Assembly (NCBI RefSeq): GCF_023091865.1
Contig: NZ_JAHXDI010000001.1
Location: forward strand, 744,001 to 808,000
Direction of reading: 5' to 3'
Source: Chromohalobacter moromii
Lineage (GTDB): Bacteria > Pseudomonadota > Gammaproteobacteria > Pseudomonadales > Halomonadaceae
Length of the DNA: 64,000 nt
Shown here: positions 1 to 64,000 of the stretch, in pieces
How positions within the stretch are numbered: the stretch's first letter is position 1
How the letters are laid out: every line of letters starts with the position of its first letter
Translations under genes and position numbers: made by a program
The notes under the pieces: generated by a model
Databases searched by the model: none
Seen by the model: only the letters and a program-made list of their open reading frames with translations
Told to the model about the DNA's origin: nothing

Positions 1-275
1 ATGACGTCGCCGAAGGTCAGCACGCCACCGGTACGCACCAGTAGCGCGATTAGGCTGCCGAACAGCCCGCAGACCAGGATGATCCATGTCACGGTGTCGT
101 TGCCGAGCACCGTGAGCAACGTGTCGGAAGCCTGGGTCACCACGCTGGTCGGATCGATCATCAACATGCCGACCAGGGCGCCGGTCATCAGCGACTCGAT
201 GGTGCGGCGGGTGACGATGGCCATGATCAGCACAATCAGGGTGGGGAACAGGCTCCAGAGTCCGTAAGTGTCCAT
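1..275 (-). CDS. NhaC-family Na+/H+ antiporter, N-terminal part (runs off window)
   Basis: Only the first ~91 codons are in the window; the gene continues beyond base 1. The reverse strand reads MDTYGLWSLFPTLIVLIMAI and continues as alternating hydrophobic helices (about residues 8-24, 29-45, 62-82) with short charged loops, as expected for an inner-membrane transporter. The pattern TRRTIESLMTGALVG after the first helix resembles the start of NhaC-type Na+/H+ antiporters (Pfam 03553). ATG at 273-275 is preceded by an AAGAG-like ribosome site. It is transcribed leftward, away from an aminotransferase gene on the same strand. Antiport of sodium against protons or a sodium-coupled organic substrate is inferred from the family; the truncated sequence cannot separate these. 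Confidence 0.65.
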   Translation of the reverse strand, partial: MDTYGLWSLFPTLIVLIMAIVTRRTIESLMTGALVGMLMIDPTSVVTQASDTLLTVLGNDTVTWIILVCGLFGSLIALLVRTGGVLTFGDV

Positions 276-409
276 GTCATACTCTTTTGTGATTGTGGTG
301 TCGGGGATCGAGCCCGTGGTTGGACCTCGGCAGGCCGCCCTGTTCGAAGGCGCGTTAAACCCTTCCATGGGCGCTATATTCGCCCCCATGGCGAATGCCC
401 TTCTGACGG

Positions 410-445
410 ACGACCTGCCACGGCTGCTCCCATCGGGCAGGTCGT
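410..445 (-). terminator. Hairpin just downstream of the aminotransferase gene
   Basis: Perfect 10-bp inverted repeat ACGACCTGCC (410-419) / GGCAGGTCGT (436-445), starting 11 bases past the stop of the leftward aminotransferase gene. No T-run follows on the minus strand, so it may act in RNA 3'-end stabilisation or factor-assisted termination rather than as a classic intrinsic terminator. Confidence 0.45.
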
Positions 446-455
446 GAAGGCGCTT

Positions 456-1853
456 TTACAGGTAGCCGTCGGCCTTGAGGGTCGCTGTCGTGGCGGTCAG
501 CGCGGCGTCGAGGATATCCACCACGCGGTCGACGGTTTCCCGCGTCCAGATCAGCGGGGGCGACACGATGTTGAGGTGTCCGACCGGGCGAATGATCAGA
601 CCGCGCTGCTGTGCCTCGAAGGCGACTCGGTCGCCCACGCGTGCCTCCACCGGGAAGAGCGCCTTGGTCTGCTTGTCGGCGACGTTTTCGAGACACATCA
701 TGAAATGGCTGCCGCGCACGTCGCCCACCGTGGCGTGTTGCGACAACGATGCCAGGCGTTCCTCGAGATAGGGGCCCACCTCGCGCACGTTTTCGCAGAT
801 CCCCTCGCGCTCGATGATCTCGATATTCTTGAGTGCCGCCGCGCAGCTCACCGGGTGCCCGGAATAGGTGAAGCCGGTGCTCAGTACGCCACCCGGTCCC
901 TGCGGGATGGACAGCACGTCGTAGAGCGCGTCGGAGATCAGCGTCGCGCCCAGCGGCGCATAGCCGGACGACAGCCCCTTGGCGCAGTTGATGATATCGG
1001 GTTGGGTCTCGTACATCGCCTCGGAGGCGAAGAAGTGCCCCAGGCGACCGAAACCGGTCACGACCTCGTCGGCGATGTAAAGGATGTCGTTGGCGCGACA
1101 CACCGCCTGCATGCGCTTGTGATAGTCCCTCGGTGCCACCAGCACGCCGCCGGCGCCCATGATCGGCTCGGCGATGAAGGCGGCGATGTTGTCGGCGCCG
1201 ATCTCGGCGACGGTGTCCTCGAACTCCCGGACCAGTTGGTCGCAGTAGTCGGCCTCGCTCATCCCGTCGGGGCGCCGATAGCAATTGGCCTCGCTCAGAT
1301 GAGTGACCAGGTGATCGAGGGTGTCGAAGTCCCAGTTGTTGCTGGCGATGCCGGTCAGGGTGGAGGCGAGGTAGGTGGTGCCGTGGTAGGCGTTGTTGCG
1401 TGAAATGATGCGCTTCTTGGCCGGCTTGCCGAGGCGGTTGAAGTAGTAATGCACCAGGCGGATGGTGGCGTCGTTGGCCGTCGAGCCGCCGCAGCTGTAG
1501 AAGACGTGGTTGAGGTGCGCGGGGGCGAGCTCGGCCAGCCTGGCGGAAAGCTCGGCGGCCGGGGCGTTGGACAGGTTGTTGAAGGTCGAGAAGTAGGCCA
1601 TGCGGGTGGCCTGATCGGCCATCGCCTCGCCGATCTCGCGGCGGCCGTGACCGACGTTGACGCACCACAGCCCGGCGATGCCGTCGATGAAACGGTTGCC
1701 CTTGGCATCCTGGACGTAGATGCCGTCGCTGTCGGTGATCAGGTCGCAGCCCCCCTCGTGAAAGGTGCTGAAGTCGGTGAACGGGTGGATGAAGTGATCC
1801 TTGTCTTTCTGCCACAGCGCTTGGGCATCGTGGGCACGGGTCTCGATGGTCAT
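456..1853 (-). CDS. Class III (omega) PLP-dependent aminotransferase, polyamine or omega-amino-acid:pyruvate type
   Basis: 465 aa. It should move a terminal amino group from a diamine or omega-amino acid to pyruvate or another keto acid, giving an aldehyde. The PLP-binding lysine is Lys292 in AKGLSSGYAP, the ring-nitrogen aspartate is Asp262 in ADEVVTGFGR, and the phosphate-cup region is YSCGGSTAN (about 119-127). Length and layout match SpuC-like putrescine:pyruvate and beta-alanine/omega-amino-acid aminotransferases. The start at 1851-1853 (MTIETRAHD) was chosen because the family begins about there; the frame stays open upstream to 3323 only because it lies antisense to the GC-rich amidohydrolase gene. 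It is divergent from that gene and near an aldehyde dehydrogenase and polyamine genes, so an aldehyde product would be oxidised next door. The exact substrate is unknown. Confidence 0.88.
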   Translation of the reverse strand: MTIETRAHDAQALWQKDKDHFIHPFTDFSTFHEGGCDLITDSDGIYVQDAKGNRFIDGIAGLWCVNVGHGRREIGEAMADQATRMAYFSTFNNLSNAPAAELSARLAELAPAHLNHVFYSCGGSTANDATIRLVHYYFNRLGKPAKKRIISRNNAYHGTTYLASTLTGIASNNWDFDTLDHLVTHLSEANCYRRPDGMSEADYCDQLVREFEDTVAEIGADNIAAFIAEPIMGAGGVLVAPRDYHKRMQAVCRANDILYIADEVVTGFGRLGHFFASEAMYETQPDIINCAKGLSSGYAPLGATLISDALYDVLSIPQGPGGVLSTGFTYSGHPVSCAAALKNIEIIEREGICENVREVGPYLEERLASLSQHATVGDVRGSHFMMCLENVADKQTKALFPVEARVGDRVAFEAQQRGLIIRPVGHLNIVSPPLIWTRETVDRVVDILDAALTATTATLKADGYL

Positions 1854-1968
1854 GGTGTCGTCTCGCACGTTGAAAGCGGTCAGTGCCGGGATGGGTGGCC
1901 GCGATGAGTCGTCGTTGTGATACGTCGTTGCGTTCGCAAAGAGACTAGCGAGGAAGGGTAGGGCGGGA

Positions 1969-1990
1969 ATATATCCTGATAGGGGTATAT
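1969..1990. promoter_or_regulatory. Imperfect palindrome in the aminotransferase/amidohydrolase divergent promoter
   Basis: ATATATCC (1969-1976), 6-base spacer, GGGTATAT (1983-1990). Read on the minus strand it contains GATATACCCC, the same 10-mer found at 14101-14110 in front of the leftward polyamine cluster. Its place between two divergent genes and its partner site suggest an operator for a shared regulator, most simply the LuxR-type protein encoded at 4962-5786. That link is inference. Confidence 0.45.
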
Positions 1991-2060
1991 CGCAACGACC
2001 CGGGAGCCGCCTAATGTGTTCCATGACCCAAACACCTGACAAGCACAAAGGGGAGACTTC

Positions 2061-3299
2061 ATGGCGGTTTCCATTGACGGCCAACGGCTGTGGGACAGTC
2101 TGATGGCGATGGCCGAGATCGGCCCGACCGAAAACGGTGGTAGTTGTCGCCTGGCCTTGACGCCGGAAGATGCCGCCGGACGACGCCTGCTGCTCGACTG
2201 GTGCGAGGCGCTCGGTTGTACCTGGCAGGTCGATCGCGTCGGCAACCTCTTCATCCGCCGCGCCGGCCAGCGCGACGATCTCGCGCCGGTGGCCATGGGG
2301 AGTCATCTGGACACCCAGCCCAAGGGCGGTCGCTTCGACGGCATTCTCGGCGTTCTGGGCGGACTCGAAGTGCTGCGCACACTCGCGGACCGCGACATCG
2401 TCACCGAGCGGCCGCTGGTACTGGTGGTCTGGACCAACGAGGAAGGCAGCCGTTTCGCGCCGGCCATGGTCGCTTCCGGTACCTATGCCGGTGCGTTCAG
2501 CGTCGTGTCGACCCTGGCCCGTGAGGACCGCGACGGCGTGACGTTCGGCGAGGCTCTCGAGGCCTGCGGTTATGCCGGCGAATCGCCGGTCGGCGAGCCG
2601 CGTCTGGACAGCTTCTTCGAGCTGCACATCGAACAGGGCCCGGTGCTCGAGGAAGAAGGCGAGACCATCGGCGTGGTGACCGGTGTCCAGGGCATGCGCT
2701 GGTTCGACGTGACGCTTGCGGGGCAGTCGGCCCATGCCGGTCCCACCCCCATGCGTTATCGGCGTGATGCCCTGGCCGCGGCGGCGCGTCTGATCGACCG
2801 GCTGCAGGCCCATGCGCTGGCCGACGCAAGCGGCGACACCAAGGTGACCTGCGGCTGCCTGGAGATCGTGTCCGCGTCTCGCAATGTGGTGCCAGGCGAC
2901 GTCAAGCTCACCATCGACCTGCGCCATGTGGTAGAGAACGAACTCGACGCATTGCAGGCGTATTTCGAGGGACTGCTCAGCGAAGTGGGCGAGACCTGCG
3001 GCGTCACGGTGACCCAGGAGCGGATCTGGGCCTCGCCGGTGGTCGAGTTCGCCCCCGAATGCGTCGCTGCGGTGGAACGCGGCGCCCGTGAGCAGGGGCT
3101 GAAATACCGTCGCATGATGAGCGGTGCCGGTCATGATGCCGTCTATGTGTCGCGGGTCGCGCCGACGGCCATGATCTTCGTGCCCTGCCGCGACGGCATC
3201 AGCCACAACGAGGCCGAATACGCCACGCCGGAAGACTGTGCTGCAGGCACGCAAGTGCTCTGCGATGCGATTCTTGAACGCGCCAACCGTGCATCCTGA
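2061..3299 (+). CDS. Zn-dependent hydantoinase/carbamoylase-family amidohydrolase (M20 fold)
   Basis: 412 aa, the usual length for N-carbamoyl-L-amino-acid hydrolase, beta-ureidopropionase and allantoate amidohydrolase relatives. Dinuclear-metal ligands are visible: His82 and Asp84 region (SHLDTQ), Asp93 (RFDGILG), Glu127/Glu128 (NEEGSRF), His189 (HIEQGP) and His382 (SHNEAE); His225 (QSAHAGPTP) lies in the lid/dimerisation domain. It should hydrolyse an N-carbamoyl or related amide and release an amino acid, CO2 and ammonia. The start has an AGGGGAGA ribosome site. It is 15 bases upstream of an aldehyde dehydrogenase, so the two are probably co-transcribed. The substrate cannot be chosen from sequence alone; an N-carbamoyl amino acid or ureido compound fits best. 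Confidence 0.85.
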   Translation: MAVSIDGQRLWDSLMAMAEIGPTENGGSCRLALTPEDAAGRRLLLDWCEALGCTWQVDRVGNLFIRRAGQRDDLAPVAMGSHLDTQPKGGRFDGILGVLGGLEVLRTLADRDIVTERPLVLVVWTNEEGSRFAPAMVASGTYAGAFSVVSTLAREDRDGVTFGEALEACGYAGESPVGEPRLDSFFELHIEQGPVLEEEGETIGVVTGVQGMRWFDVTLAGQSAHAGPTPMRYRRDALAAAARLIDRLQAHALADASGDTKVTCGCLEIVSASRNVVPGDVKLTIDLRHVVENELDALQAYFEGLLSEVGETCGVTVTQERIWASPVVEFAPECVAAVERGAREQGLKYRRMMSGAGHDAVYVSRVAPTAMIFVPCRDGISHNEAEYATPEDCAAGTQVLCDAILERANRAS

Positions 3300-3314
3300 T
3301 ACTGGGAGAACAAC

Positions 3315-4850
3315 ATGACTCACTCCACCCCTTCAAACCCCGTCACTCACGCCGATTGGCAGGCCCTGGCCGAGCACCTGACTGTCGAAGCAGGCCTCGA
3401 GGCGCGTGCCTATATCGATGACACCTTCGTCGATGCCGTCGATGGCGCGACATTCATCACGCTCAATCCGGCCACTGGCGAGACGCTCGCCGAAGTGGCC
3501 AGTTGCGATGCGGCCGACGCCGAGACGGCGGTGTCGGCGGCGCGGCGTACCTTCGAAGACGGCACGTGGTCGCGTTCGTCACCGGGCGAACGCAAGGCCG
3601 TGCTGCTGCGTCTGGCCGACCTGATGGAGGCGCACAAGCACGAGCTGGCACTGCTCGACAGCCTGGACATGGGGAAGCCGGTATCGAGTGCCATGGGCGA
3701 CATGGCCGGTGCCATCGGTTGCATTCGTCACCATGCCGAGTCCATCGACAAGCTCTATGGTGAAATCGCGCCCACCGGCGAGGATAGCCTGGGGCTGGTT
3801 CTGCGCGAGCCGCTGGGTGTGGTGGCGTCGATCGTGCCCTGGAACTTCCCGTTGATGATGACGGCCTGGAAGATCGGCCCGGCGCTGGCGGCTGGCAACA
3901 GTGTCATCCTCAAGCCTTCGGAAAAATCACCGCTTTCGGCGTTGCGCCTCGCCCAGCTGACGCGCGAAGCCGGCTTGCCGCGCGGCGTTTTTCAGGTTCT
4001 GCCCGGCTTCGGTCATACCGTGGGCAAGGCCTTGGCATTGTCCATGGGGGTCGACTGTCTGGCCTTTACCGGCTCCACCGGAGTCGGCAAGCAATTGATG
4101 CAGTACGCCGGTCAGTCGAATCTCAAGAAGGTCTTTCTGGAGTGTGGCGGCAAGAGTCCGAATCTCGTCTTCGCCGACTGCAAGGACCTGGATCGCGTGG
4201 CCGAACACGCTGCCGCCGCGATCTTCCACAATCAGGGCGAGGTGTGCATCGCCGGCTCGCGCCTGCTGGTCGAGAACAGCATTCGTGAGCGTTTCGTCGG
4301 CAAGGTACTGGCCGCCGCCGAACGCATGCAGCCCGGCGACCCGTTGGATCCGGCGAGCTTCATGGGCGCGATGGTCGATCAGACCCAGTATCAACGCGTA
4401 CTCGACTACATCCGCCAGGGGGTCGAAGAAGGCGCGACGCTACGTGCCGGCGGCCAGGCCCTGAATGTCGAAGGGATCAATGGCCAGGGCCTGTTCATCG
4501 GTCCGACGGTGTTCGATGGCGTCACCGACGCCATGACCATCGGTCGGGAGGAAATATTCGGCCCGGTATTGGCGGTGTTCGGCTTCGACACCGAGGAGGA
4601 GGCCGTACGTCTAGCCAACGACAGCGACTACGGCCTGGCGGCGGGCCTGTGGAGTCAGGACATCGATCGCATCATGCGCGTCACCCGTCGGTTGCGCTCG
4701 GGCCAGGTCTTCGTCAATAACTGGGCGGATATGGACCAGACGGTCCCCTTCGGCGGCGTCAAGCAGTCCGGAAACGGTCGTGACAAGTCCCACCATTCGC
4801 TGGAGGAATACTCCGATCTCAAGACCGTCTGGATGACGCTCGCCACCTGA
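3315..4850 (+). CDS. puuC: NAD(P)+-dependent aldehyde dehydrogenase, PuuC-like
   Basis: 511 aa. It oxidises an aliphatic amino-aldehyde to its acid. Hallmarks are the cofactor loop FTGSTGVGK (about 251-259), the general base Glu276 in LECGGKSPN, and the nucleophile Cys311 in GEVCIAGSR. Length and motifs match gamma-glutamyl-gamma-aminobutyraldehyde dehydrogenase and related omega-aminoaldehyde dehydrogenases (E. coli PuuC is about 495 aa). It sits 15 bases after the amidohydrolase gene and converges on the LuxR regulator of the polyamine cluster. Function in polyamine or amine breakdown is inferred from these neighbours: both the transaminase at 456 and the PuuB-like oxidases would yield aldehydes for it. 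The symbol marks likeness, not proven orthology. Confidence 0.87.
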   Translation: MTHSTPSNPVTHADWQALAEHLTVEAGLEARAYIDDTFVDAVDGATFITLNPATGETLAEVASCDAADAETAVSAARRTFEDGTWSRSSPGERKAVLLRLADLMEAHKHELALLDSLDMGKPVSSAMGDMAGAIGCIRHHAESIDKLYGEIAPTGEDSLGLVLREPLGVVASIVPWNFPLMMTAWKIGPALAAGNSVILKPSEKSPLSALRLAQLTREAGLPRGVFQVLPGFGHTVGKALALSMGVDCLAFTGSTGVGKQLMQYAGQSNLKKVFLECGGKSPNLVFADCKDLDRVAEHAAAAIFHNQGEVCIAGSRLLVENSIRERFVGKVLAAAERMQPGDPLDPASFMGAMVDQTQYQRVLDYIRQGVEEGATLRAGGQALNVEGINGQGLFIGPTVFDGVTDAMTIGREEIFGPVLAVFGFDTEEEAVRLANDSDYGLAAGLWSQDIDRIMRVTRRLRSGQVFVNNWADMDQTVPFGGVKQSGNGRDKSHHSLEEYSDLKTVWMTLAT

Positions 4851-4961
4851 GCGCCGTCCACGCCATGCATCAGGGCGGGAGCATCGGCTCGTTCGTGGAG
4901 GCAGGCCGGCCCAAGGAAGGGCACCCTCAGGGCGATATGGCTGGGTTCGGGTTGAAGTCTA

Positions 4962-5786
4962 CTATCCCGCCTGCTGCCGCGAGACCATCGCCACGTGATC
5001 TAGGAAAAGCCGGAAGAGCTGTGACTGGCTGGAAACCTCGAGGCGTTGGTAGACATGCTTGCGATGGACCTTGACGGTACCATCGCTGATGCCCAGCTGG
5101 CGGGCCGCCGATTTGGTGGAGTGCCCGGCCAGCAGCAGGCGCACGATGTCCCGTTCACGTGCCGTCAGGCGTTCCCGCCCGAAGCTGTCGAAGGCTTCCT
5201 CCACCGGTTCCCGCTCGGCCAGGCATTGGTGGAAGCGGTGTTCCTGCCACTTCCAGTATTCCCCTAGCAGCACTTCCAGTACCGGCGAGATATGGCGTAA
5301 CGCCAGCATATCCCGGCGGGTGATCCGTGGGGCATCGTCGCGAAACCCCAGTGACACCACCATGACGACGTCAGTGTCGACCCTGGCGAACAAGCCGATC
5401 TCGTCGGTGAGCCCCAGGGCGCGATAGTAATGATGATAGTAGTCGCTGTTCTCGAAACGGTCCGGAGCTAGCTCACGCAGCCGGTGTGCGCCACTTTCTA
5501 GCCCGTCATAGACGGCCTTGAAGAAAGGGTCCAGCAGAAAGGCCTGGTTCAAATAGCGTTCGATGCCTTGTTGGCGCTGGGTTGCGGGGTAATTGTCGTG
5601 AATCAGCAGCGGCCGTCGTTGTCCTTTATAGGTGTTGATCAGGATGGTGTCGAAACCGACCAGCTCGCGCAGCGTCTGCTCCAGCAGGAGTGGAAAGCCG
5701 CTGCTGGCGACGCCTTGGAACAGGCGGGCCAGATGATGGTGCCAGGCCAGGCTGGCTGAATTGGCGAGGTGATCGGTCGGTGTCAC
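4962..5786 (-). CDS. LuxR-family transcriptional regulator of the polyamine cluster
   Basis: 274 aa. The C-terminal LuxR/GerE helix-turn-helix spans about residues 207-262 (LTARERDIVRLLLAGHST, then QLGISDGTVKVHRKHV as recognition region). The N-terminal ~190 residues have no recognisable phospho-receiver motif and probably form a ligand-sensing domain. Translation appears to start at GTG (5784-5786), 11 bases after the stop of the PuuA-like gene, so it is the last gene of the leftward cluster. It is a good candidate to control that cluster and the divergent aminotransferase/amidohydrolase genes through the shared palindromes at 14102-14121 and 1969-1990. Whether it activates or represses cannot be told. 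Confidence 0.8.
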   Translation of the reverse strand: MTPTDHLANSASLAWHHHLARLFQGVASSGFPLLLEQTLRELVGFDTILINTYKGQRRPLLIHDNYPATQRQQGIERYLNQAFLLDPFFKAVYDGLESGAHRLRELAPDRFENSDYYHHYYRALGLTDEIGLFARVDTDVVMVVSLGFRDDAPRITRRDMLALRHISPVLEVLLGEYWKWQEHRFHQCLAEREPVEEAFDSFGRERLTARERDIVRLLLAGHSTKSAARQLGISDGTVKVHRKHVYQRLEVSSQSQLFRLFLDHVAMVSRQQAG

Positions 5787-5797
5787 GAAAAATCAGC

Positions 5798-7165
5798 CTA
5801 GACTCTGAGCAGAAGGTGTTCGCGCTCCCAGGAGCTGATCACCTGGAAGTATTCGCGGTGTTCGGCGCGCTTGACTGCCAGGTAGCTGTTAGTGAAACGC
5901 TCGCCGAGAACCTCGGCCAGTGGCTGACAAGCGCTCAGCATATCCAGCGCCGGACGGATATCGTCAGGCAGTGTGTGGCCGCCGGACCAAGCCGACCCAA
6001 TCATCGGTGGACGTGGCTCGAGCTGGCCGAGCATGCCGAGATAGCCGCAGGCCAGCGAGGCTGCCATGACCAGATAAGGATTGGCATCGGCCCCCGCCAG
6101 GCGGTTCTCGACCCGCGTTGCCTCGGGCGTCGAGACCGGCACCCGCAGGCCCACCGTGCGGTTGTCGGTACCCCACTCGACGTTGGTCGGCGCCGAGCCG
6201 CTGGTCTCGGTGCGCATCAGCCGACGGTAGGAGTTGACGTTGGGCGCTAACAGCGGCATGGCCGAGGGTAGGTATTGCTGTAGCCCGCCGATGAACTGCT
6301 GGAACAACCGGCTGGACTTGCCGTTTTCGCCAGCGAACAGGTTATCACCGGATTCGGCGTCCAACAGGCTCTGATGGAGATGCATCGAACTGCCGGGCTC
6401 ATTGGCCATCGGCTTGGCCATGAAGGTGGCGTACATGCCGTGACGGAGCGCCGTTTCGCGCAAGGCGCGCTTGAACATCACCACCTGATCGGCCAGCCGC
6501 AGGGGATCGCCGTGTTGGAAGTTGACCTCCATCTGCCCGGCACCTTCTTCGTGAATCAGGGTATCCAGGTCGAGGTTCATGGCATCGCAGTAGTCGTACA
6601 TTTCCTCGAAAAGCGGATCGAACTCGTTGACCGCATCGATGGAGAACGACTGCCGGCTGCTTTCCTGACGGCCGTTACGGCCGATCGGTGGCTCCAGAGG
6701 ATAGTCGGAGTCGGTGTTGGTCTTGACCAGAAAGAACTCGACCTCGGGCGCGACGATCGGCTTCCAGCCGCGCGCCTCGTAGAAGGATAGCACCCGCTTG
6801 AGCACGTGACGGGGGGAAAGTTCCACCGGCTCGCCGGTCAGGTAGTGGCAATCGTGGATGATCTGAGCGGTGGCATCATCGGCCCAGGGCACCAGGAAGA
6901 TAGCGTTGGGGTCGGGCACCAGCTCCATATCCCGCTCGGCGGGATTCCAGAAGTGGATATCATCGTCGTCGGGATAGCCTCCGGTGACGGTCTGGATGAA
7001 GATCGAGTCCGGCAGTCGTGGGCGACCACCGCCCAGGTACTTGCCGGCAGGCATGATCTTGCCCTTCAGGATGCCGGTGAGGTCGGTGACCAGACATTCG
7101 ACCTCGGTGATGCCGCGAGTCTGAAACCAGTCGTTGAAGTGGGGGTGTTCCTGACGGTTACTCAT
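5798..7165 (-). CDS. puuA: Glutamine-synthetase-fold gamma-glutamyl-polyamine ligase (PuuA-like)
   Basis: 455 aa. Members join glutamate to a mono- or polyamine with ATP hydrolysis, the first step of gamma-glutamylated polyamine breakdown. The metal- and substrate-binding core is visible in VAPEVEFFLVKT (about 137-148), EEGAGQMEVNF, and HLHQSL after PMANEPGSS; the ATP-side motif is YRRLMRTETSGSAPTNVEWG. It lacks the C-terminal Tyr-adenylation context of nitrogen-assimilating GlnA. The ATG at 7163-7165 has AAGGAAA upstream. It lies after a polyamine-type binding protein and before the LuxR regulator in one leftward cluster with two PuuB-like oxidases, which supports the PuuA assignment; the amine substrate remains open (putrescine, spermidine or ethanolamine-like amines). 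Confidence 0.85.
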   Translation of the reverse strand: MSNRQEHPHFNDWFQTRGITEVECLVTDLTGILKGKIMPAGKYLGGGRPRLPDSIFIQTVTGGYPDDDDIHFWNPAERDMELVPDPNAIFLVPWADDATAQIIHDCHYLTGEPVELSPRHVLKRVLSFYEARGWKPIVAPEVEFFLVKTNTDSDYPLEPPIGRNGRQESSRQSFSIDAVNEFDPLFEEMYDYCDAMNLDLDTLIHEEGAGQMEVNFQHGDPLRLADQVVMFKRALRETALRHGMYATFMAKPMANEPGSSMHLHQSLLDAESGDNLFAGENGKSSRLFQQFIGGLQQYLPSAMPLLAPNVNSYRRLMRTETSGSAPTNVEWGTDNRTVGLRVPVSTPEATRVENRLAGADANPYLVMAASLACGYLGMLGQLEPRPPMIGSAWSGGHTLPDDIRPALDMLSACQPLAEVLGERFTNSYLAVKRAEHREYFQVISSWEREHLLLRV

Positions 7166-7220
7166 TGGATTTCCTTGCTCTGCAGATGGGTCCCCGGCCG
7201 AGTGGCCGGGGCCTGTCGTT

Positions 7221-8288
7221 TCAGCGTGACTGGACCTCTGACCAAAACTGCTGGAAGACCTGCAGTTGTTCGCCCTCGAGACTGGGTGTGAAGTGCAGCC
7301 GTTGCATATCTTCCTCGGACGGCTGGATCGGGGGCTGGGTCAGTATGTCGTCGAGGTAGGGCTGAGCCGCCGCATTGGGGCTGGCGTAGTAGTTGTAGTT
7401 GGATAGCTGAGCGCCGATCTTGGCATCGAGGATGAAGTTGATGAACTTGTGGGCCAGATCGGGATGGGGCGCCTTGGAGGGGATCAGCATGGTGTCGACC
7501 CACATCTCGGTGCCTTCGTCGGGAATCATGAACTTGATGTTCTCGAAAGAATCCGGGTTTTCCTGGCGGTAGAAGAGGTAGTCGCCGTTGTAGCTCAAGG
7601 CGACGTGCGTCACGCCGCGCGCCAGTTGTTGCAGACTCGGCGTGCCGTCGACGAAGCCACTGAAGTTGCTGCGATTCTTGGTGTCGATCAGCAGTCTTGC
7701 AGCCTCCTTCCAGGCCTCGGTATCGGTACAGTCATAGCCGTGATTCAGGTACGCACAGGCGCCGCCCATGGTGACCTGTCCATCGCCCATCAGCGCGAAG
7801 GGATAGCTCGAGTTGGACTCGGGATCGAACATCAGCGACCAACTCTTGGGCGCGTCGGGGAACGTCTCGGCGTTATACACCAAGCCGGTCACCCCCCATT
7901 GGTAGGGTGCCGAATAGGTACTCTGCGGGTCATAACTAGGATTCTTGAACTGCTCCATGACATTGTCCAAGTTGGGAATCTTGGACTTGTCGAGCTTCTG
8001 CACCATGCCAGTCTCGATCAGCCGTGGCACGTAGTAGTTGGATGGTACGATGATGTCGTACTGCGACACCCCGCCGGCATTGAGTTTGGCGAACATCTCG
8101 GGTAGCGAGTTGTAGTAGTTCTGCACCACCTCGGCGTCGTATTTCTCCTCGAAGGCCGTGATGATCGCCGGGTCCATGTACTGGGTCCAGTTGAACAGAT
8201 ATAGCTTGTTGTCTTCCTGAGCCTGGACGCCGCTGGCCAGCAGCAGGCCTCCGAGTGTAGCGGCGATTCTTGTGGTCATTGTTTTCAT
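7221..8288 (-). CDS. potF: Periplasmic polyamine-binding protein of ABC transporter (PotF/SpuD-like)
   Basis: 355 aa. Residues 1 to about 23 form a signal peptide (MKTMTTRIAATLGGLLLASG then QAQ), and the mature protein starts with LYLFNWTQYMDP, the typical PotD/PotF/SpuD beginning in which Trp and Tyr help build the polyamine site. Other family marks are DIIVPSNYYVPRLIETGMV and PYQWGVTGLVYN. It would capture putrescine or spermidine in the periplasm for the permeases encoded just upstream in the same direction (60-base gap). A polyamine-like diamine or a related cation is the expected ligand. Confidence 0.88.
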   Translation of the reverse strand: MKTMTTRIAATLGGLLLASGVQAQEDNKLYLFNWTQYMDPAIITAFEEKYDAEVVQNYYNSLPEMFAKLNAGGVSQYDIIVPSNYYVPRLIETGMVQKLDKSKIPNLDNVMEQFKNPSYDPQSTYSAPYQWGVTGLVYNAETFPDAPKSWSLMFDPESNSSYPFALMGDGQVTMGGACAYLNHGYDCTDTEAWKEAARLLIDTKNRSNFSGFVDGTPSLQQLARGVTHVALSYNGDYLFYRQENPDSFENIKFMIPDEGTEMWVDTMLIPSKAPHPDLAHKFINFILDAKIGAQLSNYNYYASPNAAAQPYLDDILTQPPIQPSEEDMQRLHFTPSLEGEQLQVFQQFWSEVQSR

Positions 8289-8348
8289 CGTTTCGCTCTC
8301 CTTCGGTGCTACGTTTTGTTGGTGCTACATCGTTTTGACAGGAAGCGC

Positions 8349-9146
8349 CTAGCGGCGCCCCTGGCGGTTGAAAAGCATGCTGAATATGGCGGCCATGGCC
8401 ACCGCACCGATCATCAGGGTGGCAATCGCATTGATCTCGGGCGTCACTCCTTTCTTGATGGCGCTCCAGATATAGATCGGCAATGTGGCGCTCTCCGGTC
8501 CTGCCGTGAAGAAACTGATCACGAAGTCGTCGATCGATAGCGTAAACGACAAGAAGAAGGCGGAGATCAACGCTGGTTTGATGGTTGGCACCATGAAGTG
8601 CACCACGCGTTTGATCGGCGACGCGTAGAGGTCCTTGGCAGCCTCGAACAGTGTCGGGTCCAGGCCCACGAAGCGCGAGTAGACGATCAGTGCCACGAAA
8701 GGAATCTGGAACGTCACATGCGCGATGATCATGGTGCCGAGCCCTGGTTGCAGCAGGCCGGTCCAGTCATGGATCTGCACGAAGAAGGTCATCTCGGAGA
8801 TGCCGAAGACGATATCCGGCAGCACGATAGGCAGATAGATCAAGACGATCAGCCACCCCAGCTTGCGATGGCGATGACGATACATGCCGTAGCCAATCAG
8901 ACATCCAATCACCAGCGCTATGATCGAAGAACTCACCGCCAGTACCAGGCTGTTGCCGAAAGCATTGATAATCTGCTCGTTGCCGAACAGCCTGCGATAC
9001 CAAGCCAGCGAGAAGTTTTCGAAAACGGCTGTGCTGTTGGCTGAATTGAAGGAAAACAGCACGATCACGAACAGGGGGGCGTAGAGGAAGAACAGCGTCA
9101 CCCACCAGATACCCGCGAGACCGCGCGCAAGCGTTCGCTTTCTCAT
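8349..9146 (-). CDS. potI: Polyamine ABC transporter inner-membrane permease (PotI/PotC-like)
   Basis: 265 aa with about six membrane helices, the first at residues 13-33 (WVTLFFLYAPLFVIVLFSFN). The EAA loop that touches the ATPase is EAAKDLYASPIKRVVHFMVP. N-terminal and loop sequences match the PotC/PotI class of spermidine/putrescine permeases. Its ATG overlaps the stop of the other permease by 4 bases (9143-9146), so the two are translationally coupled and should form the membrane heterodimer. Confidence 0.88.
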   Translation of the reverse strand: MRKRTLARGLAGIWWVTLFFLYAPLFVIVLFSFNSANSTAVFENFSLAWYRRLFGNEQIINAFGNSLVLAVSSSIIALVIGCLIGYGMYRHRHRKLGWLIVLIYLPIVLPDIVFGISEMTFFVQIHDWTGLLQPGLGTMIIAHVTFQIPFVALIVYSRFVGLDPTLFEAAKDLYASPIKRVVHFMVPTIKPALISAFFLSFTLSIDDFVISFFTAGPESATLPIYIWSAIKKGVTPEINAIATLMIGAVAMAAIFSMLFNRQGRR

Positions 9147-10066
9147 ATCACTACCTCCTCACCGCCGCCCAGGCGCTTGCCGATACGTCGCATGGCGAAC
9201 AGGCCGATGAATGTCGCGATCAACATCAAAATCGCCCCAGCGGCTCCCAGTGGCCAATTGGAACTGCCGGCGAACTGATTGGCGACCAGATTGCCGAGCA
9301 TCATGCCCTTACCGCCGCCGAGTAGTTCGGGAATCACGTACATGCCGAAGGCGGGAATCGCGACCAGTACCGTGCCTGCCAGCAGTCCTGGGAGCGTCTG
9401 CGGAAAGACAGCGTGCCAGAAGGCTCGTACCGGGCTGGCATAGAGATCTTGTGCGGCCTGTACCTGCGCCGTATCGAGCTTCTCGAAGGCGGCGTACAGC
9501 GGGAGCACCATGAAGGGCAGGAAGTTGTAGACCAGCCCTAGGGTGACCGCGAGGTTGGAGGGATAGAGTCCCATGTTGGGCGCCACCAGTCCGAGGCTCT
9601 CGGCCAGGCTAGACAAGGGGGTGCCCGGTGCCAGCAGGTTCATCCAGCCGAAAGCGCGAATCACCTGATTGGTCCATGATGGCACGACGACCAGCAGCAA
9701 CAGGATCGGGCGCCACTTCTCACGACAGGTCGTGATGTAGTAGGCCACCGGATAGGCGACGATCACGACCAGCACCGTCGATACCAGGGTCTGCCACAGC
9801 GAGCGCAGCAACGTATAGAGATTGCCCGGGCTCCAGCCTAGAAAGCCCACGCCGGCCAGGCGCTCGAAGGCGTCCAGCGACAGCGGCATCTGCGGCAGGC
9901 CATAGGGCCCGTTGGTCATGAAGGCTACACCCATCAGATATGCACTGGGCAACACCAGGAAGATGAAGATCCAGAACGCCCCTGGAGCCACCGTGAACAG
10001 CAGATGGCGGGTCTCGCGGACCATGGCCCGGCTGCGGGCAGTGGGTACTGCGCCAGAATAGGACAT
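9143..10066 (-). CDS. potH: Polyamine ABC transporter inner-membrane permease (PotH/PotB-like)
   Basis: 307 aa from ATG 10064-10066. I prefer this start to the in-frame ATG at 10084, because GTGAGGAGGC lies 7 bases before it and the longer form overlaps the ATPase gene. There are about six helices, first at about 22-44, and an EAA-type loop AAQDLYASPVRAFWHAVFP. The partner permease overlaps by 4 bases downstream. It belongs to the PotB/PotH class for putrescine/spermidine import. Confidence 0.88.
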   Translation of the reverse strand: MSYSGAVPTARSRAMVRETRHLLFTVAPGAFWIFIFLVLPSAYLMGVAFMTNGPYGLPQMPLSLDAFERLAGVGFLGWSPGNLYTLLRSLWQTLVSTVLVVIVAYPVAYYITTCREKWRPILLLLVVVPSWTNQVIRAFGWMNLLAPGTPLSSLAESLGLVAPNMGLYPSNLAVTLGLVYNFLPFMVLPLYAAFEKLDTAQVQAAQDLYASPVRAFWHAVFPQTLPGLLAGTVLVAIPAFGMYVIPELLGGGKGMMLGNLVANQFAGSSNWPLGAAGAILMLIATFIGLFAMRRIGKRLGGGEEVVI

Positions 10067-10076
10067 GTTCGCCTCC

Positions 10077-11201
10077 TCACTCATGCAGGGTGACCAGGTC
10101 TTCCGGCGCCACCGCCACCGTCACCGTTTCGCCGACCTCGGGCAGGTGACGGCCGCGGTTGTTGACCGTGGCCTGCAGGGTGGTGTTGCCGATGGCCAGG
10201 CGGAACTCGGCATGACTGCCACGATAGAGTCGCTCGGCTACGGTGGCCGTTAGGTGGTTGGGTCCCTCGACCGCGCCAGGCAATAGATCCAGCGTCTCGG
10301 GGCGGATCAGCAGCAGCTCGCCGTTGCCGGCATCCTCGGCGGTCAGTTCCCCCAGCGCTGTGATCAAACGGTCACTCTTGCGGGCGCTGATCGTATAGAG
10401 ATTATCGTGGCCCATGAAGCGGGCCACGAAGGCATTCACCGGGCGCTCGTAGACCTCCCGCGGGGCCCCGACCTGCTGAATGGTGCCGCCATTGAGGACG
10501 GCGATACGGTCGGACATGACCATGGCCTCTTGCTGGTCGTGGGTCACGAAAACGAAGGTCATGCCGAGCCGCTTCTGCACTCGTAGCAGTTCTACCTGCA
10601 ACTGGCTGCGCAGGCCGGCATCCAAGGCCGAGAGTGGCTCGTCGAGCAGCAGGACGTCAGGTTCGCAGATCAGTGCCCGAGCCAGCGCGATGCGCTGGCG
10701 CTGCCCGCCGGAGAGCTGGTCGACGTGGCGGTCGACCAAGTCACCGAGCTTGATGAAGTCGGCGATCTCATCGACCTTGGTGTGGCGTTCGGCCGCCGGC
10801 ATGCCGCGCATCTTCAAGCCAAAAGCCAGGTTCTCGCGGACCGAAAGGTGAGGGAAAAGCGCATAGGACTGGAAAACGGTATTGACGCTGCGTTGATGGG
10901 GAGGCGTTTCAGTGATGTTCTTGCCACCTACCACCAGCGACCCGGCATCCGGCTCCTCGAGGCCGGCGAGGATGCGCAGCAGGGTCGTCTTGCCGCAGCC
11001 GGAAGGACCCAGCAGGGTGAAGAACTCACCGGCCCGGATGTCCAGATCGACGCCATCCAAAGCCACGGTATCGCGACCGAAGCGCTTGTGCAGGCCCTGC
11101 ATCTCGATCGAAGACGCTTTATGGTTCGCCCGGCCGCGTTCATTGGCGGCCGGGCGAGCGCCCGGATGGTCGGCAGTCTCCGCCGTCATGGTCTCGCTCA
11201 T
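10077..11201 (-). CDS. potG: Polyamine ABC transporter ATP-binding protein (PotG/PotA-like)
   Basis: 374 aa. Walker A is LLGPSGCGKTTLL, the signature is LSGGQRQRIALARAL, Walker B is VLLLDEPLSALD, and the H-loop is VFVTHDQQEAM. A C-terminal TOBE-type regulatory domain follows (from about residue 275). It couples ATP hydrolysis to transport through the two permeases encoded 10 bases downstream. The ~30-residue N-terminal extension rich in Ala, Glu and Arg is not conserved in the family and could be shorter if an internal start is used. Confidence 0.9.
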   Translation of the reverse strand: MSETMTAETADHPGARPAANERGRANHKASSIEMQGLHKRFGRDTVALDGVDLDIRAGEFFTLLGPSGCGKTTLLRILAGLEEPDAGSLVVGGKNITETPPHQRSVNTVFQSYALFPHLSVRENLAFGLKMRGMPAAERHTKVDEIADFIKLGDLVDRHVDQLSGGQRQRIALARALICEPDVLLLDEPLSALDAGLRSQLQVELLRVQKRLGMTFVFVTHDQQEAMVMSDRIAVLNGGTIQQVGAPREVYERPVNAFVARFMGHDNLYTISARKSDRLITALGELTAEDAGNGELLLIRPETLDLLPGAVEGPNHLTATVAERLYRGSHAEFRLAIGNTTLQATVNNRGRHLPEVGETVTVAVAPEDLVTLHE

Positions 11202-11234
11202 GGAGGTACCCTCTTCGCTTGTCGTTGGCTTTAT

Positions 11235-12524
11235 TCAGAGTCGGTCGCGCAGTTTGTAGAAATTGGTCGCCAGCACCAGCAACGGCTTGCGCAAAGCATG
11301 TCCGCCTGGGAAGTGTCGATGTGGCATGGCGGAAAAGACATCGAAACGTTCGCTCTGGCCGGCGATGGCCTCGGCCATCAGCTTGCCGGCCAGCCCGGCC
11401 ATGGCCATGCCATGACCAGAGTAGCCTTGGGCATAGTAGAGATTATCGCCTAGGCGGCCGAAATCGGGGGCCCGATTGAAGGTGATCGCGACATCGCCGC
11501 CCCAGCGGTACTCGATGGGCACCCCCTCGAGTACCGGGAAAAGCCGGGCAATCTTGGCATCCATGCGCGCCTGAAGGCGCGGGGGCTCACGGCCGTCGTA
11601 ACTGACTTCTCCACCATAAATCAGGCGACGGTCGGCGCTGAGCCGGTAATAGTCGAGCACGAAGTTGGCATCGGCGAGGGCATCGTTTTTCGGTAACACC
11701 TTGGCCGCTTGTGCCTCGCTCAGCGGTGCGGTGGCGATCATGTAGTTGGCGGCCCGCATGATGCGACCGGAGAGTTCCGGGACCAGGTCACCGTGATAGG
11801 CATTAGTGGCCAGCACGACGAAATCGGCGGTTACGCTGCCGTTCTCGGTGGTGACCGTGGCCGGCTGACCTCGGCGGATCGTGCGTGCGGCACTATGTGA
11901 GTGCACGCGTACCCCGGCGCGCTGTGCCGCCCGGGCCAGGCCCAGCGTGTAGTTGAGGGGATGAAGGTGGCCGCCTTCCCGGTCGTAGAGGGCCGCGGGG
12001 TAGGCATCGGTGACTACATGCTCGCGTAGGGCATCGCCCTCCAGCCACTCGAGAGCTGCATAACCGTAGTCACGGGCCATCTGCTCGCGGAAGGTTGTGA
12101 GCTCCTTGATATGCCGCGGCTTGACCGCTGCGTGAAGGTAGCCCCAGGCCAGGTCGCAAGGAATGGCATGACGCTCGATCAACTCGGCCGTGAGACGCAC
12201 CGCCTCACGGCTCATCTCCCATATCTCGCGGGCGCGAGTCAGCCCCAGAGCTTGCTGGACGGTGGTGATGTCGGTGCCCAGCCCCGGTAGAATCTGTCCG
12301 CCGCTGCGTCCGGAGGCTCCATGGCCGATATCGCCGGCTTCTAGCAATGTCACCGAGTAGCCACGCTCGGCCAAGTGCAGGGCCGTGGAGCAGCCGGTCA
12401 CCCCGCCGCCGATCACGCATACGTCGCTCCTTGTGTCGCCTTCCAGCGGCTGGCTGGGCGCTAATTCCACGGCGATGGAGGCTCGGTACCACGAAGCGGG
12501 TGTGTCGGAGACGGCACTGCACAT
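11235..12524 (-). CDS. puuB: FAD-dependent amine oxidase, PuuB-like (copy 1)
   Basis: 429 aa from ATG 12522-12524; another in-frame ATG lies 9 bases upstream. I chose the inner one because AGGATGGA sits 8 bases before it and the resulting length equals PuuB (about 426 aa). The dinucleotide-binding loop is VCVIGGGVTGCSTALHLAERG. The C-terminal FAD contact is YYAQGYSGHGMAMAGLAGKLMAEA. It should oxidise a gamma-glutamylated amine to the aldehyde with H2O2. It is 33 bases upstream of the transporter ATPase gene and has a paralogue just upstream. Confidence 0.85.
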   Translation of the reverse strand: MCSAVSDTPASWYRASIAVELAPSQPLEGDTRSDVCVIGGGVTGCSTALHLAERGYSVTLLEAGDIGHGASGRSGGQILPGLGTDITTVQQALGLTRAREIWEMSREAVRLTAELIERHAIPCDLAWGYLHAAVKPRHIKELTTFREQMARDYGYAALEWLEGDALREHVVTDAYPAALYDREGGHLHPLNYTLGLARAAQRAGVRVHSHSAARTIRRGQPATVTTENGSVTADFVVLATNAYHGDLVPELSGRIMRAANYMIATAPLSEAQAAKVLPKNDALADANFVLDYYRLSADRRLIYGGEVSYDGREPPRLQARMDAKIARLFPVLEGVPIEYRWGGDVAITFNRAPDFGRLGDNLYYAQGYSGHGMAMAGLAGKLMAEAIAGQSERFDVFSAMPHRHFPGGHALRKPLLVLATNFYKLRDRL

Positions 12525-12713
12525 AGATTCCATCCTGTTATTGTTGTTGAATAATTTATGAGAATACGACGAAAGTCTCACGTCACGAAGGGAAAGTCCC
12601 GCGGAGAGGCTAGCGTCGGTTGCCTTTCACGTATTCAGCTTATAGCCCAGTTCATCGCTTAGATGTCTGCCCGGTTTTTGATGTTCATGGCGGTAGTGGT
12701 TGATTATAAAAAA

Positions 12714-14015
12714 TCAAATCCCGAGCTTGTCGCGCAAGTTGTAGTACCAGGCCCCCATGGCGGTCAGCGGAATCTGCATGGCCCGTCCGCCTGGGAACGA
12801 GTGCTGGGGCAGGCCGGCGAAAATATCGAAGCGTTCTGACTGACCCTGAATGGCGTCACTGATCACTTTGCCCGCCAAGTGGGTGCAGGTGAGGCCGTGG
12901 CCGCTATACCCTTGTGCGTAGTAGATGTTGTTTCCGATGCGGCCGAATTGGGGCAAGCGGCTTAGTGTTAGCAGGAAGTTGCCGGTCCAGGCAAAATCTA
13001 CCTTAGTGTCTTTCAACTCAGGGAACGTTTTGAGCATTTTCGGCATGATCAGAGCCTCGACTTGCGCCGGCTCGCGGGCACCATAGGTAACGCCGCCGCC
13101 GTAGATCAGCCGGCCATCGCCAGACAGGCGGAAATAGTCAAGGAGGTAGTTGCAGTCCTCGACGCAATTGTCTTTCGGTAGTAAACGCTGCTGTACGCTT
13201 TCCGGTAGTGGTTCGGTGGCGATGACCTGTGTGCCGCAGGGGATGGCCTTGGATTCCAGCTTTGGCAGCAGGCCATTTAGATAGGCATTACCGGCGACTA
13301 GCACGTAGTCTGCTTCAACGTCGCCTTCCTCGGTATGGACGATCGGTTTGTCGCCTTCATGAATCCGCAGTGCTGCGGAGTTCTCGTAGATGGTTCCTCC
13401 CTGAGACTCCACGGCGTCGGCTTCGCCGAGTACCAGATTCAAGGGATGGAAATGCCCCCCGCTGTGATCGATTAGGCCGCCAACGTAGCGCTCGGTACCC
13501 ACGTATTGCGGGATGGCATTCTCGTCGAGCAGTTCCAATTGTTCGTGGCCGTGGGCTTCCCAGAGCTTCTTTTTCTCGACCAGCTCCTCGAACTGCTTGC
13601 GGTTGCACGCGGCGAAAATACCGCCCTCCTTCAAGTCACACTGGATGTCGTAGTCTTTGACGATACGACGTAGGATGCGACCGCCCTCGAAAGCCATCTT
13701 CCCCATCTCTGCACCGACCTTCTGGCCATAATGGTGCTCGATGAAGTCGATATCGCGGCTGTAGCTGTTGACGATCTGTCCGCCATTGCGGCCGGAAGCA
13801 CCGAATCCTATGCGGCTGCCTTCCAGGACAACCACCTTGTAGCCATTTTCGGCCATGTGAAGGGCGGTAGACATGCCGGTAAAGCCGGCGCCGATGATGC
13901 AGATGTCTGCCTTCACGTGACCCTGCAGGGTCGGACGCACGCGCTTGTCGTTCGCGGACGCCGCGTAATAAGAATGGGGATGAGACGTTGCCAGCACGGT
14001 TTGCTCCCGAACCAT
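12714..14015 (-). CDS. FAD-dependent amine oxidase, PuuB-like (copy 2)
   Basis: 433 aa. N-terminus SHPHSYYAASAND followed by ICIIGAGFTGMSTALHMAENG mirrors E. coli PuuB (YYAAS then the FAD loop). The C-terminus has NIYYAQGYSGHGLTCTHLAGK. It is clearly homologous to the neighbouring 429-aa oxidase but diverged, and its DNA looks less GC-rich than nearby genes (for example many A/T third positions around 12960-13320), so separate arrival is possible. It is the first gene of the leftward cluster; 189 bases separate it from copy 1. The two copies may handle different gamma-glutamyl-amines. Confidence 0.85.
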   Translation of the reverse strand: MVREQTVLATSHPHSYYAASANDKRVRPTLQGHVKADICIIGAGFTGMSTALHMAENGYKVVVLEGSRIGFGASGRNGGQIVNSYSRDIDFIEHHYGQKVGAEMGKMAFEGGRILRRIVKDYDIQCDLKEGGIFAACNRKQFEELVEKKKLWEAHGHEQLELLDENAIPQYVGTERYVGGLIDHSGGHFHPLNLVLGEADAVESQGGTIYENSAALRIHEGDKPIVHTEEGDVEADYVLVAGNAYLNGLLPKLESKAIPCGTQVIATEPLPESVQQRLLPKDNCVEDCNYLLDYFRLSGDGRLIYGGGVTYGAREPAQVEALIMPKMLKTFPELKDTKVDFAWTGNFLLTLSRLPQFGRIGNNIYYAQGYSGHGLTCTHLAGKVISDAIQGQSERFDIFAGLPQHSFPGGRAMQIPLTAMGAWYYNLRDKLGI

Positions 14016-14334
14016 CGTTTTATCTTGGCCAGCCTTCGTTAAAAGTTGGTCATTTGAGTCTTAGCGTTGGGATAACGTTACGAAGGCGGGGCAACTCTGT
14101 GATATACCCCCTTGGGTATATTTTAAGAGCACGCCGCCCAAAGAGGCTCCGTGAGGTTCTCAGGAGGTAAGCATGCTTCATTTTTCTCCTCATGGCAGTG
14201 GTCGAAAGCCTACGTCGCTGACATGCGTCGCGCCCTTCATTGACGGCTAAATCAATAACCGCTTGCATGAATAGGGTGTCATGAGGCGCCATGGCGGGTA
14301 TAAAGAATTTGCCATCTTCGGTATAGGAACACTC
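14016..14334. other. Divergent promoter region of the polyamine cluster and the aspartoacylase-like gene
   Basis: 319 bases without a gene. It holds the strong palindrome at 14102-14121 and A/T-rich stretches suited to promoters in both directions. I could not assign convincing -35/-10 pairs. An in-frame ATG at 14281 lies inside it but has no good ribosome site. Confidence 0.6.
14102..14121. promoter_or_regulatory. Perfect palindrome ATATACCC-N4-GGGTATAT
   Basis: Perfect 8-bp inverted repeat with spacer CCTT, 86 bases upstream of the first leftward oxidase gene. The 10-mer GATATACCCC at 14101-14110 recurs (reverse strand) at 1982-1991. Heptamer-like TACCC/GGGTA halves are compatible with a LuxR/NarL-class dimer. 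Operator function is inferred. Confidence 0.55.
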
Positions 14335-15360
14335 ATGGCTCGCGCTCCCTTCGAACTCGCCGGTACGCGTATTCCGCCTGGCAGCCGGGCACAGATCGAC
14401 GTACCGGTGGCCAAGCTTTACACCCATGCACCGCTGCATATTCCCGTTGAGGTCGTTCATGGCCGTCAGCCAGGGCCGGTGCTATTGGTGTGTGGGGCTA
14501 TTCACGGTGATGAGATCAATGGCGTCGAGATCGTACGTCGCATGCTGAGGCTGGCGTCGCTATCGCGCTTACGAGGCACGCTGATTGCGGTGCCAATCGT
14601 CAATGTCTTCGGCTTCGTGCAGCAGACGCGTTACTTGCCTGATCGGCGTGACTTGAATCGCTGCTTTCCAGGCAGCGAGGTCGGCTCTCTGGGCTCGCGT
14701 GTCGCGTCGTTGTTTCGCGAGCAGATCGTCGACCTTGCAACGCATATCGTCGACCTGCATACCGGTGCGATTCATCGTACCAACCTCCCCCAGGTGCGGG
14801 CGCAGATGAAGGATCGGCCCGCGACACAGGCCATGGCCGAGGCGTTTGGGGTGCCGGTGATTCTCAACGCCGAATTGCGCGAGGGGAGCCTACGGGAATA
14901 TGCGCAGTCGCGTGACGTGCCGGTACTCACCTATGAGGCTGGCGAGGCACTGCGCTTCGACGAGTGGGCGATCGCGCCGGGGGTAAGAGGTGTGCAGCGC
15001 GTGATGCGCTTGCTGGGCATGCTACCCACCGATCGGCGCCGGCATGCGCCTGCCGTTGCGGAGGTTGCCAATGGCTCGAGTTGGGCTCGCTCGCCTATCG
15101 ACGGCATTCTACGCCCCCGGGCGCGGTTGGGCGCGCGCGTCGCACGGGGCGATGTCCTGGGACGCGTTGCCGATCCGTTCGGTAATGCCGAGCAGGAAGT
15201 GCTCGCCAACGCCGATGGTATCGTGATCGGCATGAGCAATCTGCCGCTCGCCAATGAAGGCGAGGCGCTATTTCATGTGGCGCGCTTCGATGAAATCGAA
15301 GAGGCCGAAAACGCCGTTGAAACCTTCCACTCCGATTTCGAAACGCGCCAGGAGCTATAG
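14335..15360 (+). CDS. Succinylglutamate desuccinylase/aspartoacylase-family Zn hydrolase
   Basis: 341 aa from ATG 14335, chosen for its AGGAA ribosome site over the ATG at 14281. The zinc site of the M14-like AstE/ASPA family is visible: CGAIHGDEINGVEI (His and Glu ligands), then VDLHTG (second His), with the arginine-rich NRCFPGS substrate loop. The C-terminal third (from SPIDGILRPRARLG) is a beta-barrel domain typical of the longer bacterial members. It would cleave an N-acyl amino acid or amide. Relatives often neighbour rimK; here rimK is at the far end of the window. Substrate unknown. Confidence 0.82.
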   Translation: MARAPFELAGTRIPPGSRAQIDVPVAKLYTHAPLHIPVEVVHGRQPGPVLLVCGAIHGDEINGVEIVRRMLRLASLSRLRGTLIAVPIVNVFGFVQQTRYLPDRRDLNRCFPGSEVGSLGSRVASLFREQIVDLATHIVDLHTGAIHRTNLPQVRAQMKDRPATQAMAEAFGVPVILNAELREGSLREYAQSRDVPVLTYEAGEALRFDEWAIAPGVRGVQRVMRLLGMLPTDRRRHAPAVAEVANGSSWARSPIDGILRPRARLGARVARGDVLGRVADPFGNAEQEVLANADGIVIGMSNLPLANEGEALFHVARFDEIEEAENAVETFHSDFETRQEL

Positions 15361-15367
15361 TGTTGGC

Positions 15368-16390
15368 TCAGGCAACGGCGCTGGCGGTGTCGAGCTCGCG
15401 TACCTTTGCCAGTGCTTCGTCGAAAACCTCGAGCCCGGCGCCGGCGCGGTGGGCGTTTTCCGATAGGTGTCGGCGAAACTGGCGTCCGCCGGGGCAGCCC
15501 TGGAACAGGCCGAGCAGGTGACGAGTGACGTGATTCAGCTTGGCGCCCGCCGTCAGGCGTTCGGCGATGTAGGGACGGAAAGCGCGTGCGGCGGCATGGC
15601 GGCTACGCACTGGCGAAACGCCGCCGTAAATGGCGGCATCCACATCGGCCAGTAACCAGGGATTCTGATACGCCTCTCGCCCGATCATCACGCTATCGAC
15701 GAGATCGAGCTGTGCCCGGCACTCGTCCAGCGTCTTGATACCGCCGTTGATACCGATATGAAGATCGGGGTGCTGCGCCTTGAGACGATGCACGCGTGGG
15801 TAATTGAGCGGCGGCACGTCGCGGTTTTCCTTGGGCGAGAGTCCCTCTAGCCAAGCCTTGCGGGCATGCACGATGAAGACCTCGCAGCCGGCATCGGCGA
15901 CGCGTTCGATGAAGTACGCCAGGTCGGCGTCCTCGTCCTGGTCGTCGATGCCGATACGACACTTGACCGTAACCGGAATCGAGGCCGCCGCCTGCATGGC
16001 GCCGACCGCTGCCGCGACCTTGTCCGGATGCTCCATCAGGCAGGCGCCGATCAGGTTGTTCTGTACCCGATCGCTAGGGCACCCCACGTTCAGGTTGACC
16101 TCATCGTAGCCCCAGGCCTCGGCGATGGCGGCGCATTCCGCCAATGCCGCAGGATCGCTGCCGCCAAGTTGTAGCGCCACCGGATGCTCCACGTCGCTAT
16201 ACCCCAAAAAGCGCTCGCGCGGCGAGCCATGCAGGATCGCCCCGGTCGTGACCATCTCGGTGTACAGCAGCGCTTCACGCGTCAGCGTGCGGGCGAACGC
16301 GCGGTAGTCGCGGGTCGTCCAATCCATCATCGGGGCGACGGAGAACCGGCGGGCCCGCGCTAGCGAGTCTTTCGCTGATTTTTCAATCAT
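15368..16390 (-). CDS. dusA: tRNA-dihydrouridine(20/20a) synthase DusA
   Basis: 340 aa FMN flavoenzyme that reduces uridine in the tRNA D-loop. The barrel start is RFSVAPMMDWTTRDYR, and the catalytic acid is Cys104 in NLNVGCPSDRVQ. The FMN phosphate contacts are in GINGGIKT and VMIGREAYQNPW. Length and the APMMDWT motif identify DusA rather than DusB/C. It converges with the hydrolase gene at 14335 (7-base gap) and is divergent from the small RNA at 16578. Confidence 0.95.
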   Translation of the reverse strand: MIEKSAKDSLARARRFSVAPMMDWTTRDYRAFARTLTREALLYTEMVTTGAILHGSPRERFLGYSDVEHPVALQLGGSDPAALAECAAIAEAWGYDEVNLNVGCPSDRVQNNLIGACLMEHPDKVAAAVGAMQAAASIPVTVKCRIGIDDQDEDADLAYFIERVADAGCEVFIVHARKAWLEGLSPKENRDVPPLNYPRVHRLKAQHPDLHIGINGGIKTLDECRAQLDLVDSVMIGREAYQNPWLLADVDAAIYGGVSPVRSRHAAARAFRPYIAERLTAGAKLNHVTRHLLGLFQGCPGGRQFRRHLSENAHRAGAGLEVFDEALAKVRELDTASAVA

Positions 16391-16577
16391 TGATGGCCTC
16401 CGGTGAAGGGATTGGCTAAGAACGATAGCGGATGCAGTGGCCGCGTATTGTACGTCATACGGCTAGCTCGGCAATATCACTCCGGAGCGGAGTCGAGTTA
16501 GCCTGTATGAGTGGCAATGACGTCTTTGCGGCTTGCTGTACTTCTGGAACGTTAAATGGAGGTTGTTTAATGCAGAT

Positions 16578-16757
16578 TATTTTACTGCTGGGAACCTTCT
16601 GCCACGGTGATGATGTTCGCCAAGGAAGGGCGGAAAGCAAGGAAGCTAGGTATAAAGGACGCCTAGGTAAGCATGGAGGCACGGACAGGACGTTCGTGAT
16701 AACTGCAAGGACATGCAGGTTTGCATAAAAACCCGGCCGGTATTGGTCGGGTTTTTT
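16578..16757 (+). ncRNA. Candidate CsrA/RsmA-titrating small RNA (CsrB/RsmZ/RsmY type)
   Basis: No credible ORF. Nine GGA triplets lie between 16591 and 16711 (at 16591, 16624, 16632, 16641, 16657, 16675, 16683, 16688 and 16709). Several are in loops of clear hairpins: TTCGCC/GGCGGA with loop AAGGAAG (16616-16634); CTAGG/CCTAG with loop containing AAAGGACG (16646-16666); CACGGAC/GTTCGTG with loop AGGAC (16680-16698); CTGCA/TGCAG with hexaloop AGGACA (16703-16718), the classic CsrA target form. A strong intrinsic terminator follows. The 5' end is uncertain; a TTTAAT -10-like box is at 16566-16571 without a good -35, and I see no convincing GacA box. In relatives such RNAs sequester the translational regulator CsrA/RsmA. 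The exact family is not determined. Confidence 0.78.
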
Positions 16758-16758
16758 T
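16731..16758 (+). terminator. Intrinsic terminator of the small RNA
   Basis: Stem CCCGGCC (16732-16738) / GGTCGGG (16745-16751) with loop GGTATT, flanked by an A-run before and seven T residues (16752-16758). The A-run also makes it usable for the leftward small-protein gene only weakly, since that gene's stop codon (16762) lies just beyond it. Confidence 0.92.
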
Positions 16759-16761
16759 GTG

Positions 16762-17052
16762 TCAGGGTGACTGGTTGCGCTGATTTCTGAGCTCGCGTTG
16801 CGAGTCTTCCAAGCGCCGCTGAGAGCGCTTGAGTTGGCGCTCTCGACGCTGGCGCTCGTCGAAACGTTCATCGCGGTGTTCGCTACGGTTCAGCGATTGG
16901 CGACGCTCGATTGTGGTGGCGCGGTCGCTACTGACGTCACGTTGCAGTTGATTGCGCTGTCGACTGTCGTTGAGCGAGTCGCGCTGACCCTCATCGGCCA
17001 GCACCGGCCATGCCAAGGCAAACAGTGTCACCAGCAGAATGGCTTTCCTCAT
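16762..17052 (-). CDS. Small secreted Arg/Gln/Asp-rich protein of unknown function
   Basis: 96 aa from ATG 17050-17052. Residues 1-19 (MRKAILLVTLFALAWPVLA) are a clear signal peptide with an ADE cleavage region. The mature ~77 residues are very hydrophilic, dominated by Arg, Asp, Glu, Gln and Ser, with almost no aromatic or aliphatic core and only one Lys; heptad-like spacing suggests a long helix or coiled coil. An upstream in-frame ATG (17079) would spoil the signal peptide. I recognise no family. It converges on the small RNA terminator. Confidence 0.65.
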   Translation of the reverse strand: MRKAILLVTLFALAWPVLADEGQRDSLNDSRQRNQLQRDVSSDRATTIERRQSLNRSEHRDERFDERQRRERQLKRSQRRLEDSQRELRNQRNQSP

Positions 17053-17144
17053 GATGCCCCCGTCGCTGAGGATATGCACTTAGTATGGACCAAGACGTCA
17101 TCCATTGAATCCCTGAGCCGATCAGAAAAGCCTGTCGGATAGCG

Positions 17145-17789
17145 TCAATCGCTGACGTCACGTTGTTGCCAGCGAGCCTGAAGGCGCCCCATGATGCGAA
17201 AGGGGAGAGGCTTATTGGGATCGACGCTAGTGTGATGTGCATGGTCGGCGATGTGCAACGTCTCCGGTTCAGGCAGGCTGAGGCGTTGGATCGTGAGTGC
17301 GTGCCGCCATTCGAGCAGGTAAAGCCCTTCCTGTCGGAAGTGGGAGGTGGGAAGAATGGCGGCGATATCGCCCGCCTCGAGATAGGCGAATGTCTCGCCT
17401 GAGCCCGGTGTCACGAGGTAACACCCTCGAACGAGAGCGTCGATGACGGTGCCGGAGGCGGGAAGAGGGGCGGCGAGCGTGTGAGCTTCCCACGGCACCG
17501 GGGGCATGGTGTGTAGTGCCAAGAGGCATGCCTTGCCAGACACGTCCTCGGTGATACGTTGCGAGGCCGTGTTTGCTGTGGCGGCAGTGCCATCTTCGAG
17601 TAGTCGCTCGATCGGGCAATGCAGTGCATCAGCCAGCGCGATGAGTCGCTCGTGTCCGACTTGCTTGATCGTGCCGGATTCCCAATAGGAAATCGTGACA
17701 TCCGATACGCCGACACGTCTGGCTAAGGCAGCCTTGCTCAAGCCGGCGTCTATCCTTAGCTGCTTGATCCGGGGTCCCAGTGCGTCCAT
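17145..17789 (-). CDS. XRE-family (Cro/CI-type) transcriptional regulator
   Basis: 214 aa from ATG 17787-17789, chosen because it begins just before the DNA-binding domain; the frame is open further to 17873. The helix-turn-helix is about residues 5-60: LGPRIKQLRIDAGLSKAALA then VGVSDVTISYWESGT. The C-terminal ~110 residues have a possible cupin-like or LexA/S24-like sensing half (GDIAAILPTSHFRQEGLYLLEW resembles the S24 peptidase-like fold of CI repressors), but no catalytic Ser-Lys pair is evident. No obvious target is nearby. Confidence 0.75.
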   Translation of the reverse strand: MDALGPRIKQLRIDAGLSKAALARRVGVSDVTISYWESGTIKQVGHERLIALADALHCPIERLLEDGTAATANTASQRITEDVSGKACLLALHTMPPVPWEAHTLAAPLPASGTVIDALVRGCYLVTPGSGETFAYLEAGDIAAILPTSHFRQEGLYLLEWRHALTIQRLSLPEPETLHIADHAHHTSVDPNKPLPFRIMGRLQARWQQRDVSD

Positions 17790-18197
17790 GTAGACATCTC
17801 GCCATGAGGTGAACGCGTTAGCATATCCAGCCAATGGCAAAGTATGTTTCGGGTTGGGGGATATGAACAGCACGTAGTGCGTATACCGTATTCGGACGGC
17901 ACTGCGGGAAGGAGGTCATGAGGAGGAAAAGAGCGCCGGCCGTCCCGAAGAACAGCCTAGTGGCGCAAAGAAAAGCTCGTTTCACTGAAGACGCCACACG
18001 GCGCAGGAAAGCCGAAACCATCGAGCGCCGCTAGCGTGCGCGTGGCAACTTCGCTAGAAAAGGCCACGCATGTCGGGAGCGATACATCGCTTGCCCGAGC
18101 GCGCTCAGTATAGGCAGTCGGCCTTTGCGTAATAAGAGGGTACAATCGAAAACTAGTGTTTCTGATTTGGAAACTAGTATGTCGGAGTATCTTCAAC
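17790..18197. other. Intergenic region between the XRE and LysR regulators
   Basis: 408 bases. It holds a TACAAT -10-like box at 18141-18146 and the 27-bp imperfect palindrome at 18152-18178, both just before the LysR gene. A 38-codon basic ORF (17918-18034) follows a strong AAGGAGG but with only 2 bases of spacing; I do not call it a gene. Confidence 0.6.
18152..18178. promoter_or_regulatory. LysR-type palindrome upstream of the LysR gene
   Basis: ACTAGTGTTTC (18152-18162), 7-base centre, GAAACTAGT (18170-18178): an inverted repeat with one bulged base. It directly follows the TACAAT box (18141-18146) and ends 19 bases before the LysR start codon, so it would cover the transcription start. 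Autoregulation by the adjacent LysR protein is the simplest reading. Confidence 0.5.
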
Positions 18198-19094
18198 ATG
18201 ACGACACTGGATGCATTGCGTGTCTTCGTCGAGGTCGTGCGAGCGGGCAGTTTTACCTCAGCGGCGCGGCGTCTGAGTATTTCCAAGTCGTTGGCTTCCA
18301 AGCGTGTGGCTGCACTCGAAGATGAGTTGAGCGTGAGCCTATTGAACCGTTCGACGCGTTCGCTGCGCCTTACGGAAGCCGGACAGATCTATTACGAGCA
18401 TGGGTTGCGGGTCATCGAAGAGTTGCAGACGGCGGAGGCGCAGGTGCAGTCGGTGACGTCGCAACCCCGAGGGCAACTGAAGGTCAGTGCCCAGGTGAGT
18501 TTCGGCTTCATGTACTTGGCGGCACCGACCACGGCCTTCATGCGTCGCTATCCTGAGATGTCGGTGGAAATCTTACTCGAGGATCAGCGCTTCGAGCCCA
18601 TCGACGAGTCGGTGGATCTGGCCATTCGCATGGGTCCGATGCCGCCTTCGAGCCTGGTGTCGCGTCCGCTGTGCAAAGTGGTGTATGGCCTGTACGCCGC
18701 GCCGGATTATCTGGCTCGTGTCGGGCGGCCGCTGCACCCCAAGGACATCGCTGAATTCGATACGGTGTTCTACGGCAATTACGACCTCGGTGCTCACTGG
18801 CGCTTTTCTCTCAATGGACAACCGCTGGATATCGAGCCTAACTCTCGTCTGGTGATCAATAATCTGCTGGGCGTGGTCGAAGCGGCCAAGGCGGGATTTG
18901 GCTTGGCCTACCTGCCGACATTCGCGGCGCGCGCGGCGGTGGAGGAGGGGCAACTGACGCCACTCTTGCAGCCTTATTGGAACGAGCACGGCAGCATGTT
19001 GGTGTTGTTTCGCTCGCGCAAATATCTGCCCGACAAGACCCGAGCTTACCTGGATTTCATCACGGAGTGGTTTCGCGAGCACCTGGCCCTGTGA
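18198..19094 (+). CDS. LysR-family transcriptional regulator
   Basis: 298 aa from ATG 18198-18200 (MTTLDALRVFVEVVRAGSFT), the standard LysR beginning; the frame upstream is unrelated. The winged HTH covers about residues 3-62 (SAARRLSISKSLASKRVAAL). The periplasmic-binding-protein-like effector domain follows from about 90 to 295. The layout resembles the DmlR/AaeR-like subgroup with short loops. No divergent target gene lies next to it; the neighbour is the XRE regulator 408 bases away on the other strand. Confidence 0.87.
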   Translation: MTTLDALRVFVEVVRAGSFTSAARRLSISKSLASKRVAALEDELSVSLLNRSTRSLRLTEAGQIYYEHGLRVIEELQTAEAQVQSVTSQPRGQLKVSAQVSFGFMYLAAPTTAFMRRYPEMSVEILLEDQRFEPIDESVDLAIRMGPMPPSSLVSRPLCKVVYGLYAAPDYLARVGRPLHPKDIAEFDTVFYGNYDLGAHWRFSLNGQPLDIEPNSRLVINNLLGVVEAAKAGFGLAYLPTFAARAAVEEGQLTPLLQPYWNEHGSMLVLFRSRKYLPDKTRAYLDFITEWFREHLAL

Positions 19095-19212
19095 AAACGT
19101 GCTGGACGAGTGCCATAGGGCTTATCCGATGCGTTTATCTCGGCGGTGCTGATGCCGGATAGGTGCATGCGTATAATGATGCCATCGTCAGTCACCAAAG
19201 ATCGGGAACTTC

Positions 19213-20691
19213 ATGACCGTACGTACACGTATCGCGCCGTCGCCGACCGGCGATCCTCATGTCGGCACGGCCTATATAGCGCTGTTCAACCTATGCTTCG
19301 CGCGTCAGCATGGCGGGCAGTTCATCCTCCGCATCGAGGATACGGATCGAGTGCGTTCGACGGCCGAGTCGGAGCAGATGATCCTCGACTCCTTGCGCTG
19401 GTTGGGGCTCGAGTGGGATGAGGGCCCAGATATCGGTGGCCCTCATGGCCCGTATCGGCAGAGCGAGCGTGGCGATATCTATGCGCAATATGCGCAGCAA
19501 TTGCTCGACGCCGGGCATGCGTTCAAGTGCTATCGGACCAGCGAAGAGCTCGATGAACTGCGTGAGACGCGCAAGGCGGCGGGGCTGCACCTGGCGCTCA
19601 AGCCCGCCGATCTGGCGCTTGCCGACGAGGAAGTAGCGCGTCGCGAGCGTGAGCAATGGCCTTACGTGGTGCGCATGAAAGTGCCGGGCGAGGGCAGTTG
19701 CATCGTCAGCGACATGCTGCGTGGTGAAATCGAAGTCGACTGGGCGCAGGTCGATGCCCAGATCCTGCTCAAATCCGACGGTATGCCGACCTATCACCTG
19801 GCCAATGTCGTCGACGACCATCTGATGGGCATCACGCATGTCATGCGCGGTGAGGAGTGGATCAACTCGGCGCCCAAGCACAAGCTGCTGTATGAGTACT
19901 TCGATTGGCCGATGCCGACGCTGTGCCATATGCCATTGCTGCGCAATCCGGATAAGTCGAAGCTATCCAAGCGCAAGAACCCGACCTCGATCAATTATTA
20001 TCGGCACATGGGCTTTTTGCCGCAGGCGGTGACCAACTATCTGGGTCGCATGGGTTGGTCGATGCCCGATGACCGCGAGAAGTTCACCCTCGAGGAAATG
20101 ATGGAGAACTTCGATATTCAACGCGTGTCGCTGGGCGGCCCGGTGTTCGATCTGGAGAAGCTCACTTGGCTCAACGGCGTCTATATTCGCGAGGATCTAG
20201 ACGATGCCGCCTTGCTGGAAGCCCTGAGAGAGTGGGCCTTCAACGAGGAATACGTTAACCAGATCTTGCCGCAGGTACGTCCGCGAATCTCGACGCTCTC
20301 CGATGTCATGCCGCTGGCCGGGCATTTCTTTTCGGGGATACCGCCGCTCGAGGCGTCCAGTTTCGAGGGCATTAAGCTCGACAACGAGGACTTGCTCAAG
20401 TTGCTACAGTTTTTGACCTGGCGACTGGAAGGCGTTTCCAGTTGGCACAAAGAAGCCTTGCTTGACGAGGTCAAATTCTTGGCCGAGGCGTTCAATATGA
20501 AGATGAAAGCGTTCCTGGCGCCGGTCTTCATCGCCGTTACCGGGAGTGCGACCTCCACCTCGGTGCTGGACGCCATGGCAATTCTCGGCTCGGATATGAC
20601 ACGGGCGCGCCTGCGTCATGCCACCCAAGTGCTGGGGGGCGTTTCCAAGAAGCAGGCCAAGCGCTTCGAGAAAGAATATCGGGAGCTGTAA
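19213..20691 (+). CDS. gltX: Glutamyl-tRNA synthetase
   Basis: 492 aa class I synthetase charging tRNA-Glu. The HIGH-type motif is in [17 protein letters not shown] (9-25) and the KMSKS-type motif is KLSKRKNP. The anticodon-binding helical domain fills the C-terminal third. Length suits the discriminating GluRS, not the short tRNA-independent Glu-Q-RS. It is followed by tRNA-Ala and its own substrate tRNA-Glu, an arrangement seen in other gammaproteobacteria. Confidence 0.97.
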
Positions 20692-20775
20692 GCTCATAGA
20701 TCGGTGCTGCGCGCCTGGAAGAGGGAAGGACGCTGCTACGCAGCTTGAAGGGGGAAGAAAATCCCAGATACTGTC

Positions 20776-20810
20776 TTCCTTCTTCCTTCTTCCTTCTTCC
20801 TTCTTCCTTC
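20776..20810 (+). repeat. Five tandem copies of the heptamer TTCCTTC
   Basis: Perfect 5 x 7-bp array in the 177-bp gap between gltX and tRNA-Ala. Purine-rich GGAAGAGGGAAGGA (about 20718-20731) lies 45 bases upstream and could pair with it. Such short homopurine/homopyrimidine arrays change length by slippage. Confidence 0.9.
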
Positions 20811-20868
20811 TCGAAAAATATTGACGAAGCCAGAGAGAATCAGTATTCTACGCACCGTCTTGAGGCAC

Positions 20869-20944
20869 GGGGCCTTAGCTCAGTTGGGAGAGCGCAACAC
20901 TGGCAGTGTTGAGGTCAGCGGTTCGAACCCGCTAGGCTCCACCA
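20869..20944 (+). tRNA. tRNA-Ala (anticodon GGC)
   Basis: 76 nt with encoded CCA. Acceptor stem GGGGCCT / AGGCTCC, D-loop AGTTGGGA, anticodon stem CAACA/TGTTG with loop CTGGCAG (anticodon GGC), T-loop GGTTCGAACCC. It reads GCC codons. Confidence 0.97.
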
Positions 20945-20960
20945 AGCATCAAGACAATGC

Positions 20961-21036
20961 GTCCCATTCGTCTAGTGGTCCAGGACACCGCCCTTTCACG
21001 GCGGTAACAGGGGTTCAAACCCCCTATGGGACGCCA
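20961..21036 (+). tRNA. tRNA-Glu (anticodon TTC)
   Basis: 76 nt with encoded CCA. Acceptor stem GTCCCAT / ATGGGAC, anticodon stem CCGCC/GGCGG with loop CTTTCAC (anticodon TTC), T-arm GGGGTTCAAACCCC. It lies 16 bases after tRNA-Ala and is likely cotranscribed with it. Confidence 0.97.
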
Positions 21037-21068
21037 CCTTTTCTTGCCTACAGTTGTGGCGATATCAG

Positions 21069-21090
21069 AGACGCGAAAGCGTCTTTTTTT
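21069..21090 (+). terminator. Intrinsic terminator after the tRNA pair
   Basis: GACGC (21070-21074), GAAA tetraloop, GCGTC (21079-21083), then seven T residues. Confidence 0.93.
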
Positions 21091-21525
21091 GTCTCTGCTT
21101 GTCGTTCGTGACTAGACGTTTTTATACGTTTTTCCCCTTGACACCTCCGGGACCTTGTCCACTGCCGTGCCGTCTTTGCCTGCGTGTTGTGTATAACGCC
21201 AGCCAAGGCCCGCCATGTTGCGCGTTATTGAAAAACATGCTGTTTTTCAACCACTTATGTTAGATCAAAAATTAATCGATTTGAGCGTAACCGCCTTGTC
21301 ATGGTGTTTCTGGCGAACTACCTAAAGGTTTTGAACAGGTTTATCCACAGAAAGTGTGGAAAACGCTCAGCGGCTCCAGGATAGAAGCGTAAGGCGGTGG
21401 GGATGAAGAGTGCAGGGGCGCTATGAGACGGGATTCAAACGTCACGGACCGCCCTGAAGGCGGTCCGTGACACTTGTACACAGTAACTTGGCCGGGCGTA
21501 TCTCGGCCGGGTTTGGGCTAGCAAG
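21091..21525. other. 435-base gap with palindrome, DnaA-box pair and long hairpin
   Basis: No gene found. Notable content: a perfect inverted repeat TTGAAAAACA (21228-21237) / TGTTTTTCAA (21241-21250); a perfect DnaA box TTATCCACA (21341-21349) facing TGTGGAAAA (21355-21363, reverse of TTTTCCACA); and the 13-bp stem hairpin at 21441-21471. The 21220-21300 part is A/T-rich compared with its surroundings. Confidence 0.75.
21441..21471 (-). terminator. Perfect 13-bp stem hairpin downstream of gltA
   Basis: GTCACGGACCGCC (21441-21453), loop CTGAA, GGCGGTCCGTGAC (21459-21471). It begins 55 bases past the gltA stop on the minus strand; only GTTTG follows there, so the U-tract is weak. It probably ends gltA transcription. 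Confidence 0.6.
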
Positions 21526-22812
21526 TTACTTGGTTGGGTAGTCTCGCTGGGCATGGCCGATATAGAGCTGACGCGGGCGGCTGATGCGATAGCTACCGCT
21601 GATCATCTCATTCCAGTGAGACGTCCAGCCAATCGTGCGGGCCATGGCGAAGATGACGGTAAACATGTTGGTCGGAATCCCGATCGCCTTGAGGATGATG
21701 CCGGAGTAGAAGTCGACGTTCGGATAGAGCTTGCGCTCGATGAAGTAGTCGTCTTCCAATGCGATCTGCTCCAGCCGCTTGGCGATCTTGAGCTGTGGGT
21801 CGTCGGCCATGCCGAGTTCGCCCAGGACCTCGTCGCAGGTTTCTTTCATGACTTTGGCGCGCGGGTCGAAGTTGCGATAGACGCGGTGGCCAAAGCCCAT
21901 CAGCTTGAATGGATCATCCTTGTCCTTGGCGCGATCGATGAAGCGTTGGATGTTCTCCTCGGACTCATCACCGATTTCATCGAGCATGTTGAGCACGGCT
22001 TCGTTGGCGCCACCGTGGGCCGGGCCCCATAGCGCGGCGATGCCAGCACTGATGCAAGCAAAGGGATTGGCGCCCGTCGAGCCCGCTAGACGCACCGTAG
22101 AAGTGGATGCGTTCTGCTCATGGTCGGCGTGCAACATGAAGATACGGTCCATGGCCTTGGCGAAGACCGGGTTGACCTCGTAACTTTCACATGGGTTGCC
22201 GAACATCATGTAGAGGAAATTCTCCGCGTAATCCAAATCGTTGCGCGGATAATTGAATGGCTGTCCGATGTTGTACTTGTGGCACATCGCGGCCAGTGTC
22301 GGCATCTTGGCGATCAGGCGAATCGCACTGACGCGGCGCTCTTCTTCTTTGGTGATGTCCAGATTGTCGTGGTAGAAAGCGGCCAGACCACCGACGACGC
22401 CGCATAGGATCGCCATCGGGTGGGCGTCGCGACGGAAGCCCTTGAAGAAGTTGACGAGTTGTTCGTGGACCATGGTGTGATTTCTCACGGTGGCCGCGAA
22501 GTCGTCGTATTGCGCCTTGCTGGGGAGCTCTCCGAACAACAGCAGATAACAAAGCTCGACGTAGTTGGAGTGCTCGGCCAATTGGCCGATGGGGTAGCCG
22601 CGGTGAAGAAGAACGCCCGCAGCACCATCGATGTAGGTGATGCCCGACTCGCAGGAGGCGGTGGCGACGAAGCCCGGGTCGTATGTGAACAGACCTTCGC
22701 TGGTCAGGCCGCGGACGTCGATCACATCAGGCCCGACGGTGCCGGAGTAGACAGGGAACTCGATCGTCTTGTCCAACCCTTCTACCGTCAACTGCGCTTT
22801 CCTGTCAGCCAT
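21526..22812 (-). CDS. gltA: Type II citrate synthase
   Basis: 428 aa, the length of the hexameric gammaproteobacterial enzyme that joins acetyl-CoA and oxaloacetate. Catalytic residues lie in [12 protein letters not shown] (His), [14 protein letters not shown]-type loop written here as [12 protein letters not shown] (His), and [13 protein letters not shown] (substrate His/Arg with the catalytic Asp in DPRAK region). It is divergent from sdhCDAB across a 393-base gap with clear promoters both ways, matching the usual TCA gene arrangement. Confidence 0.97.
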
Positions 22813-22875
22813 TATGGCCTCCTCTTTTACCTAAGTCTTTGTCTTGCTTGCCATGCCAGCGAAAATAATGCGCCT

Positions 22876-22903
22876 ACTATAGAACCACGCGGTGGATTGT
22901 CAA
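22876..22903 (-). promoter_or_regulatory. gltA promoter (sigma-70 type)
   Basis: On the minus strand TTGACA (22903-22898), 16-base spacer, TATAGT (22881-22876). The -35 is a perfect consensus. The predicted start site lies about 57 bases upstream of the gltA ATG, which has GAGGAGG before it. Confidence 0.8.
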
Positions 22904-23048
22904 TTGGGCCTAGGGCGCCTGTGAGCTTGGCGCCGCCGCGCATGGCGTGTCCCGACGTGGCGATAGAAAGGAGGGCGAGCAAGGTTCCTACCCGGAAGTG
23001 CCACCCTATTTGACGCGTCCATGGGGATGGCTGCAAGGGCTATCTCAT

Positions 23049-23077
23049 TTGTCATGACATCCCCCGGTCCTTATAAT
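23049..23077 (+). promoter_or_regulatory. sdh operon promoter (sigma-70 type)
   Basis: TTGTCA (23049-23054), 17-base spacer, perfect TATAAT (23072-23077), leaving a leader of about 120 bases before sdhC. Confidence 0.8.
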
Positions 23078-23205
23078 CTTATCCCGCGCGACTGGCAGGA
23101 GCATGGCTTGGTCATGTAAGCCCTCGACCAAGGCCTCCCCCTCAAACCACCGCCCGCACCGGGTACAGCCCTAGCCGCTGGCGGGCCAAGAGAGTGTGAT
23201 GAGCC

Positions 23206-23583
23206 GTGAATAGCAAAAGACCCGTAAACTTAGACCTGACGACGATAAAATTTCCACTTCCCGCACTGACCTCCATTGCCCACCGTATTACCGGTGTCAT
23301 CCTCTTCGTGGGGTTGATCTTCGGTTTCTGGGCCCTCGATGCGTCACTGTCGTCTCCCGAAGGATTCGAAGCAGTGCGTGACGCCCTCGCCAACAATGTG
23401 CTCGCCAAACTGGTTGCCTGGGGATTGCTCTCGGCGTTGGGCTTCCACTTCGTGGCCGGCATCAAGCACCTGCTGATGGATGCAGGTATTGGCGTGGATC
23501 TCGAGGGTGGGTATCGCAAGGCGCAGATCACGGTCGTGATCAGTGCCATCTTGGTGGTTTTGGCAGGAGTCTGGGTATGGTAA
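23206..23583 (+). CDS. sdhC: Succinate dehydrogenase cytochrome b556 subunit
   Basis: 125 aa, starting at GTG 23206-23208 (no in-frame ATG; the family start VNSxRPVNLDL fits). Three membrane helices at about 28-48, 67-87 and 103-124. SIAHRITGVILF carries the conserved quinone/haem region and GFHFVAGIKHLLMD the haem-ligand His. It anchors the SdhAB catalytic dimer. It overlaps sdhD by 7 bases. Confidence 0.95.
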   Translation: MNSKRPVNLDLTTIKFPLPALTSIAHRITGVILFVGLIFGFWALDASLSSPEGFEAVRDALANNVLAKLVAWGLLSALGFHFVAGIKHLLMDAGIGVDLEGGYRKAQITVVISAILVVLAGVWVW

Positions 23584-23924
23584 CCAACATCACGAACCTC
23601 GGTCGTAGTGGCCTGTCCGATTGGCTGATCCAGCGAGTCTCGGCCATCATTCTGGCGGTCTATGCCGTGTTCATGGTCCTGTATCTACTGTTCCATCCGG
23701 GGCTCGATTACGCCACATGGAGCGGTCTCTTCTCGCAGACCTGGATGCGCATCTTCTCCCTGCTGGCCTTTATTTCCATCGCGGCGCACGCATGGGTCGG
23801 TTTGTGGACGGTGTCCACCGACTATCTCAAGCAGACGGGTGCACGCTTTGCATTTCAAGCGGTCGTCATGCTGGCCATCTTCGTTTTTCTGGTGTGGGGC
23901 GTTCAAGTCCTTTGGGGAGCCTAA
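23577..23924 (+). CDS. sdhD: Succinate dehydrogenase membrane anchor subunit
   Basis: 115 aa with three helices (about 18-38, 55-77, 92-113). WLIQRVSAIILAVYAVF matches SdhD helix I, and AHAWVGLWTVSTDYLK holds the haem-b ligand His and the quinone-site Tyr/Asp. It is translationally coupled to sdhC and followed after 3 bases by sdhA. Confidence 0.95.
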   Translation: MVTNITNLGRSGLSDWLIQRVSAIILAVYAVFMVLYLLFHPGLDYATWSGLFSQTWMRIFSLLAFISIAAHAWVGLWTVSTDYLKQTGARFAFQAVVMLAIFVFLVWGVQVLWGA

Positions 23925-23927
23925 TCC

Positions 23928-25700
23928 ATGTCCAATATGCGTAGCCTGACATTCGACGCAATCATCATCGGTGGCGGTGGCTCCGGCCTGCGTACCGCGC
24001 TCGAGCTGGCCAAGTCCGGCAAGAAGACTGCGGTGCTATCCAAGGTCTTTCCGACCCGTTCGCACACCGTCTCCGCCCAAGGCGGCATCACCTGCGCCAT
24101 CGCCTCCGCCGATCCCAATGACGATTGGCGCTGGCATATGTATGACACCGTCAAGGGCGGTGACTATATCGCCGACCAGGATGCTGCTGAGTACTTGTGT
24201 TCCGAAGGCCCCAAGGCGGTTTTCGAGCTGGAACACATGGGGTTGCCGTTCTCGCGTTTCGATAACGGCCGTATCTATCAGCGTCCCTTCGGTGGTCAGT
24301 CCAAGGACTTCGGCAAGGGCGGCCAGGCCGCGCGTACATGCGCCGCCGCCGACCGTACCGGCCATGCGCTGCTGCATACGCTGTATCAGAACAATCTGAA
24401 GAATAACACCGTGTTCCTGAATGAATGGTACGCGGTGGATCTGGTCAAGAATGCCAATGGCGATGTGGTGGGCTGCATTGCCATGTGCATCGAGACCGGC
24501 GAAATCGTGCATATCAAGTCCAAGGCCACGGTATTGGCGACAGGCGGTTCGGGCCGCATCTACTCTTCCACGACCAATGCGCTGATCAATACCGGTGACG
24601 GTATCGGCATGGCGCTGCGCGCTGGCTTCCCCATGCAGGACATGGAGATGTGGCAGTTCCATCCCACCGGCATTTACGGGGCCGGGGTCTTGGTCACCGA
24701 AGGCTGTCGTGGCGAGGGCGGCTATCTGATCAACAAGGATGGCGAGCGCTTCATGGAGCGTTACGCGCCGAATGCCAAGGATCTGGCCGGCCGCGATGTC
24801 GTGGCTCGCGCCATGGTCATGGAAATCCTTGAAGGGCGTGGTTGCGGCGAAAACGGTGATCACGTCATGCTCAAGCTCGATCACCTGGGTGAAGAGGTTC
24901 TGGGTAAGCGTCTGCCGGGCATCGTCGAGCTATCCAAGACCTTCGCCCATGTCGATCCCGCCAAAGACCCGATTCCGGTCGTGCCGACGTGTCATTACAT
25001 GATGGGCGGCGTGCCGACCAACGTCCACGGCCAGGCGATCATGCAGGATGCCGATGGCAACGATCAGATCGTCAACGGACTGTTCGCCTGTGGCGAAGCG
25101 GCATGTGTGTCCGTACACGGTGCCAACCGTCTGGGTGGCAATTCGCTGCTCGACCTGGTGGTCTTCGGGCGTGCCGCCGGCATGTTCATCGAAGAAGCGC
25201 TCAATGAGGGGGTCGATTACCTCGAGGCGGCTCAGTCCGATATCGACAGCGCCATGGCCCGCCTCAACCGCTGGGACGAATCGAGCGGTGGCGAAGCAAT
25301 TCCGGAACTGCGTGCCGAGCTGCAGGAAGTCATGCAGAACGATTTCGGTGTTTTTCGTCAGGAAGACACCATGCAGGAGGGCGTCAAGAAACTGGCCGAT
25401 CTCCGCGAGCGTATCGGTAATGCGCATCTGGCCGATAAATCCAATGCCTTCAATACCGCGCGTGTCGAAGCGTTGGAGCTCGACAATCTGCTCGAGGTGG
25501 CGGAAGCCACGGCAATCTCCGCTTTGGATCGCAAGGAAAGCCGCGGCGCGCATTCGCGCTACGACTATCCGGATCGCGACGACGCCAATTGGCTCAAGCA
25601 CTCCATGTACTTCCCGGTCGAGAAGCGGCTTGGGCAGCGTGACGTGAACTTTGCGCCGAAGACCGTCGAGACCTTCGAGCCGAAAATCCGCACCTACTAA
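23928..25700 (+). CDS. sdhA: Succinate dehydrogenase flavoprotein subunit
   Basis: 590 aa. Binds FAD covalently and oxidises succinate to fumarate. The FAD loop is [18 protein letters not shown]. The flavinylation histidine is in [34 protein letters not shown] and the active-site Arg-rich stretch [20 protein letters not shown] are standard. Second of the catalytic pair with SdhB, 13 bases downstream. Confidence 0.98.
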
Positions 25701-25713
25701 GGGGTTGTCCAAG

Positions 25714-26424
25714 ATGTCTACGCTTCAGATATCCATTTATCGCTACAACCCGGAAACCGATTCCGTGCCCTACATGCAGGAGTTCGAGCTGGACACGCAG
25801 GGCCGCGACATCATGGTTCTCAATGCGCTTGAAATGATCAAGCAGCAGGATAGTTCCATGGCGTACCGGCGTAGCTGCCGCGAAGGGGTTTGCGGTTCCG
25901 ATGGCATGAACATGAACGGCAAGAATGGCCTGGCGTGCGTCACGCCGTTGTCCGAGGTGGTCAAGGACAACAAGCTGGTGCTGCGCCCGCTGCCCGGTTT
26001 GCCGGTTATCCGCGACCTGGTGGTCGATATGGGGGTGTTCTACAAGCAGTACGAGAGCATCCAGCCCTATCTGCAGAACGACACCACCGAGCCGACGATG
26101 GAGCGACTGCAGTCACCGGAAGAACGCGAAAAACTCGATGGGCTTTACGAGTGTATCCTGTGCGCTTGCTGCTCCACGGCCTGCCCCTCTTTCTGGTGGA
26201 ATCCAGACAAGTTCGTGGGACCGGCCGGCTTGCTGCAGGCCTATCGCTTCCTCGCCGATTCGCGTGATACCGCAACGCGAGAGCGCCTGGCGCGGCTCGA
26301 AGATCCGTTCAGCCTGTTCCGGTGCCGTGGCATCATGAATTGCGTGGCGGTGTGCCCTAAAGGGCTCAATCCGACGCGTGCGATTGGCAAGATTCGTGAG
26401 ATGTTACTGTCTAATGCCACTTAA
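25714..26424 (+). CDS. sdhB: Succinate dehydrogenase iron-sulfur subunit
   Basis: 236 aa from ATG 25714-25716 (MSTLQISIYRYNPE). The [2Fe-2S] cysteines are in SCREGVCGSDGMNMNG with LACVTPL. The [4Fe-4S] and [3Fe-4S] cysteines are in CILCACCSTACPSFWW, RCRGIMNCVAVCPKGLNP. It passes electrons from FAD to quinone. Confidence 0.97.
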   Translation: MSTLQISIYRYNPETDSVPYMQEFELDTQGRDIMVLNALEMIKQQDSSMAYRRSCREGVCGSDGMNMNGKNGLACVTPLSEVVKDNKLVLRPLPGLPVIRDLVVDMGVFYKQYESIQPYLQNDTTEPTMERLQSPEEREKLDGLYECILCACCSTACPSFWWNPDKFVGPAGLLQAYRFLADSRDTATRERLARLEDPFSLFRCRGIMNCVAVCPKGLNPTRAIGKIREMLLSNAT

Positions 26425-26437
26425 ATCGCGCCGCGTG

Positions 26438-26535
26438 GCTTGTTATCATTGGCAACAAGCTTCTTCCTGCGACATGCCGTCGCAGGAGGCCGGTCCAACG
26501 ACCGCCGTTAGCCGGTGCCCTGCGCACCGGCTTTT
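26438..26535 (+). promoter_or_regulatory. Hairpin-rich sdhB-sucA leader
   Basis: Four consecutive stem-loops in the 234-base gap: GCTTGTT/AACAAGC (26438-26460), CCTGCGAC/GTCGCAGG (26466-26486), CGGTC/GACCG (26491-26504) and AGCCGGTGC/GCACCGGCT followed by TTT (26510-26535). The first may end part of the sdh message; the last resembles a weak terminator or attenuator 123 bases ahead of sucA. Structured sucA leaders are known in other proteobacteria; identity with any of them is untested. Confidence 0.5.
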
Positions 26536-26658
26536 GACGATAAGTGGACCCTAGCGTCGCGTGTGACGCCAGCCTGCTCCCGCAGGTCCCAAGTGACGCC
26601 GGCACGTCCGGGCGTGCCAGCGCCAAGAACACCCATCAGTGCATAGGGTGACCAAGAG

Positions 26659-29493
26659 ATGCAAGAAGGCATAATGGAGTTGATGTGGCGCACTTCCCAT
26701 GTCAGCGGCGGCAACGCCCACTACGTGGAAGCGCTCTACGAGCAATACCTCGTCGAGCCCTCTGAGGTTCCCGACGAATGGCGTAACTATTTCGATCAGT
26801 TACCTCGTCCGGAAGGCGCCCCCTCTCACGACGTTCCTCTCAGTCCGATTCGCGATCAGTTCTACCAGTTGGCGCAAAACCGTCGTGGCAAACCCGCCGC
26901 CGGTGTCGCTGATAGCAGTGAGAACAAGAAACAGGTCAAGGTTCTCCAACTGATCAACGCATACCGCTTCCGCGGCCATCAGCGTGCCGATATCGACCCG
27001 CTGGGGCTTCGCAGCCCGACCCCGATTCCTGATCTGGATCTTTCCTTCCATCAGTTGACCGACGCTGACATGGAAACGTCCTTCCAGACTGGTTCGCTGT
27101 TCTTGGGCAAGGATCAGGCGCCGCTCAAGGAAATCGTCGATGTCCTTGAGAAGACGTACTGCCGCAGCATTGGCTGCGAGTTCATGCATATCGTCAACAC
27201 CGATGAGAAGCGTTGGTTACAGCAACGTTTCGAGTCGGTGCGTTCCAAGCCGGACTACAGCGTCGATGTACGCAAGCACATCCTCGAGCGTTTGACGGCT
27301 GCCGAAGGGCTGGAAAACTATCTCGCGTCCAAGTATCCAGGCACCAAGCGCTTCGGCCTGGAAGGCGGCGAGACGTTCATCCCGATGGTCGACGAAATCA
27401 TCCAGCGCACCGGCAATTATGGTACCAAGGAAGTCGTCATCGGTATGGCCCACCGAGGTCGCCTGAACCTGCTGGTCAATCTGCTGGGCAAGAGCCCTTC
27501 GGAATTGATCGACGAGTTCGATGGCAAGAAAGTCATCCAGCAGGGTTCCGGGGACGTGAAGTACCACCAGGGCTTCAGTTCCAACGTGATGACCGAAGGT
27601 GGCGAAGTTCATCTGGCATTGGCGTTCAACCCTTCGCACCTCGAGATCGTGTCGCCGGTCGTCGAAGGCTCGGTGCGCGCGCGCCAGGATCGTCGCGATG
27701 ATAGCGAGGGCGCCAAGGTGTTGCCGGTCGTGGTCCACGGCGATGCCGCCTTTGCGGGGCAGGGCGTGGTCATGGAGACATTCCAGATGTCCCAAACCCG
27801 CGGTTACAAGACCGGCGGTACCGTGCACATCGTCATCAACAACCAGGTTGGCTTCACGACCTCGCGGCCCGATGATGCACGCTCCACTGAGTATTGCACC
27901 GATATCGCCAAGATGGTCCAGGCGCCGATCTTCCACGTGAACGGCGATGATCCCGAGGCGGTAGTGCATGCCACTCAGGTGGCCGTCGATTATCGTTACC
28001 AGTTCAACAAGGACGTGGTGATCGATCTCGTCTGCTACCGCAAGCGCGGTCACAACGAGGCCGACGAGCCCTCCGGGACTCAGCCGCTGATGTACCAGAA
28101 AATCAAGTCGCACAAGAGTTCGCGCGAACTCTATGTGGCGCGCTTGGTGCAAGAGGGGATGATCAGCGACGATGACGCGGCCACCATGGTCGAGAAATAT
28201 CGCGATGACTTGGTGGCAGGCAACCACGTCGCCAATGCGCTGGTCAAGGAGCCCAATACCGAGCTATTCGTCGACTGGACGCCTTATCTCGGGCACACGT
28301 GGACGGGCGACGCCGATACCTCGATCGACATGACGCGCATGCAGCAACTGGCCGCCAAGATGTGCGAGGTGCCCGATGACGTCGAGGTCCAGCGCCAAGT
28401 GGCCAAGATCTACGAGGATCGTCGTAAGATGGCTGCCGGCGACCTGGCCATCAACTGGGGCTTTGGCGAAACTTTGGCGTATGCCACCTTGCTGGATCAA
28501 GGCCATCCGATTCGCCTGACGGGGCAGGATACCGGTCGTGGAACCTTCTCCCACCGCCATGCCGTCGTGCATAACCAGAAAGACGGCTCGACCTATGTGC
28601 CGCTGGAGCATATCAAGGAAGATCAGCCGAATTTCACCATCCGCGACTCCCTCCTGTCCGAGGAAGCGGCGTTAGCGTTTGAGTACGGGTATTCCACGAC
28701 TACGCCCAAGGCCTTGATCATTTGGGAGGCCCAGTTCGGTGACTTCACCAATGGGGCGCAAGTGGTGATCGACCAGTTCATCTCCTCCGGCGAGACCAAG
28801 TGGGGACGGCTTTGTGGACTTACCATGCTGCTGCCGCACGGCTATGAAGGCCAGGGCCCCGAGCACTCTTCGGCGCGTCTTGAGCGTTTCCTGCAGCTCT
28901 GTGCCGAGCACAATATGCAGGTTTGCATACCGACCACCCCGGCCCAGATCTTCCACCTTCTGCGCCGTCAGGTGATTCGTCCGCTGCGCAAGCCGCTGGT
29001 GATCATGTCACCGAAAAGCCTGCTGCGTCACAAGGAAGCAACCTCGACGCTGGAAGATTTATCCAATGGTCGCTTCGAGATGGTGCTGCCGGACCAAGGC
29101 AAGCTCGACGCGGAGAGCGTCAAGCGCGTGGTGTTGTGCTCGGGCAAGGTCTACTACGATCTGGCTAACTACCGTGCCGAAAATGGCAACGATGATGTTG
29201 CGATCGTGCGTTTGGAACAGGTCTATCCTTTTCCCAAGGAAGAGCTTTACGAGGTCTTCAAGGCCTATCCGAACCTCGAGCAGGTCGTCTGGTGTCAGGA
29301 AGAGCCGCTCAACCAGGGCGCCTGGTATCAAAGCCAGCATCACATGCGTCTGGTGGCCGATATGGTGCAGGAAGGCTTGGGGCGCGATCTGAAGTTCGCG
29401 GGGCGTCCGGCATCCGCCGCACCGGCATCCGGCTATATGTCCGTCCATGTTGAACAGCAGCGTCAGCTGGTGGAAGACGCCATTACTGGCTGA
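26659..29493 (+). CDS. sucA: 2-oxoglutarate dehydrogenase E1 component
   Basis: 944 aa thiamine-diphosphate decarboxylase of the TCA complex. The N-terminal tail MQEGIMELMWRTSHVSGGNA and the YRFRGHQRADIDPLG segment are typical. The ThDP/Mg site is VNGDDPEAVVHATQ with YRKRGHNEADEPS. HRGRLNLLVNLLGK and SHRHAVVHNQ carry active-site histidines. It transfers the succinyl group to the lipoyl arms of SucB encoded 41 bases downstream. Confidence 0.97.
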   Translation: MQEGIMELMWRTSHVSGGNAHYVEALYEQYLVEPSEVPDEWRNYFDQLPRPEGAPSHDVPLSPIRDQFYQLAQNRRGKPAAGVADSSENKKQVKVLQLINAYRFRGHQRADIDPLGLRSPTPIPDLDLSFHQLTDADMETSFQTGSLFLGKDQAPLKEIVDVLEKTYCRSIGCEFMHIVNTDEKRWLQQRFESVRSKPDYSVDVRKHILERLTAAEGLENYLASKYPGTKRFGLEGGETFIPMVDEIIQRTGNYGTKEVVIGMAHRGRLNLLVNLLGKSPSELIDEFDGKKVIQQGSGDVKYHQGFSSNVMTEGGEVHLALAFNPSHLEIVSPVVEGSVRARQDRRDDSEGAKVLPVVVHGDAAFAGQGVVMETFQMSQTRGYKTGGTVHIVINNQVGFTTSRPDDARSTEYCTDIAKMVQAPIFHVNGDDPEAVVHATQVAVDYRYQFNKDVVIDLVCYRKRGHNEADEPSGTQPLMYQKIKSHKSSRELYVARLVQEGMISDDDAATMVEKYRDDLVAGNHVANALVKEPNTELFVDWTPYLGHTWTGDADTSIDMTRMQQLAAKMCEVPDDVEVQRQVAKIYEDRRKMAAGDLAINWGFGETLAYATLLDQGHPIRLTGQDTGRGTFSHRHAVVHNQKDGSTYVPLEHIKEDQPNFTIRDSLLSEEAALAFEYGYSTTTPKALIIWEAQFGDFTNGAQVVIDQFISSGETKWGRLCGLTMLLPHGYEGQGPEHSSARLERFLQLCAEHNMQVCIPTTPAQIFHLLRRQVIRPLRKPLVIMSPKSLLRHKEATSTLEDLSNGRFEMVLPDQGKLDAESVKRVVLCSGKVYYDLANYRAENGNDDVAIVRLEQVYPFPKEELYEVFKAYPNLEQVVWCQEEPLNQGAWYQSQHHMRLVADMVQEGLGRDLKFAGRPASAAPASGYMSVHVEQQRQLVEDAITG

Positions 29494-29534
29494 GGCGTTC
29501 CATCGGGATCGAGAGAAAATACTAAGGAAACGAC

Positions 29535-31169
29535 ATGGCTACTGAGATCAAAGCGCCGAATTTCCCGGAGTCCGTTGCCGAGGGCACCATCGCCACTTGG
29601 CACAAGAAGGTCGGTGACAGCGTTGAGCGTGATGAGCTGATTGTCGAGATCGAGACGGACAAGGTCGTTCTCGAAGTCGTGGCGCCGGATGCCGGCACCG
29701 TGACTGAAATCAAGGTGGAAGAAGGCGATACGTGCGACTCTGAGCAGGTGCTTGGGATGCTGGGCGCCGCGAGTGAAGGCGGCGGCGAAAAAACCGCTGA
29801 GGGCTCTAAATCCGCTGAAGGCTCTAAATCCGCTGAGGGCTCTAAAAAAGAGGACGCGGAGCCGGCCAAGGACTCCCCCAAAGAAGCGGCAGCAGCTAAG
29901 TCCGACGATGCCAAGCCGGCGGCGTCTGGCAAGCAGCATGACGTTAAAGCGCCGAGCTTCCCTGAATCCGTTCAGGAAGGGACCGTGGCCACCTGGCACA
30001 AGCAGGTCGGTGAAGCGGTGAAGCGTGACGAGATCCTCGCGGACATCGAGACCGACAAGGTGGTGCTCGAAGTCGTCGCGCCGGCCGATGGCGCCCTCAG
30101 CGAAATCAAGGTGCAGGAAGGCGAGCAGGTCGAGTCCGAAGCGGTGCTCGCTTTGTTTGCCGAAGGCGCCGGGGGTGATGCGGGGGGCGGCGACGCTGCC
30201 GCATCCAGCGATACGGCGAGCGAGTCGAAAGACGCCGGTGGTGGCAGTGACGAAAAGGTCGGCGACAAGATCCTCGCACCGGCGGCACGCAAGCTGGTCG
30301 CCGAGCACGATCTGGACGCCAGCAAGATCGAAGGCACCGGCAAGGGCGGCCGTGTTCTGAAAGAAGACGTGCAAAAAGCCGTCAAGGATGGCTCCGCCAA
30401 GAAGGAGGCCAAGTCCACTGGTGGGGACGTCAAGGCCGCCGCTGCACCGGCACCTGCCGTCGAGGGTGATCGCCCTGAGCAGCGCGTGCCAATGAGTCGT
30501 CTGCGCCAGACCATCGCCAAGCGTCTGGTGCAGGCGCAGCAGACCGCCGCGATGCTGACCACCTATAATGAGGTGGACATGAGCGCGGTGATGAACCTGC
30601 GCAGTCAGTACAAGGAAACTTTCCAGAAGGCGCACGATACCAAGCTCGGGTTCATGGGCTTCTTCGTCAAGGCATGCACCGAGGCTCTCAAGCGGTTCCC
30701 CGACGTGAACGCGTCGATCGACGGCAGCGATATCGTCTATCACGGCTATCAGGACATCGGTGTCGCCGTGTCCACGCCGCGTGGCTTGGTCGTGCCGGTG
30801 CTGCGTGACACCGACAGCATGAAGCTCGCCGATGTCGAGAAAAGCATCGTCGACTTCGGCAAGCGCGGTCGCGACGGCAAGCTCGGCATCGAAGACATGC
30901 AGGGCGGCACCTTCACCATCACCAACGGCGGTATCTTCGGGTCGCTGCTGTCGACACCGATCATCAATCCGCCGCAGACCGCGATTCTGGGTATGCACAA
31001 GATCCAGGAGCGTCCGATGGCCGTCGACGGCAAGGTCGAGATCCGTCCGATGATGTATCTCGCCATTTCCTATGACCACCGCATGATTGACGGCAAGGAC
31101 GCGGTGCAATTCTTGGTCACGATCAAGGAATTGCTCGAGGATCCCGCACGTTTCTTGCTCGACGTGTGA
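29535..31169 (+). CDS. sucB: Dihydrolipoyl succinyltransferase E2 with two lipoyl domains
   Basis: 544 aa, about 135 longer than the usual single-lipoyl SucB. Lipoyl domain 1 spans about 2-77 (attachment Lys43 in [11 protein letters not shown]) and domain 2 about 136-210 (Lys175 in the same motif). Between them lies a Ser/Ala/Glu/Lys-rich linker with three xAEGSK repeats (87-104). The E1/E3-binding domain is about 246-282 ([26 protein letters not shown]). The catalytic core follows, with [13 protein letters not shown] near 515. It moves succinyl groups to CoA. Place between sucA and lpd supports succinyl rather than acetyl specificity. Confidence 0.95.
29794..29847 (+). repeat. Three tandem 18-bp repeats inside sucB
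   Basis: Units CCGCTGAGGGCTCTAAAT, CCGCTGAAGGCTCTAAAT and CCGCTGAGGGCTCTAAAA (29794-29811, 29812-29829, 29830-29847), in frame, encoding the AEGSK linker repeats between the lipoyl domains. Near-identity at DNA level points to recent slippage expansion. Confidence 0.92.
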
Positions 31170-31200
31170 TGGTTGTCGCCGAATGATGCGTTGCGACTAA

Positions 31201-32667
<1,467 letters not shown>

Positions 32668-32700
32668 GCGCTTCGACGAGCGTTTCAGTGTAGAGACGCG

Positions 32701-32724
32701 TCGCTCCCGCTGAGGCGGGAGCGA
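32701..32724 (+). terminator. Hairpin after lpdA
   Basis: Perfect 10-bp stem TCGCTCCCGC (32701-32710) / GCGGGAGCGA (32715-32724) with loop TGAG in the 139-base lpdA-sucC gap. No T-run; may partially end the upstream message or protect its 3' end. Confidence 0.5.
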
Positions 32725-32806
32725 ACAGGGGTAGCGGTGGCCTGAAGCTGTAAAGATCGAGGCCATCGTTACCATTCGAGTCACATGCAACCAATGGCAT
32801 GACACG

Positions 32807-33973
32807 ATGAACCTTCACGAGTATCAGAGCAAACAACTGTTTGCCGATTATGGTCTACCGGTGTCCAAGGGTTTCGCCGTGGATACCCCCGAAGAAGCTG
32901 CCGATGCGTGCAAGAAGATCGGCGGTGATAAGTGGGTCGTCAAGGCCCAGGTTCACGCAGGTGGCCGTGGCAAGGCGGGCGGCGTCAAGCTGGTCGAAAG
33001 TCCCGCGGATGCCAAGGCGTTCGCCGAAAAATGGCTGGGCGAGAACCTGGTGACCTTCCAGACCGATGAGAAGGGTCAACCGGTCACCAAGATCCTGGTC
33101 GAGAACTGCACCGACATCGCCAACGAGCTGTACTTGGGCGCCGTCGTCGATCGCGGCACGCGCCGCATCGTTTTCATGGCCTCCACCGAAGGCGGCGTTG
33201 AAATCGAGAAGGTCGCCGAAGAGACGCCGGAGAAGATCCTCAAGGCCGAAGTCGATCCGCTGGTTGGCGCTCAGCCGTACCAGGCGCGTGAACTGGCGTT
33301 CTCTCTGGGCCTGGAAGGCGCACAGATCAAGCAGTTCACCAAGATCTTCCTGGGTCTGGCCAAGCTGTTCGAGGAAAAAGACCTCGCGCTGCTCGAGATC
33401 AACCCGCTGGTGATTAACGACAGTGGTGACCTGCACTGCTTGGATGCCAAGATCGGCCTCGATGGCAATGCGTTGTATCGTCATCCCGATTTGCAAGCCA
33501 TGCGTGACCCGTCCCAAGAAGACGAGCGTGAGGCGCACGCCCAGGCGTGGGAACTCAACTACGTCGCTCTGGAAGGCAACATCGGCTGCATGGTCAATGG
33601 TGCCGGCTTGGCCATGGGTACCATGGACATCATCAAGCTCAACGGCGGCCAGCCGGCCAACTTCCTGGATGTTGGCGGCGGTGCCACCGAAGAGCGCGTC
33701 GGCGAAGCCTTCAAGATCATCCTCTCCGACGATTCCGTGAAGGCCGTTCTGGTCAACATCTTCGGCGGCATCGTGCGTTGCGACATGATCGCCGAGGGCA
33801 TCATCGGTGCCGTCGAGCAGGTCGGTGTCAACGTGCCGGTCGTGGTACGTCTCGAAGGCAACAACGCCGAGCTGGGTGCCGAGAAACTGGCCTCCAGCGG
33901 ACTGAACATCATCGCTGCTACCAGCTTGACCGACGCGGCCCAGCAGGTCGTCAAAGCAGCGGAGGGCAAGTAA
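32807..33973 (+). CDS. sucC: Succinyl-CoA synthetase beta subunit (ADP/GDP-forming)
   Basis: 388 aa, the standard length. ATP-grasp N-terminal region [21 protein letters not shown] and [12 protein letters not shown] are nucleotide/metal sites; the C-terminal ligase domain begins near [18 protein letters not shown]. Its stop overlaps the sucD start (TAATG). Confidence 0.97.
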
Positions 33974-34845
33974 TGAGTATCCTGATCGACAAAAGCACCA
34001 AGGTCATCTGCCAAGGCTTCACCGGTGGCCAGGGGACCTTCCACTCCGAGCAGGCGATTGCCTACGGCACCCAGATGGTGGGTGGCGTGACGCCAGGCAA
34101 GGGCGGCCAGACGCACCTCGGCCTGCCGGTGTTCAACACCGTCAAGGAAGCCGTCGACACGACCGGTGCCGAAGCCTCCGTGATCTACGTGCCCGCGCCG
34201 TTCTGCAAGGATTCCATCCTTGAGGCCGCCAATGCCGGCATCAAGCTGATCGTGTGCATCACCGAGGGGATTCCGACCCTCGACATGCTCGACGTCAAGG
34301 TCAAGTGCGACGAGCTGGGCGTGCGCCTGATCGGGCCGAACTGCCCGGGCGTGATCACGCCGGGCGAGACCAAGATCGGCATCATGCCGGGGCATATCCA
34401 CAAGCCCGGCAAGGTCGGCATCGTCTCGCGTTCGGGCACCTTGACTTATGAAGCGGTCAAGCAGACCACCGATCATGGCTTCGGCCAGTCCACGTGCGTG
34501 GGCATCGGCGGCGACCCGATTCCGGGTTCTACCTTCATCGACATCCTCGAGAAGTTCGAGCAGGACCCGCAGACCGAAGCGATCGTGATGATCGGTGAAA
34601 TCGGTGGCACCGCTGAGGAAGAAGCCGCGGCGTATATCAAGGAGCACGTCTCCAAGCCGGTGGTCTCCTATATTGCGGGCGTGACAGCGCCTCCCGGCAA
34701 GCGCATGGGCCATGCTGGTGCCATCATCGCCGGTGGCAAGGGCACGGCGGACGAGAAGTTCGCGGCGCTTGAATCCGCGGGCGTCAAGACCGTGCGTTCG
34801 CTCGCCGAGATCGGCGATGCACTGAAGGAAGCGACTGGCTGGTAA
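33973..34845 (+). CDS. sucD: Succinyl-CoA synthetase alpha subunit
   Basis: 290 aa. The phosphorylated histidine is His247 in [13 protein letters not shown] (E. coli His246). The CoA-binding Rossmann half begins at [18 protein letters not shown]. Overlap by one base with sucC implies coupled translation of the two subunits. Confidence 0.97.
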
Positions 34846-34893
34846 GTCGCCTCTATAGGCACGGCGACCGATGGGTCGCCGGGCAGTGAGCAT

Positions 34894-34926
34894 GACGAAG
34901 GGCATCCCCATGGGATGCCCTTCGTC
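34894..34926. terminator. Bidirectional terminator between sucD and the convergent membrane-protein gene
   Basis: Perfect 15-bp stem GACGAAGGGCATCCC (34894-34908) / GGGATGCCCTTCGTC (34912-34926) with 3-base loop, placed 48 bases after sucD and 61 before the end of the leftward gene. The U-tract is weak (GTTTG). Confidence 0.75.
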
Positions 34927-34987
34927 GTTTGAGGTGCTACACGAAAATGGCCTGCGTTCGCCGCCTTGCGTAAAAATGCGCGCGTGA

Positions 34988-35980
34988 TTACCGACGGCGG
35001 GACAGTAGCTTGGCGAAGGCACGCCCTGCCAGCGCCAGAAAGACTGGAGCGCCGGCGATGAGATAGAAGTAGTAGGTCACAAAGCGCCAGATGAGCACAG
35101 CGGCAGCGGCGCTTTGCTTGCCGATCAACGGCGCCAGCAAAGCAGTGGAGGTCAGTTCGGCACCGCCTGCACCGCCGGGCAGAAAGCTCAACTGTCCCGC
35201 TGCCATAGAAAGCATCTGTACCAGGAAGGTCCAAGCCCAGTCGATGTGCGCACCCAGGCCTTTCACGGCCAGATACAGGACACTGTAACGTAGCATCCAG
35301 TGAGCGCAGCACAGGGCGAAAACCGACAACAAGGTCAGGCGAGGCAGGCGCAGCGTTTCGATCAAGGCGTTACGGAAATGCAACAAACGGCGGGCGAATC
35401 CGAAACGTGCCTTGCGGCGGATCTTGAGCCGCTCGAGCCAACCGCCGGTAATCTGGAGCAGAGGACCATAGTGGCGTATGACCATCCATAGCAAGATGAA
35501 ACCGCACACCAGCAGCAATGACGGCAGGCCCACCAGCCAGCCGAGGTTGAGGTCGATGGCCTCGATGACGACATAGAGGGCGACGCCGATCAATGCGGAA
35601 AGAAAGAAGAGCAGGTCGGTCAATTGATCGACGGCGAAAATCGCCGAGGCTTGGGCGGGGCGAACGCCGCGCCGGGCCAACAAGCCTAGGAGCGTTAGCA
35701 AGCCCCCCGTGCCGCCGGGCGTGGCGCAGATCGCGAACTCCGTGGACATCACGATGCCTACCGCGCGCGTCTGGCCGAGACGTCCGGCGCGCCCCGCAAG
35801 CAGCAAGCGAAGCCGCAGTGCATTGATGTTCCAACAGATGACGATCAATAGCAGCATCAATGCCAGTTGCTGCAAGGGAAATGCGGCGAGCTCACCGAAA
35901 AGTGCGCGCCCTCCGAACAATAGGGGGATGCTGATGGCCGCCACCAACCCGATAATCAGCAATATCACCAGGCGCTTCAT
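34988..35980 (-). CDS. LPG-synthase-TM / flippase-like integral membrane protein
   Basis: 330 aa from ATG 35978-35980, which overlaps the stop of the deacetylase gene by 4 bases; a longer start would extend into that gene. About eight or nine membrane helices. Motifs CATPGGTGGLLTLLG and LSFLPGGAGGAELTS are typical of the PF03706 family (lysylphosphatidylglycerol synthase TM region, AglD/YbhN-like). Members move or help extend lipid-linked molecules, but none of the catalytic aminoacyl-transfer domain of MprF is present. Coupling to a deacetylase and a glycosyltransferase suggests translocation of a glycosylated lipid. Substrate unknown. Confidence 0.78.
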   Translation of the reverse strand: MKRLVILLIIGLVAAISIPLLFGGRALFGELAAFPLQQLALMLLLIVICWNINALRLRLLLAGRAGRLGQTRAVGIVMSTEFAICATPGGTGGLLTLLGLLARRGVRPAQASAIFAVDQLTDLLFFLSALIGVALYVVIEAIDLNLGWLVGLPSLLLVCGFILLWMVIRHYGPLLQITGGWLERLKIRRKARFGFARRLLHFRNALIETLRLPRLTLLSVFALCCAHWMLRYSVLYLAVKGLGAHIDWAWTFLVQMLSMAAGQLSFLPGGAGGAELTSTALLAPLIGKQSAAAAVLIWRFVTYYFYLIAGAPVFLALAGRAFAKLLSRRR

Positions 35981-36753
35981 GCGGCGTGTTGCTCCCTCCG
36001 ACGTTGCCCCCTCACCCAATCGTACTTGGTGATGGGACGCCGCCCTTCGTAAATCAGTCGCTCCAGGACAGAGAGCCAGTAGGCCTGAACTCGGGCATGA
36101 CGCATGTCCACGGGATGCAGTCCCAGGCGCAGCAGTGGTGCCTGGCGACTACGCCAGCGCTGCGTTTCGCTGGCTAGGCGTGACAGGCCACGACGCCAAG
36201 CACTACGAGCACTCCATACCAGCCCCGGCGCCTCGAGGCGCGTAAAGTCGGGCAGCGTATACAGATGCTGTGGGTCGCTGGTATAGCAAAAGTCGCGTTG
36301 AGCCAGTGCTCGCCGCGCCCCTTGGCTCATGAGCCAGGCCGGTGCCACGAAGCCGGTGAGAGGCCAATTCTGCGATCGAAAGAGTTCTATGCCCTTGTCC
36401 AGTCGTCGTGCCGCCTCGTCTTCGTCGAGGGCGTAGAACTCACCTTCCCAGGTGTAAAAACGCCGCATGAACCAGTCGCGGGGCGTACGCGGCGAGGGCG
36501 CATCGTCGCAATGGTAATAGCCGTGCAATGCCAGTTCATCGCCCATGGCGCGGCGACGTTGCAATTGCTCGAGGAAGGCGCCATCGCGGCGACAGTCGCT
36601 GCGATGATGAAAATCGGGCACCACCAGCCAGGTGATAGGAATCGGGCCGTGTCGGCATGCCAGAGCGTCGACCTTGGCCACGAAATCGACGTAATCGGGC
36701 CAAGTCTCCGGCGCGACATCGTGGAGCACGAGGGAAAGATGACGATCAGCCAT
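35977..36753 (-). CDS. Polysaccharide-deacetylase-like protein (DUF2334-type)
   Basis: 258 aa. The NodB-like metal site is visible: LVLHDVAPETW with Asp12, and ALHGYYHCDD with His77 and His81 (H-x3-H). PITWLVVPDFHH and GFVAPAWLMS complete the barrel pattern. It would remove N-acetyl groups from a glycan or glycolipid. No signal peptide, so it acts in the cytoplasm. It overlaps the glycosyltransferase gene by 8 bases and the flippase-like gene by 4, giving a tightly coupled trio. Confidence 0.78.
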   Translation of the reverse strand: MADRHLSLVLHDVAPETWPDYVDFVAKVDALACRHGPIPITWLVVPDFHHRSDCRRDGAFLEQLQRRRAMGDELALHGYYHCDDAPSPRTPRDWFMRRFYTWEGEFYALDEDEAARRLDKGIELFRSQNWPLTGFVAPAWLMSQGARRALAQRDFCYTSDPQHLYTLPDFTRLEAPGLVWSARSAWRRGLSRLASETQRWRSRQAPLLRLGLHPVDMRHARVQAYWLSVLERLIYEGRRPITKYDWVRGQRRREQHAA

Positions 36754-37864
36754 GCTGAAGACTCTCCGTGTTGACGCGCTGTCCGGTCAATTCACGATAA
36801 TGATGCATCAGGCTGGAGACCACGATATCCCAGTCGTGATGGCGTTCGACATGCAGGCGGGCATGGCGCCCTTGTTCCTCGGGCGCATTGGCGCTGAGTT
36901 CGCGCACGGCGCGTGCCATGTCGTCCGGTGAGTGGGGCTCACAGAGCAGCCCACAGCCCAGAGGAACGTTCTCGGCTAGTGCGCCGGCGCGTGCTGCGAC
37001 GACCGGAATGCCACTTGCCATGGCTTCCAGGGCGACCAGGCCGAACGTTTCCTGAGTACCGGCATGCAGCAGCATGTCGCTGCTTGCCAGCCACTCGGCG
37101 ACCTCGGCGGTGGCCGTGTAGCGGCCGATGACGCTGACGTTGTCGGGAACGCGCTGCGGCATCTGTGGCCCGATCAACAGCAGGTGGTAGCCTTTGCCGA
37201 GACGGCGTGCGGTTTCCAGCAAGACCGGAAGATTCTTCTCGCGCGAGCCGCGTCCCACGAAGATCAGAAGGCGCGTAGCGTCGTCGAGGCCCAAGTGCTG
37301 GCGGTAGACATCTTGGCGGCGCTGTGGCGAGAAGGTTTTCAAGTCGACCCCAAGTGGCTGCAGGGCGACATTGTCGAGGCCGAGGCCATGCAATTTATCG
37401 GCGATGACGCGACTAGGCGCGAGGACACGGTTGCAATGCCGATAGAGGTTTTCGACATAGCGCTCAAGGGCCATGCGCGTCCAATTCCCGAGGCGGTTGC
37501 CGATCAGGCGTGGCAGGTCGGAATGGTAAAATCCGACCACGGGCACGTCCAAGGCCCGGCCGGCATCAAGCGCGGCCCAGGCAGTGACGTAAGGGTCGCC
37601 CGCCTCGATGAGGTCCGGCGCCATCTGGATCAATTCGCGCCGCCAGCCCTCTCGCTTGAGAGGAAACCGGTACCCTTGGCTGAAGGGAAGCGGTGGCGCG
37701 GGGATTTCATGAATGGACTCACTGACCGTATGGCGGGCGCCGGGAATCACTAGGCTGGATGTCACGCCAGGCAGTGTCGCCAAACGGTTGCGTTTGGCCT
37801 CGAGGTAGGTACGCACCCCACCGCTGGCAGGGGCGTAGAACATCGTGATATCGGTGATATGCAA
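36746..37864 (-). CDS. GT4-family glycosyltransferase
   Basis: 372 aa, GT-B fold. N-terminal MHITDITMFYAPASGGVRTY places the acceptor-side glycine loop near residue 15. The donor half has LLIFVGRGSREKNLPVLLETA and the E-x7-E motif in TQETFGLVALEAMASGIPVV. It transfers a sugar from a nucleotide donor to a lipid or glycan. A distant ribosome site AAGGAG lies 11 bases before ATG. First gene of the leftward trio; donor and acceptor unknown. Confidence 0.85.
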   Translation of the reverse strand: MHITDITMFYAPASGGVRTYLEAKRNRLATLPGVTSSLVIPGARHTVSESIHEIPAPPLPFSQGYRFPLKREGWRRELIQMAPDLIEAGDPYVTAWAALDAGRALDVPVVGFYHSDLPRLIGNRLGNWTRMALERYVENLYRHCNRVLAPSRVIADKLHGLGLDNVALQPLGVDLKTFSPQRRQDVYRQHLGLDDATRLLIFVGRGSREKNLPVLLETARRLGKGYHLLLIGPQMPQRVPDNVSVIGRYTATAEVAEWLASSDMLLHAGTQETFGLVALEAMASGIPVVAARAGALAENVPLGCGLLCEPHSPDDMARAVRELSANAPEEQGRHARLHVERHHDWDIVVSSLMHHYRELTGQRVNTESLQHG

Positions 37865-37973
37865 AGCGTGACTCCTTGAAACCTTCCCGGTTGGTTACGG
37901 AGTGACCGCTCGGGCCCTGACGGGCTTGTCGTAGGAATGTCACCGCGCTGTCATGAGATTACGCTGGCACATG

Positions 37974-38011
37974 CCATGCCTTGCGTCCACTGCTTGTGAC
38001 GCAAGGCATGG
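37974..38011 (-). terminator. Long hairpin after the RNase II gene
   Basis: Perfect 14-bp stem CCATGCCTTGCGTC (37974-37987) / GACGCAAGGCATGG (37998-38011), 10-base loop, starting 6 bases past the rnb stop on the minus strand. No T-run follows. Confidence 0.6.
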
Positions 38012-38017
38012 TCAGCT

Positions 38018-39958
38018 TCAGACGGCGGGACGTGCCACCAACGAGCGTGTCGTCTCGACGGCCTCGGCCAGGGCGACCTGAACGCTGTCGCCGAGCTTGT
38101 AGCGCGGCTGGCCCTCGATCTGGATGCGGCCTTCCTTGTCGTCGATGGCGACCTTGTCGCGTTCACTGTGCATGAACGGTGCCGGGACGAACGCCGTGGC
38201 GCCATTGGCGGAGAGCCGAACCCGCATGCCACCACGGTTGATGGCGATGATTTCGGCGTCGAAGACCTCGCCGTTTTCGGCGGAGGGGCCGAGATAGCGG
38301 ACGTAGAGCCAATCCTTGACGTCACGCTCCGCCATGCGATTCAGACGCCGACGCTCGGTGAGCTGCTCGGTCAATGCCTGACTGGCCTCGGCGGGTGCGT
38401 CCTCGCCCTTGAGTACGCGCTTGATCAAGCGGTGATTGACCATGTCGCCGTACTTGCGGATCGGCGATGTCCAGGTGGCGTATGCCGGCAGTCCCAGCCC
38501 GAAGTGCGGGCCAGGCTGGGCGGACATGTTGGTATAGCCCTGGAAACGGCGCAGACGTGCGTCGAGCCAGGCATCCTCGCGTGCTTCCAGGGCGCGGCGC
38601 AGCTCGCGATAGCGCGAGAGTTCCAGCAACTGTTCGCGTTCCACGTTGATGTCCTGGGTGGCCAGGAACTCGATCGCCTGATCGGCCTTCTCGGGTTCGA
38701 ACGCCTGGTGCACGTTGAAGATGCCATGGCCCACGCGCGAGGCCAGTAGGTCGGCGCAGCAGGCGTTGGCCGCGATCATCGACTCCTCGATCATGCGCTG
38801 AGCGGTGCGACGTTCCTCGATACGGACCGCCAACACGTTGCCCGCGTCATCGACGTCGAAGGCATAATCGGGACGATCCTTGAACACCAGCGTGTGTTCC
38901 TCGCGCCAGGCGTTGCGGGCCTCGGTCATCGCGGCCAAGGCCTTGAGCTGCGTGGCCATGGTCTCGTCGTCGGGAGCCCAATCACCTTGGCCTTCCAGCC
39001 AGTCGGAAATCTGGTCATACACCAGGCGGGCATGCGAACGGACATTGGCGGCGAAGAAGCGATAGTCGCCGAGGGTGCCGTCGCGCTGGATATCCAATGT
39101 GCAAACCAGGGTCGGGCGATCCTCGCCTTCCTTCAGCGAGCACAGTTCATTGGCGAGCGTTTCCGGCAGCATGGTGACGTTCTGGCCCGGCAGATACACC
39201 GTGAAGGCCCGTGTCTGCGCTTCCAAATCGACCGGGTCGCCCTCGCGGACGTAGGCCGTGGGGTCGGCGATCGCCACGCTGAGACGCCAGCCATCTTCGC
39301 GTGTCTCGATGTACAAGGCGTCGTCCATGTCGCGTGTCTTTTCACCGTCGATGGTGAAAAAGGGCGTCGCGGTGAGGTCTTCGCGTTCAAGCCCTTCGTC
39401 GTGCAGCGGCCACTGCTCGCCGAACTGCGGCGAGGCTTGCTCCAGCGCATGACGCGCCAGCGTCACGCGCCACGGCACGGCGGGGTTGTCGGCCTTGACT
39501 ACGAGCTCGTCGACCTGGGCGAAAAAACCGCGATCGTCGGGCTTGAGCGGGTGGCGCACCAAGCGCGCCACGACCCAGTCGCCGTCACCGAGCGTACTTT
39601 CGTCGAGCGAGTTCTTGAGGCGTGCGCGCAACTGGTTATTGATCAACGGATGGTCTGGAACGACGCTGAGGCGCCCATCGCGCTTGACCAGTCGCGCCAC
39701 GAAACGCTCGAGCCCCGCCTCGAGGAGCGTGTCGGGCTCGGCGGAGGTCTTGTCCCCCTCCTGCTTGATCAGCGCATCGACGCGGTCGCCATGCAGTACC
39801 TGCTTCATGGCGGGGGGCGGAACGAAATAGGAGGTACCGTCTTCGGCTTCGAGAAAGCCGAAGCCGCGATCGGTGGCCTTGATCACCCCTTGGACACGCG
39901 GGGTGGTTTCACGAATCTGTTGCTTGAGCTGGGCAAGCGCGGAGTTGTTCTGCAGCAT
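38018..39958 (-). CDS. rnb: Exoribonuclease II
   Basis: 646 aa (E. coli RNase II 644). 3'-5' processive RNA decay. Cold-shock-like domains at about 20-150; RNB catalytic domain with the aspartate cluster in FTIDGEKTRDMDDALYIE and later SPIRKYGDMVNHRLIKR; S1 domain from about 560 (GEVFDAEIIAINRGGMRVRL). The absence of long basic tails separates it from RNase R. The start ATG 39956-39958 has a weak ribosome site. Confidence 0.93.
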   Translation of the reverse strand: MLQNNSALAQLKQQIRETTPRVQGVIKATDRGFGFLEAEDGTSYFVPPPAMKQVLHGDRVDALIKQEGDKTSAEPDTLLEAGLERFVARLVKRDGRLSVVPDHPLINNQLRARLKNSLDESTLGDGDWVVARLVRHPLKPDDRGFFAQVDELVVKADNPAVPWRVTLARHALEQASPQFGEQWPLHDEGLEREDLTATPFFTIDGEKTRDMDDALYIETREDGWRLSVAIADPTAYVREGDPVDLEAQTRAFTVYLPGQNVTMLPETLANELCSLKEGEDRPTLVCTLDIQRDGTLGDYRFFAANVRSHARLVYDQISDWLEGQGDWAPDDETMATQLKALAAMTEARNAWREEHTLVFKDRPDYAFDVDDAGNVLAVRIEERRTAQRMIEESMIAANACCADLLASRVGHGIFNVHQAFEPEKADQAIEFLATQDINVEREQLLELSRYRELRRALEAREDAWLDARLRRFQGYTNMSAQPGPHFGLGLPAYATWTSPIRKYGDMVNHRLIKRVLKGEDAPAEASQALTEQLTERRRLNRMAERDVKDWLYVRYLGPSAENGEVFDAEIIAINRGGMRVRLSANGATAFVPAPFMHSERDKVAIDDKEGRIQIEGQPRYKLGDSVQVALAEAVETTRSLVARPAV

Positions 39959-40009
39959 CGAGACACATTCGGTTTGGGGGAGTAGGTCGATACTATACGG
40001 GTTCGTGTA

Positions 40010-40038
40010 TTCCCCGCCAACCGACGGCTGGCGGGGAA
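40010..40038 (-). terminator. Hairpin downstream of the NAD(P)-binding protein gene
   Basis: Perfect 10-bp stem TTCCCCGCCA (40010-40019) / TGGCGGGGAA (40029-40038), located between the leftward genes at 40076 and 39958. Confidence 0.6.
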
Positions 40039-40075
40039 AAGCGGGGATACACGTGATGTCCCGCCGAACGCTGGA

Positions 40076-40705
40076 TCAGCGCAGCGCCTCAGCAATCGCC
40101 GTATTGCCATCGAGCAGGGAAAACTCACGCTGGCGCAGTTCGCGATTGCGCACTACCTCGATCAACGCATGCGCGACATTGGCGCGTGAAATGCGATTGT
40201 CATCGGCGTTGGCGACATCGGTCGTGACACGTTGCGTCGCGGCCTCGTCGGTCAATCGGCCCGGCTTGAGGATCACGTAAGGCACCTTCGATGCACGCAG
40301 ATGAGCATCGGCGGCATGCTTGGCGGCCATGTAAGGGCGTAGCTTGGCCGGTGCCTCAAGCACTTGGTCGGCGCGCATCGCGCTGAGCATGATGAAACGC
40401 CCGATACCCAGTGACGCGGCCAGATCGATCGCGCTCAGCGCGCCATAGAGATCAATCATCAACGTCTTGTCGGGGCCGGTATGCGGGCCCGAGCCCGCCG
40501 CGAAAACCACCTGATCGCAGCCATAGAACGCTTTGCGGAAGTCACCTTCCAGATCGGCGAGTACCGTTTCGATACCTCGCTCTTGGAACCACGCCTGCTG
40601 CGACGTATCGCGAATCATCGCGCGTATCGGCACGTCGGCCTCATGCGCGATTTCACAAAATTGGCGGCCGATCTGGCCGTTGGCACCGATTACTAGCGTC
40701 TTCAT
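40076..40705 (-). CDS. NAD(P)-binding atypical short-chain dehydrogenase (NmrA/YwnB-like)
   Basis: 209 aa Rossmann protein. N-terminal VIGANGQIGRQF is the GxxGxxG dinucleotide loop. The region FIMLSAMRADQ then YMAAKHAADAHLR has the YxxxK-like pair of this group, and VILKPGRLTDEA follows the usual order. Good ribosome site GAGGAGA before ATG 40703-40705. Members reduce flavins or quinones or sense redox state; the specific role is not evident. Confidence 0.8.
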   Translation of the reverse strand: MKTLVIGANGQIGRQFCEIAHEADVPIRAMIRDTSQQAWFQERGIETVLADLEGDFRKAFYGCDQVVFAAGSGPHTGPDKTLMIDLYGALSAIDLAASLGIGRFIMLSAMRADQVLEAPAKLRPYMAAKHAADAHLRASKVPYVILKPGRLTDEAATQRVTTDVANADDNRISRANVAHALIEVVRNRELRQREFSLLDGNTAIAEALR

Positions 40706-40886
40706 GGGGCTCTCCTCAGTGTTGTCGATGACTATTGCATGCGGTTCTCGGCGCCGGTAATCAAGTCCGAAAGGCGCTTGTGTCTACCAGCTTCGCCCTT
40801 CATTCCTCCATTCCTTAACCCCCTTCGTCATTCTTCCTTACTTTTCTCTTGCCTCTTCACGTTCTCCTTCGGCAGGGGGTATAGCT

Positions 40887-40915
40887 TGGTAGATACCACC
40901 ATAAAACCAATTGGT
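40887..40915. promoter_or_regulatory. Candidate NagR/GntR operators upstream of the nag operon
   Basis: Two palindromes: TGGTAGATACCA (40887-40898) and ACCAATTGGT (40906-40915), plus direct repeats TGGTATT at 40912 and 40923. TGGT/ACCA halves suit GntR/HutC-family dimers. They lie 5' of and overlap the promoter at 40918-40945, so GlcNAc-responsive repression by the adjacent GntR protein is likely. Confidence 0.55.
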
Positions 40916-40917
40916 AT

Positions 40918-40945
40918 TTGACTGGTATTAAGGAGGCTCTATATT
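40918..40945 (+). promoter_or_regulatory. Likely nag operon promoter (sigma-70 type)
   Basis: TTGACT (40918-40923), 16-base spacer, TATATT (40940-40945). The start site would lie near 40952, 29 bases before the regulator's ATG; the -35 box is embedded among the TGGTATT repeats. Confidence 0.6.
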
Positions 40946-40980
40946 GGTTATCAAGTATTGAAGACCAAGAGATCGCTTTC

Positions 40981-41721
40981 ATGGACCCGCGTTTTGCTCG
41001 GATCACACTCGACCCCGACCTGGCGACGCCGCTTTATCATCAGTTGGCGCGGCAGTTGGGGGATGCCATAGAAGCGGGAGCCTGGCAGGCCGGCGAGGCC
41101 TTGCCCTCCGAGCGCGCTTTGGCCGAGACGCTGGAAGTGTCACGCATCACCGCGCGCAAGGCGTTGGAGCGACTCGCGGAGCAGGCCCTGATCCGGCGTA
41201 CGCACGGTTCAGGCACGTTCATCGCACCACGCTTCAACCAGCCACTGACGCGTCTGACGAGTTTTTCTGAGTTGTTGACGCAGCGTGGCTTCACGCCCCG
41301 TTCGCGTTGGCTGTCTCGTCAATTGGGCATGCCGAGTACCGAAGAGGCCTTGCGCCTCGGGCTGCGAGGCGGCACTCAGGTGGCGCGTCTCAAGCGTCTG
41401 CGCCTAGCCGACGACGTGGTGATGGCGGTCGAGGAAAGCTGCCTGCCCGAATCGGTACTGCCCGAGCCGGAAGGCGTCGGGCAGTCGCTCTACGCGACGC
41501 TGGAAGTGCACGGCAAGACGGTGGAACGCGCTCTGCAGCACCTGACTGCCGTCAATGCCGACGCCGAACTCGCCGCCTTGGCTGAAGTCCCCGAAGGCGA
41601 GGCGCTGCTCAAGGTCACCCGCCTTGGCTACCTCGCCGATGGCAGCCCGGCGGAGTTGACCATCACTTACTGCCGCACCGATTACTACGACTTCATGGTC
41701 GAGCTTCACCGGGCTCGATAA
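40981..41721 (+). CDS. nagR: GntR/HutC-family repressor of N-acetylglucosamine genes
   Basis: 246 aa from ATG 40981 (MDPRFARITLDPDLATPLYH); an upstream frame to 40918 crosses the promoter. Winged HTH about 17-80 (GEALPSERALAETLEVSRITARKAL then IRRTHGSGTFIAP). The UTRA effector domain follows (about 95-240). First gene of a five-gene nag operon in the order known from Pseudomonas (nagR-nagA-SIS-EIIA/HPr/EI-nagE). Expected to sense a GlcNAc-6-P-type ligand. Its last 21 bases are duplicated just downstream. Confidence 0.88.
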   Translation: MDPRFARITLDPDLATPLYHQLARQLGDAIEAGAWQAGEALPSERALAETLEVSRITARKALERLAEQALIRRTHGSGTFIAPRFNQPLTRLTSFSELLTQRGFTPRSRWLSRQLGMPSTEEALRLGLRGGTQVARLKRLRLADDVVMAVEESCLPESVLPEPEGVGQSLYATLEVHGKTVERALQHLTAVNADAELAALAEVPEGEALLKVTRLGYLADGSPAELTITYCRTDYYDFMVELHRAR

Positions 41722-41748
41722 AAAACCGAGCTGCACCGGGCTCGATAA
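41701..41748 (+). repeat. Tandem duplication of the nagR 3' end
   Basis: GAGCTTCACCGGGCTCGATAA (first copy 41701-41721, the final codons ELHRAR plus stop) recurs at 41728-41748 with one change, after a 6-base spacer. The second copy is untranslated. Confidence 0.92.
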
Positions 41749-41792
41749 CCAACGCGAACGCGCGTCTGTGGGCGCGTTAAAAAGGTAAGCCA

Positions 41793-42935
41793 ATGCATTA
41801 CGGCAACATCCTCACCCCCGAAGGCTGGCGCCTGGGCGAGATCCACTGGTGCGATGGACGTATCGCGCGCATTGACGGTGCGCCGGTCGATCCGGCGGAC
41901 AACGGTGCCCCCTATATAGTGCCCGGCTTCATCGACCTGCATGTGCATGGTGGCGGTGGCGCCGACACCATGGAAGGCGGCGAGGCGGTGACCACGCTGG
42001 CGCGTACCCATGCGCGCTTCGGCACCACCAGCCTTTTGGCGACGACCATGACCGCCACCGACGCCGAGATACGCCACGTACTTGGCGAAATCGGTTCCTT
42101 GATGGAGCAGTCACCGGGCAAGGGCGCACGCATACTCGGCGTACATCTCGAGGGGCCCTATATCAATCCCGGTAAGCTCGGTGCTCAGCCGCCTTATGCA
42201 CGGCCTGGTGAAATCACCGAGATCGACGCGCTGTGTGCGTTGGCGCCGATTCGGCTGGTGACTCTGGCGCCGGAGCTTTCCGGCCACTACGCGTTGATTC
42301 GTCACCTGAGCGAGCGCGGCGTGCGCGTGCAACTGGGGCATACCCTGGGCACCTACGAGCAGGGCGTGGCGGCGATGGAGCATGGCGCTTGCGGTTTCAC
42401 CCACCTTTATAATGCCATGACCGGTTTGCATCATCGTCATCCGGGCATGGCGGGAGCCGCCTTGGCACATGCCGATTTCGCCGAGCTAATCCCCGACTTG
42501 TTGCACGTCCATCCCGGGGCGATTCGCGTCGCGCTCCGAAGCATCCCGCGTCTTTATGCCGTCACCGACTCGACCGCTGCGGCCGGCATGCCCGATGGCG
42601 AGTACCGGCTTGGCGAGCAGGCGGTGACCAAATGTCTAGGCGGGGTGCGCCTAGCCGACGGCACGCTCGCCGGAAGTACCCTGACCATGGATCAGGCGCT
42701 GCGCAATCTGGTCGAGATCGGCCTATCACTGGCCGAGGCCAGCGAGCGCGTATCGCGCCATCCTGCTGACTTTCTTGGTCTGCATGATCGCGGCCGGTTG
42801 GCTGCTGGCTGTCACGCCGATCTGGTCGTGCTCGATCGCGATCTGGCCGTCGACTGTGTCTACGTCGAGGGCCAGAGCGTGGCTATGGGTTATCCCGAAG
42901 ACGCCCCCACGACCCGCCCAGGAGACGACGTATGA
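41793..42935 (+). CDS. nagA: N-acetylglucosamine-6-phosphate deacetylase
   Basis: 380 aa amidohydrolase. Metal site starts with GFIDLHVHGGGGADTM; HLEGPYINPGKLGAQP has the catalytic Glu; then LGHTLGTYEQG and THLYNAMTGLHHRHPG carry the histidines and substrate loop; catalytic Asp is in YAVTDSTAAAGMPDG. It converts GlcNAc-6-P made by the PTS encoded downstream into GlcN-6-P. Its TGA overlaps the next ATG by 4 bases. Confidence 0.95.
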   Translation: MHYGNILTPEGWRLGEIHWCDGRIARIDGAPVDPADNGAPYIVPGFIDLHVHGGGGADTMEGGEAVTTLARTHARFGTTSLLATTMTATDAEIRHVLGEIGSLMEQSPGKGARILGVHLEGPYINPGKLGAQPPYARPGEITEIDALCALAPIRLVTLAPELSGHYALIRHLSERGVRVQLGHTLGTYEQGVAAMEHGACGFTHLYNAMTGLHHRHPGMAGAALAHADFAELIPDLLHVHPGAIRVALRSIPRLYAVTDSTAAAGMPDGEYRLGEQAVTKCLGGVRLADGTLAGSTLTMDQALRNLVEIGLSLAEASERVSRHPADFLGLHDRGRLAAGCHADLVVLDRDLAVDCVYVEGQSVAMGYPEDAPTTRPGDDV

Positions 42936-43954
42936 GTTCGATGATGCTCAGCGAAGCGCGCAGCGCCCCCGAGCGCATCGCCGACCAGTTGACGCGCAAC
43001 GCCGAGTCGCATGCCGAGCTCGGTGCATGGCTACACCAGTGCGATCCGCAGGGTGTGGTCACCGTGGCGCGCGGTAGCTCCGACCATGCTGCCAGTTACT
43101 TCGCCTATCTATGCATGCAGAGCCGAGGGATTCCGGTGGCCTCGCTGCCGCCGTCGTTGACTACTCTGGCGCGGGCGCCGTGGAAGCTTGACGGCCAGCT
43201 GGCGCTAGCGATCTCGCAGTCCGGCCAGAGCCCCGATCTGATCGAGACCCAAAAAGCGCTGGCCGCTGGCGGGGCCCAGACGCTGGCGCTGGTCAATACG
43301 CCCCAGTCACCGCTGGGTGAGGTCAGCGATCGCGAAATTGCGCTGCATGCTGGCGAGGAGCGCAGTGTTGCCGCGACCAAGAGCTACCTGGCCACGCTAT
43401 CGGCCTGCGCTCAGTTGCTCGGCCACTGGAACCGGGATCGTGAATTGCTCGCTGCGCTCGAGGCACTACCCGCACGGCTGCGCGTGGCGGCTGAGCAGGA
43501 CTGGTCGCCGGCCATCGAGGCACTGCGCGATGCCGACAAGTTGATGGTGGTAGGGCGCGGCGCCGGATTGGCCGTCGCCCAGGAAGCAGCGCTCAAGTTC
43601 AAGGAGACCTGCGCCCTCCAGGCCGAGCCATTCAGTGGTGCCGAGGTCAAGCACGGACCGATGGCGTTGATCGGCCCCGGCTACCCAGTGCTGGTATTCG
43701 CCCCACCGGGACCCGAGCAGGCCGGCCTACTTGAGCTCGCCGAGTGGCTTAAAAGTGTCGGCGCGCGGGTGTTGCTGGCTGCCGACGAAGATGTTGCCCA
43801 GCGTGAGCTGACAGTCACCGATGCCGGCCATGCGGCGCTTCAGCCGCTGTCGGTCATCCAGAGTTTCTACGTCATGGCCGCTCAGCTAGCGGTGGCACGG
43901 GGTAGCGATCCCGATCAACCGCGTCATCTCAAGAAGGTGACCCGTACCCGCTGA
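42932..43954 (+). CDS. nagB: SIS-domain glucosamine-6-phosphate deaminase (NagB-II type)
   Basis: 340 aa with two SIS domains (VARGSSDHAASYFAYL near 46-60; VVGRGAGLAVAQEAALKFKE near 206-225). SQSGQSPDLIETQKAL and EPFSGAEVKHGPMALI match the sugar-phosphate sites of GlmS-like isomerases, but there is no N-terminal glutaminase, as in NagB-II/AgaS deaminases. It turns GlcN-6-P into fructose-6-P and ammonia. Coupled to nagA by a 4-base overlap. Confidence 0.85.
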   Translation: MSSMMLSEARSAPERIADQLTRNAESHAELGAWLHQCDPQGVVTVARGSSDHAASYFAYLCMQSRGIPVASLPPSLTTLARAPWKLDGQLALAISQSGQSPDLIETQKALAAGGAQTLALVNTPQSPLGEVSDREIALHAGEERSVAATKSYLATLSACAQLLGHWNRDRELLAALEALPARLRVAAEQDWSPAIEALRDADKLMVVGRGAGLAVAQEAALKFKETCALQAEPFSGAEVKHGPMALIGPGYPVLVFAPPGPEQAGLLELAEWLKSVGARVLLAADEDVAQRELTVTDAGHAALQPLSVIQSFYVMAAQLAVARGSDPDQPRHLKKVTRTR

Positions 43955-44063
43955 GCGTCGTCCATCGGTCTAAGCCAAACGATGCGCGACAACGATTCTT
44001 TCTAAACGTCTTTTTCTACAGCGACACAGCGACGTTCTTTACAACAACAATGCCGGAGGCAAC

Positions 44064-46586
44064 ATGGCTTCATCACTCGATATTCAGGCACCGGTGGATG
44101 GCGTGCTCGTCGCCCTCGACGCGGTGCCCGATCCGGTCTTTGCCGGCGGCACGCTCGGCGAGGGCATGGCCATCGATCCGCTCGGCGACACGCTGCATGC
44201 GCCTTGCGACGGCGAGATCGTGCATTGTGCACGTACCGCCCACGCGGTGACGCTTCGCAGTGCGGGTGGCGTCGAGCTGCTCATTCATCTGGGGCTGGAT
44301 ACCGTCAATCTCGACGGTGCGGGCATCGAGCTGCTGGTCGAGGCCGGTCAAAGGGTCGAGGCCGGCGCGCCGTTATTGCGCTTCGATGCCGACCAAGTCG
44401 CCCAGCAGGCGATGAGCCTGATCACGCCATTGATTATCGCCGAACCGTCCGGTTGGCGTCTGACACTCCTCAGTACACAGCACAGCGGTGACACGGTGCG
44501 CCAGGGCGAGTCGATCATGCGTCTCGAGCCGCCCACGTCTTGGGATGCGCCAGATGGCGGCGACGCGACGCCCCGGCGAATAGGCGAAGCGACCCGCGAG
44601 GTGACGCTGGGGTTGGCGACTGGATTGCACGCGCGGCCTGCGGCTCGGCTACGCGCCATCGCCCACGAACAGAATGTCGATCTCGAACTCGTCCACGGCG
44701 AAACGCACGTCGATGCGCGCAGCTTGAGCCGGTTGATGAATCTAGGGCTGGTGAACGGCGATCGTGTGACGCTGATCGCGCGAGGCGAATGTGCCACGGC
44801 GGCGTTGGATAACGCCGAGCGGCTGCTGAGCGAAGCCGAGGCCGATGATCCCGTAGCTAGTAAGGCCGAAGTGCCTGCCGCCGAGGCTGGGGTAGGGCAG
44901 TTGGCTGGGCTCGTCGCCAGCCAAGGGCTCGCGGTCGGGCCGCTGCATCATTATGTGGCGGCATTACCCACAGTGCCGCAAGTCGGAGGCGTTCCGGCGC
45001 ATGAGCGCGAGGCGCTGGGCGTGGCATTGGAGAACGTCGGTCATTCGCTCGAGACGGCGCTGGAGCAAGCCAAGCGCAGCGGACGAAGCAGTGAAGCCGA
45101 AATCCTCGAGGCGCACTTGGCCTGGCTCGACGATCCGGCGCTACGCGAGGCCGCCGACGGTTACGTCGACAGCGGACGCAGTGCCGGGCAGGCCTGGAAG
45201 GAGGCCCTCGATGATGAAGCGGTGCGTCTGCAGGCGACTGGCAACCAACTGCTGGCGGCGCGAGTTGCCGACCTGCGCGACCTACAGCGTCAAGTGATGG
45301 CGCACCTGGGGGCGGCGCCGAGTGTCCCACAGGTGCCGGCCGACACCATCATCATCGCCGACGATCTGACGCCGTCGGAACTGACGGCCTTGGCCGCTCA
45401 GCGTCCGGCGGGCATCTGCTTGGTGGCGGGGGGGACCACGTCGCACGTGGCGATTCTCGCCCGTGCCCGGGGCCTGCCGTGTTTGGTGGCGATGGGCGCG
45501 ATGCTGGAGGCGGCCGAAGGAGAGATGGCGATTCTCGATGCTGAACGCGGCCTGCTCGAACCGCAACCGGATAGCGCCAGTCTCGAGGCCATGCGCGAGC
45601 GCATCGCTGAGCGCGAGCGGGCTCGAGGCGCTGCCCGCGAGTCGGCAAGACAGCCTGCGACGACCCGTGACGGGCGCACTATCGAGGTATGCGCTAACGT
45701 CGCCGGCGGCGCCGAGGCGTTTATCGCCGCCGAGGAGGGCGCCGACGGTATCGGCCTGCTGCGCAGCGAATTCCTGTTCCTCGACCGTGATCGCGCGCCG
45801 AGCATCGGCGAACAACGCGATGAGTATCAGGCCGCGCTCGATGCACTAGGCGGCAAGCCGGTGGTCGTACGAACGCTGGACATAGGTGCCGACAAGCAAC
45901 TGGGCTACCTACCGCTGCCCAGCGTTGCCAATCCGGCGTTAGGCGTGCGCGGCATTCGCCTGTGGGCAAGCCAAGCGAAGCTGCTGGAGAGTCAGTTACG
46001 CGCTTTACTCGCGCTTGAGCCAATCGGCTCGCTGCGCATCATGCTACCGATGGTCAGTGGCGTCGGGGAGTTGCGGGCATTGCGTCAACGACTTGAAACG
46101 CTGGCCAGTGAACTGGGCGTGAGCCGCCTGCCGCAACTTGGGGTGATGATCGAGGTGCCCTCAGCCGCACTTTGCGCCGCCAGCCTCGCCGCCGAGGCCG
46201 ATTTCCTGTCGATCGGCACCAACGACCTGACGCAGTACACGTTGGCCATGGACCGTGAAGATCCCGGACTCGCCGCACAACTCGACGTGCTCCATCCGGC
46301 AGTACTGCGGCTGATCAAGACAACCGTCGATGGCGCCGCCGGGCGCTGCCCGGTGGGTGTATGTGGCGCCGCTGCCGGTGATCCGCTGGCGCTGGCCGTG
46401 CTGGTGGCACTGGGGGTCGACGAGCTCTCGGTGGAGCCAAGCCGCGTGCCGGCGGTCAAGACCATGCTGCGCGAGCTCGACGTTGGGGCACTCGCCGAGC
46501 AGTTGCCGGCCTGGTTGGAACTGGACGACGGCGCCGCCGTGCGCGCGCAAGTCAAGGCTTGGCTGGAAGCACCGGTCACCGCCTGA
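44064..46586 (+). CDS. nagF: PTS EIIA(Glc-type)-HPr-enzyme I fusion protein
   Basis: 840 aa three-part phosphorelay. EIIA about 5-155 with active His75 (LLIHLGLDTV) and supporting His60. HPr about 175-260 with His189 (TGLHARPAA). Enzyme I from about 280 with His461 (AGGTTSHVAILARARG) and the PEP-binding barrel (ARSEFLFLDRD-like stretch LLRSEFLFLDRDRAP, GTNDLTQYTLAMDR). Draws phosphate from PEP and passes it to the EIIB of NagE. The ribosome site GGAGG is 4 bases before ATG. Gives the operon a private PTS. Confidence 0.94.
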   Translation: MASSLDIQAPVDGVLVALDAVPDPVFAGGTLGEGMAIDPLGDTLHAPCDGEIVHCARTAHAVTLRSAGGVELLIHLGLDTVNLDGAGIELLVEAGQRVEAGAPLLRFDADQVAQQAMSLITPLIIAEPSGWRLTLLSTQHSGDTVRQGESIMRLEPPTSWDAPDGGDATPRRIGEATREVTLGLATGLHARPAARLRAIAHEQNVDLELVHGETHVDARSLSRLMNLGLVNGDRVTLIARGECATAALDNAERLLSEAEADDPVASKAEVPAAEAGVGQLAGLVASQGLAVGPLHHYVAALPTVPQVGGVPAHEREALGVALENVGHSLETALEQAKRSGRSSEAEILEAHLAWLDDPALREAADGYVDSGRSAGQAWKEALDDEAVRLQATGNQLLAARVADLRDLQRQVMAHLGAAPSVPQVPADTIIIADDLTPSELTALAAQRPAGICLVAGGTTSHVAILARARGLPCLVAMGAMLEAAEGEMAILDAERGLLEPQPDSASLEAMRERIAERERARGAARESARQPATTRDGRTIEVCANVAGGAEAFIAAEEGADGIGLLRSEFLFLDRDRAPSIGEQRDEYQAALDALGGKPVVVRTLDIGADKQLGYLPLPSVANPALGVRGIRLWASQAKLLESQLRALLALEPIGSLRIMLPMVSGVGELRALRQRLETLASELGVSRLPQLGVMIEVPSAALCAASLAAEADFLSIGTNDLTQYTLAMDREDPGLAAQLDVLHPAVLRLIKTTVDGAAGRCPVGVCGAAAGDPLALAVLVALGVDELSVEPSRVPAVKTMLRELDVGALAEQLPAWLELDDGAAVRAQVKAWLEAPVTA

Positions 46587-46642
46587 CGCGCCCGTTCGGA
46601 ACAACGACATTCTGGACAACAACAAGAGTGGGAGAAACGATC

Positions 46643-48322
46643 ATGCGACTCGATATCATGGGCGGCCTACAGAAACTGGGTCGTTCGCTCATGCTGCCCA
46701 TCGCGGTGCTACCGGTTGCCGGTCTGCTGCTGCGCTTGGGGCAGCCAGACCTGCTCGATATTTCCTTCATCGCCAATGCCGGCGATGCGATCTTCGCCAA
46801 TCTGGCGCTGATTTTTGCCATCGGCCTAGCGGTGGGCTTCGCTAGCGACAGTAACGGCGCCGCCGGTCTGGCGGGAGTCGTCGGCTATCTGGTACTCGAT
46901 GCGGTCCTGCACACGCTCAACGAAGACATCAACATGGGGGTGCTGTCGGGCATCATCATCGGCACCGTGGCGGGTCTACTCTATAACCGCTTCAAGGACA
47001 TCAAGCTTCCCGATTACTTGGCTTTCTTCGGCGGGCGGCGCTTCATTCCGATCGTCACCGGGCTCGCTGCGGTCATCCTGGGGATGATCTTCGGGGTGAT
47101 CTGGCCGACGGTCCAGACCGGCATCGACACCCTCGGCCAGTGGTTGATCGACGCCGGCGATCTGGGGCTTTTCGTCTACGGTGTGCTCAATCGCTTGCTG
47201 ATCGTCACTGGGCTGCACCACGTACTCAACAGCTTCGTGTGGTTCGTGTTCGGCAGTTTCGATGGCGCGACCGGCGACCTCAACCGCTTCTTCGCGGGTG
47301 ATCCCAGCGCGGGTAGCTTCATGGCGGGCTTTTTTCCGGTGATGATGTTTGGCCTCCCGGCGGCGGCGTTGGCGATGTACCATGCCGCGCCCAAAGGACG
47401 ACGTGCCCAGGTTGGCGGTTTGTTACTGTCGCTGGCGTTGACCGCTTTCCTGACCGGTGTCACCGAGCCGATCGAGTTCACTTTCATGTTCCTGGCACCA
47501 TTTTTGTACGTGCTGCATGCGCTGCTCACCGGCTTGTCGATGGTGATCATGAATCTGCTCGACGTTAAGCTGGGTTTTACCTTCTCTGCCGGGGCCTTCG
47601 ACTACGCGCTGTCCTACGGGCTTTCGACCAACGGCTGGCTGATGATTCCGGTGGGGCTTTGCTATTTCGCGCTGTATTACACGGTGTTCCGCTGGGCGAT
47701 TGCACGTTTCGATCTACCCACGCCGGGGCGCGAACCGGAAACCGCAGGTGCCACTAGCGCCCCGACCGATCTCGGGGAGCGTGGCCCAGCTTTCGTGCAT
47801 GCCCTGGGCGGGGCAGCCAATATGACCAGCGTGGGCGCTTGCACCACGCGCCTGCGGCTGGTGCTCGTCGACGACAATACCATCGATGAACCGGCGCTCA
47901 AGCAGCTCGGTGCACGTGGCGTGCTGCACCTACGCGGCGGTGGCTTGCAGGTAATCCTCGGACCGATAGCCGACGGCGTTGCCGACGAGATTCGCGCCGC
48001 GATGAGTGCCGAAGGCGCCGCGCCGAGTGAAGCGCCAGCGGTCAGTGAGGGTAGCGGATCGGATACGGTTAGCGTGGTGCGATTGAGTGCCGAACAGCTC
48101 GACCACTGGTTGACGGCCCTGGGTGGGCGCGGCAACGTCCAGGAAGCCACCGCCGTGGCCATGACCCGCCTGCGGCTTCGCCTCGCCGATGTCGCGAGTC
48201 TCGACGAAGCCGCGCTCAAGACACTCGGTGCGCAAGGCATTCAACGCATCGACGGCGGCCTGGTCCACATACTGCTCGGCGAACGCGCCCCCGGCGTCGC
48301 CGCAAGCCTGGGGGATCGCTGA
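46643..48322 (+). CDS. nagE: N-acetylglucosamine PTS EIIC-EIIB transporter with a second, degenerate EIIB
   Basis: 559 aa from ATG 46643 (MRLDIMGGLQKLGRSLMLPI). EIIC about 1-355, ten or so helices, with GVTEPIEFTFMFLAP substrate loop. First EIIB about 383-455 with phospho-Cys400 (SVGACTTRLRL). A second EIIB-like domain about 485-555 aligns (TALGGRGNV ... MTRLRLRL) but has Ala506 where the cysteine should be, so it cannot carry phosphate. EIIA comes from NagF. Imports GlcNAc as GlcNAc-6-P. Confidence 0.93.
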   Translation: MRLDIMGGLQKLGRSLMLPIAVLPVAGLLLRLGQPDLLDISFIANAGDAIFANLALIFAIGLAVGFASDSNGAAGLAGVVGYLVLDAVLHTLNEDINMGVLSGIIIGTVAGLLYNRFKDIKLPDYLAFFGGRRFIPIVTGLAAVILGMIFGVIWPTVQTGIDTLGQWLIDAGDLGLFVYGVLNRLLIVTGLHHVLNSFVWFVFGSFDGATGDLNRFFAGDPSAGSFMAGFFPVMMFGLPAAALAMYHAAPKGRRAQVGGLLLSLALTAFLTGVTEPIEFTFMFLAPFLYVLHALLTGLSMVIMNLLDVKLGFTFSAGAFDYALSYGLSTNGWLMIPVGLCYFALYYTVFRWAIARFDLPTPGREPETAGATSAPTDLGERGPAFVHALGGAANMTSVGACTTRLRLVLVDDNTIDEPALKQLGARGVLHLRGGGLQVILGPIADGVADEIRAAMSAEGAAPSEAPAVSEGSGSDTVSVVRLSAEQLDHWLTALGGRGNVQEATAVAMTRLRLRLADVASLDEAALKTLGAQGIQRIDGGLVHILLGERAPGVAASLGDR

Positions 48323-48353
48323 ACGCAGCGGCGTGTGGAAGCCGATCAGCTTG

Positions 48354-48381
48354 GGCCGGGCAGAATTGCCCGGCCTTTTTT
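48354..48381 (+). terminator. Intrinsic terminator of the nag operon
   Basis: GGCCGGGCA (48354-48362), loop GAAT, TGCCCGGCC (48367-48375), then six T residues. Confidence 0.95.
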
Positions 48382-48495
48382 GTGCCTTGAGGAATTCCCA
48401 AATCGCCGTTTCACACTGATTTTGTCACTTCCTGCTGGTGGCCTTAAATTCGGCTCACTTGAATACTCGCTGTTGGCCGGTCAATGGAGACTCTA

Positions 48496-49236
48496 TTACA
48501 GCGTCTCTTCCAGAAGCAGGGCCAGTCGCTTGTGGTGCAGGTCATCGGCGGCTGCATCGTAGGAAGGGGCGTCCTTGGCCGTGAAGCCATGGGCCGCGCC
48601 TTTGTAAAGCTCGGTGGTGAAGTGCACGCCGGCGGTGGCGAGGGCTTCGTCCAGGCGAGCGATCTGCTCTGGGGGCAGCAGTTCGTCTTTGTCGGCGTGA
48701 CCGAAATAGACACGCCCTTCGATATTGCCGACGACGTTCACAGGGCTGTTCGGGTCGTCTGCCTCGGCCAGTCGCGCCGAATGGAAACCGGCTGCAGCAG
48801 CCACGCGATTGGCATGTTCGGCCGCCATGCGCAGCGCGAAGGCGCCGGTCATGCAATAGCCGACCACGCCGATCTTGCCGCCCCCGAACTCGGGCTCATT
48901 GTCGATGCAGTTCAGCAGGGCGGCGAAGTCGCGGGACTGTGCCTCGGGAGTGAGATGGTCGGCATATTCGAGCAGCGTCGGGCGCACATCCGGATCGCGG
49001 AAGGACTTGCCCTCCGGGACGATGTGTCCGTTTGCATCGCGGTAGTAGACATTGGGCATCAACACGGCATAGCCGTCATCGGCGATTCGCTGAGCCTTCT
49101 CGTGATAGCAGGGGCGCAGGCCGCCGATATCGGTGAACAGTACCACGGCCGGTAGAGGGCCGTCGGCGTTATTGGGCATGAAGATATGCGCGTCGATAGT
49201 GCCGTCTGCGGCGGGGATTTCGATAGCACGAGACAT
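48496..49236 (-). CDS. Dienelactone-hydrolase-family alpha/beta hydrolase
   Basis: 246 aa. Nucleophile elbow GVVGYCMTGAFAL gives Cys in place of Ser, as in dienelactone hydrolase; the acid is in YFGHADKDELLP and the base in KGAAHGFTAKD. N-terminal stretch VVLFTDIGGLRPCYHEKAQRIA matches the family. True dienelactone breakdown is not supported by neighbours, so a general carboxyl-ester or lactone hydrolase role is safer. Co-oriented with the methyltransferase gene 65 bases upstream. Confidence 0.85.
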   Translation of the reverse strand: MSRAIEIPAADGTIDAHIFMPNNADGPLPAVVLFTDIGGLRPCYHEKAQRIADDGYAVLMPNVYYRDANGHIVPEGKSFRDPDVRPTLLEYADHLTPEAQSRDFAALLNCIDNEPEFGGGKIGVVGYCMTGAFALRMAAEHANRVAAAAGFHSARLAEADDPNSPVNVVGNIEGRVYFGHADKDELLPPEQIARLDEALATAGVHFTTELYKGAAHGFTAKDAPSYDAAADDLHHKRLALLLEETL

Positions 49237-49301
49237 GGATGAGCTCCGGGTTGTCGATGGCGAATGGATGTCGTCAAGGGCGACGGGCCCTGTTTCGCTG
49301 C

Positions 49302-49925
49302 CTAGGCAGGTTCGTAGCGGCTGACTTCCAGCCCTGAGCCCACCGGCAGCAACACGCTCGTCATGCCCGGCATGGCGCGGACGGCGGCAGCGTATTCTGC
49401 CTGGCCGCTGCTATCGCCACCGCCGCCACGGATCATGTTGTCGGCCACCAGGATGGCGCCGGGAGCGAGCTTGTCGCGAAAGGCCTCGAAACTCGGGAGA
49501 TAGAGGTCCTTCCAATGGTCGACAAGCACGAAGTCGAAGGGTCCGTCGAGACCGTCGATCAAGGCCAGGGCGTCTCCCACTTGGTAATCGACCCACTCGA
49601 CGAGCCCCGCGCCTTCGGCCATTTCCTTGGCAATCGCAGATTTTTCTGCTTCCAATTCGATCGTGGTCACTCGGCCGCCCGTAGCGCGGGCGGCATCGGC
49701 GAGCCAGAGCGTCGAGTAGCCTAGAGAAGTGCCCAACTCGAGAATGTGCGGTGCGTCGAGGCTGCTGGCCAGCAAGTTGATGAAACGACCGGCTGCTGGC
49801 CCTACCGCCATATGGCGATGTGGGCCACCATTTCCTTGCTTTTCCTCTTCGATACGCTGGTGATAGAGGCCGAGAGCATGCCGCATGGCATCGTTCATAT
49901 CGAGCCGGGGGTCGAAGTTAGCCAT
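49302..49925 (-). CDS. Class I SAM-dependent O-methyltransferase (COMT-like)
   Basis: 207 aa. SAM motif I is ILELGTSLGYSTLWLADAA; motif for metal/substrate is FDFVLVDHWKDLYLPSF; GAILVADNMIRGGGGDS follows. These match the small cation-dependent O-methyltransferase family (PF01596). Ribosome site AAGGAGA precedes ATG 49923-49925. Substrate unknown. Confidence 0.85.
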   Translation of the reverse strand: MANFDPRLDMNDAMRHALGLYHQRIEEEKQGNGGPHRHMAVGPAAGRFINLLASSLDAPHILELGTSLGYSTLWLADAARATGGRVTTIELEAEKSAIAKEMAEGAGLVEWVDYQVGDALALIDGLDGPFDFVLVDHWKDLYLPSFEAFRDKLAPGAILVADNMIRGGGGDSSGQAEYAAAVRAMPGMTSVLLPVGSGLEVSRYEPA

Positions 49926-50066
49926 GAAGTCTCCTTGGAGAAGCCGCCACCTATGGTGAGCGAGTAGTGCAGGTTTAGAGGATGATCATCGGTACGACAG
50001 GCCATGGTAATACAAACCGGCTTGATTCACTGTGCCTGTACATCTTTTCCAGGCGACGCGAGGCGC

Positions 50067-50148
50067 GCCGATATGCGGTAACCTTGGGGTGTCGAGAACC
50101 AACCGGGAAGCCGCATGCAGCCACATCTGATTGTCACGGATCTGGATA
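50067..50148 (+). repeat. 82-bp direct repeat, copy 1
   Basis: Matches 52473-52554 in 81 of 82 positions (A versus T in the third codon). It spans upstream leader, start codon and first ~11 codons of the HAD phosphatase gene. Similarity ends sharply on both sides. Confidence 0.95.
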
Positions 50149-50162
50149 TGATGACTGGATGA
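50115..50162 (+). pseudogene. Truncated 5' fragment of the HAD phosphatase gene
   Basis: Begins ATGCAGCCACATCTGATT and reads MQPHLIVTDLD, identical in protein to the start of the gene at 52521, then leaves the homology (MMTG) and stops at 50160-50162. A dead gene start or a rearrangement scar; the 15-codon ORF could still be translated because the leader is copied. Confidence 0.8.
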
Positions 50163-50274
50163 TCTGTCAGAGCGAGGATGTGGTGATTCACCGGGCGACC
50201 GTGACTAAATTCGGTATCCGGGTTGGAGAGGTTACGCTGTTTTTCACCCAGTCTAATCCAGACGGAGGTTCGTC

Positions 50275-50850
50275 ATGACGGTGCGCGCTGCTTTAACCGG
50301 CCTCGTCCAAGGGTTGGGACTGGCAGTCATGATTGGTTGGGGCGGTAGTTCAGCCCTCGCGGCGTCGTTTGCGGCTGAAAAGTCACTGGATGGGACTGAA
50401 CTCGTTTTGCAAGGGGCAGGCACCGCCAGTTATATGTTCTGGGATGTATATGACGCGGCTCTTTATGCACCGGCTGACGCTAGCCAGGATGCCATCATCA
50501 ACGCCGAGATACCGATGAGCCTGCTTCTCGAGTATCGGCGCGATGTGGACGTTGCGGATATTCGCAAGGCGACTTGGGCCACTCTGGACAAACAGTACGA
50601 GGTGAAGGCACGCGAGGCGATTCGCCCCAAGATCGAGACGATCCAGAATGCTATGACCGATGCCACTGATGGTGACCGCTATCGGCTTGACTGGAATCCA
50701 GACGTGCCACGACTGAGCCTGAGTCTGAACGGTGATAAGCGCTTCGAGTCGGATGACGTTGAGCTGGCGCGTGCCTACTTCGGTATCTGGCTGGCCGAGC
50801 CACCGTTGTCGGAAGAGCTGCGTGCCGCGCTGCTCTCACAAACGAACTGA
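50275..50850 (+). CDS. Secreted chalcone-isomerase-fold protein
   Basis: 191 aa. Signal peptide about 1-29 (hydrophobic LVQGLGLAVMIGWGGSSALAA). Mature part AGTASYMFWDVYDAALYAPA and LLLEYRRDVDVADIRKATWA match the bacterial chalcone-isomerase-like family (PF16036), short periplasmic proteins without proven catalysis. The end ARAYFGIWLAEPPLSEELRAALL is also typical. Role unknown; sits alone before an M42 peptidase. Confidence 0.8.
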   Translation: MTVRAALTGLVQGLGLAVMIGWGGSSALAASFAAEKSLDGTELVLQGAGTASYMFWDVYDAALYAPADASQDAIINAEIPMSLLLEYRRDVDVADIRKATWATLDKQYEVKAREAIRPKIETIQNAMTDATDGDRYRLDWNPDVPRLSLSLNGDKRFESDDVELARAYFGIWLAEPPLSEELRAALLSQTN

Positions 50851-51005
50851 CGTGGCAGATGCCTGGAGCCGAACGGACGCGTAGACGCCCACGCCCATGA
50901 CGCCGCAGTGTCGTGCAGAGCCTCGTGATGTTTGGCTTCAGTTAGTGGCCTGAAATCTGCCAGACTGGCCTCATATATCCCATGAATCCGCAAGAGAGAG
51001 CCTCA

Positions 51006-52268
51006 ATGAGCGAGACCAACCACCCTTGGAACCGGCCTATGCCGGAGCAGCAGTTCAAGCTGATGCGCGAAATCCTCGACGCGCCCAGCCCGGTGGGGCT
51101 GGAGGGCGCAATGACCTATGGCGTGCTCAAGCCGCAGTTCGAGTCGTTTGCGCCGAGCGATTGGCAGCTTCATCAGTACCAGGGCCACGCCGGCGTGGTG
51201 CTGGATACCCATCCCGGCCGCGACGACATGTTCAAGGTGATGCTGATCGGCCACGCTGACAAGATCCGCATGCAGGTTCGCTCGATCGGCGACGACGGCA
51301 AGATCTGGATCAATACCGACTCCTTCCTGCCCACGGTGCTGATCGGCCACGAGGTCAAGCTGTTCAGCGAAGACCCCGACAATCCCGGCAGCTACCGGGT
51401 GATCCATGGCGGCACGGTGGAAGCGCTGGGCGCCATTCACTTTTCCGATCCTGCCATGCGTGACGGCAGTAAAGGCATCAAGAAGGAACAGATCTATCTG
51501 GACCTGCAGATCCACGGCGAGAACAAGAAGCAGCAGGTACTGAACCTGGGCGTGCGGCCTGGCGATTCGATTATTTTTGATCGTCCCATCCGCCCCGGCT
51601 TCAGCCCCGACACCTTCTACGGTGCTTACCTGGACAACGGCCTGGGTTGCTTCGTCACCAGCGAGGTCGCACGGCTGATCGCCGAGGCGGGCGGCACCGA
51701 GCAGGTACGCGTGCTGTTCGCCATCGCCAGCTACGAGGAGATCGGCCGCTTAGGTAGCCGGGTACTGGCCGGGGAACTCGAGCCGGACGTGCTGATCGGC
51801 GTCGACGTCAATCACGACTATATGGCGGCGCCCGGCATCGGCGACCGACGCATGCAGCCGCTGGAAATGGGCAAGGGCTTCACCATGGCGGTGGGCGCGA
51901 TCGCCAGCGAGCAGCTCAATCGGATCATCGAGAGCACCGCCAAGCAGCACGACATTCCCATGCAGCGCGACATGGTCGGCGCCGACACTGGCACCGACGG
52001 CATGGCCGGTGTGCTGGCGGCGGTAGATTGCGCCGCCACCTCGATCGGCTTTCCGATCCGCAACATGCACACCATCTCCGAGACCGGCAATACTCAGGAC
52101 GTGCTGGCGGCGATCCATGCGCTGACATATACCATCCAGTCGTTGGACGCCCTCGACGACCCGCACCGCGAGTTTCTCGACAACCATCCGCGTCTCGACC
52201 GGGCCACGCCGCTGGAGCACCAAGGCTCGGCCAAGCCCGATGAAGGTGATGAGAATAGCGCTCTCTAG
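51006..52268 (+). CDS. M42-family metallopeptidase (glutamyl aminopeptidase/endoglucanase-like)
   Basis: 420 aa from ATG 51006, chosen for the AGAGAG before it; ATG 50982 has no ribosome site. Family motifs: LIGHADKIRM (His), GAYLDNGLGCFV (Asp), FAIASYEEIGRLGS (catalytic Glu pair), GVDVNHDY and MHTISETGN near the end. Two-metal aminopeptidase, usually a large cytoplasmic shell complex that trims peptides. The 16-residue insert around GGTVEALGAIHFSD is common. It lies inside the block bracketed by the 82-bp repeats. Confidence 0.87.
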   Translation: MSETNHPWNRPMPEQQFKLMREILDAPSPVGLEGAMTYGVLKPQFESFAPSDWQLHQYQGHAGVVLDTHPGRDDMFKVMLIGHADKIRMQVRSIGDDGKIWINTDSFLPTVLIGHEVKLFSEDPDNPGSYRVIHGGTVEALGAIHFSDPAMRDGSKGIKKEQIYLDLQIHGENKKQQVLNLGVRPGDSIIFDRPIRPGFSPDTFYGAYLDNGLGCFVTSEVARLIAEAGGTEQVRVLFAIASYEEIGRLGSRVLAGELEPDVLIGVDVNHDYMAAPGIGDRRMQPLEMGKGFTMAVGAIASEQLNRIIESTAKQHDIPMQRDMVGADTGTDGMAGVLAAVDCAATSIGFPIRNMHTISETGNTQDVLAAIHALTYTIQSLDALDDPHREFLDNHPRLDRATPLEHQGSAKPDEGDENSAL

Positions 52269-52274
52269 GCATTT

Positions 52275-52327
52275 AACTGTTCAGCATTTATCCGCCATGC
52301 TCCGCACGAAGAAAATGCTGAACAGTT
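52275..52327. repeat. 15-bp perfect inverted repeat after the M42 peptidase gene
   Basis: AACTGTTCAGCATTT (52275-52289) and AAATGCTGAACAGTT (52313-52327) with a 23-base spacer, 6 bases past the stop codon. No T-run. Could be a hairpin 3' end, a small repeat element or an operator. Confidence 0.85.
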
Positions 52328-52472
52328 GGGCGACTCAAGGAAAAAGCACGGAATGATCGGCCACACTGGCGTTGGAGTCGTCGATATCGCTCGTTCTGCA
52401 TATGGGGCTGTCCTGTTGTGAGATGCACCTTGACCAACAGTACGTGGCGCTAACGCCAGTCCCCAACTTCAG

Positions 52473-52554
52473 GCCGATATGCGGTAACCTTGGGGTGTCG
52501 AGAACCAACCGGGAAGCCGCATGCAGCCTCATCTGATTGTCACGGATCTGGATA
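52473..52554 (+). repeat. 82-bp direct repeat, copy 2
   Basis: Intact partner of 50067-50148; contains the leader with TGCGGTAACCTTGG, the ribosome site GGGAAG and the first codons of the HAD gene. Confidence 0.95.
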
Positions 52555-53321
52555 ACACACTGCTCAATGCCGAGCACGATCTCGATGAATTGACCATCGA
52601 GACCTTTCAGGCCTTGGCCGCCGAGGGCCATCATCTGGCGCTGGCATCGGGGCGTCACTTTCACGATATCACGGCGTTCCGCCGCCGACTGGGCGTGCCC
52701 GCCTATATATTGAGCACCAATGGGGCACATCTCTACGCGCCCGACGATAGCTTGATCGCCGAACAGTGGGTGCCGGCGGAGCTGGTGCGAGCGTTGGTCG
52801 AGCTGCCACGCGATGCCGATATTCGGCTCAACCTGTATACCGGCGACGAGTGGTTGATCGATGCGTCGGCGCCGGAGTTGAAGGCCTTGCATGCGCATAC
52901 CGGGTTCCACTACCGCGTCGCCGACCTCGAGGCGCACGATGGCAATGGGGTGGGCAAGGTGCTGTGCATCGGCGATCCCGTCGCGCTGGCGTCGTTGGAA
53001 CAGAGCATCAACGAGGCGCTGGGCACACGGGTACATGTGACCTATTCGATGGCCCACTCACTGGAAATCATGGCGGAAGGTGTCAATAAGGGCGCCACGC
53101 TGGAGCGTCTGTTGACGCATCTCGAGCTACCCGCATCGCGCTGCCTGGCGTTTGGCGACAACCTCAATGATGCTGAGATGCTGGCGTTGGCTGGCCACGG
53201 CTTCATCGTGGAAAACGCTCATCCCGAATTGGTGCGGCGCGTTCCTGACGCCGCACGCATCGGCCATCACCATCCTTATGGCGTTGCCTGGCAGTTGCGA
53301 GAGTTTTTCTCGCTAACCTGA
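52521..53321 (+). CDS. Cof-type HAD-IIB phosphatase
   Basis: 266 aa. Nucleophile motif LIVTDLDNTLLN (Asp9, Asp11), motif II LALASGRHF, motif III Lys in AEGVNKGATLERLL, motif IV LAFGDNLNDAEMLALAG. The cap domain is of the C2B type. Dephosphorylates sugar phosphates or nucleotide cofactors such as FMN; specificity not readable. Its 5' end is duplicated 2.4 kb upstream. Confidence 0.9.
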   Translation: MQPHLIVTDLDNTLLNAEHDLDELTIETFQALAAEGHHLALASGRHFHDITAFRRRLGVPAYILSTNGAHLYAPDDSLIAEQWVPAELVRALVELPRDADIRLNLYTGDEWLIDASAPELKALHAHTGFHYRVADLEAHDGNGVGKVLCIGDPVALASLEQSINEALGTRVHVTYSMAHSLEIMAEGVNKGATLERLLTHLELPASRCLAFGDNLNDAEMLALAGHGFIVENAHPELVRRVPDAARIGHHHPYGVAWQLREFFSLT

Positions 53322-53332
53322 GCCCCGGTGAT

Positions 53333-53773
53333 TCAATGCACGCTGATCACGTGGCAGGGGGCGGTGTGCGAAACCTTGTGCGAGACACTGCCGACGACGA
53401 GCCCGGCGATGTCGCTCAAGCCACGGCTGCCCATGACGATGGCATCGGCGTCCAGCGTCTTGGCCTGTTCGATGATCACTCGTGCCGGATCGCCCTGATG
53501 TAGCGAGCCTTCGACATCGGTGATGCCACGTTCGCTGGCAGCCTGAGTCGCGGCATCGAGCAGTTGCCGGCCGGCGCGCTCGAGTTGTTCGGCGCTGGCT
53601 TCCATGGGGACCGCGCCCACGCCCCAGACTAGGAGAGTGTCGTGGGCCAGCGATTCGGGAATATGCAGGATATGTAGGCGCGCACCGTCGGCGCTGGCCA
53701 GCTTGCAGGCGATATCGAGCGCCGTGCTGGCTGCTTCCGATCCGTCGACAGGAACCACGATGGTCGAGTACAT
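53333..53773 (-). CDS. Universal stress protein (UspA family)
   Basis: 146 aa from ATG 53771-53773 with GGAGGTTGCC before it. Begins MYSTIVVPVDGSEAAS; nucleotide loop GSRGLSDIAGLVVGSVSHKV (G-x2-G-x9-G-S) indicates an ATP-binding member. Converges on the HAD gene, 11 bases apart. Probably supports survival under stress; mechanism not specific. Confidence 0.92.
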   Translation of the reverse strand: MYSTIVVPVDGSEAASTALDIACKLASADGARLHILHIPESLAHDTLLVWGVGAVPMEASAEQLERAGRQLLDAATQAASERGITDVEGSLHQGDPARVIIEQAKTLDADAIVMGSRGLSDIAGLVVGSVSHKVSHTAPCHVISVH

Positions 53774-53887
53774 GGCAACCTCCGTATGTGCTGGCATTAA
53801 AGTCGGCACTTGCGATGCGTTTGGACGCGATTACGAGTGCACTCAATCTAGCCTAGTTGCCCAGTACGTGCCGCATCGTGATCTGGA

Positions 53888-54931
53888 TCAAGACGATGTG
53901 GATTGTTGGTTATCGCCTTGTGTTTCCAGCCGGCGCAGGCGCTGCCAGAGTTCGCGGCGCAGGTCAGCGAGGCGCGGGGCTTCGCCCTCGTCGAAGGGGA
54001 TCGGGCGTGTCATGCGCAGCGTTCGCAAGCCGAGCCGCGCGGTGAGAAGGCCTGCGCCGAGCCCTTGGCCGGCGCGAGTGGAAAGTTTGCCGGCCACGTT
54101 CATCGAGAGCAGGTCCATCCCGGCGTCCGTGGCAATCTCGCTGGCGCCGGCGAAGGCCATGTTGTAGAGCACTGCGCGAAATAGACGTAGGCGGCTGGCG
54201 TAACCGAGCTCCAGGCCGTAGAGCGCGGCGAGGCGGTCGATCAGACCGATGTTGCGCCACGCCATCAAGGCCATGTCGAAAAATGTCACCGGGCTAACGG
54301 CGACCATGACGGCGGTTTCACCGGACATGCGCGCGATCAATCGGCGTGCCTGGCGGTCGCGCGGGGCCAGGAGGTGGTGCGCCAGCAGGGTGCGTGTTTC
54401 CTGAGCGTCGTGGTGCGGCTGATGTGCGGCTTGAAAAGCGCGCCAGTGGGGGTCGTCGTCGCCTAGCTGCATTTGGCGCCGCAAGCGTTCGGCGAGCGTC
54501 TGCATGTCCTGGGACGTGGCTTCTTCGGGGGCGTCGAGTTGGTCACGCAATCGGGTGTGCCGCTTCAGACGCCGCAGACGCCATAGCTCGCGTAATAGTG
54601 CCACGGCACCCAAGCCCAGCGCCAAGATACCCAGTGCGCTCCAGGCGCCTGCCAGCCAGTCGCCGTCGAGGGTGGCGGTATACAGATGACGCGCGACTTC
54701 CAGGCTGCCTAGCGCTAGGGAGCCGCCGAGTAGAGCCATGAGCCCCCAACGGCGCTTGCGGGGTTTGCCCAGGCTGGCTTCGAGGGGAACCTCCGGCGCG
54801 CTATCCTGTGTGGCGAGCGGATGAGAAGCGCTTTCCGGGGGAAAGCGTTCCCCTGGCTCGGGGGCAGCCGTAAAGTGAGGCGGGGACTCAGGATCGACGC
54901 GAAAACGTTGTCCGGGGCGCGGCTCGCTCAT
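53888..54931 (-). CDS. ycjF: YcjF-like DUF697 membrane protein
   Basis: 347 aa. Hydrophilic N-terminus, two membrane helices at about 85-125 (LMALLGGSLALGSLEVARHL; WSALGILALGLGAVALLREL) and a C-terminal DUF697 region with a helical hairpin (MVAVSPVTFFDMALMAWRNI). Matches UPF0283/YcjF, which pairs with YcjX; here its ATG overlaps the ycjX stop by 4 bases. No psp genes nearby, unlike E. coli. Role in envelope stress is suspected from the family. Confidence 0.85.
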   Translation of the reverse strand: MSEPRPGQRFRVDPESPPHFTAAPEPGERFPPESASHPLATQDSAPEVPLEASLGKPRKRRWGLMALLGGSLALGSLEVARHLYTATLDGDWLAGAWSALGILALGLGAVALLRELWRLRRLKRHTRLRDQLDAPEEATSQDMQTLAERLRRQMQLGDDDPHWRAFQAAHQPHHDAQETRTLLAHHLLAPRDRQARRLIARMSGETAVMVAVSPVTFFDMALMAWRNIGLIDRLAALYGLELGYASRLRLFRAVLYNMAFAGASEIATDAGMDLLSMNVAGKLSTRAGQGLGAGLLTARLGLRTLRMTRPIPFDEGEAPRLADLRRELWQRLRRLETQGDNQQSTSS

Positions 54932-56319
54932 TTCAATTTATCTCCAATCAGCCAGTCGAGCGCTGCATCCATGCGTACGTGCGGGAGTTCGGGCGTGTCG
55001 CGATGCGGAGGCCGAAACGCCGTGAAGTCGAATCCCTGGCGAGCCCAGAAGTCGTGCTCAGGTAAGCGGGACGGCACGTCGCCGGGGAACAGCAGTACGT
55101 CTTCGCCTTCCAGGGTAGTACCACGTAGTGCGGGGCGGCGTTGGCCGTCATTATCCACTTCGCGTGGCTCGGTGGCACGCACCGCCGCCAAGGACAGCGC
55201 CTTCACCGGCACATCGGCAAAGCGCAGATCCTTGAGTGGCTCGGCAAGCAGGGATTCGAGTAAGGCGACGACATTGGGATGCTGTTCGGGCGTGACGTGG
55301 TCGGCTTTGGTCGCGGCAATGGCCAGACGATCGATGCGCGGCGAGAACAATCGGCTCATCAGGCTGCGCTTGCCGTAATCGAAACTCCGCATCAGGGTGC
55401 TCAGCGCCCGGGAAAGATCCTCGAAGCGTTCCGGACCGGCGTTGAGCGCGCCCAGCACATCGACCAGTACGATCTGGCGGTCGAAGCGCCGGAAATGCTC
55501 ACGGTAGAACGGTTTGACCACGTGGCGGCGATAATGGTCGAAGCGCCGCGCCAGCGTCTTGTAGACGCTTGTCTCGGGCAAGGCGTCGAGCTCGGCTCGG
55601 TTGGCTTCGCGCACGCCGGGAAGCGGAAAAAATTGCAGTACCGGCGCATCTTCCAGATCGCCCGGGAGTAGAAAGCGCCCCGGTTGCAGATCGGCGAAGC
55701 CGGCCTCGCGCGAGGCGCGCAATGCGTCGGCGTAATGGCTGGCGATCTCGGCGAGTTGGCCTTCGTCGGCTTCGTCGTCCGGGGCTAGGGTCTCGGCGGC
55801 ACTCAACCAGGTCGCAGCGAGGCTTTGGCGCTCACTGCCCATGGTGGTCTGCTGCGCCTCGCTCCAACTGAGGAAGTCGTGCTCGAGCAGGGGCAGGTCG
55901 AGCAACCATTCACCGGGATAGTCGATCAGATCGAGGGTGAGTGTTGCCGTATCGCCCAGCAGGCCCCGGGCGCGCCGTGTACGGTGCTTGATGGTCAGGC
56001 GCAGCTCACTGATGCCCCGCGTGGGCGCTGGCCAGTGCGGTGGTGTGCCGTCGAGGGAGGCCATGGCGGCGTCATAGGGAAAACGTGGCACGCCGAGGTC
56101 GGGCTGAGCGACCCGCTGGGCGCCAAGCAGGCGGCCCTCGCGGGCGGCGCGCAACAGATCGAGGCGTGCTTCCAGGCCCGCATGACGCAGCTGATGCACC
56201 AGCGAGGTGAGAAAGGCGGTCTTGCCGGCTCGGGAAAGGCCGGTGACGGCGAGTCGCAGTTGGCGGTCGCGGCCGCGCTCGATGAAATTGTGCAGTTCCT
56301 GGGTCAGGTGACGTCGCAT
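54928..56319 (-). CDS. ycjX: YcjX-like P-loop NTPase (DUF463)
   Basis: 463 aa from ATG 56317-56319 (E. coli YcjX 465 aa); the longer frame to 56376 is not conserved. Walker A AVTGLSRAGKTAFLTSLV and DLIDYPGEWLLDLPLL as Walker B/switch region; IAATKADHVTPEQ resembles the G-protein TKxD base motif. A GTPase-like protein; target unknown. Divergent from sufR with a Fur-like site between. Confidence 0.9.
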   Translation of the reverse strand: MRRHLTQELHNFIERGRDRQLRLAVTGLSRAGKTAFLTSLVHQLRHAGLEARLDLLRAAREGRLLGAQRVAQPDLGVPRFPYDAAMASLDGTPPHWPAPTRGISELRLTIKHRTRRARGLLGDTATLTLDLIDYPGEWLLDLPLLEHDFLSWSEAQQTTMGSERQSLAATWLSAAETLAPDDEADEGQLAEIASHYADALRASREAGFADLQPGRFLLPGDLEDAPVLQFFPLPGVREANRAELDALPETSVYKTLARRFDHYRRHVVKPFYREHFRRFDRQIVLVDVLGALNAGPERFEDLSRALSTLMRSFDYGKRSLMSRLFSPRIDRLAIAATKADHVTPEQHPNVVALLESLLAEPLKDLRFADVPVKALSLAAVRATEPREVDNDGQRRPALRGTTLEGEDVLLFPGDVPSRLPEHDFWARQGFDFTAFRPPHRDTPELPHVRMDAALDWLIGDKLK

Positions 56320-56397
56320 TACGGTATCCGACTGAAGTTCTGTCTCGAATGTGCGGGTGAATCGTGCCCAAGGCAAGAGCCGATAGTCTTCTCAAAT

Positions 56398-56416
56398 GGT
56401 AATAATTGTCATTATT
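56398..56416. promoter_or_regulatory. Fur-box-like sequence
   Basis: GGTAATAATTGTCATTATT matches the 19-bp Fur consensus GATAATGATAATCATTATC at 14 positions. It lies 125 bases upstream of sufR and 79 upstream of ycjX. Iron control of the SUF operon is common and fits. Confidence 0.55.
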
Positions 56417-56479
56417 GATGCGAACGGTCGTTATCTTGACGCTAACATAGCGTTCGAAGCCGCGAACTCGCCGGCTCTC

Positions 56480-56515
56480 TTCACATCGAATCCATAGAGG
56501 ACTAAAATGGTCCTC
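56480..56515 (+). promoter_or_regulatory. suf promoter with overlapping operator
   Basis: TTCACA (56480-56485), 17-base spacer, TAAAAT (56503-56508). A perfect inverted repeat GAGGAC (56497-56502) / GTCCTC (56510-56515), 7-base centre, straddles the -10 box. Repression by the adjacent Rrf2 protein is the natural reading. Start site near 56515, 26 bases before the ATG. Confidence 0.75.
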
Positions 56516-56540
56516 AATAGAGCATCCGTGGAGTGAGGGC

Positions 56541-57008
56541 ATGTTGAAGCTTTCCAAGCTAACCGACTATGCCGCCGTGGTAATGGCGCAGATCGCGCGT
56601 TACCCGGAGCAGGCACACGCCGCCACCGAGCTGGCCGATGCGGTGCAGTTGCCACACCCCACCGTCAGCAAGACGTTGAAGATGCTGGTGAGAGCCGGGC
56701 TTCTGGAATCGCGGCGCGGCTCGTTGGGCGGTTATCGGTTGGCGCGACCTGCGGCGTCCATTACCGCCTCCGATATCATCGGCGCCATCGAAGGGCCGGT
56801 AGCGATGACCGAGTGCAGCCACGCCGATGGCGACTGCGATCTGGTCAACACCTGCGGCGTCGCTGATAACTGGCAGCGTGTCTCGCTGGCTATTCGCACC
56901 TTGCTCGACAGCGTGACCCTGGCGCATCTAGCCCAGGAAGCACCGCTGAAACTGCCCGTTCAATTGCCCATACAGAGCGTGACCTTGGCGAGTCGCGCCG
57001 AGATTTGA
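56541..57008 (+). CDS. sufR: Rrf2-family regulator of the SUF Fe-S assembly operon
   Basis: 155 aa. HTH about 1-65 (LSKLTDYAAVVMAQIARYP; HPTVSKTLKMLVRAGLLESR). Fe-S ligand cysteines Cys92, Cys99 and Cys105 in ECSHADGDCDLVNTC. It is a longer relative of IscR typical of operon-linked SUF regulators. Ribosome site GGAGTGAGG. Likely senses Fe-S status and represses its own operon through the operator over the -10 box. Confidence 0.9.
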   Translation: MLKLSKLTDYAAVVMAQIARYPEQAHAATELADAVQLPHPTVSKTLKMLVRAGLLESRRGSLGGYRLARPAASITASDIIGAIEGPVAMTECSHADGDCDLVNTCGVADNWQRVSLAIRTLLDSVTLAHLAQEAPLKLPVQLPIQSVTLASRAEI

Positions 57009-57075
57009 TTAGACGATATCGGGGCCGTGGCGATGGCCACGCGCCGAGAGCATACCGCTCGGGAGGAGAGACACC

Positions 57076-58518
57076 ATGGCAAGTCAGGAAATGGAAGAGC
57101 TTGTTCAGCGCGAATATACCCAAGGGTTCGTGACTGACATCGAAAGCGATACCGTACCGCCGGGGCTGGATGAAAACACCATCGCCTTCATCTCGAACAA
57201 GAAAGGCGAGCCCGAGTGGATGCTGGAATGGCGCCTGGAGGCTTATCGCCAATGGTTGACGATGACTACGCCTTCCTGGGCGCATCTCGACTATCCGCCT
57301 ATCGATTATCAAGCGATCTCCTATTACAGCGCGCCCAAAAAGCAGGAAGATAAGCCGCAGAGCCTCGACGAGGTCGATCCCAAGCTCCTGGAAACTTATG
57401 AGAAGTTGGGGATTCCGCTGCACGAGCGCGCGGCGCTGGCCGGGGTCGCGGTGGATGCGGTGTTCGACTCCGTCTCCGTGACGACCACCTTCAAGGAGAA
57501 GCTGGCGGAAGCGGGTGTCATCTTTTGCTCGATTTCCGAGGCGATTCGCGAGTATCCGGAGTTGGTGCGCCAGTACCTGGGTAGCGTCGTGCCTCAGGGC
57601 GATAACTACTTCGCCGCGCTCAACTCGGCGGTGTTCACCGACGGTTCCTTCGTCTATGTGCCCGAAGGTGTCGAGTGCCCCATGGAGCTGTCCACTTATT
57701 TCCGCATCAATGCGGCGAATACCGGCCAGTTCGAACGTACGCTGATCGTCTGCGACAAGCGCGCCCAGGTGTCCTACCTGGAAGGCTGCACCGCGCCGCA
57801 GCGTGACGAGAACCAACTGCATGCGGCGGTGGTCGAGCTGGTGGCGCTGGAAGATGCCAACATCAAGTACTCGACGGTCCAGAACTGGTACCCCGGTGAC
57901 GAGGACGGCAAGGGCGGTATCTACAACTTCGTCACCAAGCGCGGCGATTGCCGGGGCGATCGCTCCAAGATCAGTTGGACGCAGGTCGAGACCGGTTCGG
58001 CGATCACCTGGAAGTATCCGTCCTGCATGTTGCGCGGCAAGGACAGTGTCGGCGAGTTTTATTCCGTGGCGGTGACCAACGGTCGCCAGCAGGCCGATAC
58101 CGGCACCAAGATGATTCATATCGGCGAAGGAACGCGCTCCACCATCATCTCCAAGGGGATCGCCGCCGGCCGCAGCGATCAGGCCTATCGTGGCCTGGTC
58201 AAGGTCGGTCCACGGGCCAAGAACGCGCGCAACTTCACGCAGTGCGATTCGCTGTTGATCGGTGATCGCTGTGGCGCGCATACCTTCCCGTATCAGGAAA
58301 TCGGCAATAGCTCGGCGACCGTGGAGCACGAGGCGACCACCTCGAAGATCGGCGAGGATCAGCTGTTCTACTGCCAGTCACGCGGCATTTCCGAAGAAGA
58401 CGCCGTCAACATGATCGTCAACGGCTTCTGCAAGGACGTCTTCCAGGAGCTGCCGATGGAATTCGCGGTGGAAGCCGAGGCGCTTCTCAATGTGACGCTG
58501 GAAGGGGCAGTCGGGTAA
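57076..58518 (+). CDS. sufB: Fe-S cluster assembly scaffold SufB
   Basis: 480 aa. Beta-helix scaffold on which clusters form with SufC and SufD. Landmarks: [50 protein letters not shown] (conserved Cys), and C-terminal [17 protein letters not shown] with [20 protein letters not shown]. Starts 67 bases after sufR with GGGAGGAGAG. Confidence 0.97.
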
Positions 58519-58607
58519 CGCACCCGAGATGCAGTCAGGCGCACAGCCAAGGTCTCAATCCATGTATCGAAGTCGCCGGGCGACTCGAACGCAAGCAAGG
58601 TATCAAG

Positions 58608-59356
58608 ATGCTCGAAGTCAAAGATCTGCATGTCACGGTGGAAGGCTCGGAAATCCTCAAGGGGCTTAACTTGACCGTCAATCCCGGCGAGGTTCATGCC
58701 TTGATGGGCCCCAACGGGGCGGGCAAGTCGACGCTCTCGGCGGTGATTGCGGGTAAAGACGGTTACGAGGTAACCAGCGGGGAAATACTGTTCGAAGGCA
58801 AGAACCTGCTGGAAATGGAAATCGAAGAGCGCGCGCTGGCCGGTATCCTGCTGGGGTTCCAGTACCCCGTGGAAATTCCGGGCGTGAAGAACATCTACCT
58901 GCTCAAGGCGGCGCTCAACGCTCAGCGAGTCGCGCGTGGTGAAGAGGAAATTCCGGCGCCGGAATTCATGAAGCTGGTACGCGAGCAGCTGAGTTTCATG
59001 AAGATGGACGGCAGTTTCTTGCAGCGTGCGGTCAACGAGGGTTTCTCGGGCGGTGAGAAGAAGCGCAACGAGATCCTGCAGATGCTGGTGTTGCAGCCCA
59101 AGCTGGCGATGCTCGATGAGATCGACTCGGGGCTTGATATCGACGCCATGAAGGTGGTCGCCGAGGGCATCAACTCGCTACGCAATGCCGATCGCGCGAT
59201 TCTCATGGTGACGCACTATCAGCGTCTACTTGAGCACATCGTGCCGGATCGTGTTCATGTTCTGGTCGACGGTCGTATCGTCAAGTCCGGCGACAAGGAG
59301 CTTGCCAACGAGCTCGAAGCTCGTGGGTATGAATGGGTGCTGGAGGAGTCTGCGGC

Positions 59357-59360
<4 letters not shown>
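58608..59360 (+). CDS. sufC: SUF system ATPase SufC
   Basis: 250 aa ABC-type ATPase. Walker A GPNGAGKSTLSAVIAG, signature FSGGEKKRNEILQML, Walker B AMLDEIDSGLDIDA, H-loop VTHYQRLL. Drives SufBCD shape changes. A 4-base overlap couples it to sufD. Confidence 0.97.
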
Positions 59361-60694
<1,334 letters not shown>

Positions 60695-60698
60695 GCCC

Positions 60699-61940
60699 AT
60701 GAATGCCTTTGCCGAGACGATGCTTGATGTGGCGCGTGTGCGTAGCGACTTCCCGATCCTCGAACGTGAAGTTCACGGCAAGCCGTTGATCTATTTGGAC
60801 AACGCGGCGACCAGCCAGACGCCGTCGGCGGTCATCGACACGCTGGACGATTACTATCGGCGCTATAACGCCAACATCCATCGTGGGTTGCATACCCTGG
60901 CCGACGAGGCCACGGCGGCTTACGAGGGCACGCGCGAGAAGGTGCGTGCTTGGCTGGGGGCGGCGTCGCATCGCGAGATCGTCTTCACGCGCGGCACCAC
61001 CGAGGCGATCAATCTGGTCGCCAATAGCTGGGGTCGAGCTAATCTGCGCCCGGGTGACGAGATCATCGTCTCGTTGATGGAGCATCATTCGAATATCGTA
61101 CCTTGGCAGATGCTGGCCGAGGCGCTGGACGTCACGCTCAAGGTGATTCCGGTCGATGAGCGCGGCGTGCTCGATCAAGCGGCTTACCGGGACATGCTGG
61201 GGGAGCGCACGCGTTTAGTGTGCGTCAATCACGTCTCGAATGCGCTGGGCACCGTCAATCCGGTGGCGGAAATGGCGCGCGCGGCGCATGAGCATGGTGC
61301 GCTGATCCTGGTCGACGGTGCCCAGGCGGTGCCGCATCAACGCGTCGATGTCCAGGCGCTGGACGTCGACTTCTATGCGTTCTCGGGCCACAAGGCTTAT
61401 GGTCCCACCGGCGTGGGCGTACTCTATGGTCGTGAGGCCTTGCTCGAGGCGATGCCGCCTTGGCAGGGCGGTGGCGAGATGATCAGCCGCGTGTCTTTCG
61501 AGAAGGGCACGGTTTACAGCGAGATTCCGCACAAGTTCGAGGCTGGCACTCCGGCCATCGCGGAAGTGATCGCCCTGGGGGCGGCACTCGACTGGATAGC
61601 GGATACCGGCATCGACCTGATGGCGGCGTGGGAGCATCACCTGCTCGAGCGTGCCACCGACAAGTTGCAGGCGGTCGATGGCCTTCGCATGATCGGTACG
61701 GCACCGGACAAGGTGAGCGTGCTGTCGTTCGTGGTCGACGGTGCTCATTCCCAAGATATTGGCCTGCTGATCGATCAGCTTGGCGTAGCGATTCGTACCG
61801 GGCATCATTGTGCTCAGCCGATGCTTGCTAGCATGGGACTCGATGCAACGTGTCGCGCCTCTCTGGCCGCGTACAACACGCCGGAAGAGGTCGATGCATT
61901 CGTCGAGGCCTTACAGAAAGTCATCGCCATGGTGCGCTAA
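60699..61940 (+). CDS. sufS: Cysteine desulfurase SufS
   Basis: 413 aa from ATG 60699 with GAGGAGG before it. PLP Lys232 in FSGHKAYGPTGVG; persulfide Cys371 in RTGHHCAQPM; SLMEHHSNIVPWQ is the family's pyridoxal stacking segment. Group II desulfurase giving sulfur to SufBCD. No sufE or sufU follows, so the sulfur acceptor must be encoded elsewhere. Confidence 0.96.
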   Translation: MNAFAETMLDVARVRSDFPILEREVHGKPLIYLDNAATSQTPSAVIDTLDDYYRRYNANIHRGLHTLADEATAAYEGTREKVRAWLGAASHREIVFTRGTTEAINLVANSWGRANLRPGDEIIVSLMEHHSNIVPWQMLAEALDVTLKVIPVDERGVLDQAAYRDMLGERTRLVCVNHVSNALGTVNPVAEMARAAHEHGALILVDGAQAVPHQRVDVQALDVDFYAFSGHKAYGPTGVGVLYGREALLEAMPPWQGGGEMISRVSFEKGTVYSEIPHKFEAGTPAIAEVIALGAALDWIADTGIDLMAAWEHHLLERATDKLQAVDGLRMIGTAPDKVSVLSFVVDGAHSQDIGLLIDQLGVAIRTGHHCAQPMLASMGLDATCRASLAAYNTPEEVDAFVEALQKVIAMVR

Positions 61941-61950
61941 CGGAGACGGC

Positions 61951-62514
61951 ATGGATCAACTGCAAAGCCTCTACAAGGGGCAAGAAATGCCCTTGCAGCG
62001 CGATGTCGAGGCGATTTCGATTCCCTTCGGCAAGAGCGTGACCTTGACCGAGGATAGTATCGTCTCGGTGATGCAGGCCAAGGGTGGAACGGTCAGTGTC
62101 GGCTTCGAGGGACGCATGTTCCTGATCGAGGGACACGACCTCGATGCCCTGGGGCTCGAAGCAGTGTCGCGTGCGTCCCTGCCCGAGGGAGCCAGCGACG
62201 AGCAACTCGAGGCCTTCATTTGGGCGCAACTGCGGACTTGTTTCGACCCGGAGATTCCAGTCAATATCGTCGATCTGGGGCTGGTCTATGGATGCCGTAT
62301 CGAGCATCTTCTAAGTGGCGAGACCATGGTCACCATCCGCATGACGTTAACCGCGCCAGGCTGCGGCATGGGTGAGGTGATCGCCGAAGATGCCCGGCGC
62401 AAGCTTCAGGGCGCTGCGCAAGTGTCCAAGGTGCATGTCGAGATCGTTTTCGACCCGCCCTGGAGCCGTGAGATGATGACGGAGGAGGCGAGGCTGGAAC
62501 TGGGCATGTTCTAG
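61951..62514 (+). CDS. sufT: SufT (DUF59/MIP18-like Fe-S maturation factor)
   Basis: 187 aa. C-terminal half carries the MIP18/PaaD fold with DPEIPVNIVDLGLVYG and LTAPGCGMGEVIAEDAR (conserved Cys). N-terminal ~90 residues (FGKSVTLTEDSIVSVMQAKG) are the SufT-specific extension. It follows sufS by 10 bases. Members help load Fe-S clusters onto clients. Confidence 0.92.
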   Translation: MDQLQSLYKGQEMPLQRDVEAISIPFGKSVTLTEDSIVSVMQAKGGTVSVGFEGRMFLIEGHDLDALGLEAVSRASLPEGASDEQLEAFIWAQLRTCFDPEIPVNIVDLGLVYGCRIEHLLSGETMVTIRMTLTAPGCGMGEVIAEDARRKLQGAAQVSKVHVEIVFDPPWSREMMTEEARLELGMF

Positions 62515-62584
62515 GACGAGGTCTTAGTCGCTCTCTTTCTCATGGTGGGGCGTGGCTGACGCCCCTTATTCGTTGGAGATCCGC

Positions 62585-63277
62585 ATGCCGCGAGAAAACG
62601 GTCGCCGGGGGCTGATCCGGTGGGGATGGCGACTGCTCAAGTGGTGTCTTGTCGGCGTGATCTTCATGTTCGCCGTGGTGGTGGCGCTCAACGTCTGGGT
62701 GTTCGCCAAGACGGCTGGCCGTATTCATCACGACGCGCTCGTGTGCGATGCCGAGCCGGTCGGGCTGGTCTTCGGGACCGCCGAAGGACTTCGTGGCGGC
62801 GGCCACAACCCCTATTTCGCCGCGCGCATGGAAGCCGCAGCGCAACTGCTGCGCCTGGGGCGTGTCCAGCACCTTTTGCTGTCCGGTGACAACCGCACGC
62901 GCTACTACAACGAGCCCGTGTCGATGTGGCGCTCATTGCGTGCGCGTAACGTCGATAGTGACGATATGACGCTCGACTATGCCGGTTTCAGCACCTTCGA
63001 CAGTGTGGTGCGAGCGCGCCGTGTCTTCGGGGCCGAGCACGTGCTGATGATTTCGCAGGCATGGCACTTGCCGCGTGCTCTGTTCATCGCCGATGCGGTC
63101 GGTTTGAAAGCGGAAGGGTGCGCTGTGCCGGACGGTCGGGTCGGGGGCGAATGGCAGCTTTGGCTGCGCGAATGGTTGGCACGTGCAGCGACCGTCGGTG
63201 ATATCTACCTGTGGGGCAGGGTACCTTACTTTCTCGGGCCGCCTGAAACGTTGCCTATTCGCAAGAAGGAGGAGTGA
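62585..63277 (+). CDS. sanA: SanA/ElyC-like DUF218 envelope protein
   Basis: 230 aa from ATG 62585, favoured by GGAG 7 bases upstream over GTG 62552. One N-terminal membrane helix (about 21-42, VGVIFMFAVVVALNVWVF). DUF218 domain: VGLVFGTAEGLRGGGHNPYFAARMEAAAQLL and LSGDNRT, then DYAGFSTFDSVVRARRVFG. E. coli SanA (239 aa) supports the envelope barrier to vancomycin; same length and order. Likely co-transcribed at low level after sufT. Confidence 0.88.
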   Translation: MPRENGRRGLIRWGWRLLKWCLVGVIFMFAVVVALNVWVFAKTAGRIHHDALVCDAEPVGLVFGTAEGLRGGGHNPYFAARMEAAAQLLRLGRVQHLLLSGDNRTRYYNEPVSMWRSLRARNVDSDDMTLDYAGFSTFDSVVRARRVFGAEHVLMISQAWHLPRALFIADAVGLKAEGCAVPDGRVGGEWQLWLREWLARAATVGDIYLWGRVPYFLGPPETLPIRKKEE

Positions 63278-63295
63278 CGGTGCCCGAGGTTGGCA

Positions 63296-63730
63296 TCAGC
63301 GCTTGTGCTGTGCATTGAGTTCGCGGATCAACGCTCGGCAATTCTTCCAGCAGCGCTCCAGTGCCGGCTCTACGGCATCCGGGAGAGGATGGGTGAATGC
63401 CGTGCCCATCGCCTGCATCAACACGCGCTCTTGCTCGAGTAGCTCGCCTAGCAACACCTGGCTGTCGTTGCCCACGAAACTCTTGATACGACTCCATAGC
63501 CAGAGGTAGTCATCGCGCTCCACGTCGGCATCGCGCGGCAGAATATCGAGATGTTCCTTGGCCAGTTTCTGCAGCTCGCGCATGGCCTGGCCGCGCTCTT
63601 CATAATGCGGCTTCAGACGATCGCGCAGCGCGGGACGCAGGCGCTCGAAATTGTCCTGGAAATAATCGAGACTGTCGGCCAGCGCTTCCAGCACGCTGTC
63701 CATCGCCACTTGGCGATTATCGAGAAACAT
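63296..63730 (-). CDS. Small helical DUF2383/PA2169-like protein (tentative)
   Basis: 144 aa, four predicted helices. The C-terminal stretch WLWSRIKSFVGNDSQVLL then EQERVLMQAMGTAF resembles the ferritin-like DUF2383 family (W-x2-K, GND, ERxE-like), and the N-terminal DSVLEALADSLDYFQDNFER its first helix, but the fit is by eye. Strong ribosome site AGGAGGTGA. Lies between sanA (convergent) and rimK (same strand). No metal-binding pattern is certain. Confidence 0.6.
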   Translation of the reverse strand: MFLDNRQVAMDSVLEALADSLDYFQDNFERLRPALRDRLKPHYEERGQAMRELQKLAKEHLDILPRDADVERDDYLWLWSRIKSFVGNDSQVLLGELLEQERVLMQAMGTAFTHPLPDAVEPALERCWKNCRALIRELNAQHKR

Positions 63731-63840
63731 GGGCGGTCACCTCCTCCGGTGACGCAAATTGTGCGGGTGGAAACAGCGTTTTGCTACCCCGGCGGCAAGA
63801 AAATTTCCCCGTGTGGCACGGCACACGGGGGATGTCCCAC

Positions 63841-64000
63841 TCAGCCCTTGGGTTTGGGAGGTGCTTTGCGAGGGGTGACACCATTTTTCGCAATGTAATC
63901 GATGATCTGCCCGGCAATATCCTTGCCTGTGGCGGTTTCGATGCCTTGCAAGCCCGGCGAGGAATTGACCTCCATGATCACGGGGCCGTGGTTGGAGCGT
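63841..64000 (-). CDS. rimK: RimK-type ATP-grasp ligase, C-terminal end (runs off window)
   Basis: Only the last 52 codons are present; the gene continues past base 64000. Reverse strand reads [20 protein letters not shown] then [20 protein letters not shown] and a Lys/Pro tail. The [15 protein letters not shown] segment is the metal/ATP motif of RimK, which adds glutamates to the C-terminus of ribosomal protein S6. Identification rests on this tail alone but it is characteristic. Confidence 0.87.

Follow-up and report, generated by a model that had tools for sequence, protein, structure and literature searches.

A predicted CsrA-sponge RNA beside dusA in Chromohalobacter moromii and its likely relatives in Halomonadaceae

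A stretch of about 144 nt beside dusA in Chromohalobacter moromii very probably encodes a Csr/Rsm-type RNA that acts as a sponge for CsrA, a functional class that we assign from sequence and predicted structure. It occupies positions 16614–16757 of the + strand in a 64-kb window (the whole stretch of 64,000 nucleotides analysed here), which belongs to contig 1 of the 3.47-Mb genome. The predicted RNA presents four GGA motifs in hairpin loops and two in linkers, reads as a non-coding RNA with an intrinsic terminator, and shares its genome with a CsrA gene (PF02599, E 1.3e-26); selection on the structure, with loop GGA kept, is seen in a wider Halomonadaceae family and gives a mixed picture inside Chromohalobacter. 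The four loop motifs and the two mostly single-stranded motifs would bind CsrA dimers, and the RNA would sequester these dimers away from mRNAs. A sequence-only reading of this DNA had proposed a CsrA/RsmA sponge, an interpretation now supported by the architecture, the conserved loop GGA motifs, a covarying related family and GacA boxes upstream of 40 of 107 related copies.

A predicted RNA gene beside dusA

The features of the locus are as follows.

15368–16390, − strand: dusA, tRNA dihydrouridine synthase, divergent neighbour (PF01207; NCBIfam DusA, 508.9 bits)
16542–16559, + strand: usual GacA-box position of relatives (−72 to −55); no box in the window copy
16568–16579, + strand: palindrome TAATGCAGATTA, occupying the position of TAACCNNGGTTA in relatives (7/10 matches)
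16603–16608, + strand: −10-like hexamer CACGGT, inferred from copy comparison
16614–16757, + strand: predicted CsrA-sponge small RNA, about 144 nt (match to covariance model R1, promoter comparison, fold)
16616–16634, + strand: hairpin A, loop AAGGAAG (fold; pairing in ten Chromohalobacter sequences)
16635–16645, + strand: linker with AAGGA (GGA at 16641, unpaired probability 0.61–0.99)
16646–16666, + strand: hairpin B, loop containing AAAGGAC (fold and alignment)
16680–16698, + strand: hairpin C, CACGGAC-AGGAC-GUUCGUG, the portion common to several genera
16703–16718, + strand: hairpin D, loop AGGACA (fold and alignment)
16729–16758, + strand: intrinsic terminator (stem 16729–16754 and U run)
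16762–17052, − strand: small gene with a signal-peptide-like start (MRKAILLVTLFALAWPVLA), convergent neighbour (open reading frame)

About 0.2 kb separates dusA from the predicted RNA. Its 5′ end at 16614 is placed by the start of the R1 model together with the −10-like hexamer, and is better supported than the end at 16578 given by the sequence-only reading, which falls within the promoter region. The terminator that the reading had placed at the end of the GGA stretch is present; on the other strand, too, its stem is followed by a T run, so that it may also serve the convergent small gene, for which no family match was found in Pfam or NCBIfam. The same reading had seen no coding capacity here. 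The open reading frame list does hold a 98-amino-acid ATG frame (16432–16728, + strand) that overlaps the GGA stretch, but this frame has no Pfam match and is interrupted by gaps of 1 and 8 nt in the alignment of relatives.

Homology to DusA ends after 23–33 residues in three Chromohalobacter genomes (loci L004, L008 and L010). At L008 a Gp49-like gene and a helix-turn-helix gene, together a toxin–antitoxin-like pair, come next, as if an element had been inserted into the start of dusA. A search of a plasmid collection returned no match.

GGA motifs in predicted hairpin loops

Nine GGA motifs start within the 121 nt from 16591 to 16711 (at 16591, 16624, 16632, 16641, 16657, 16675, 16683, 16688 and 16709), the number that the sequence-only reading had counted. 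This is the densest 121-nt stretch of the window on either strand, the single one among 127,758 start positions to hold nine. The minimum-energy fold of 16614–16757 comprises four hairpins with a GGA in each loop, followed by the terminator, in agreement with the earlier claim of at least four loop motifs. The loop motifs at 16624, 16657, 16688 and 16709 are unpaired with a probability of at least 0.84, and the linker motifs at 16641 and 16675 with 0.61–0.99; those at 16632 and 16683 sit paired in stems.

We compared 16614–16757 with 300 dinucleotide shuffles, none of which carried eight GGA motifs (shuffle mean 3.75), placed four of them in hairpin loops (shuffle mean 0.46) or reached an equally low energy. 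Simple base shuffles attained eight motifs in 87 of 2,000 cases (4%), because the stretch is purine-rich, and the loop placement is stronger evidence than the GGA count. The longer stretch 16578–16758 folds at −62.5 kcal/mol (z −3.7; 0 of 200 shuffles equally low). In that longer context hairpin A folds otherwise, and RNAalifold favours other pairs for its region.

Loop motifs conserved in ten Chromohalobacter genomes

Searched at the DNA level, 18 of 151 family genomes gave a match, ten of them Chromohalobacter (own genome included); other genomes of the genus may lack the locus. Among the matches listed, the ten Chromohalobacter sequences are nearly full length at 79–100% identity; in about seven of the eight genomes from other genera the matches are short and lie around hairpin C or the terminator. 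Conservation of loop GGA motifs, one of the checks suggested by the sequence-only reading, holds throughout the ten-sequence Chromohalobacter alignment, in which all four loop motifs (16624, 16657, 16688, 16709) and both linker motifs (16641, 16675) are invariant.

Pairing is likewise maintained, with 97.4% of cells in 35 stem pairs able to pair across the ten sequences (0 of 500 shuffles as high). Hairpin A is paired in 98.3% of cells and shows one U–A to C–G double change; in hairpin B the outer pair is broken in four of the ten sequences and the second pair in two. Covariation, another of the suggested checks, gives mixed results within the genus: the covariation score was equalled by 1 of 500 shuffles, the two pairs changed on both sides were reached by 35 of 500, and the observed number of pair types by 178 of 500. 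Covariation inside the genus is thus suggestive only; the positive result comes from 16 sequences of other genera. One Chromohalobacter genome holds a second copy matching R1 at 70.1 bits (L125, G001:C5:79607-79756), on a contig different from that of its dusA-side copy.

Relatives in other Halomonadaceae genera

A pattern drawn from hairpin C located 34 loci in species genomes, 30 of them in Halomonadaceae. The remaining loci (L022, L023, L046 and L049), which lie outside the family and three of which read as coding, were dropped before counts were made. The pattern loci examined share one design of hairpin GGA, linker GGA and terminator. From 27 collected sequences, the 16 that aligned well were used to build the covariance model R1; none is from Chromohalobacter, five pattern loci of that genus having been excluded from training. 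In these 16 sequences, ten pairs are changed on both sides, in 27 such cells, a result reached in 0 of 500 shuffles.

R1 matches the window at 16614–16757 with 70.8 bits (E 1.5e-16), part of which follows from how the training set was chosen, since 14 of the 16 training sequences had been gathered with the hairpin C pattern; the next match in the window scores 14.5 bits. Across the whole genome this is the one strong match, accompanied by seven weak ones of 11.9–21.9 bits. Of five weak matches examined (L058–L061 and L064), four resemble ordinary gene ends with terminators and were set aside. L061/L165 (C1:972278) is a short stretch that contains AGGA three times, once in the loop of a strong hairpin and once in a terminator loop, and begins with a GacA-box-like palindrome that may be merely a hairpin.

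Family-wide, R1 finds matches in 81 of 151 genomes at E≤0.001 and in 72 of 151, from 9 of 24 genera, at E≤3.2e-9. An order-wide scan gave matches at E≤0.01 in 55 of 244 genomes; outside Halomonadaceae but within the order, the best match scored 47.1 bits and the next 35.8. Scores of about 22–32 bits form an order-wide background, and we therefore set the threshold for counting a copy at about 40 bits. The window copy, at 70.8 bits, stands well above this background. Removing six matches below 39.9 bits and nine repeated sequences from 122 R1 matches left 107 distinct copies, drawn from 83 sources that favour the best R1 matches, with genera g3 and g12 absent. Each copy has 5 to 11 GGA motifs and 1 to 6 GGA hairpin loops. 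Rfam searched at gathering scores over 17 relative loci (131,402 bases) identified tmRNA and tRNA only and no Csr/Rsm family; one relative (L038) scores 23.4 bits against Rfam RsmY. The R1 family appears to be an undescribed group of Halomonadaceae sponge RNAs, of which the RNA in the window would be the dusA-side relative.

The match to the window runs through the 3′ half of the RNA. The 5′ half of the R1 family (hairpins 1 and 2) is a different matter: searched on its own, neither a profile HMM nor a covariance model finds any Chromohalobacter copy, and no homologous 5′ half is recognised in the window copy. Homology is accordingly argued from the 3′ part, from hairpin C and the sequence flanking it, from synteny with dusA and from promoter layout, and because the link is of this kind we class the window RNA as a relative of the family, and as no more than a candidate for full-length R1 membership. 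Synteny is found in Litchfieldella xinjiangensis, whose copy (L048/L078/L124) is separated from dusA by about 0.3 kb; the distance is 0.6 kb in G148 (L090, a run of four consecutive R1 matches) and 0.9 kb in G150 (L094). The Halomonas alkalisoli copy (L026) is about 2.8 kb away from dusA. The suggestion of a lineage-specific RNA is thus only partly upheld, as dusA-side relatives exist in other genera but the Chromohalobacter 5′ half is unrecognisable in them.

The resemblance in hairpin C could instead reflect selection by CsrA on a CsrA-binding RNA of independent origin. The undetectable 5′-half homology fits such an origin, as does the closeness of the shared core ACAGGANGU to the SELEX-derived CsrA site RUACARGGAUGU given in PMC7652899. 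The shared letters are not confined to the loop, however, but take in stem and flanking sequence over about 28–52 nt; the dusA-side position recurs in Litchfieldella xinjiangensis, G148 and G150; and the −10 element lies at the same place in the copies. We therefore regard independent origin as unlikely, and favour common descent of the dusA-side RNA with the R1 family.

R1 relatives can be numerous within one cell. Rescanning four genomes with R1 at a threshold of at least 40 bits gave 18 matches merged to 16 loci in G121 (L135–L153), 14 matches in 13 loci in G113 (L045, L097), 13 matches in G125 (L040, L092) and nine in G014. A GacA box (at least 11/14) precedes 11 of the 16 loci of G121. 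Some copies stand in tandem within the paralogous sets of G121, G113, G125 and G148. Two loci of G121, L141 and L142, are double-length RNAs with 11 and 15 GGA motifs, and each resembles two copies joined with no terminator in between.

Promoter layout and GacA boxes

The hexamer at −11 to −6 relative to the predicted start is CATGGT in seven and CACGGT in three of the ten Chromohalobacter copies; in 22 of the 97 others it is CACTGT, CATTGT or CATGGT. Upstream regions were scored for the GacA box TGTAAG-N6-CTTACA with a threshold of at least 11/14 matches, and expectations for this box and for the palindrome described below were taken from base shuffles of each upstream stretch. Such a box precedes 40 of the 107 copies, against about 0.7 expected; 24 of the 40 lie at −72/−73 and the remainder at −61 to −97. 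By group, boxes were found in 6 of 8 Litchfieldella xinjiangensis copies, 18 of 31 Modicisalibacter-type copies, 11 of 16 g20 copies and 5 of 8 others, and in none of 34 Vreelandella-type copies (four loci assigned by name alone; one upstream region too short to score) or ten Chromohalobacter copies. The best scores at the ten Chromohalobacter dusA copies are 7–8/14, the commonest values in shuffles, which bears out the sequence-only reading that a clear GacA box is absent, and the window RNA is not filed as GacA-activated because it falls short of the threshold. The dusA-side copies L048, L090 and L094 in other genera do carry boxes (12, 13 and 12 of 14), so that loss in Chromohalobacter is the simplest reading. 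In the copies of other genera that have a box, activation probably proceeds through it.

These boxes also bear on what kind of RNA this is. The U-rich tail and the open purine loops are equally compatible with antisense pairing, and some base-pairing RNAs contain GGA and bind CsrA (PMC7652899), so that G/A-rich loops might target mRNAs (for example with Hfq), CsrA not being the main partner. The recurrent loop GGA in 107 copies, the covarying stems and the 40 GacA boxes together make up a Csr-sponge signature, and we consider a base-pairing RNA very improbable. Least credible of all is a chance purine-rich stretch before a bidirectional terminator serving the convergent gene: the terminator does read on both strands and base shuffles can supply eight GGA motifs, but the loop GGA motifs invariant across ten genomes, the loop and energy shuffles and the R1 match leave that reading scarcely any room. 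The preferred reading thus remains a CsrA sponge.

A second upstream element recurs among its relatives. Outside Chromohalobacter, 71 of 96 copies have the palindrome TAACCNNGGTTA at 8/10 or better (4.9 expected), and 50 of these sites lie at −46/−47. Sites of at least 8/10 at −50 to −42 occur in 30 Vreelandella-type copies and in 5 of 10 Chromohalobacter copies. The centre of this site is close to −41 relative to the predicted start, where class II activators usually bind. TAATGCAGRTTA is the sequence in four of the ten Chromohalobacter copies, and the others deviate at one to three further places; the window version, TAATGCAGATTA, matches TAACCNNGGTTA at 7/10, a value common in shuffles, and is by score alone within chance. 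The A+T fraction of −75 to −49 has medians of 0.63 and 0.70 in the two groups that lack a box, against 0.56.

A predicted GacA-box RNA between eno and fdxA

The C. moromii genome retains a gene for GacA (NF007018, 291.6 bits against a cut-off of 280), located beside uvrC. Allowing up to two mismatches, a scan of this genome for GacA boxes found 25 sites, compared with 10 for a reversed control pattern. Among 15 of the 25 that were examined, one locus (L154) has six GGA in the 120 nt after the box, and the others have at most four. Its features, by Pfam assignment of the neighbours, are as follows.

L154:1501-1518 (own genome, C1): GacA box
L154, about 1590–1858 (own genome, C1): second GGA-rich RNA, between eno and fdxA–mutS

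This second RNA contains 13 GGA within 271 nt, a number reached by 1 of 300 dinucleotide shuffles, and has a terminator. Its folding energy is ordinary (z −1.1; 51 of 300 shuffles as low), and an Rfam search left it unnamed. It is kept in ten Chromohalobacter genomes with a GacA box of 12 or 13/14 in each; in other genera its 3′ part has shorter matches, and the order mutS–fdxA–RNA–eno is also present at the one other-genus locus examined (L181). By position and class it appears to be the counterpart of RsmZ. Carrying a GacA box as it does, it is probably the route by which GacA still reaches CsrA.

In Chromohalobacter, then, the dusA copy has no box, the GacA gene is retained and a second GGA-rich RNA at eno–fdxA has the box; expression of the dusA RNA is thus probably under other control. 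The palindrome near −41 would be the best candidate site for such other control, though it is weak in the window copy. These elements can be assembled into a tentative model, which as a whole we judge somewhat improbable. It has the Chromohalobacter dusA sponge uncoupled from GacA and moved under another regulator that binds a TAACCNNGGTTA-type palindrome near −41. The palindrome would be an unrecognised second control site of Halomonadaceae sponges, acting jointly with GacA in Litchfieldella and Modicisalibacter, but independently of it in Chromohalobacter and Vreelandella. The family would form the largest known CsrA-sponge set per cell (16 loci or more).

Discussion

A GacS/GacA system has been described in the halophilic Halomonadaceae, and the dusA locus and its relatives are candidates for their CsrA antagonist. 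Related sponge genes with or without a GacA box, in one to more than a dozen copies, form a natural series; what replaces GacA, and why one cell keeps so many sponges for one protein, therefore become testable questions.

Comparison with named families places the RNA outside RsmY, RsmZ, CsrB and CsrC as Rfam defines them. Over the whole window, no Csr/Rsm family (RsmY, PrrB/RsmZ, CsrB, CsrC) passes the gathering score. At E≤10 over 16391–16800, PrrB/RsmZ, CsrB and CsrC are unnamed, one lower-scoring overlapping match of the same clan being left out. The Rfam check that the sequence-only reading had proposed thus returned a weak RsmY (RF00195) match of 15.3 bits against a gathering score of 57, and membership in that family was rejected.

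CsrA binds GGA presented in hairpin loops (PMC7652899, PMC4005645), and the likeness to Pseudomonas RsmY lies in size class, repeated loop GGA, terminator and this faint model resemblance. The GacA site of Pseudomonas aeruginosa rsmY at −75 (PMC4950607) is close to the −72/−73 of R1 relatives. The window copy differs in lying by dusA, in having no GacA box and in scoring far under the RsmY gathering score. With Pseudomonas RsmZ/PrrB it shares the multi-GGA sponge class. The rsmZ map in Pseudomonas includes fdxA and mutS (PMC4353343); the corresponding place here is taken by the eno–fdxA RNA, whereas the window RNA adjoins dusA, and identification as RsmZ by position was rejected. The remark of the sequence-only reading that the locus is not a known Rsm locus is correct in so far as Pseudomonas rsmZ lies at fdxA and this locus does not.

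In the same bacterial family, a 2020 table (PMC7366521) enters a mimic small RNA of Halomonas anticariensis as 'Unknown'. No Csr RNA of Halomonas or Chromohalobacter was named among the literature matches listed.

Sponges that dispense with GacA activation are already known from RsmW of P. aeruginosa and CsrC of Yersinia pseudotuberculosis, both described as CsrA antagonists without it (PMC4950607), and these are the nearest parallel to the missing box of the window copy. RsmW derives from a 3′ untranslated region (PMC4950607), in contrast to the window RNA with its own predicted promoter. Multiplied sponge genes have their parallel in Azotobacter vinelandii, with nine (RsmZ1–7 and RsmY1–2; PMC7366521), the highest count that we have met in print. 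Against that set, R1 relatives reach up to 16 loci in one genome, and C. moromii holds one strong R1 match.
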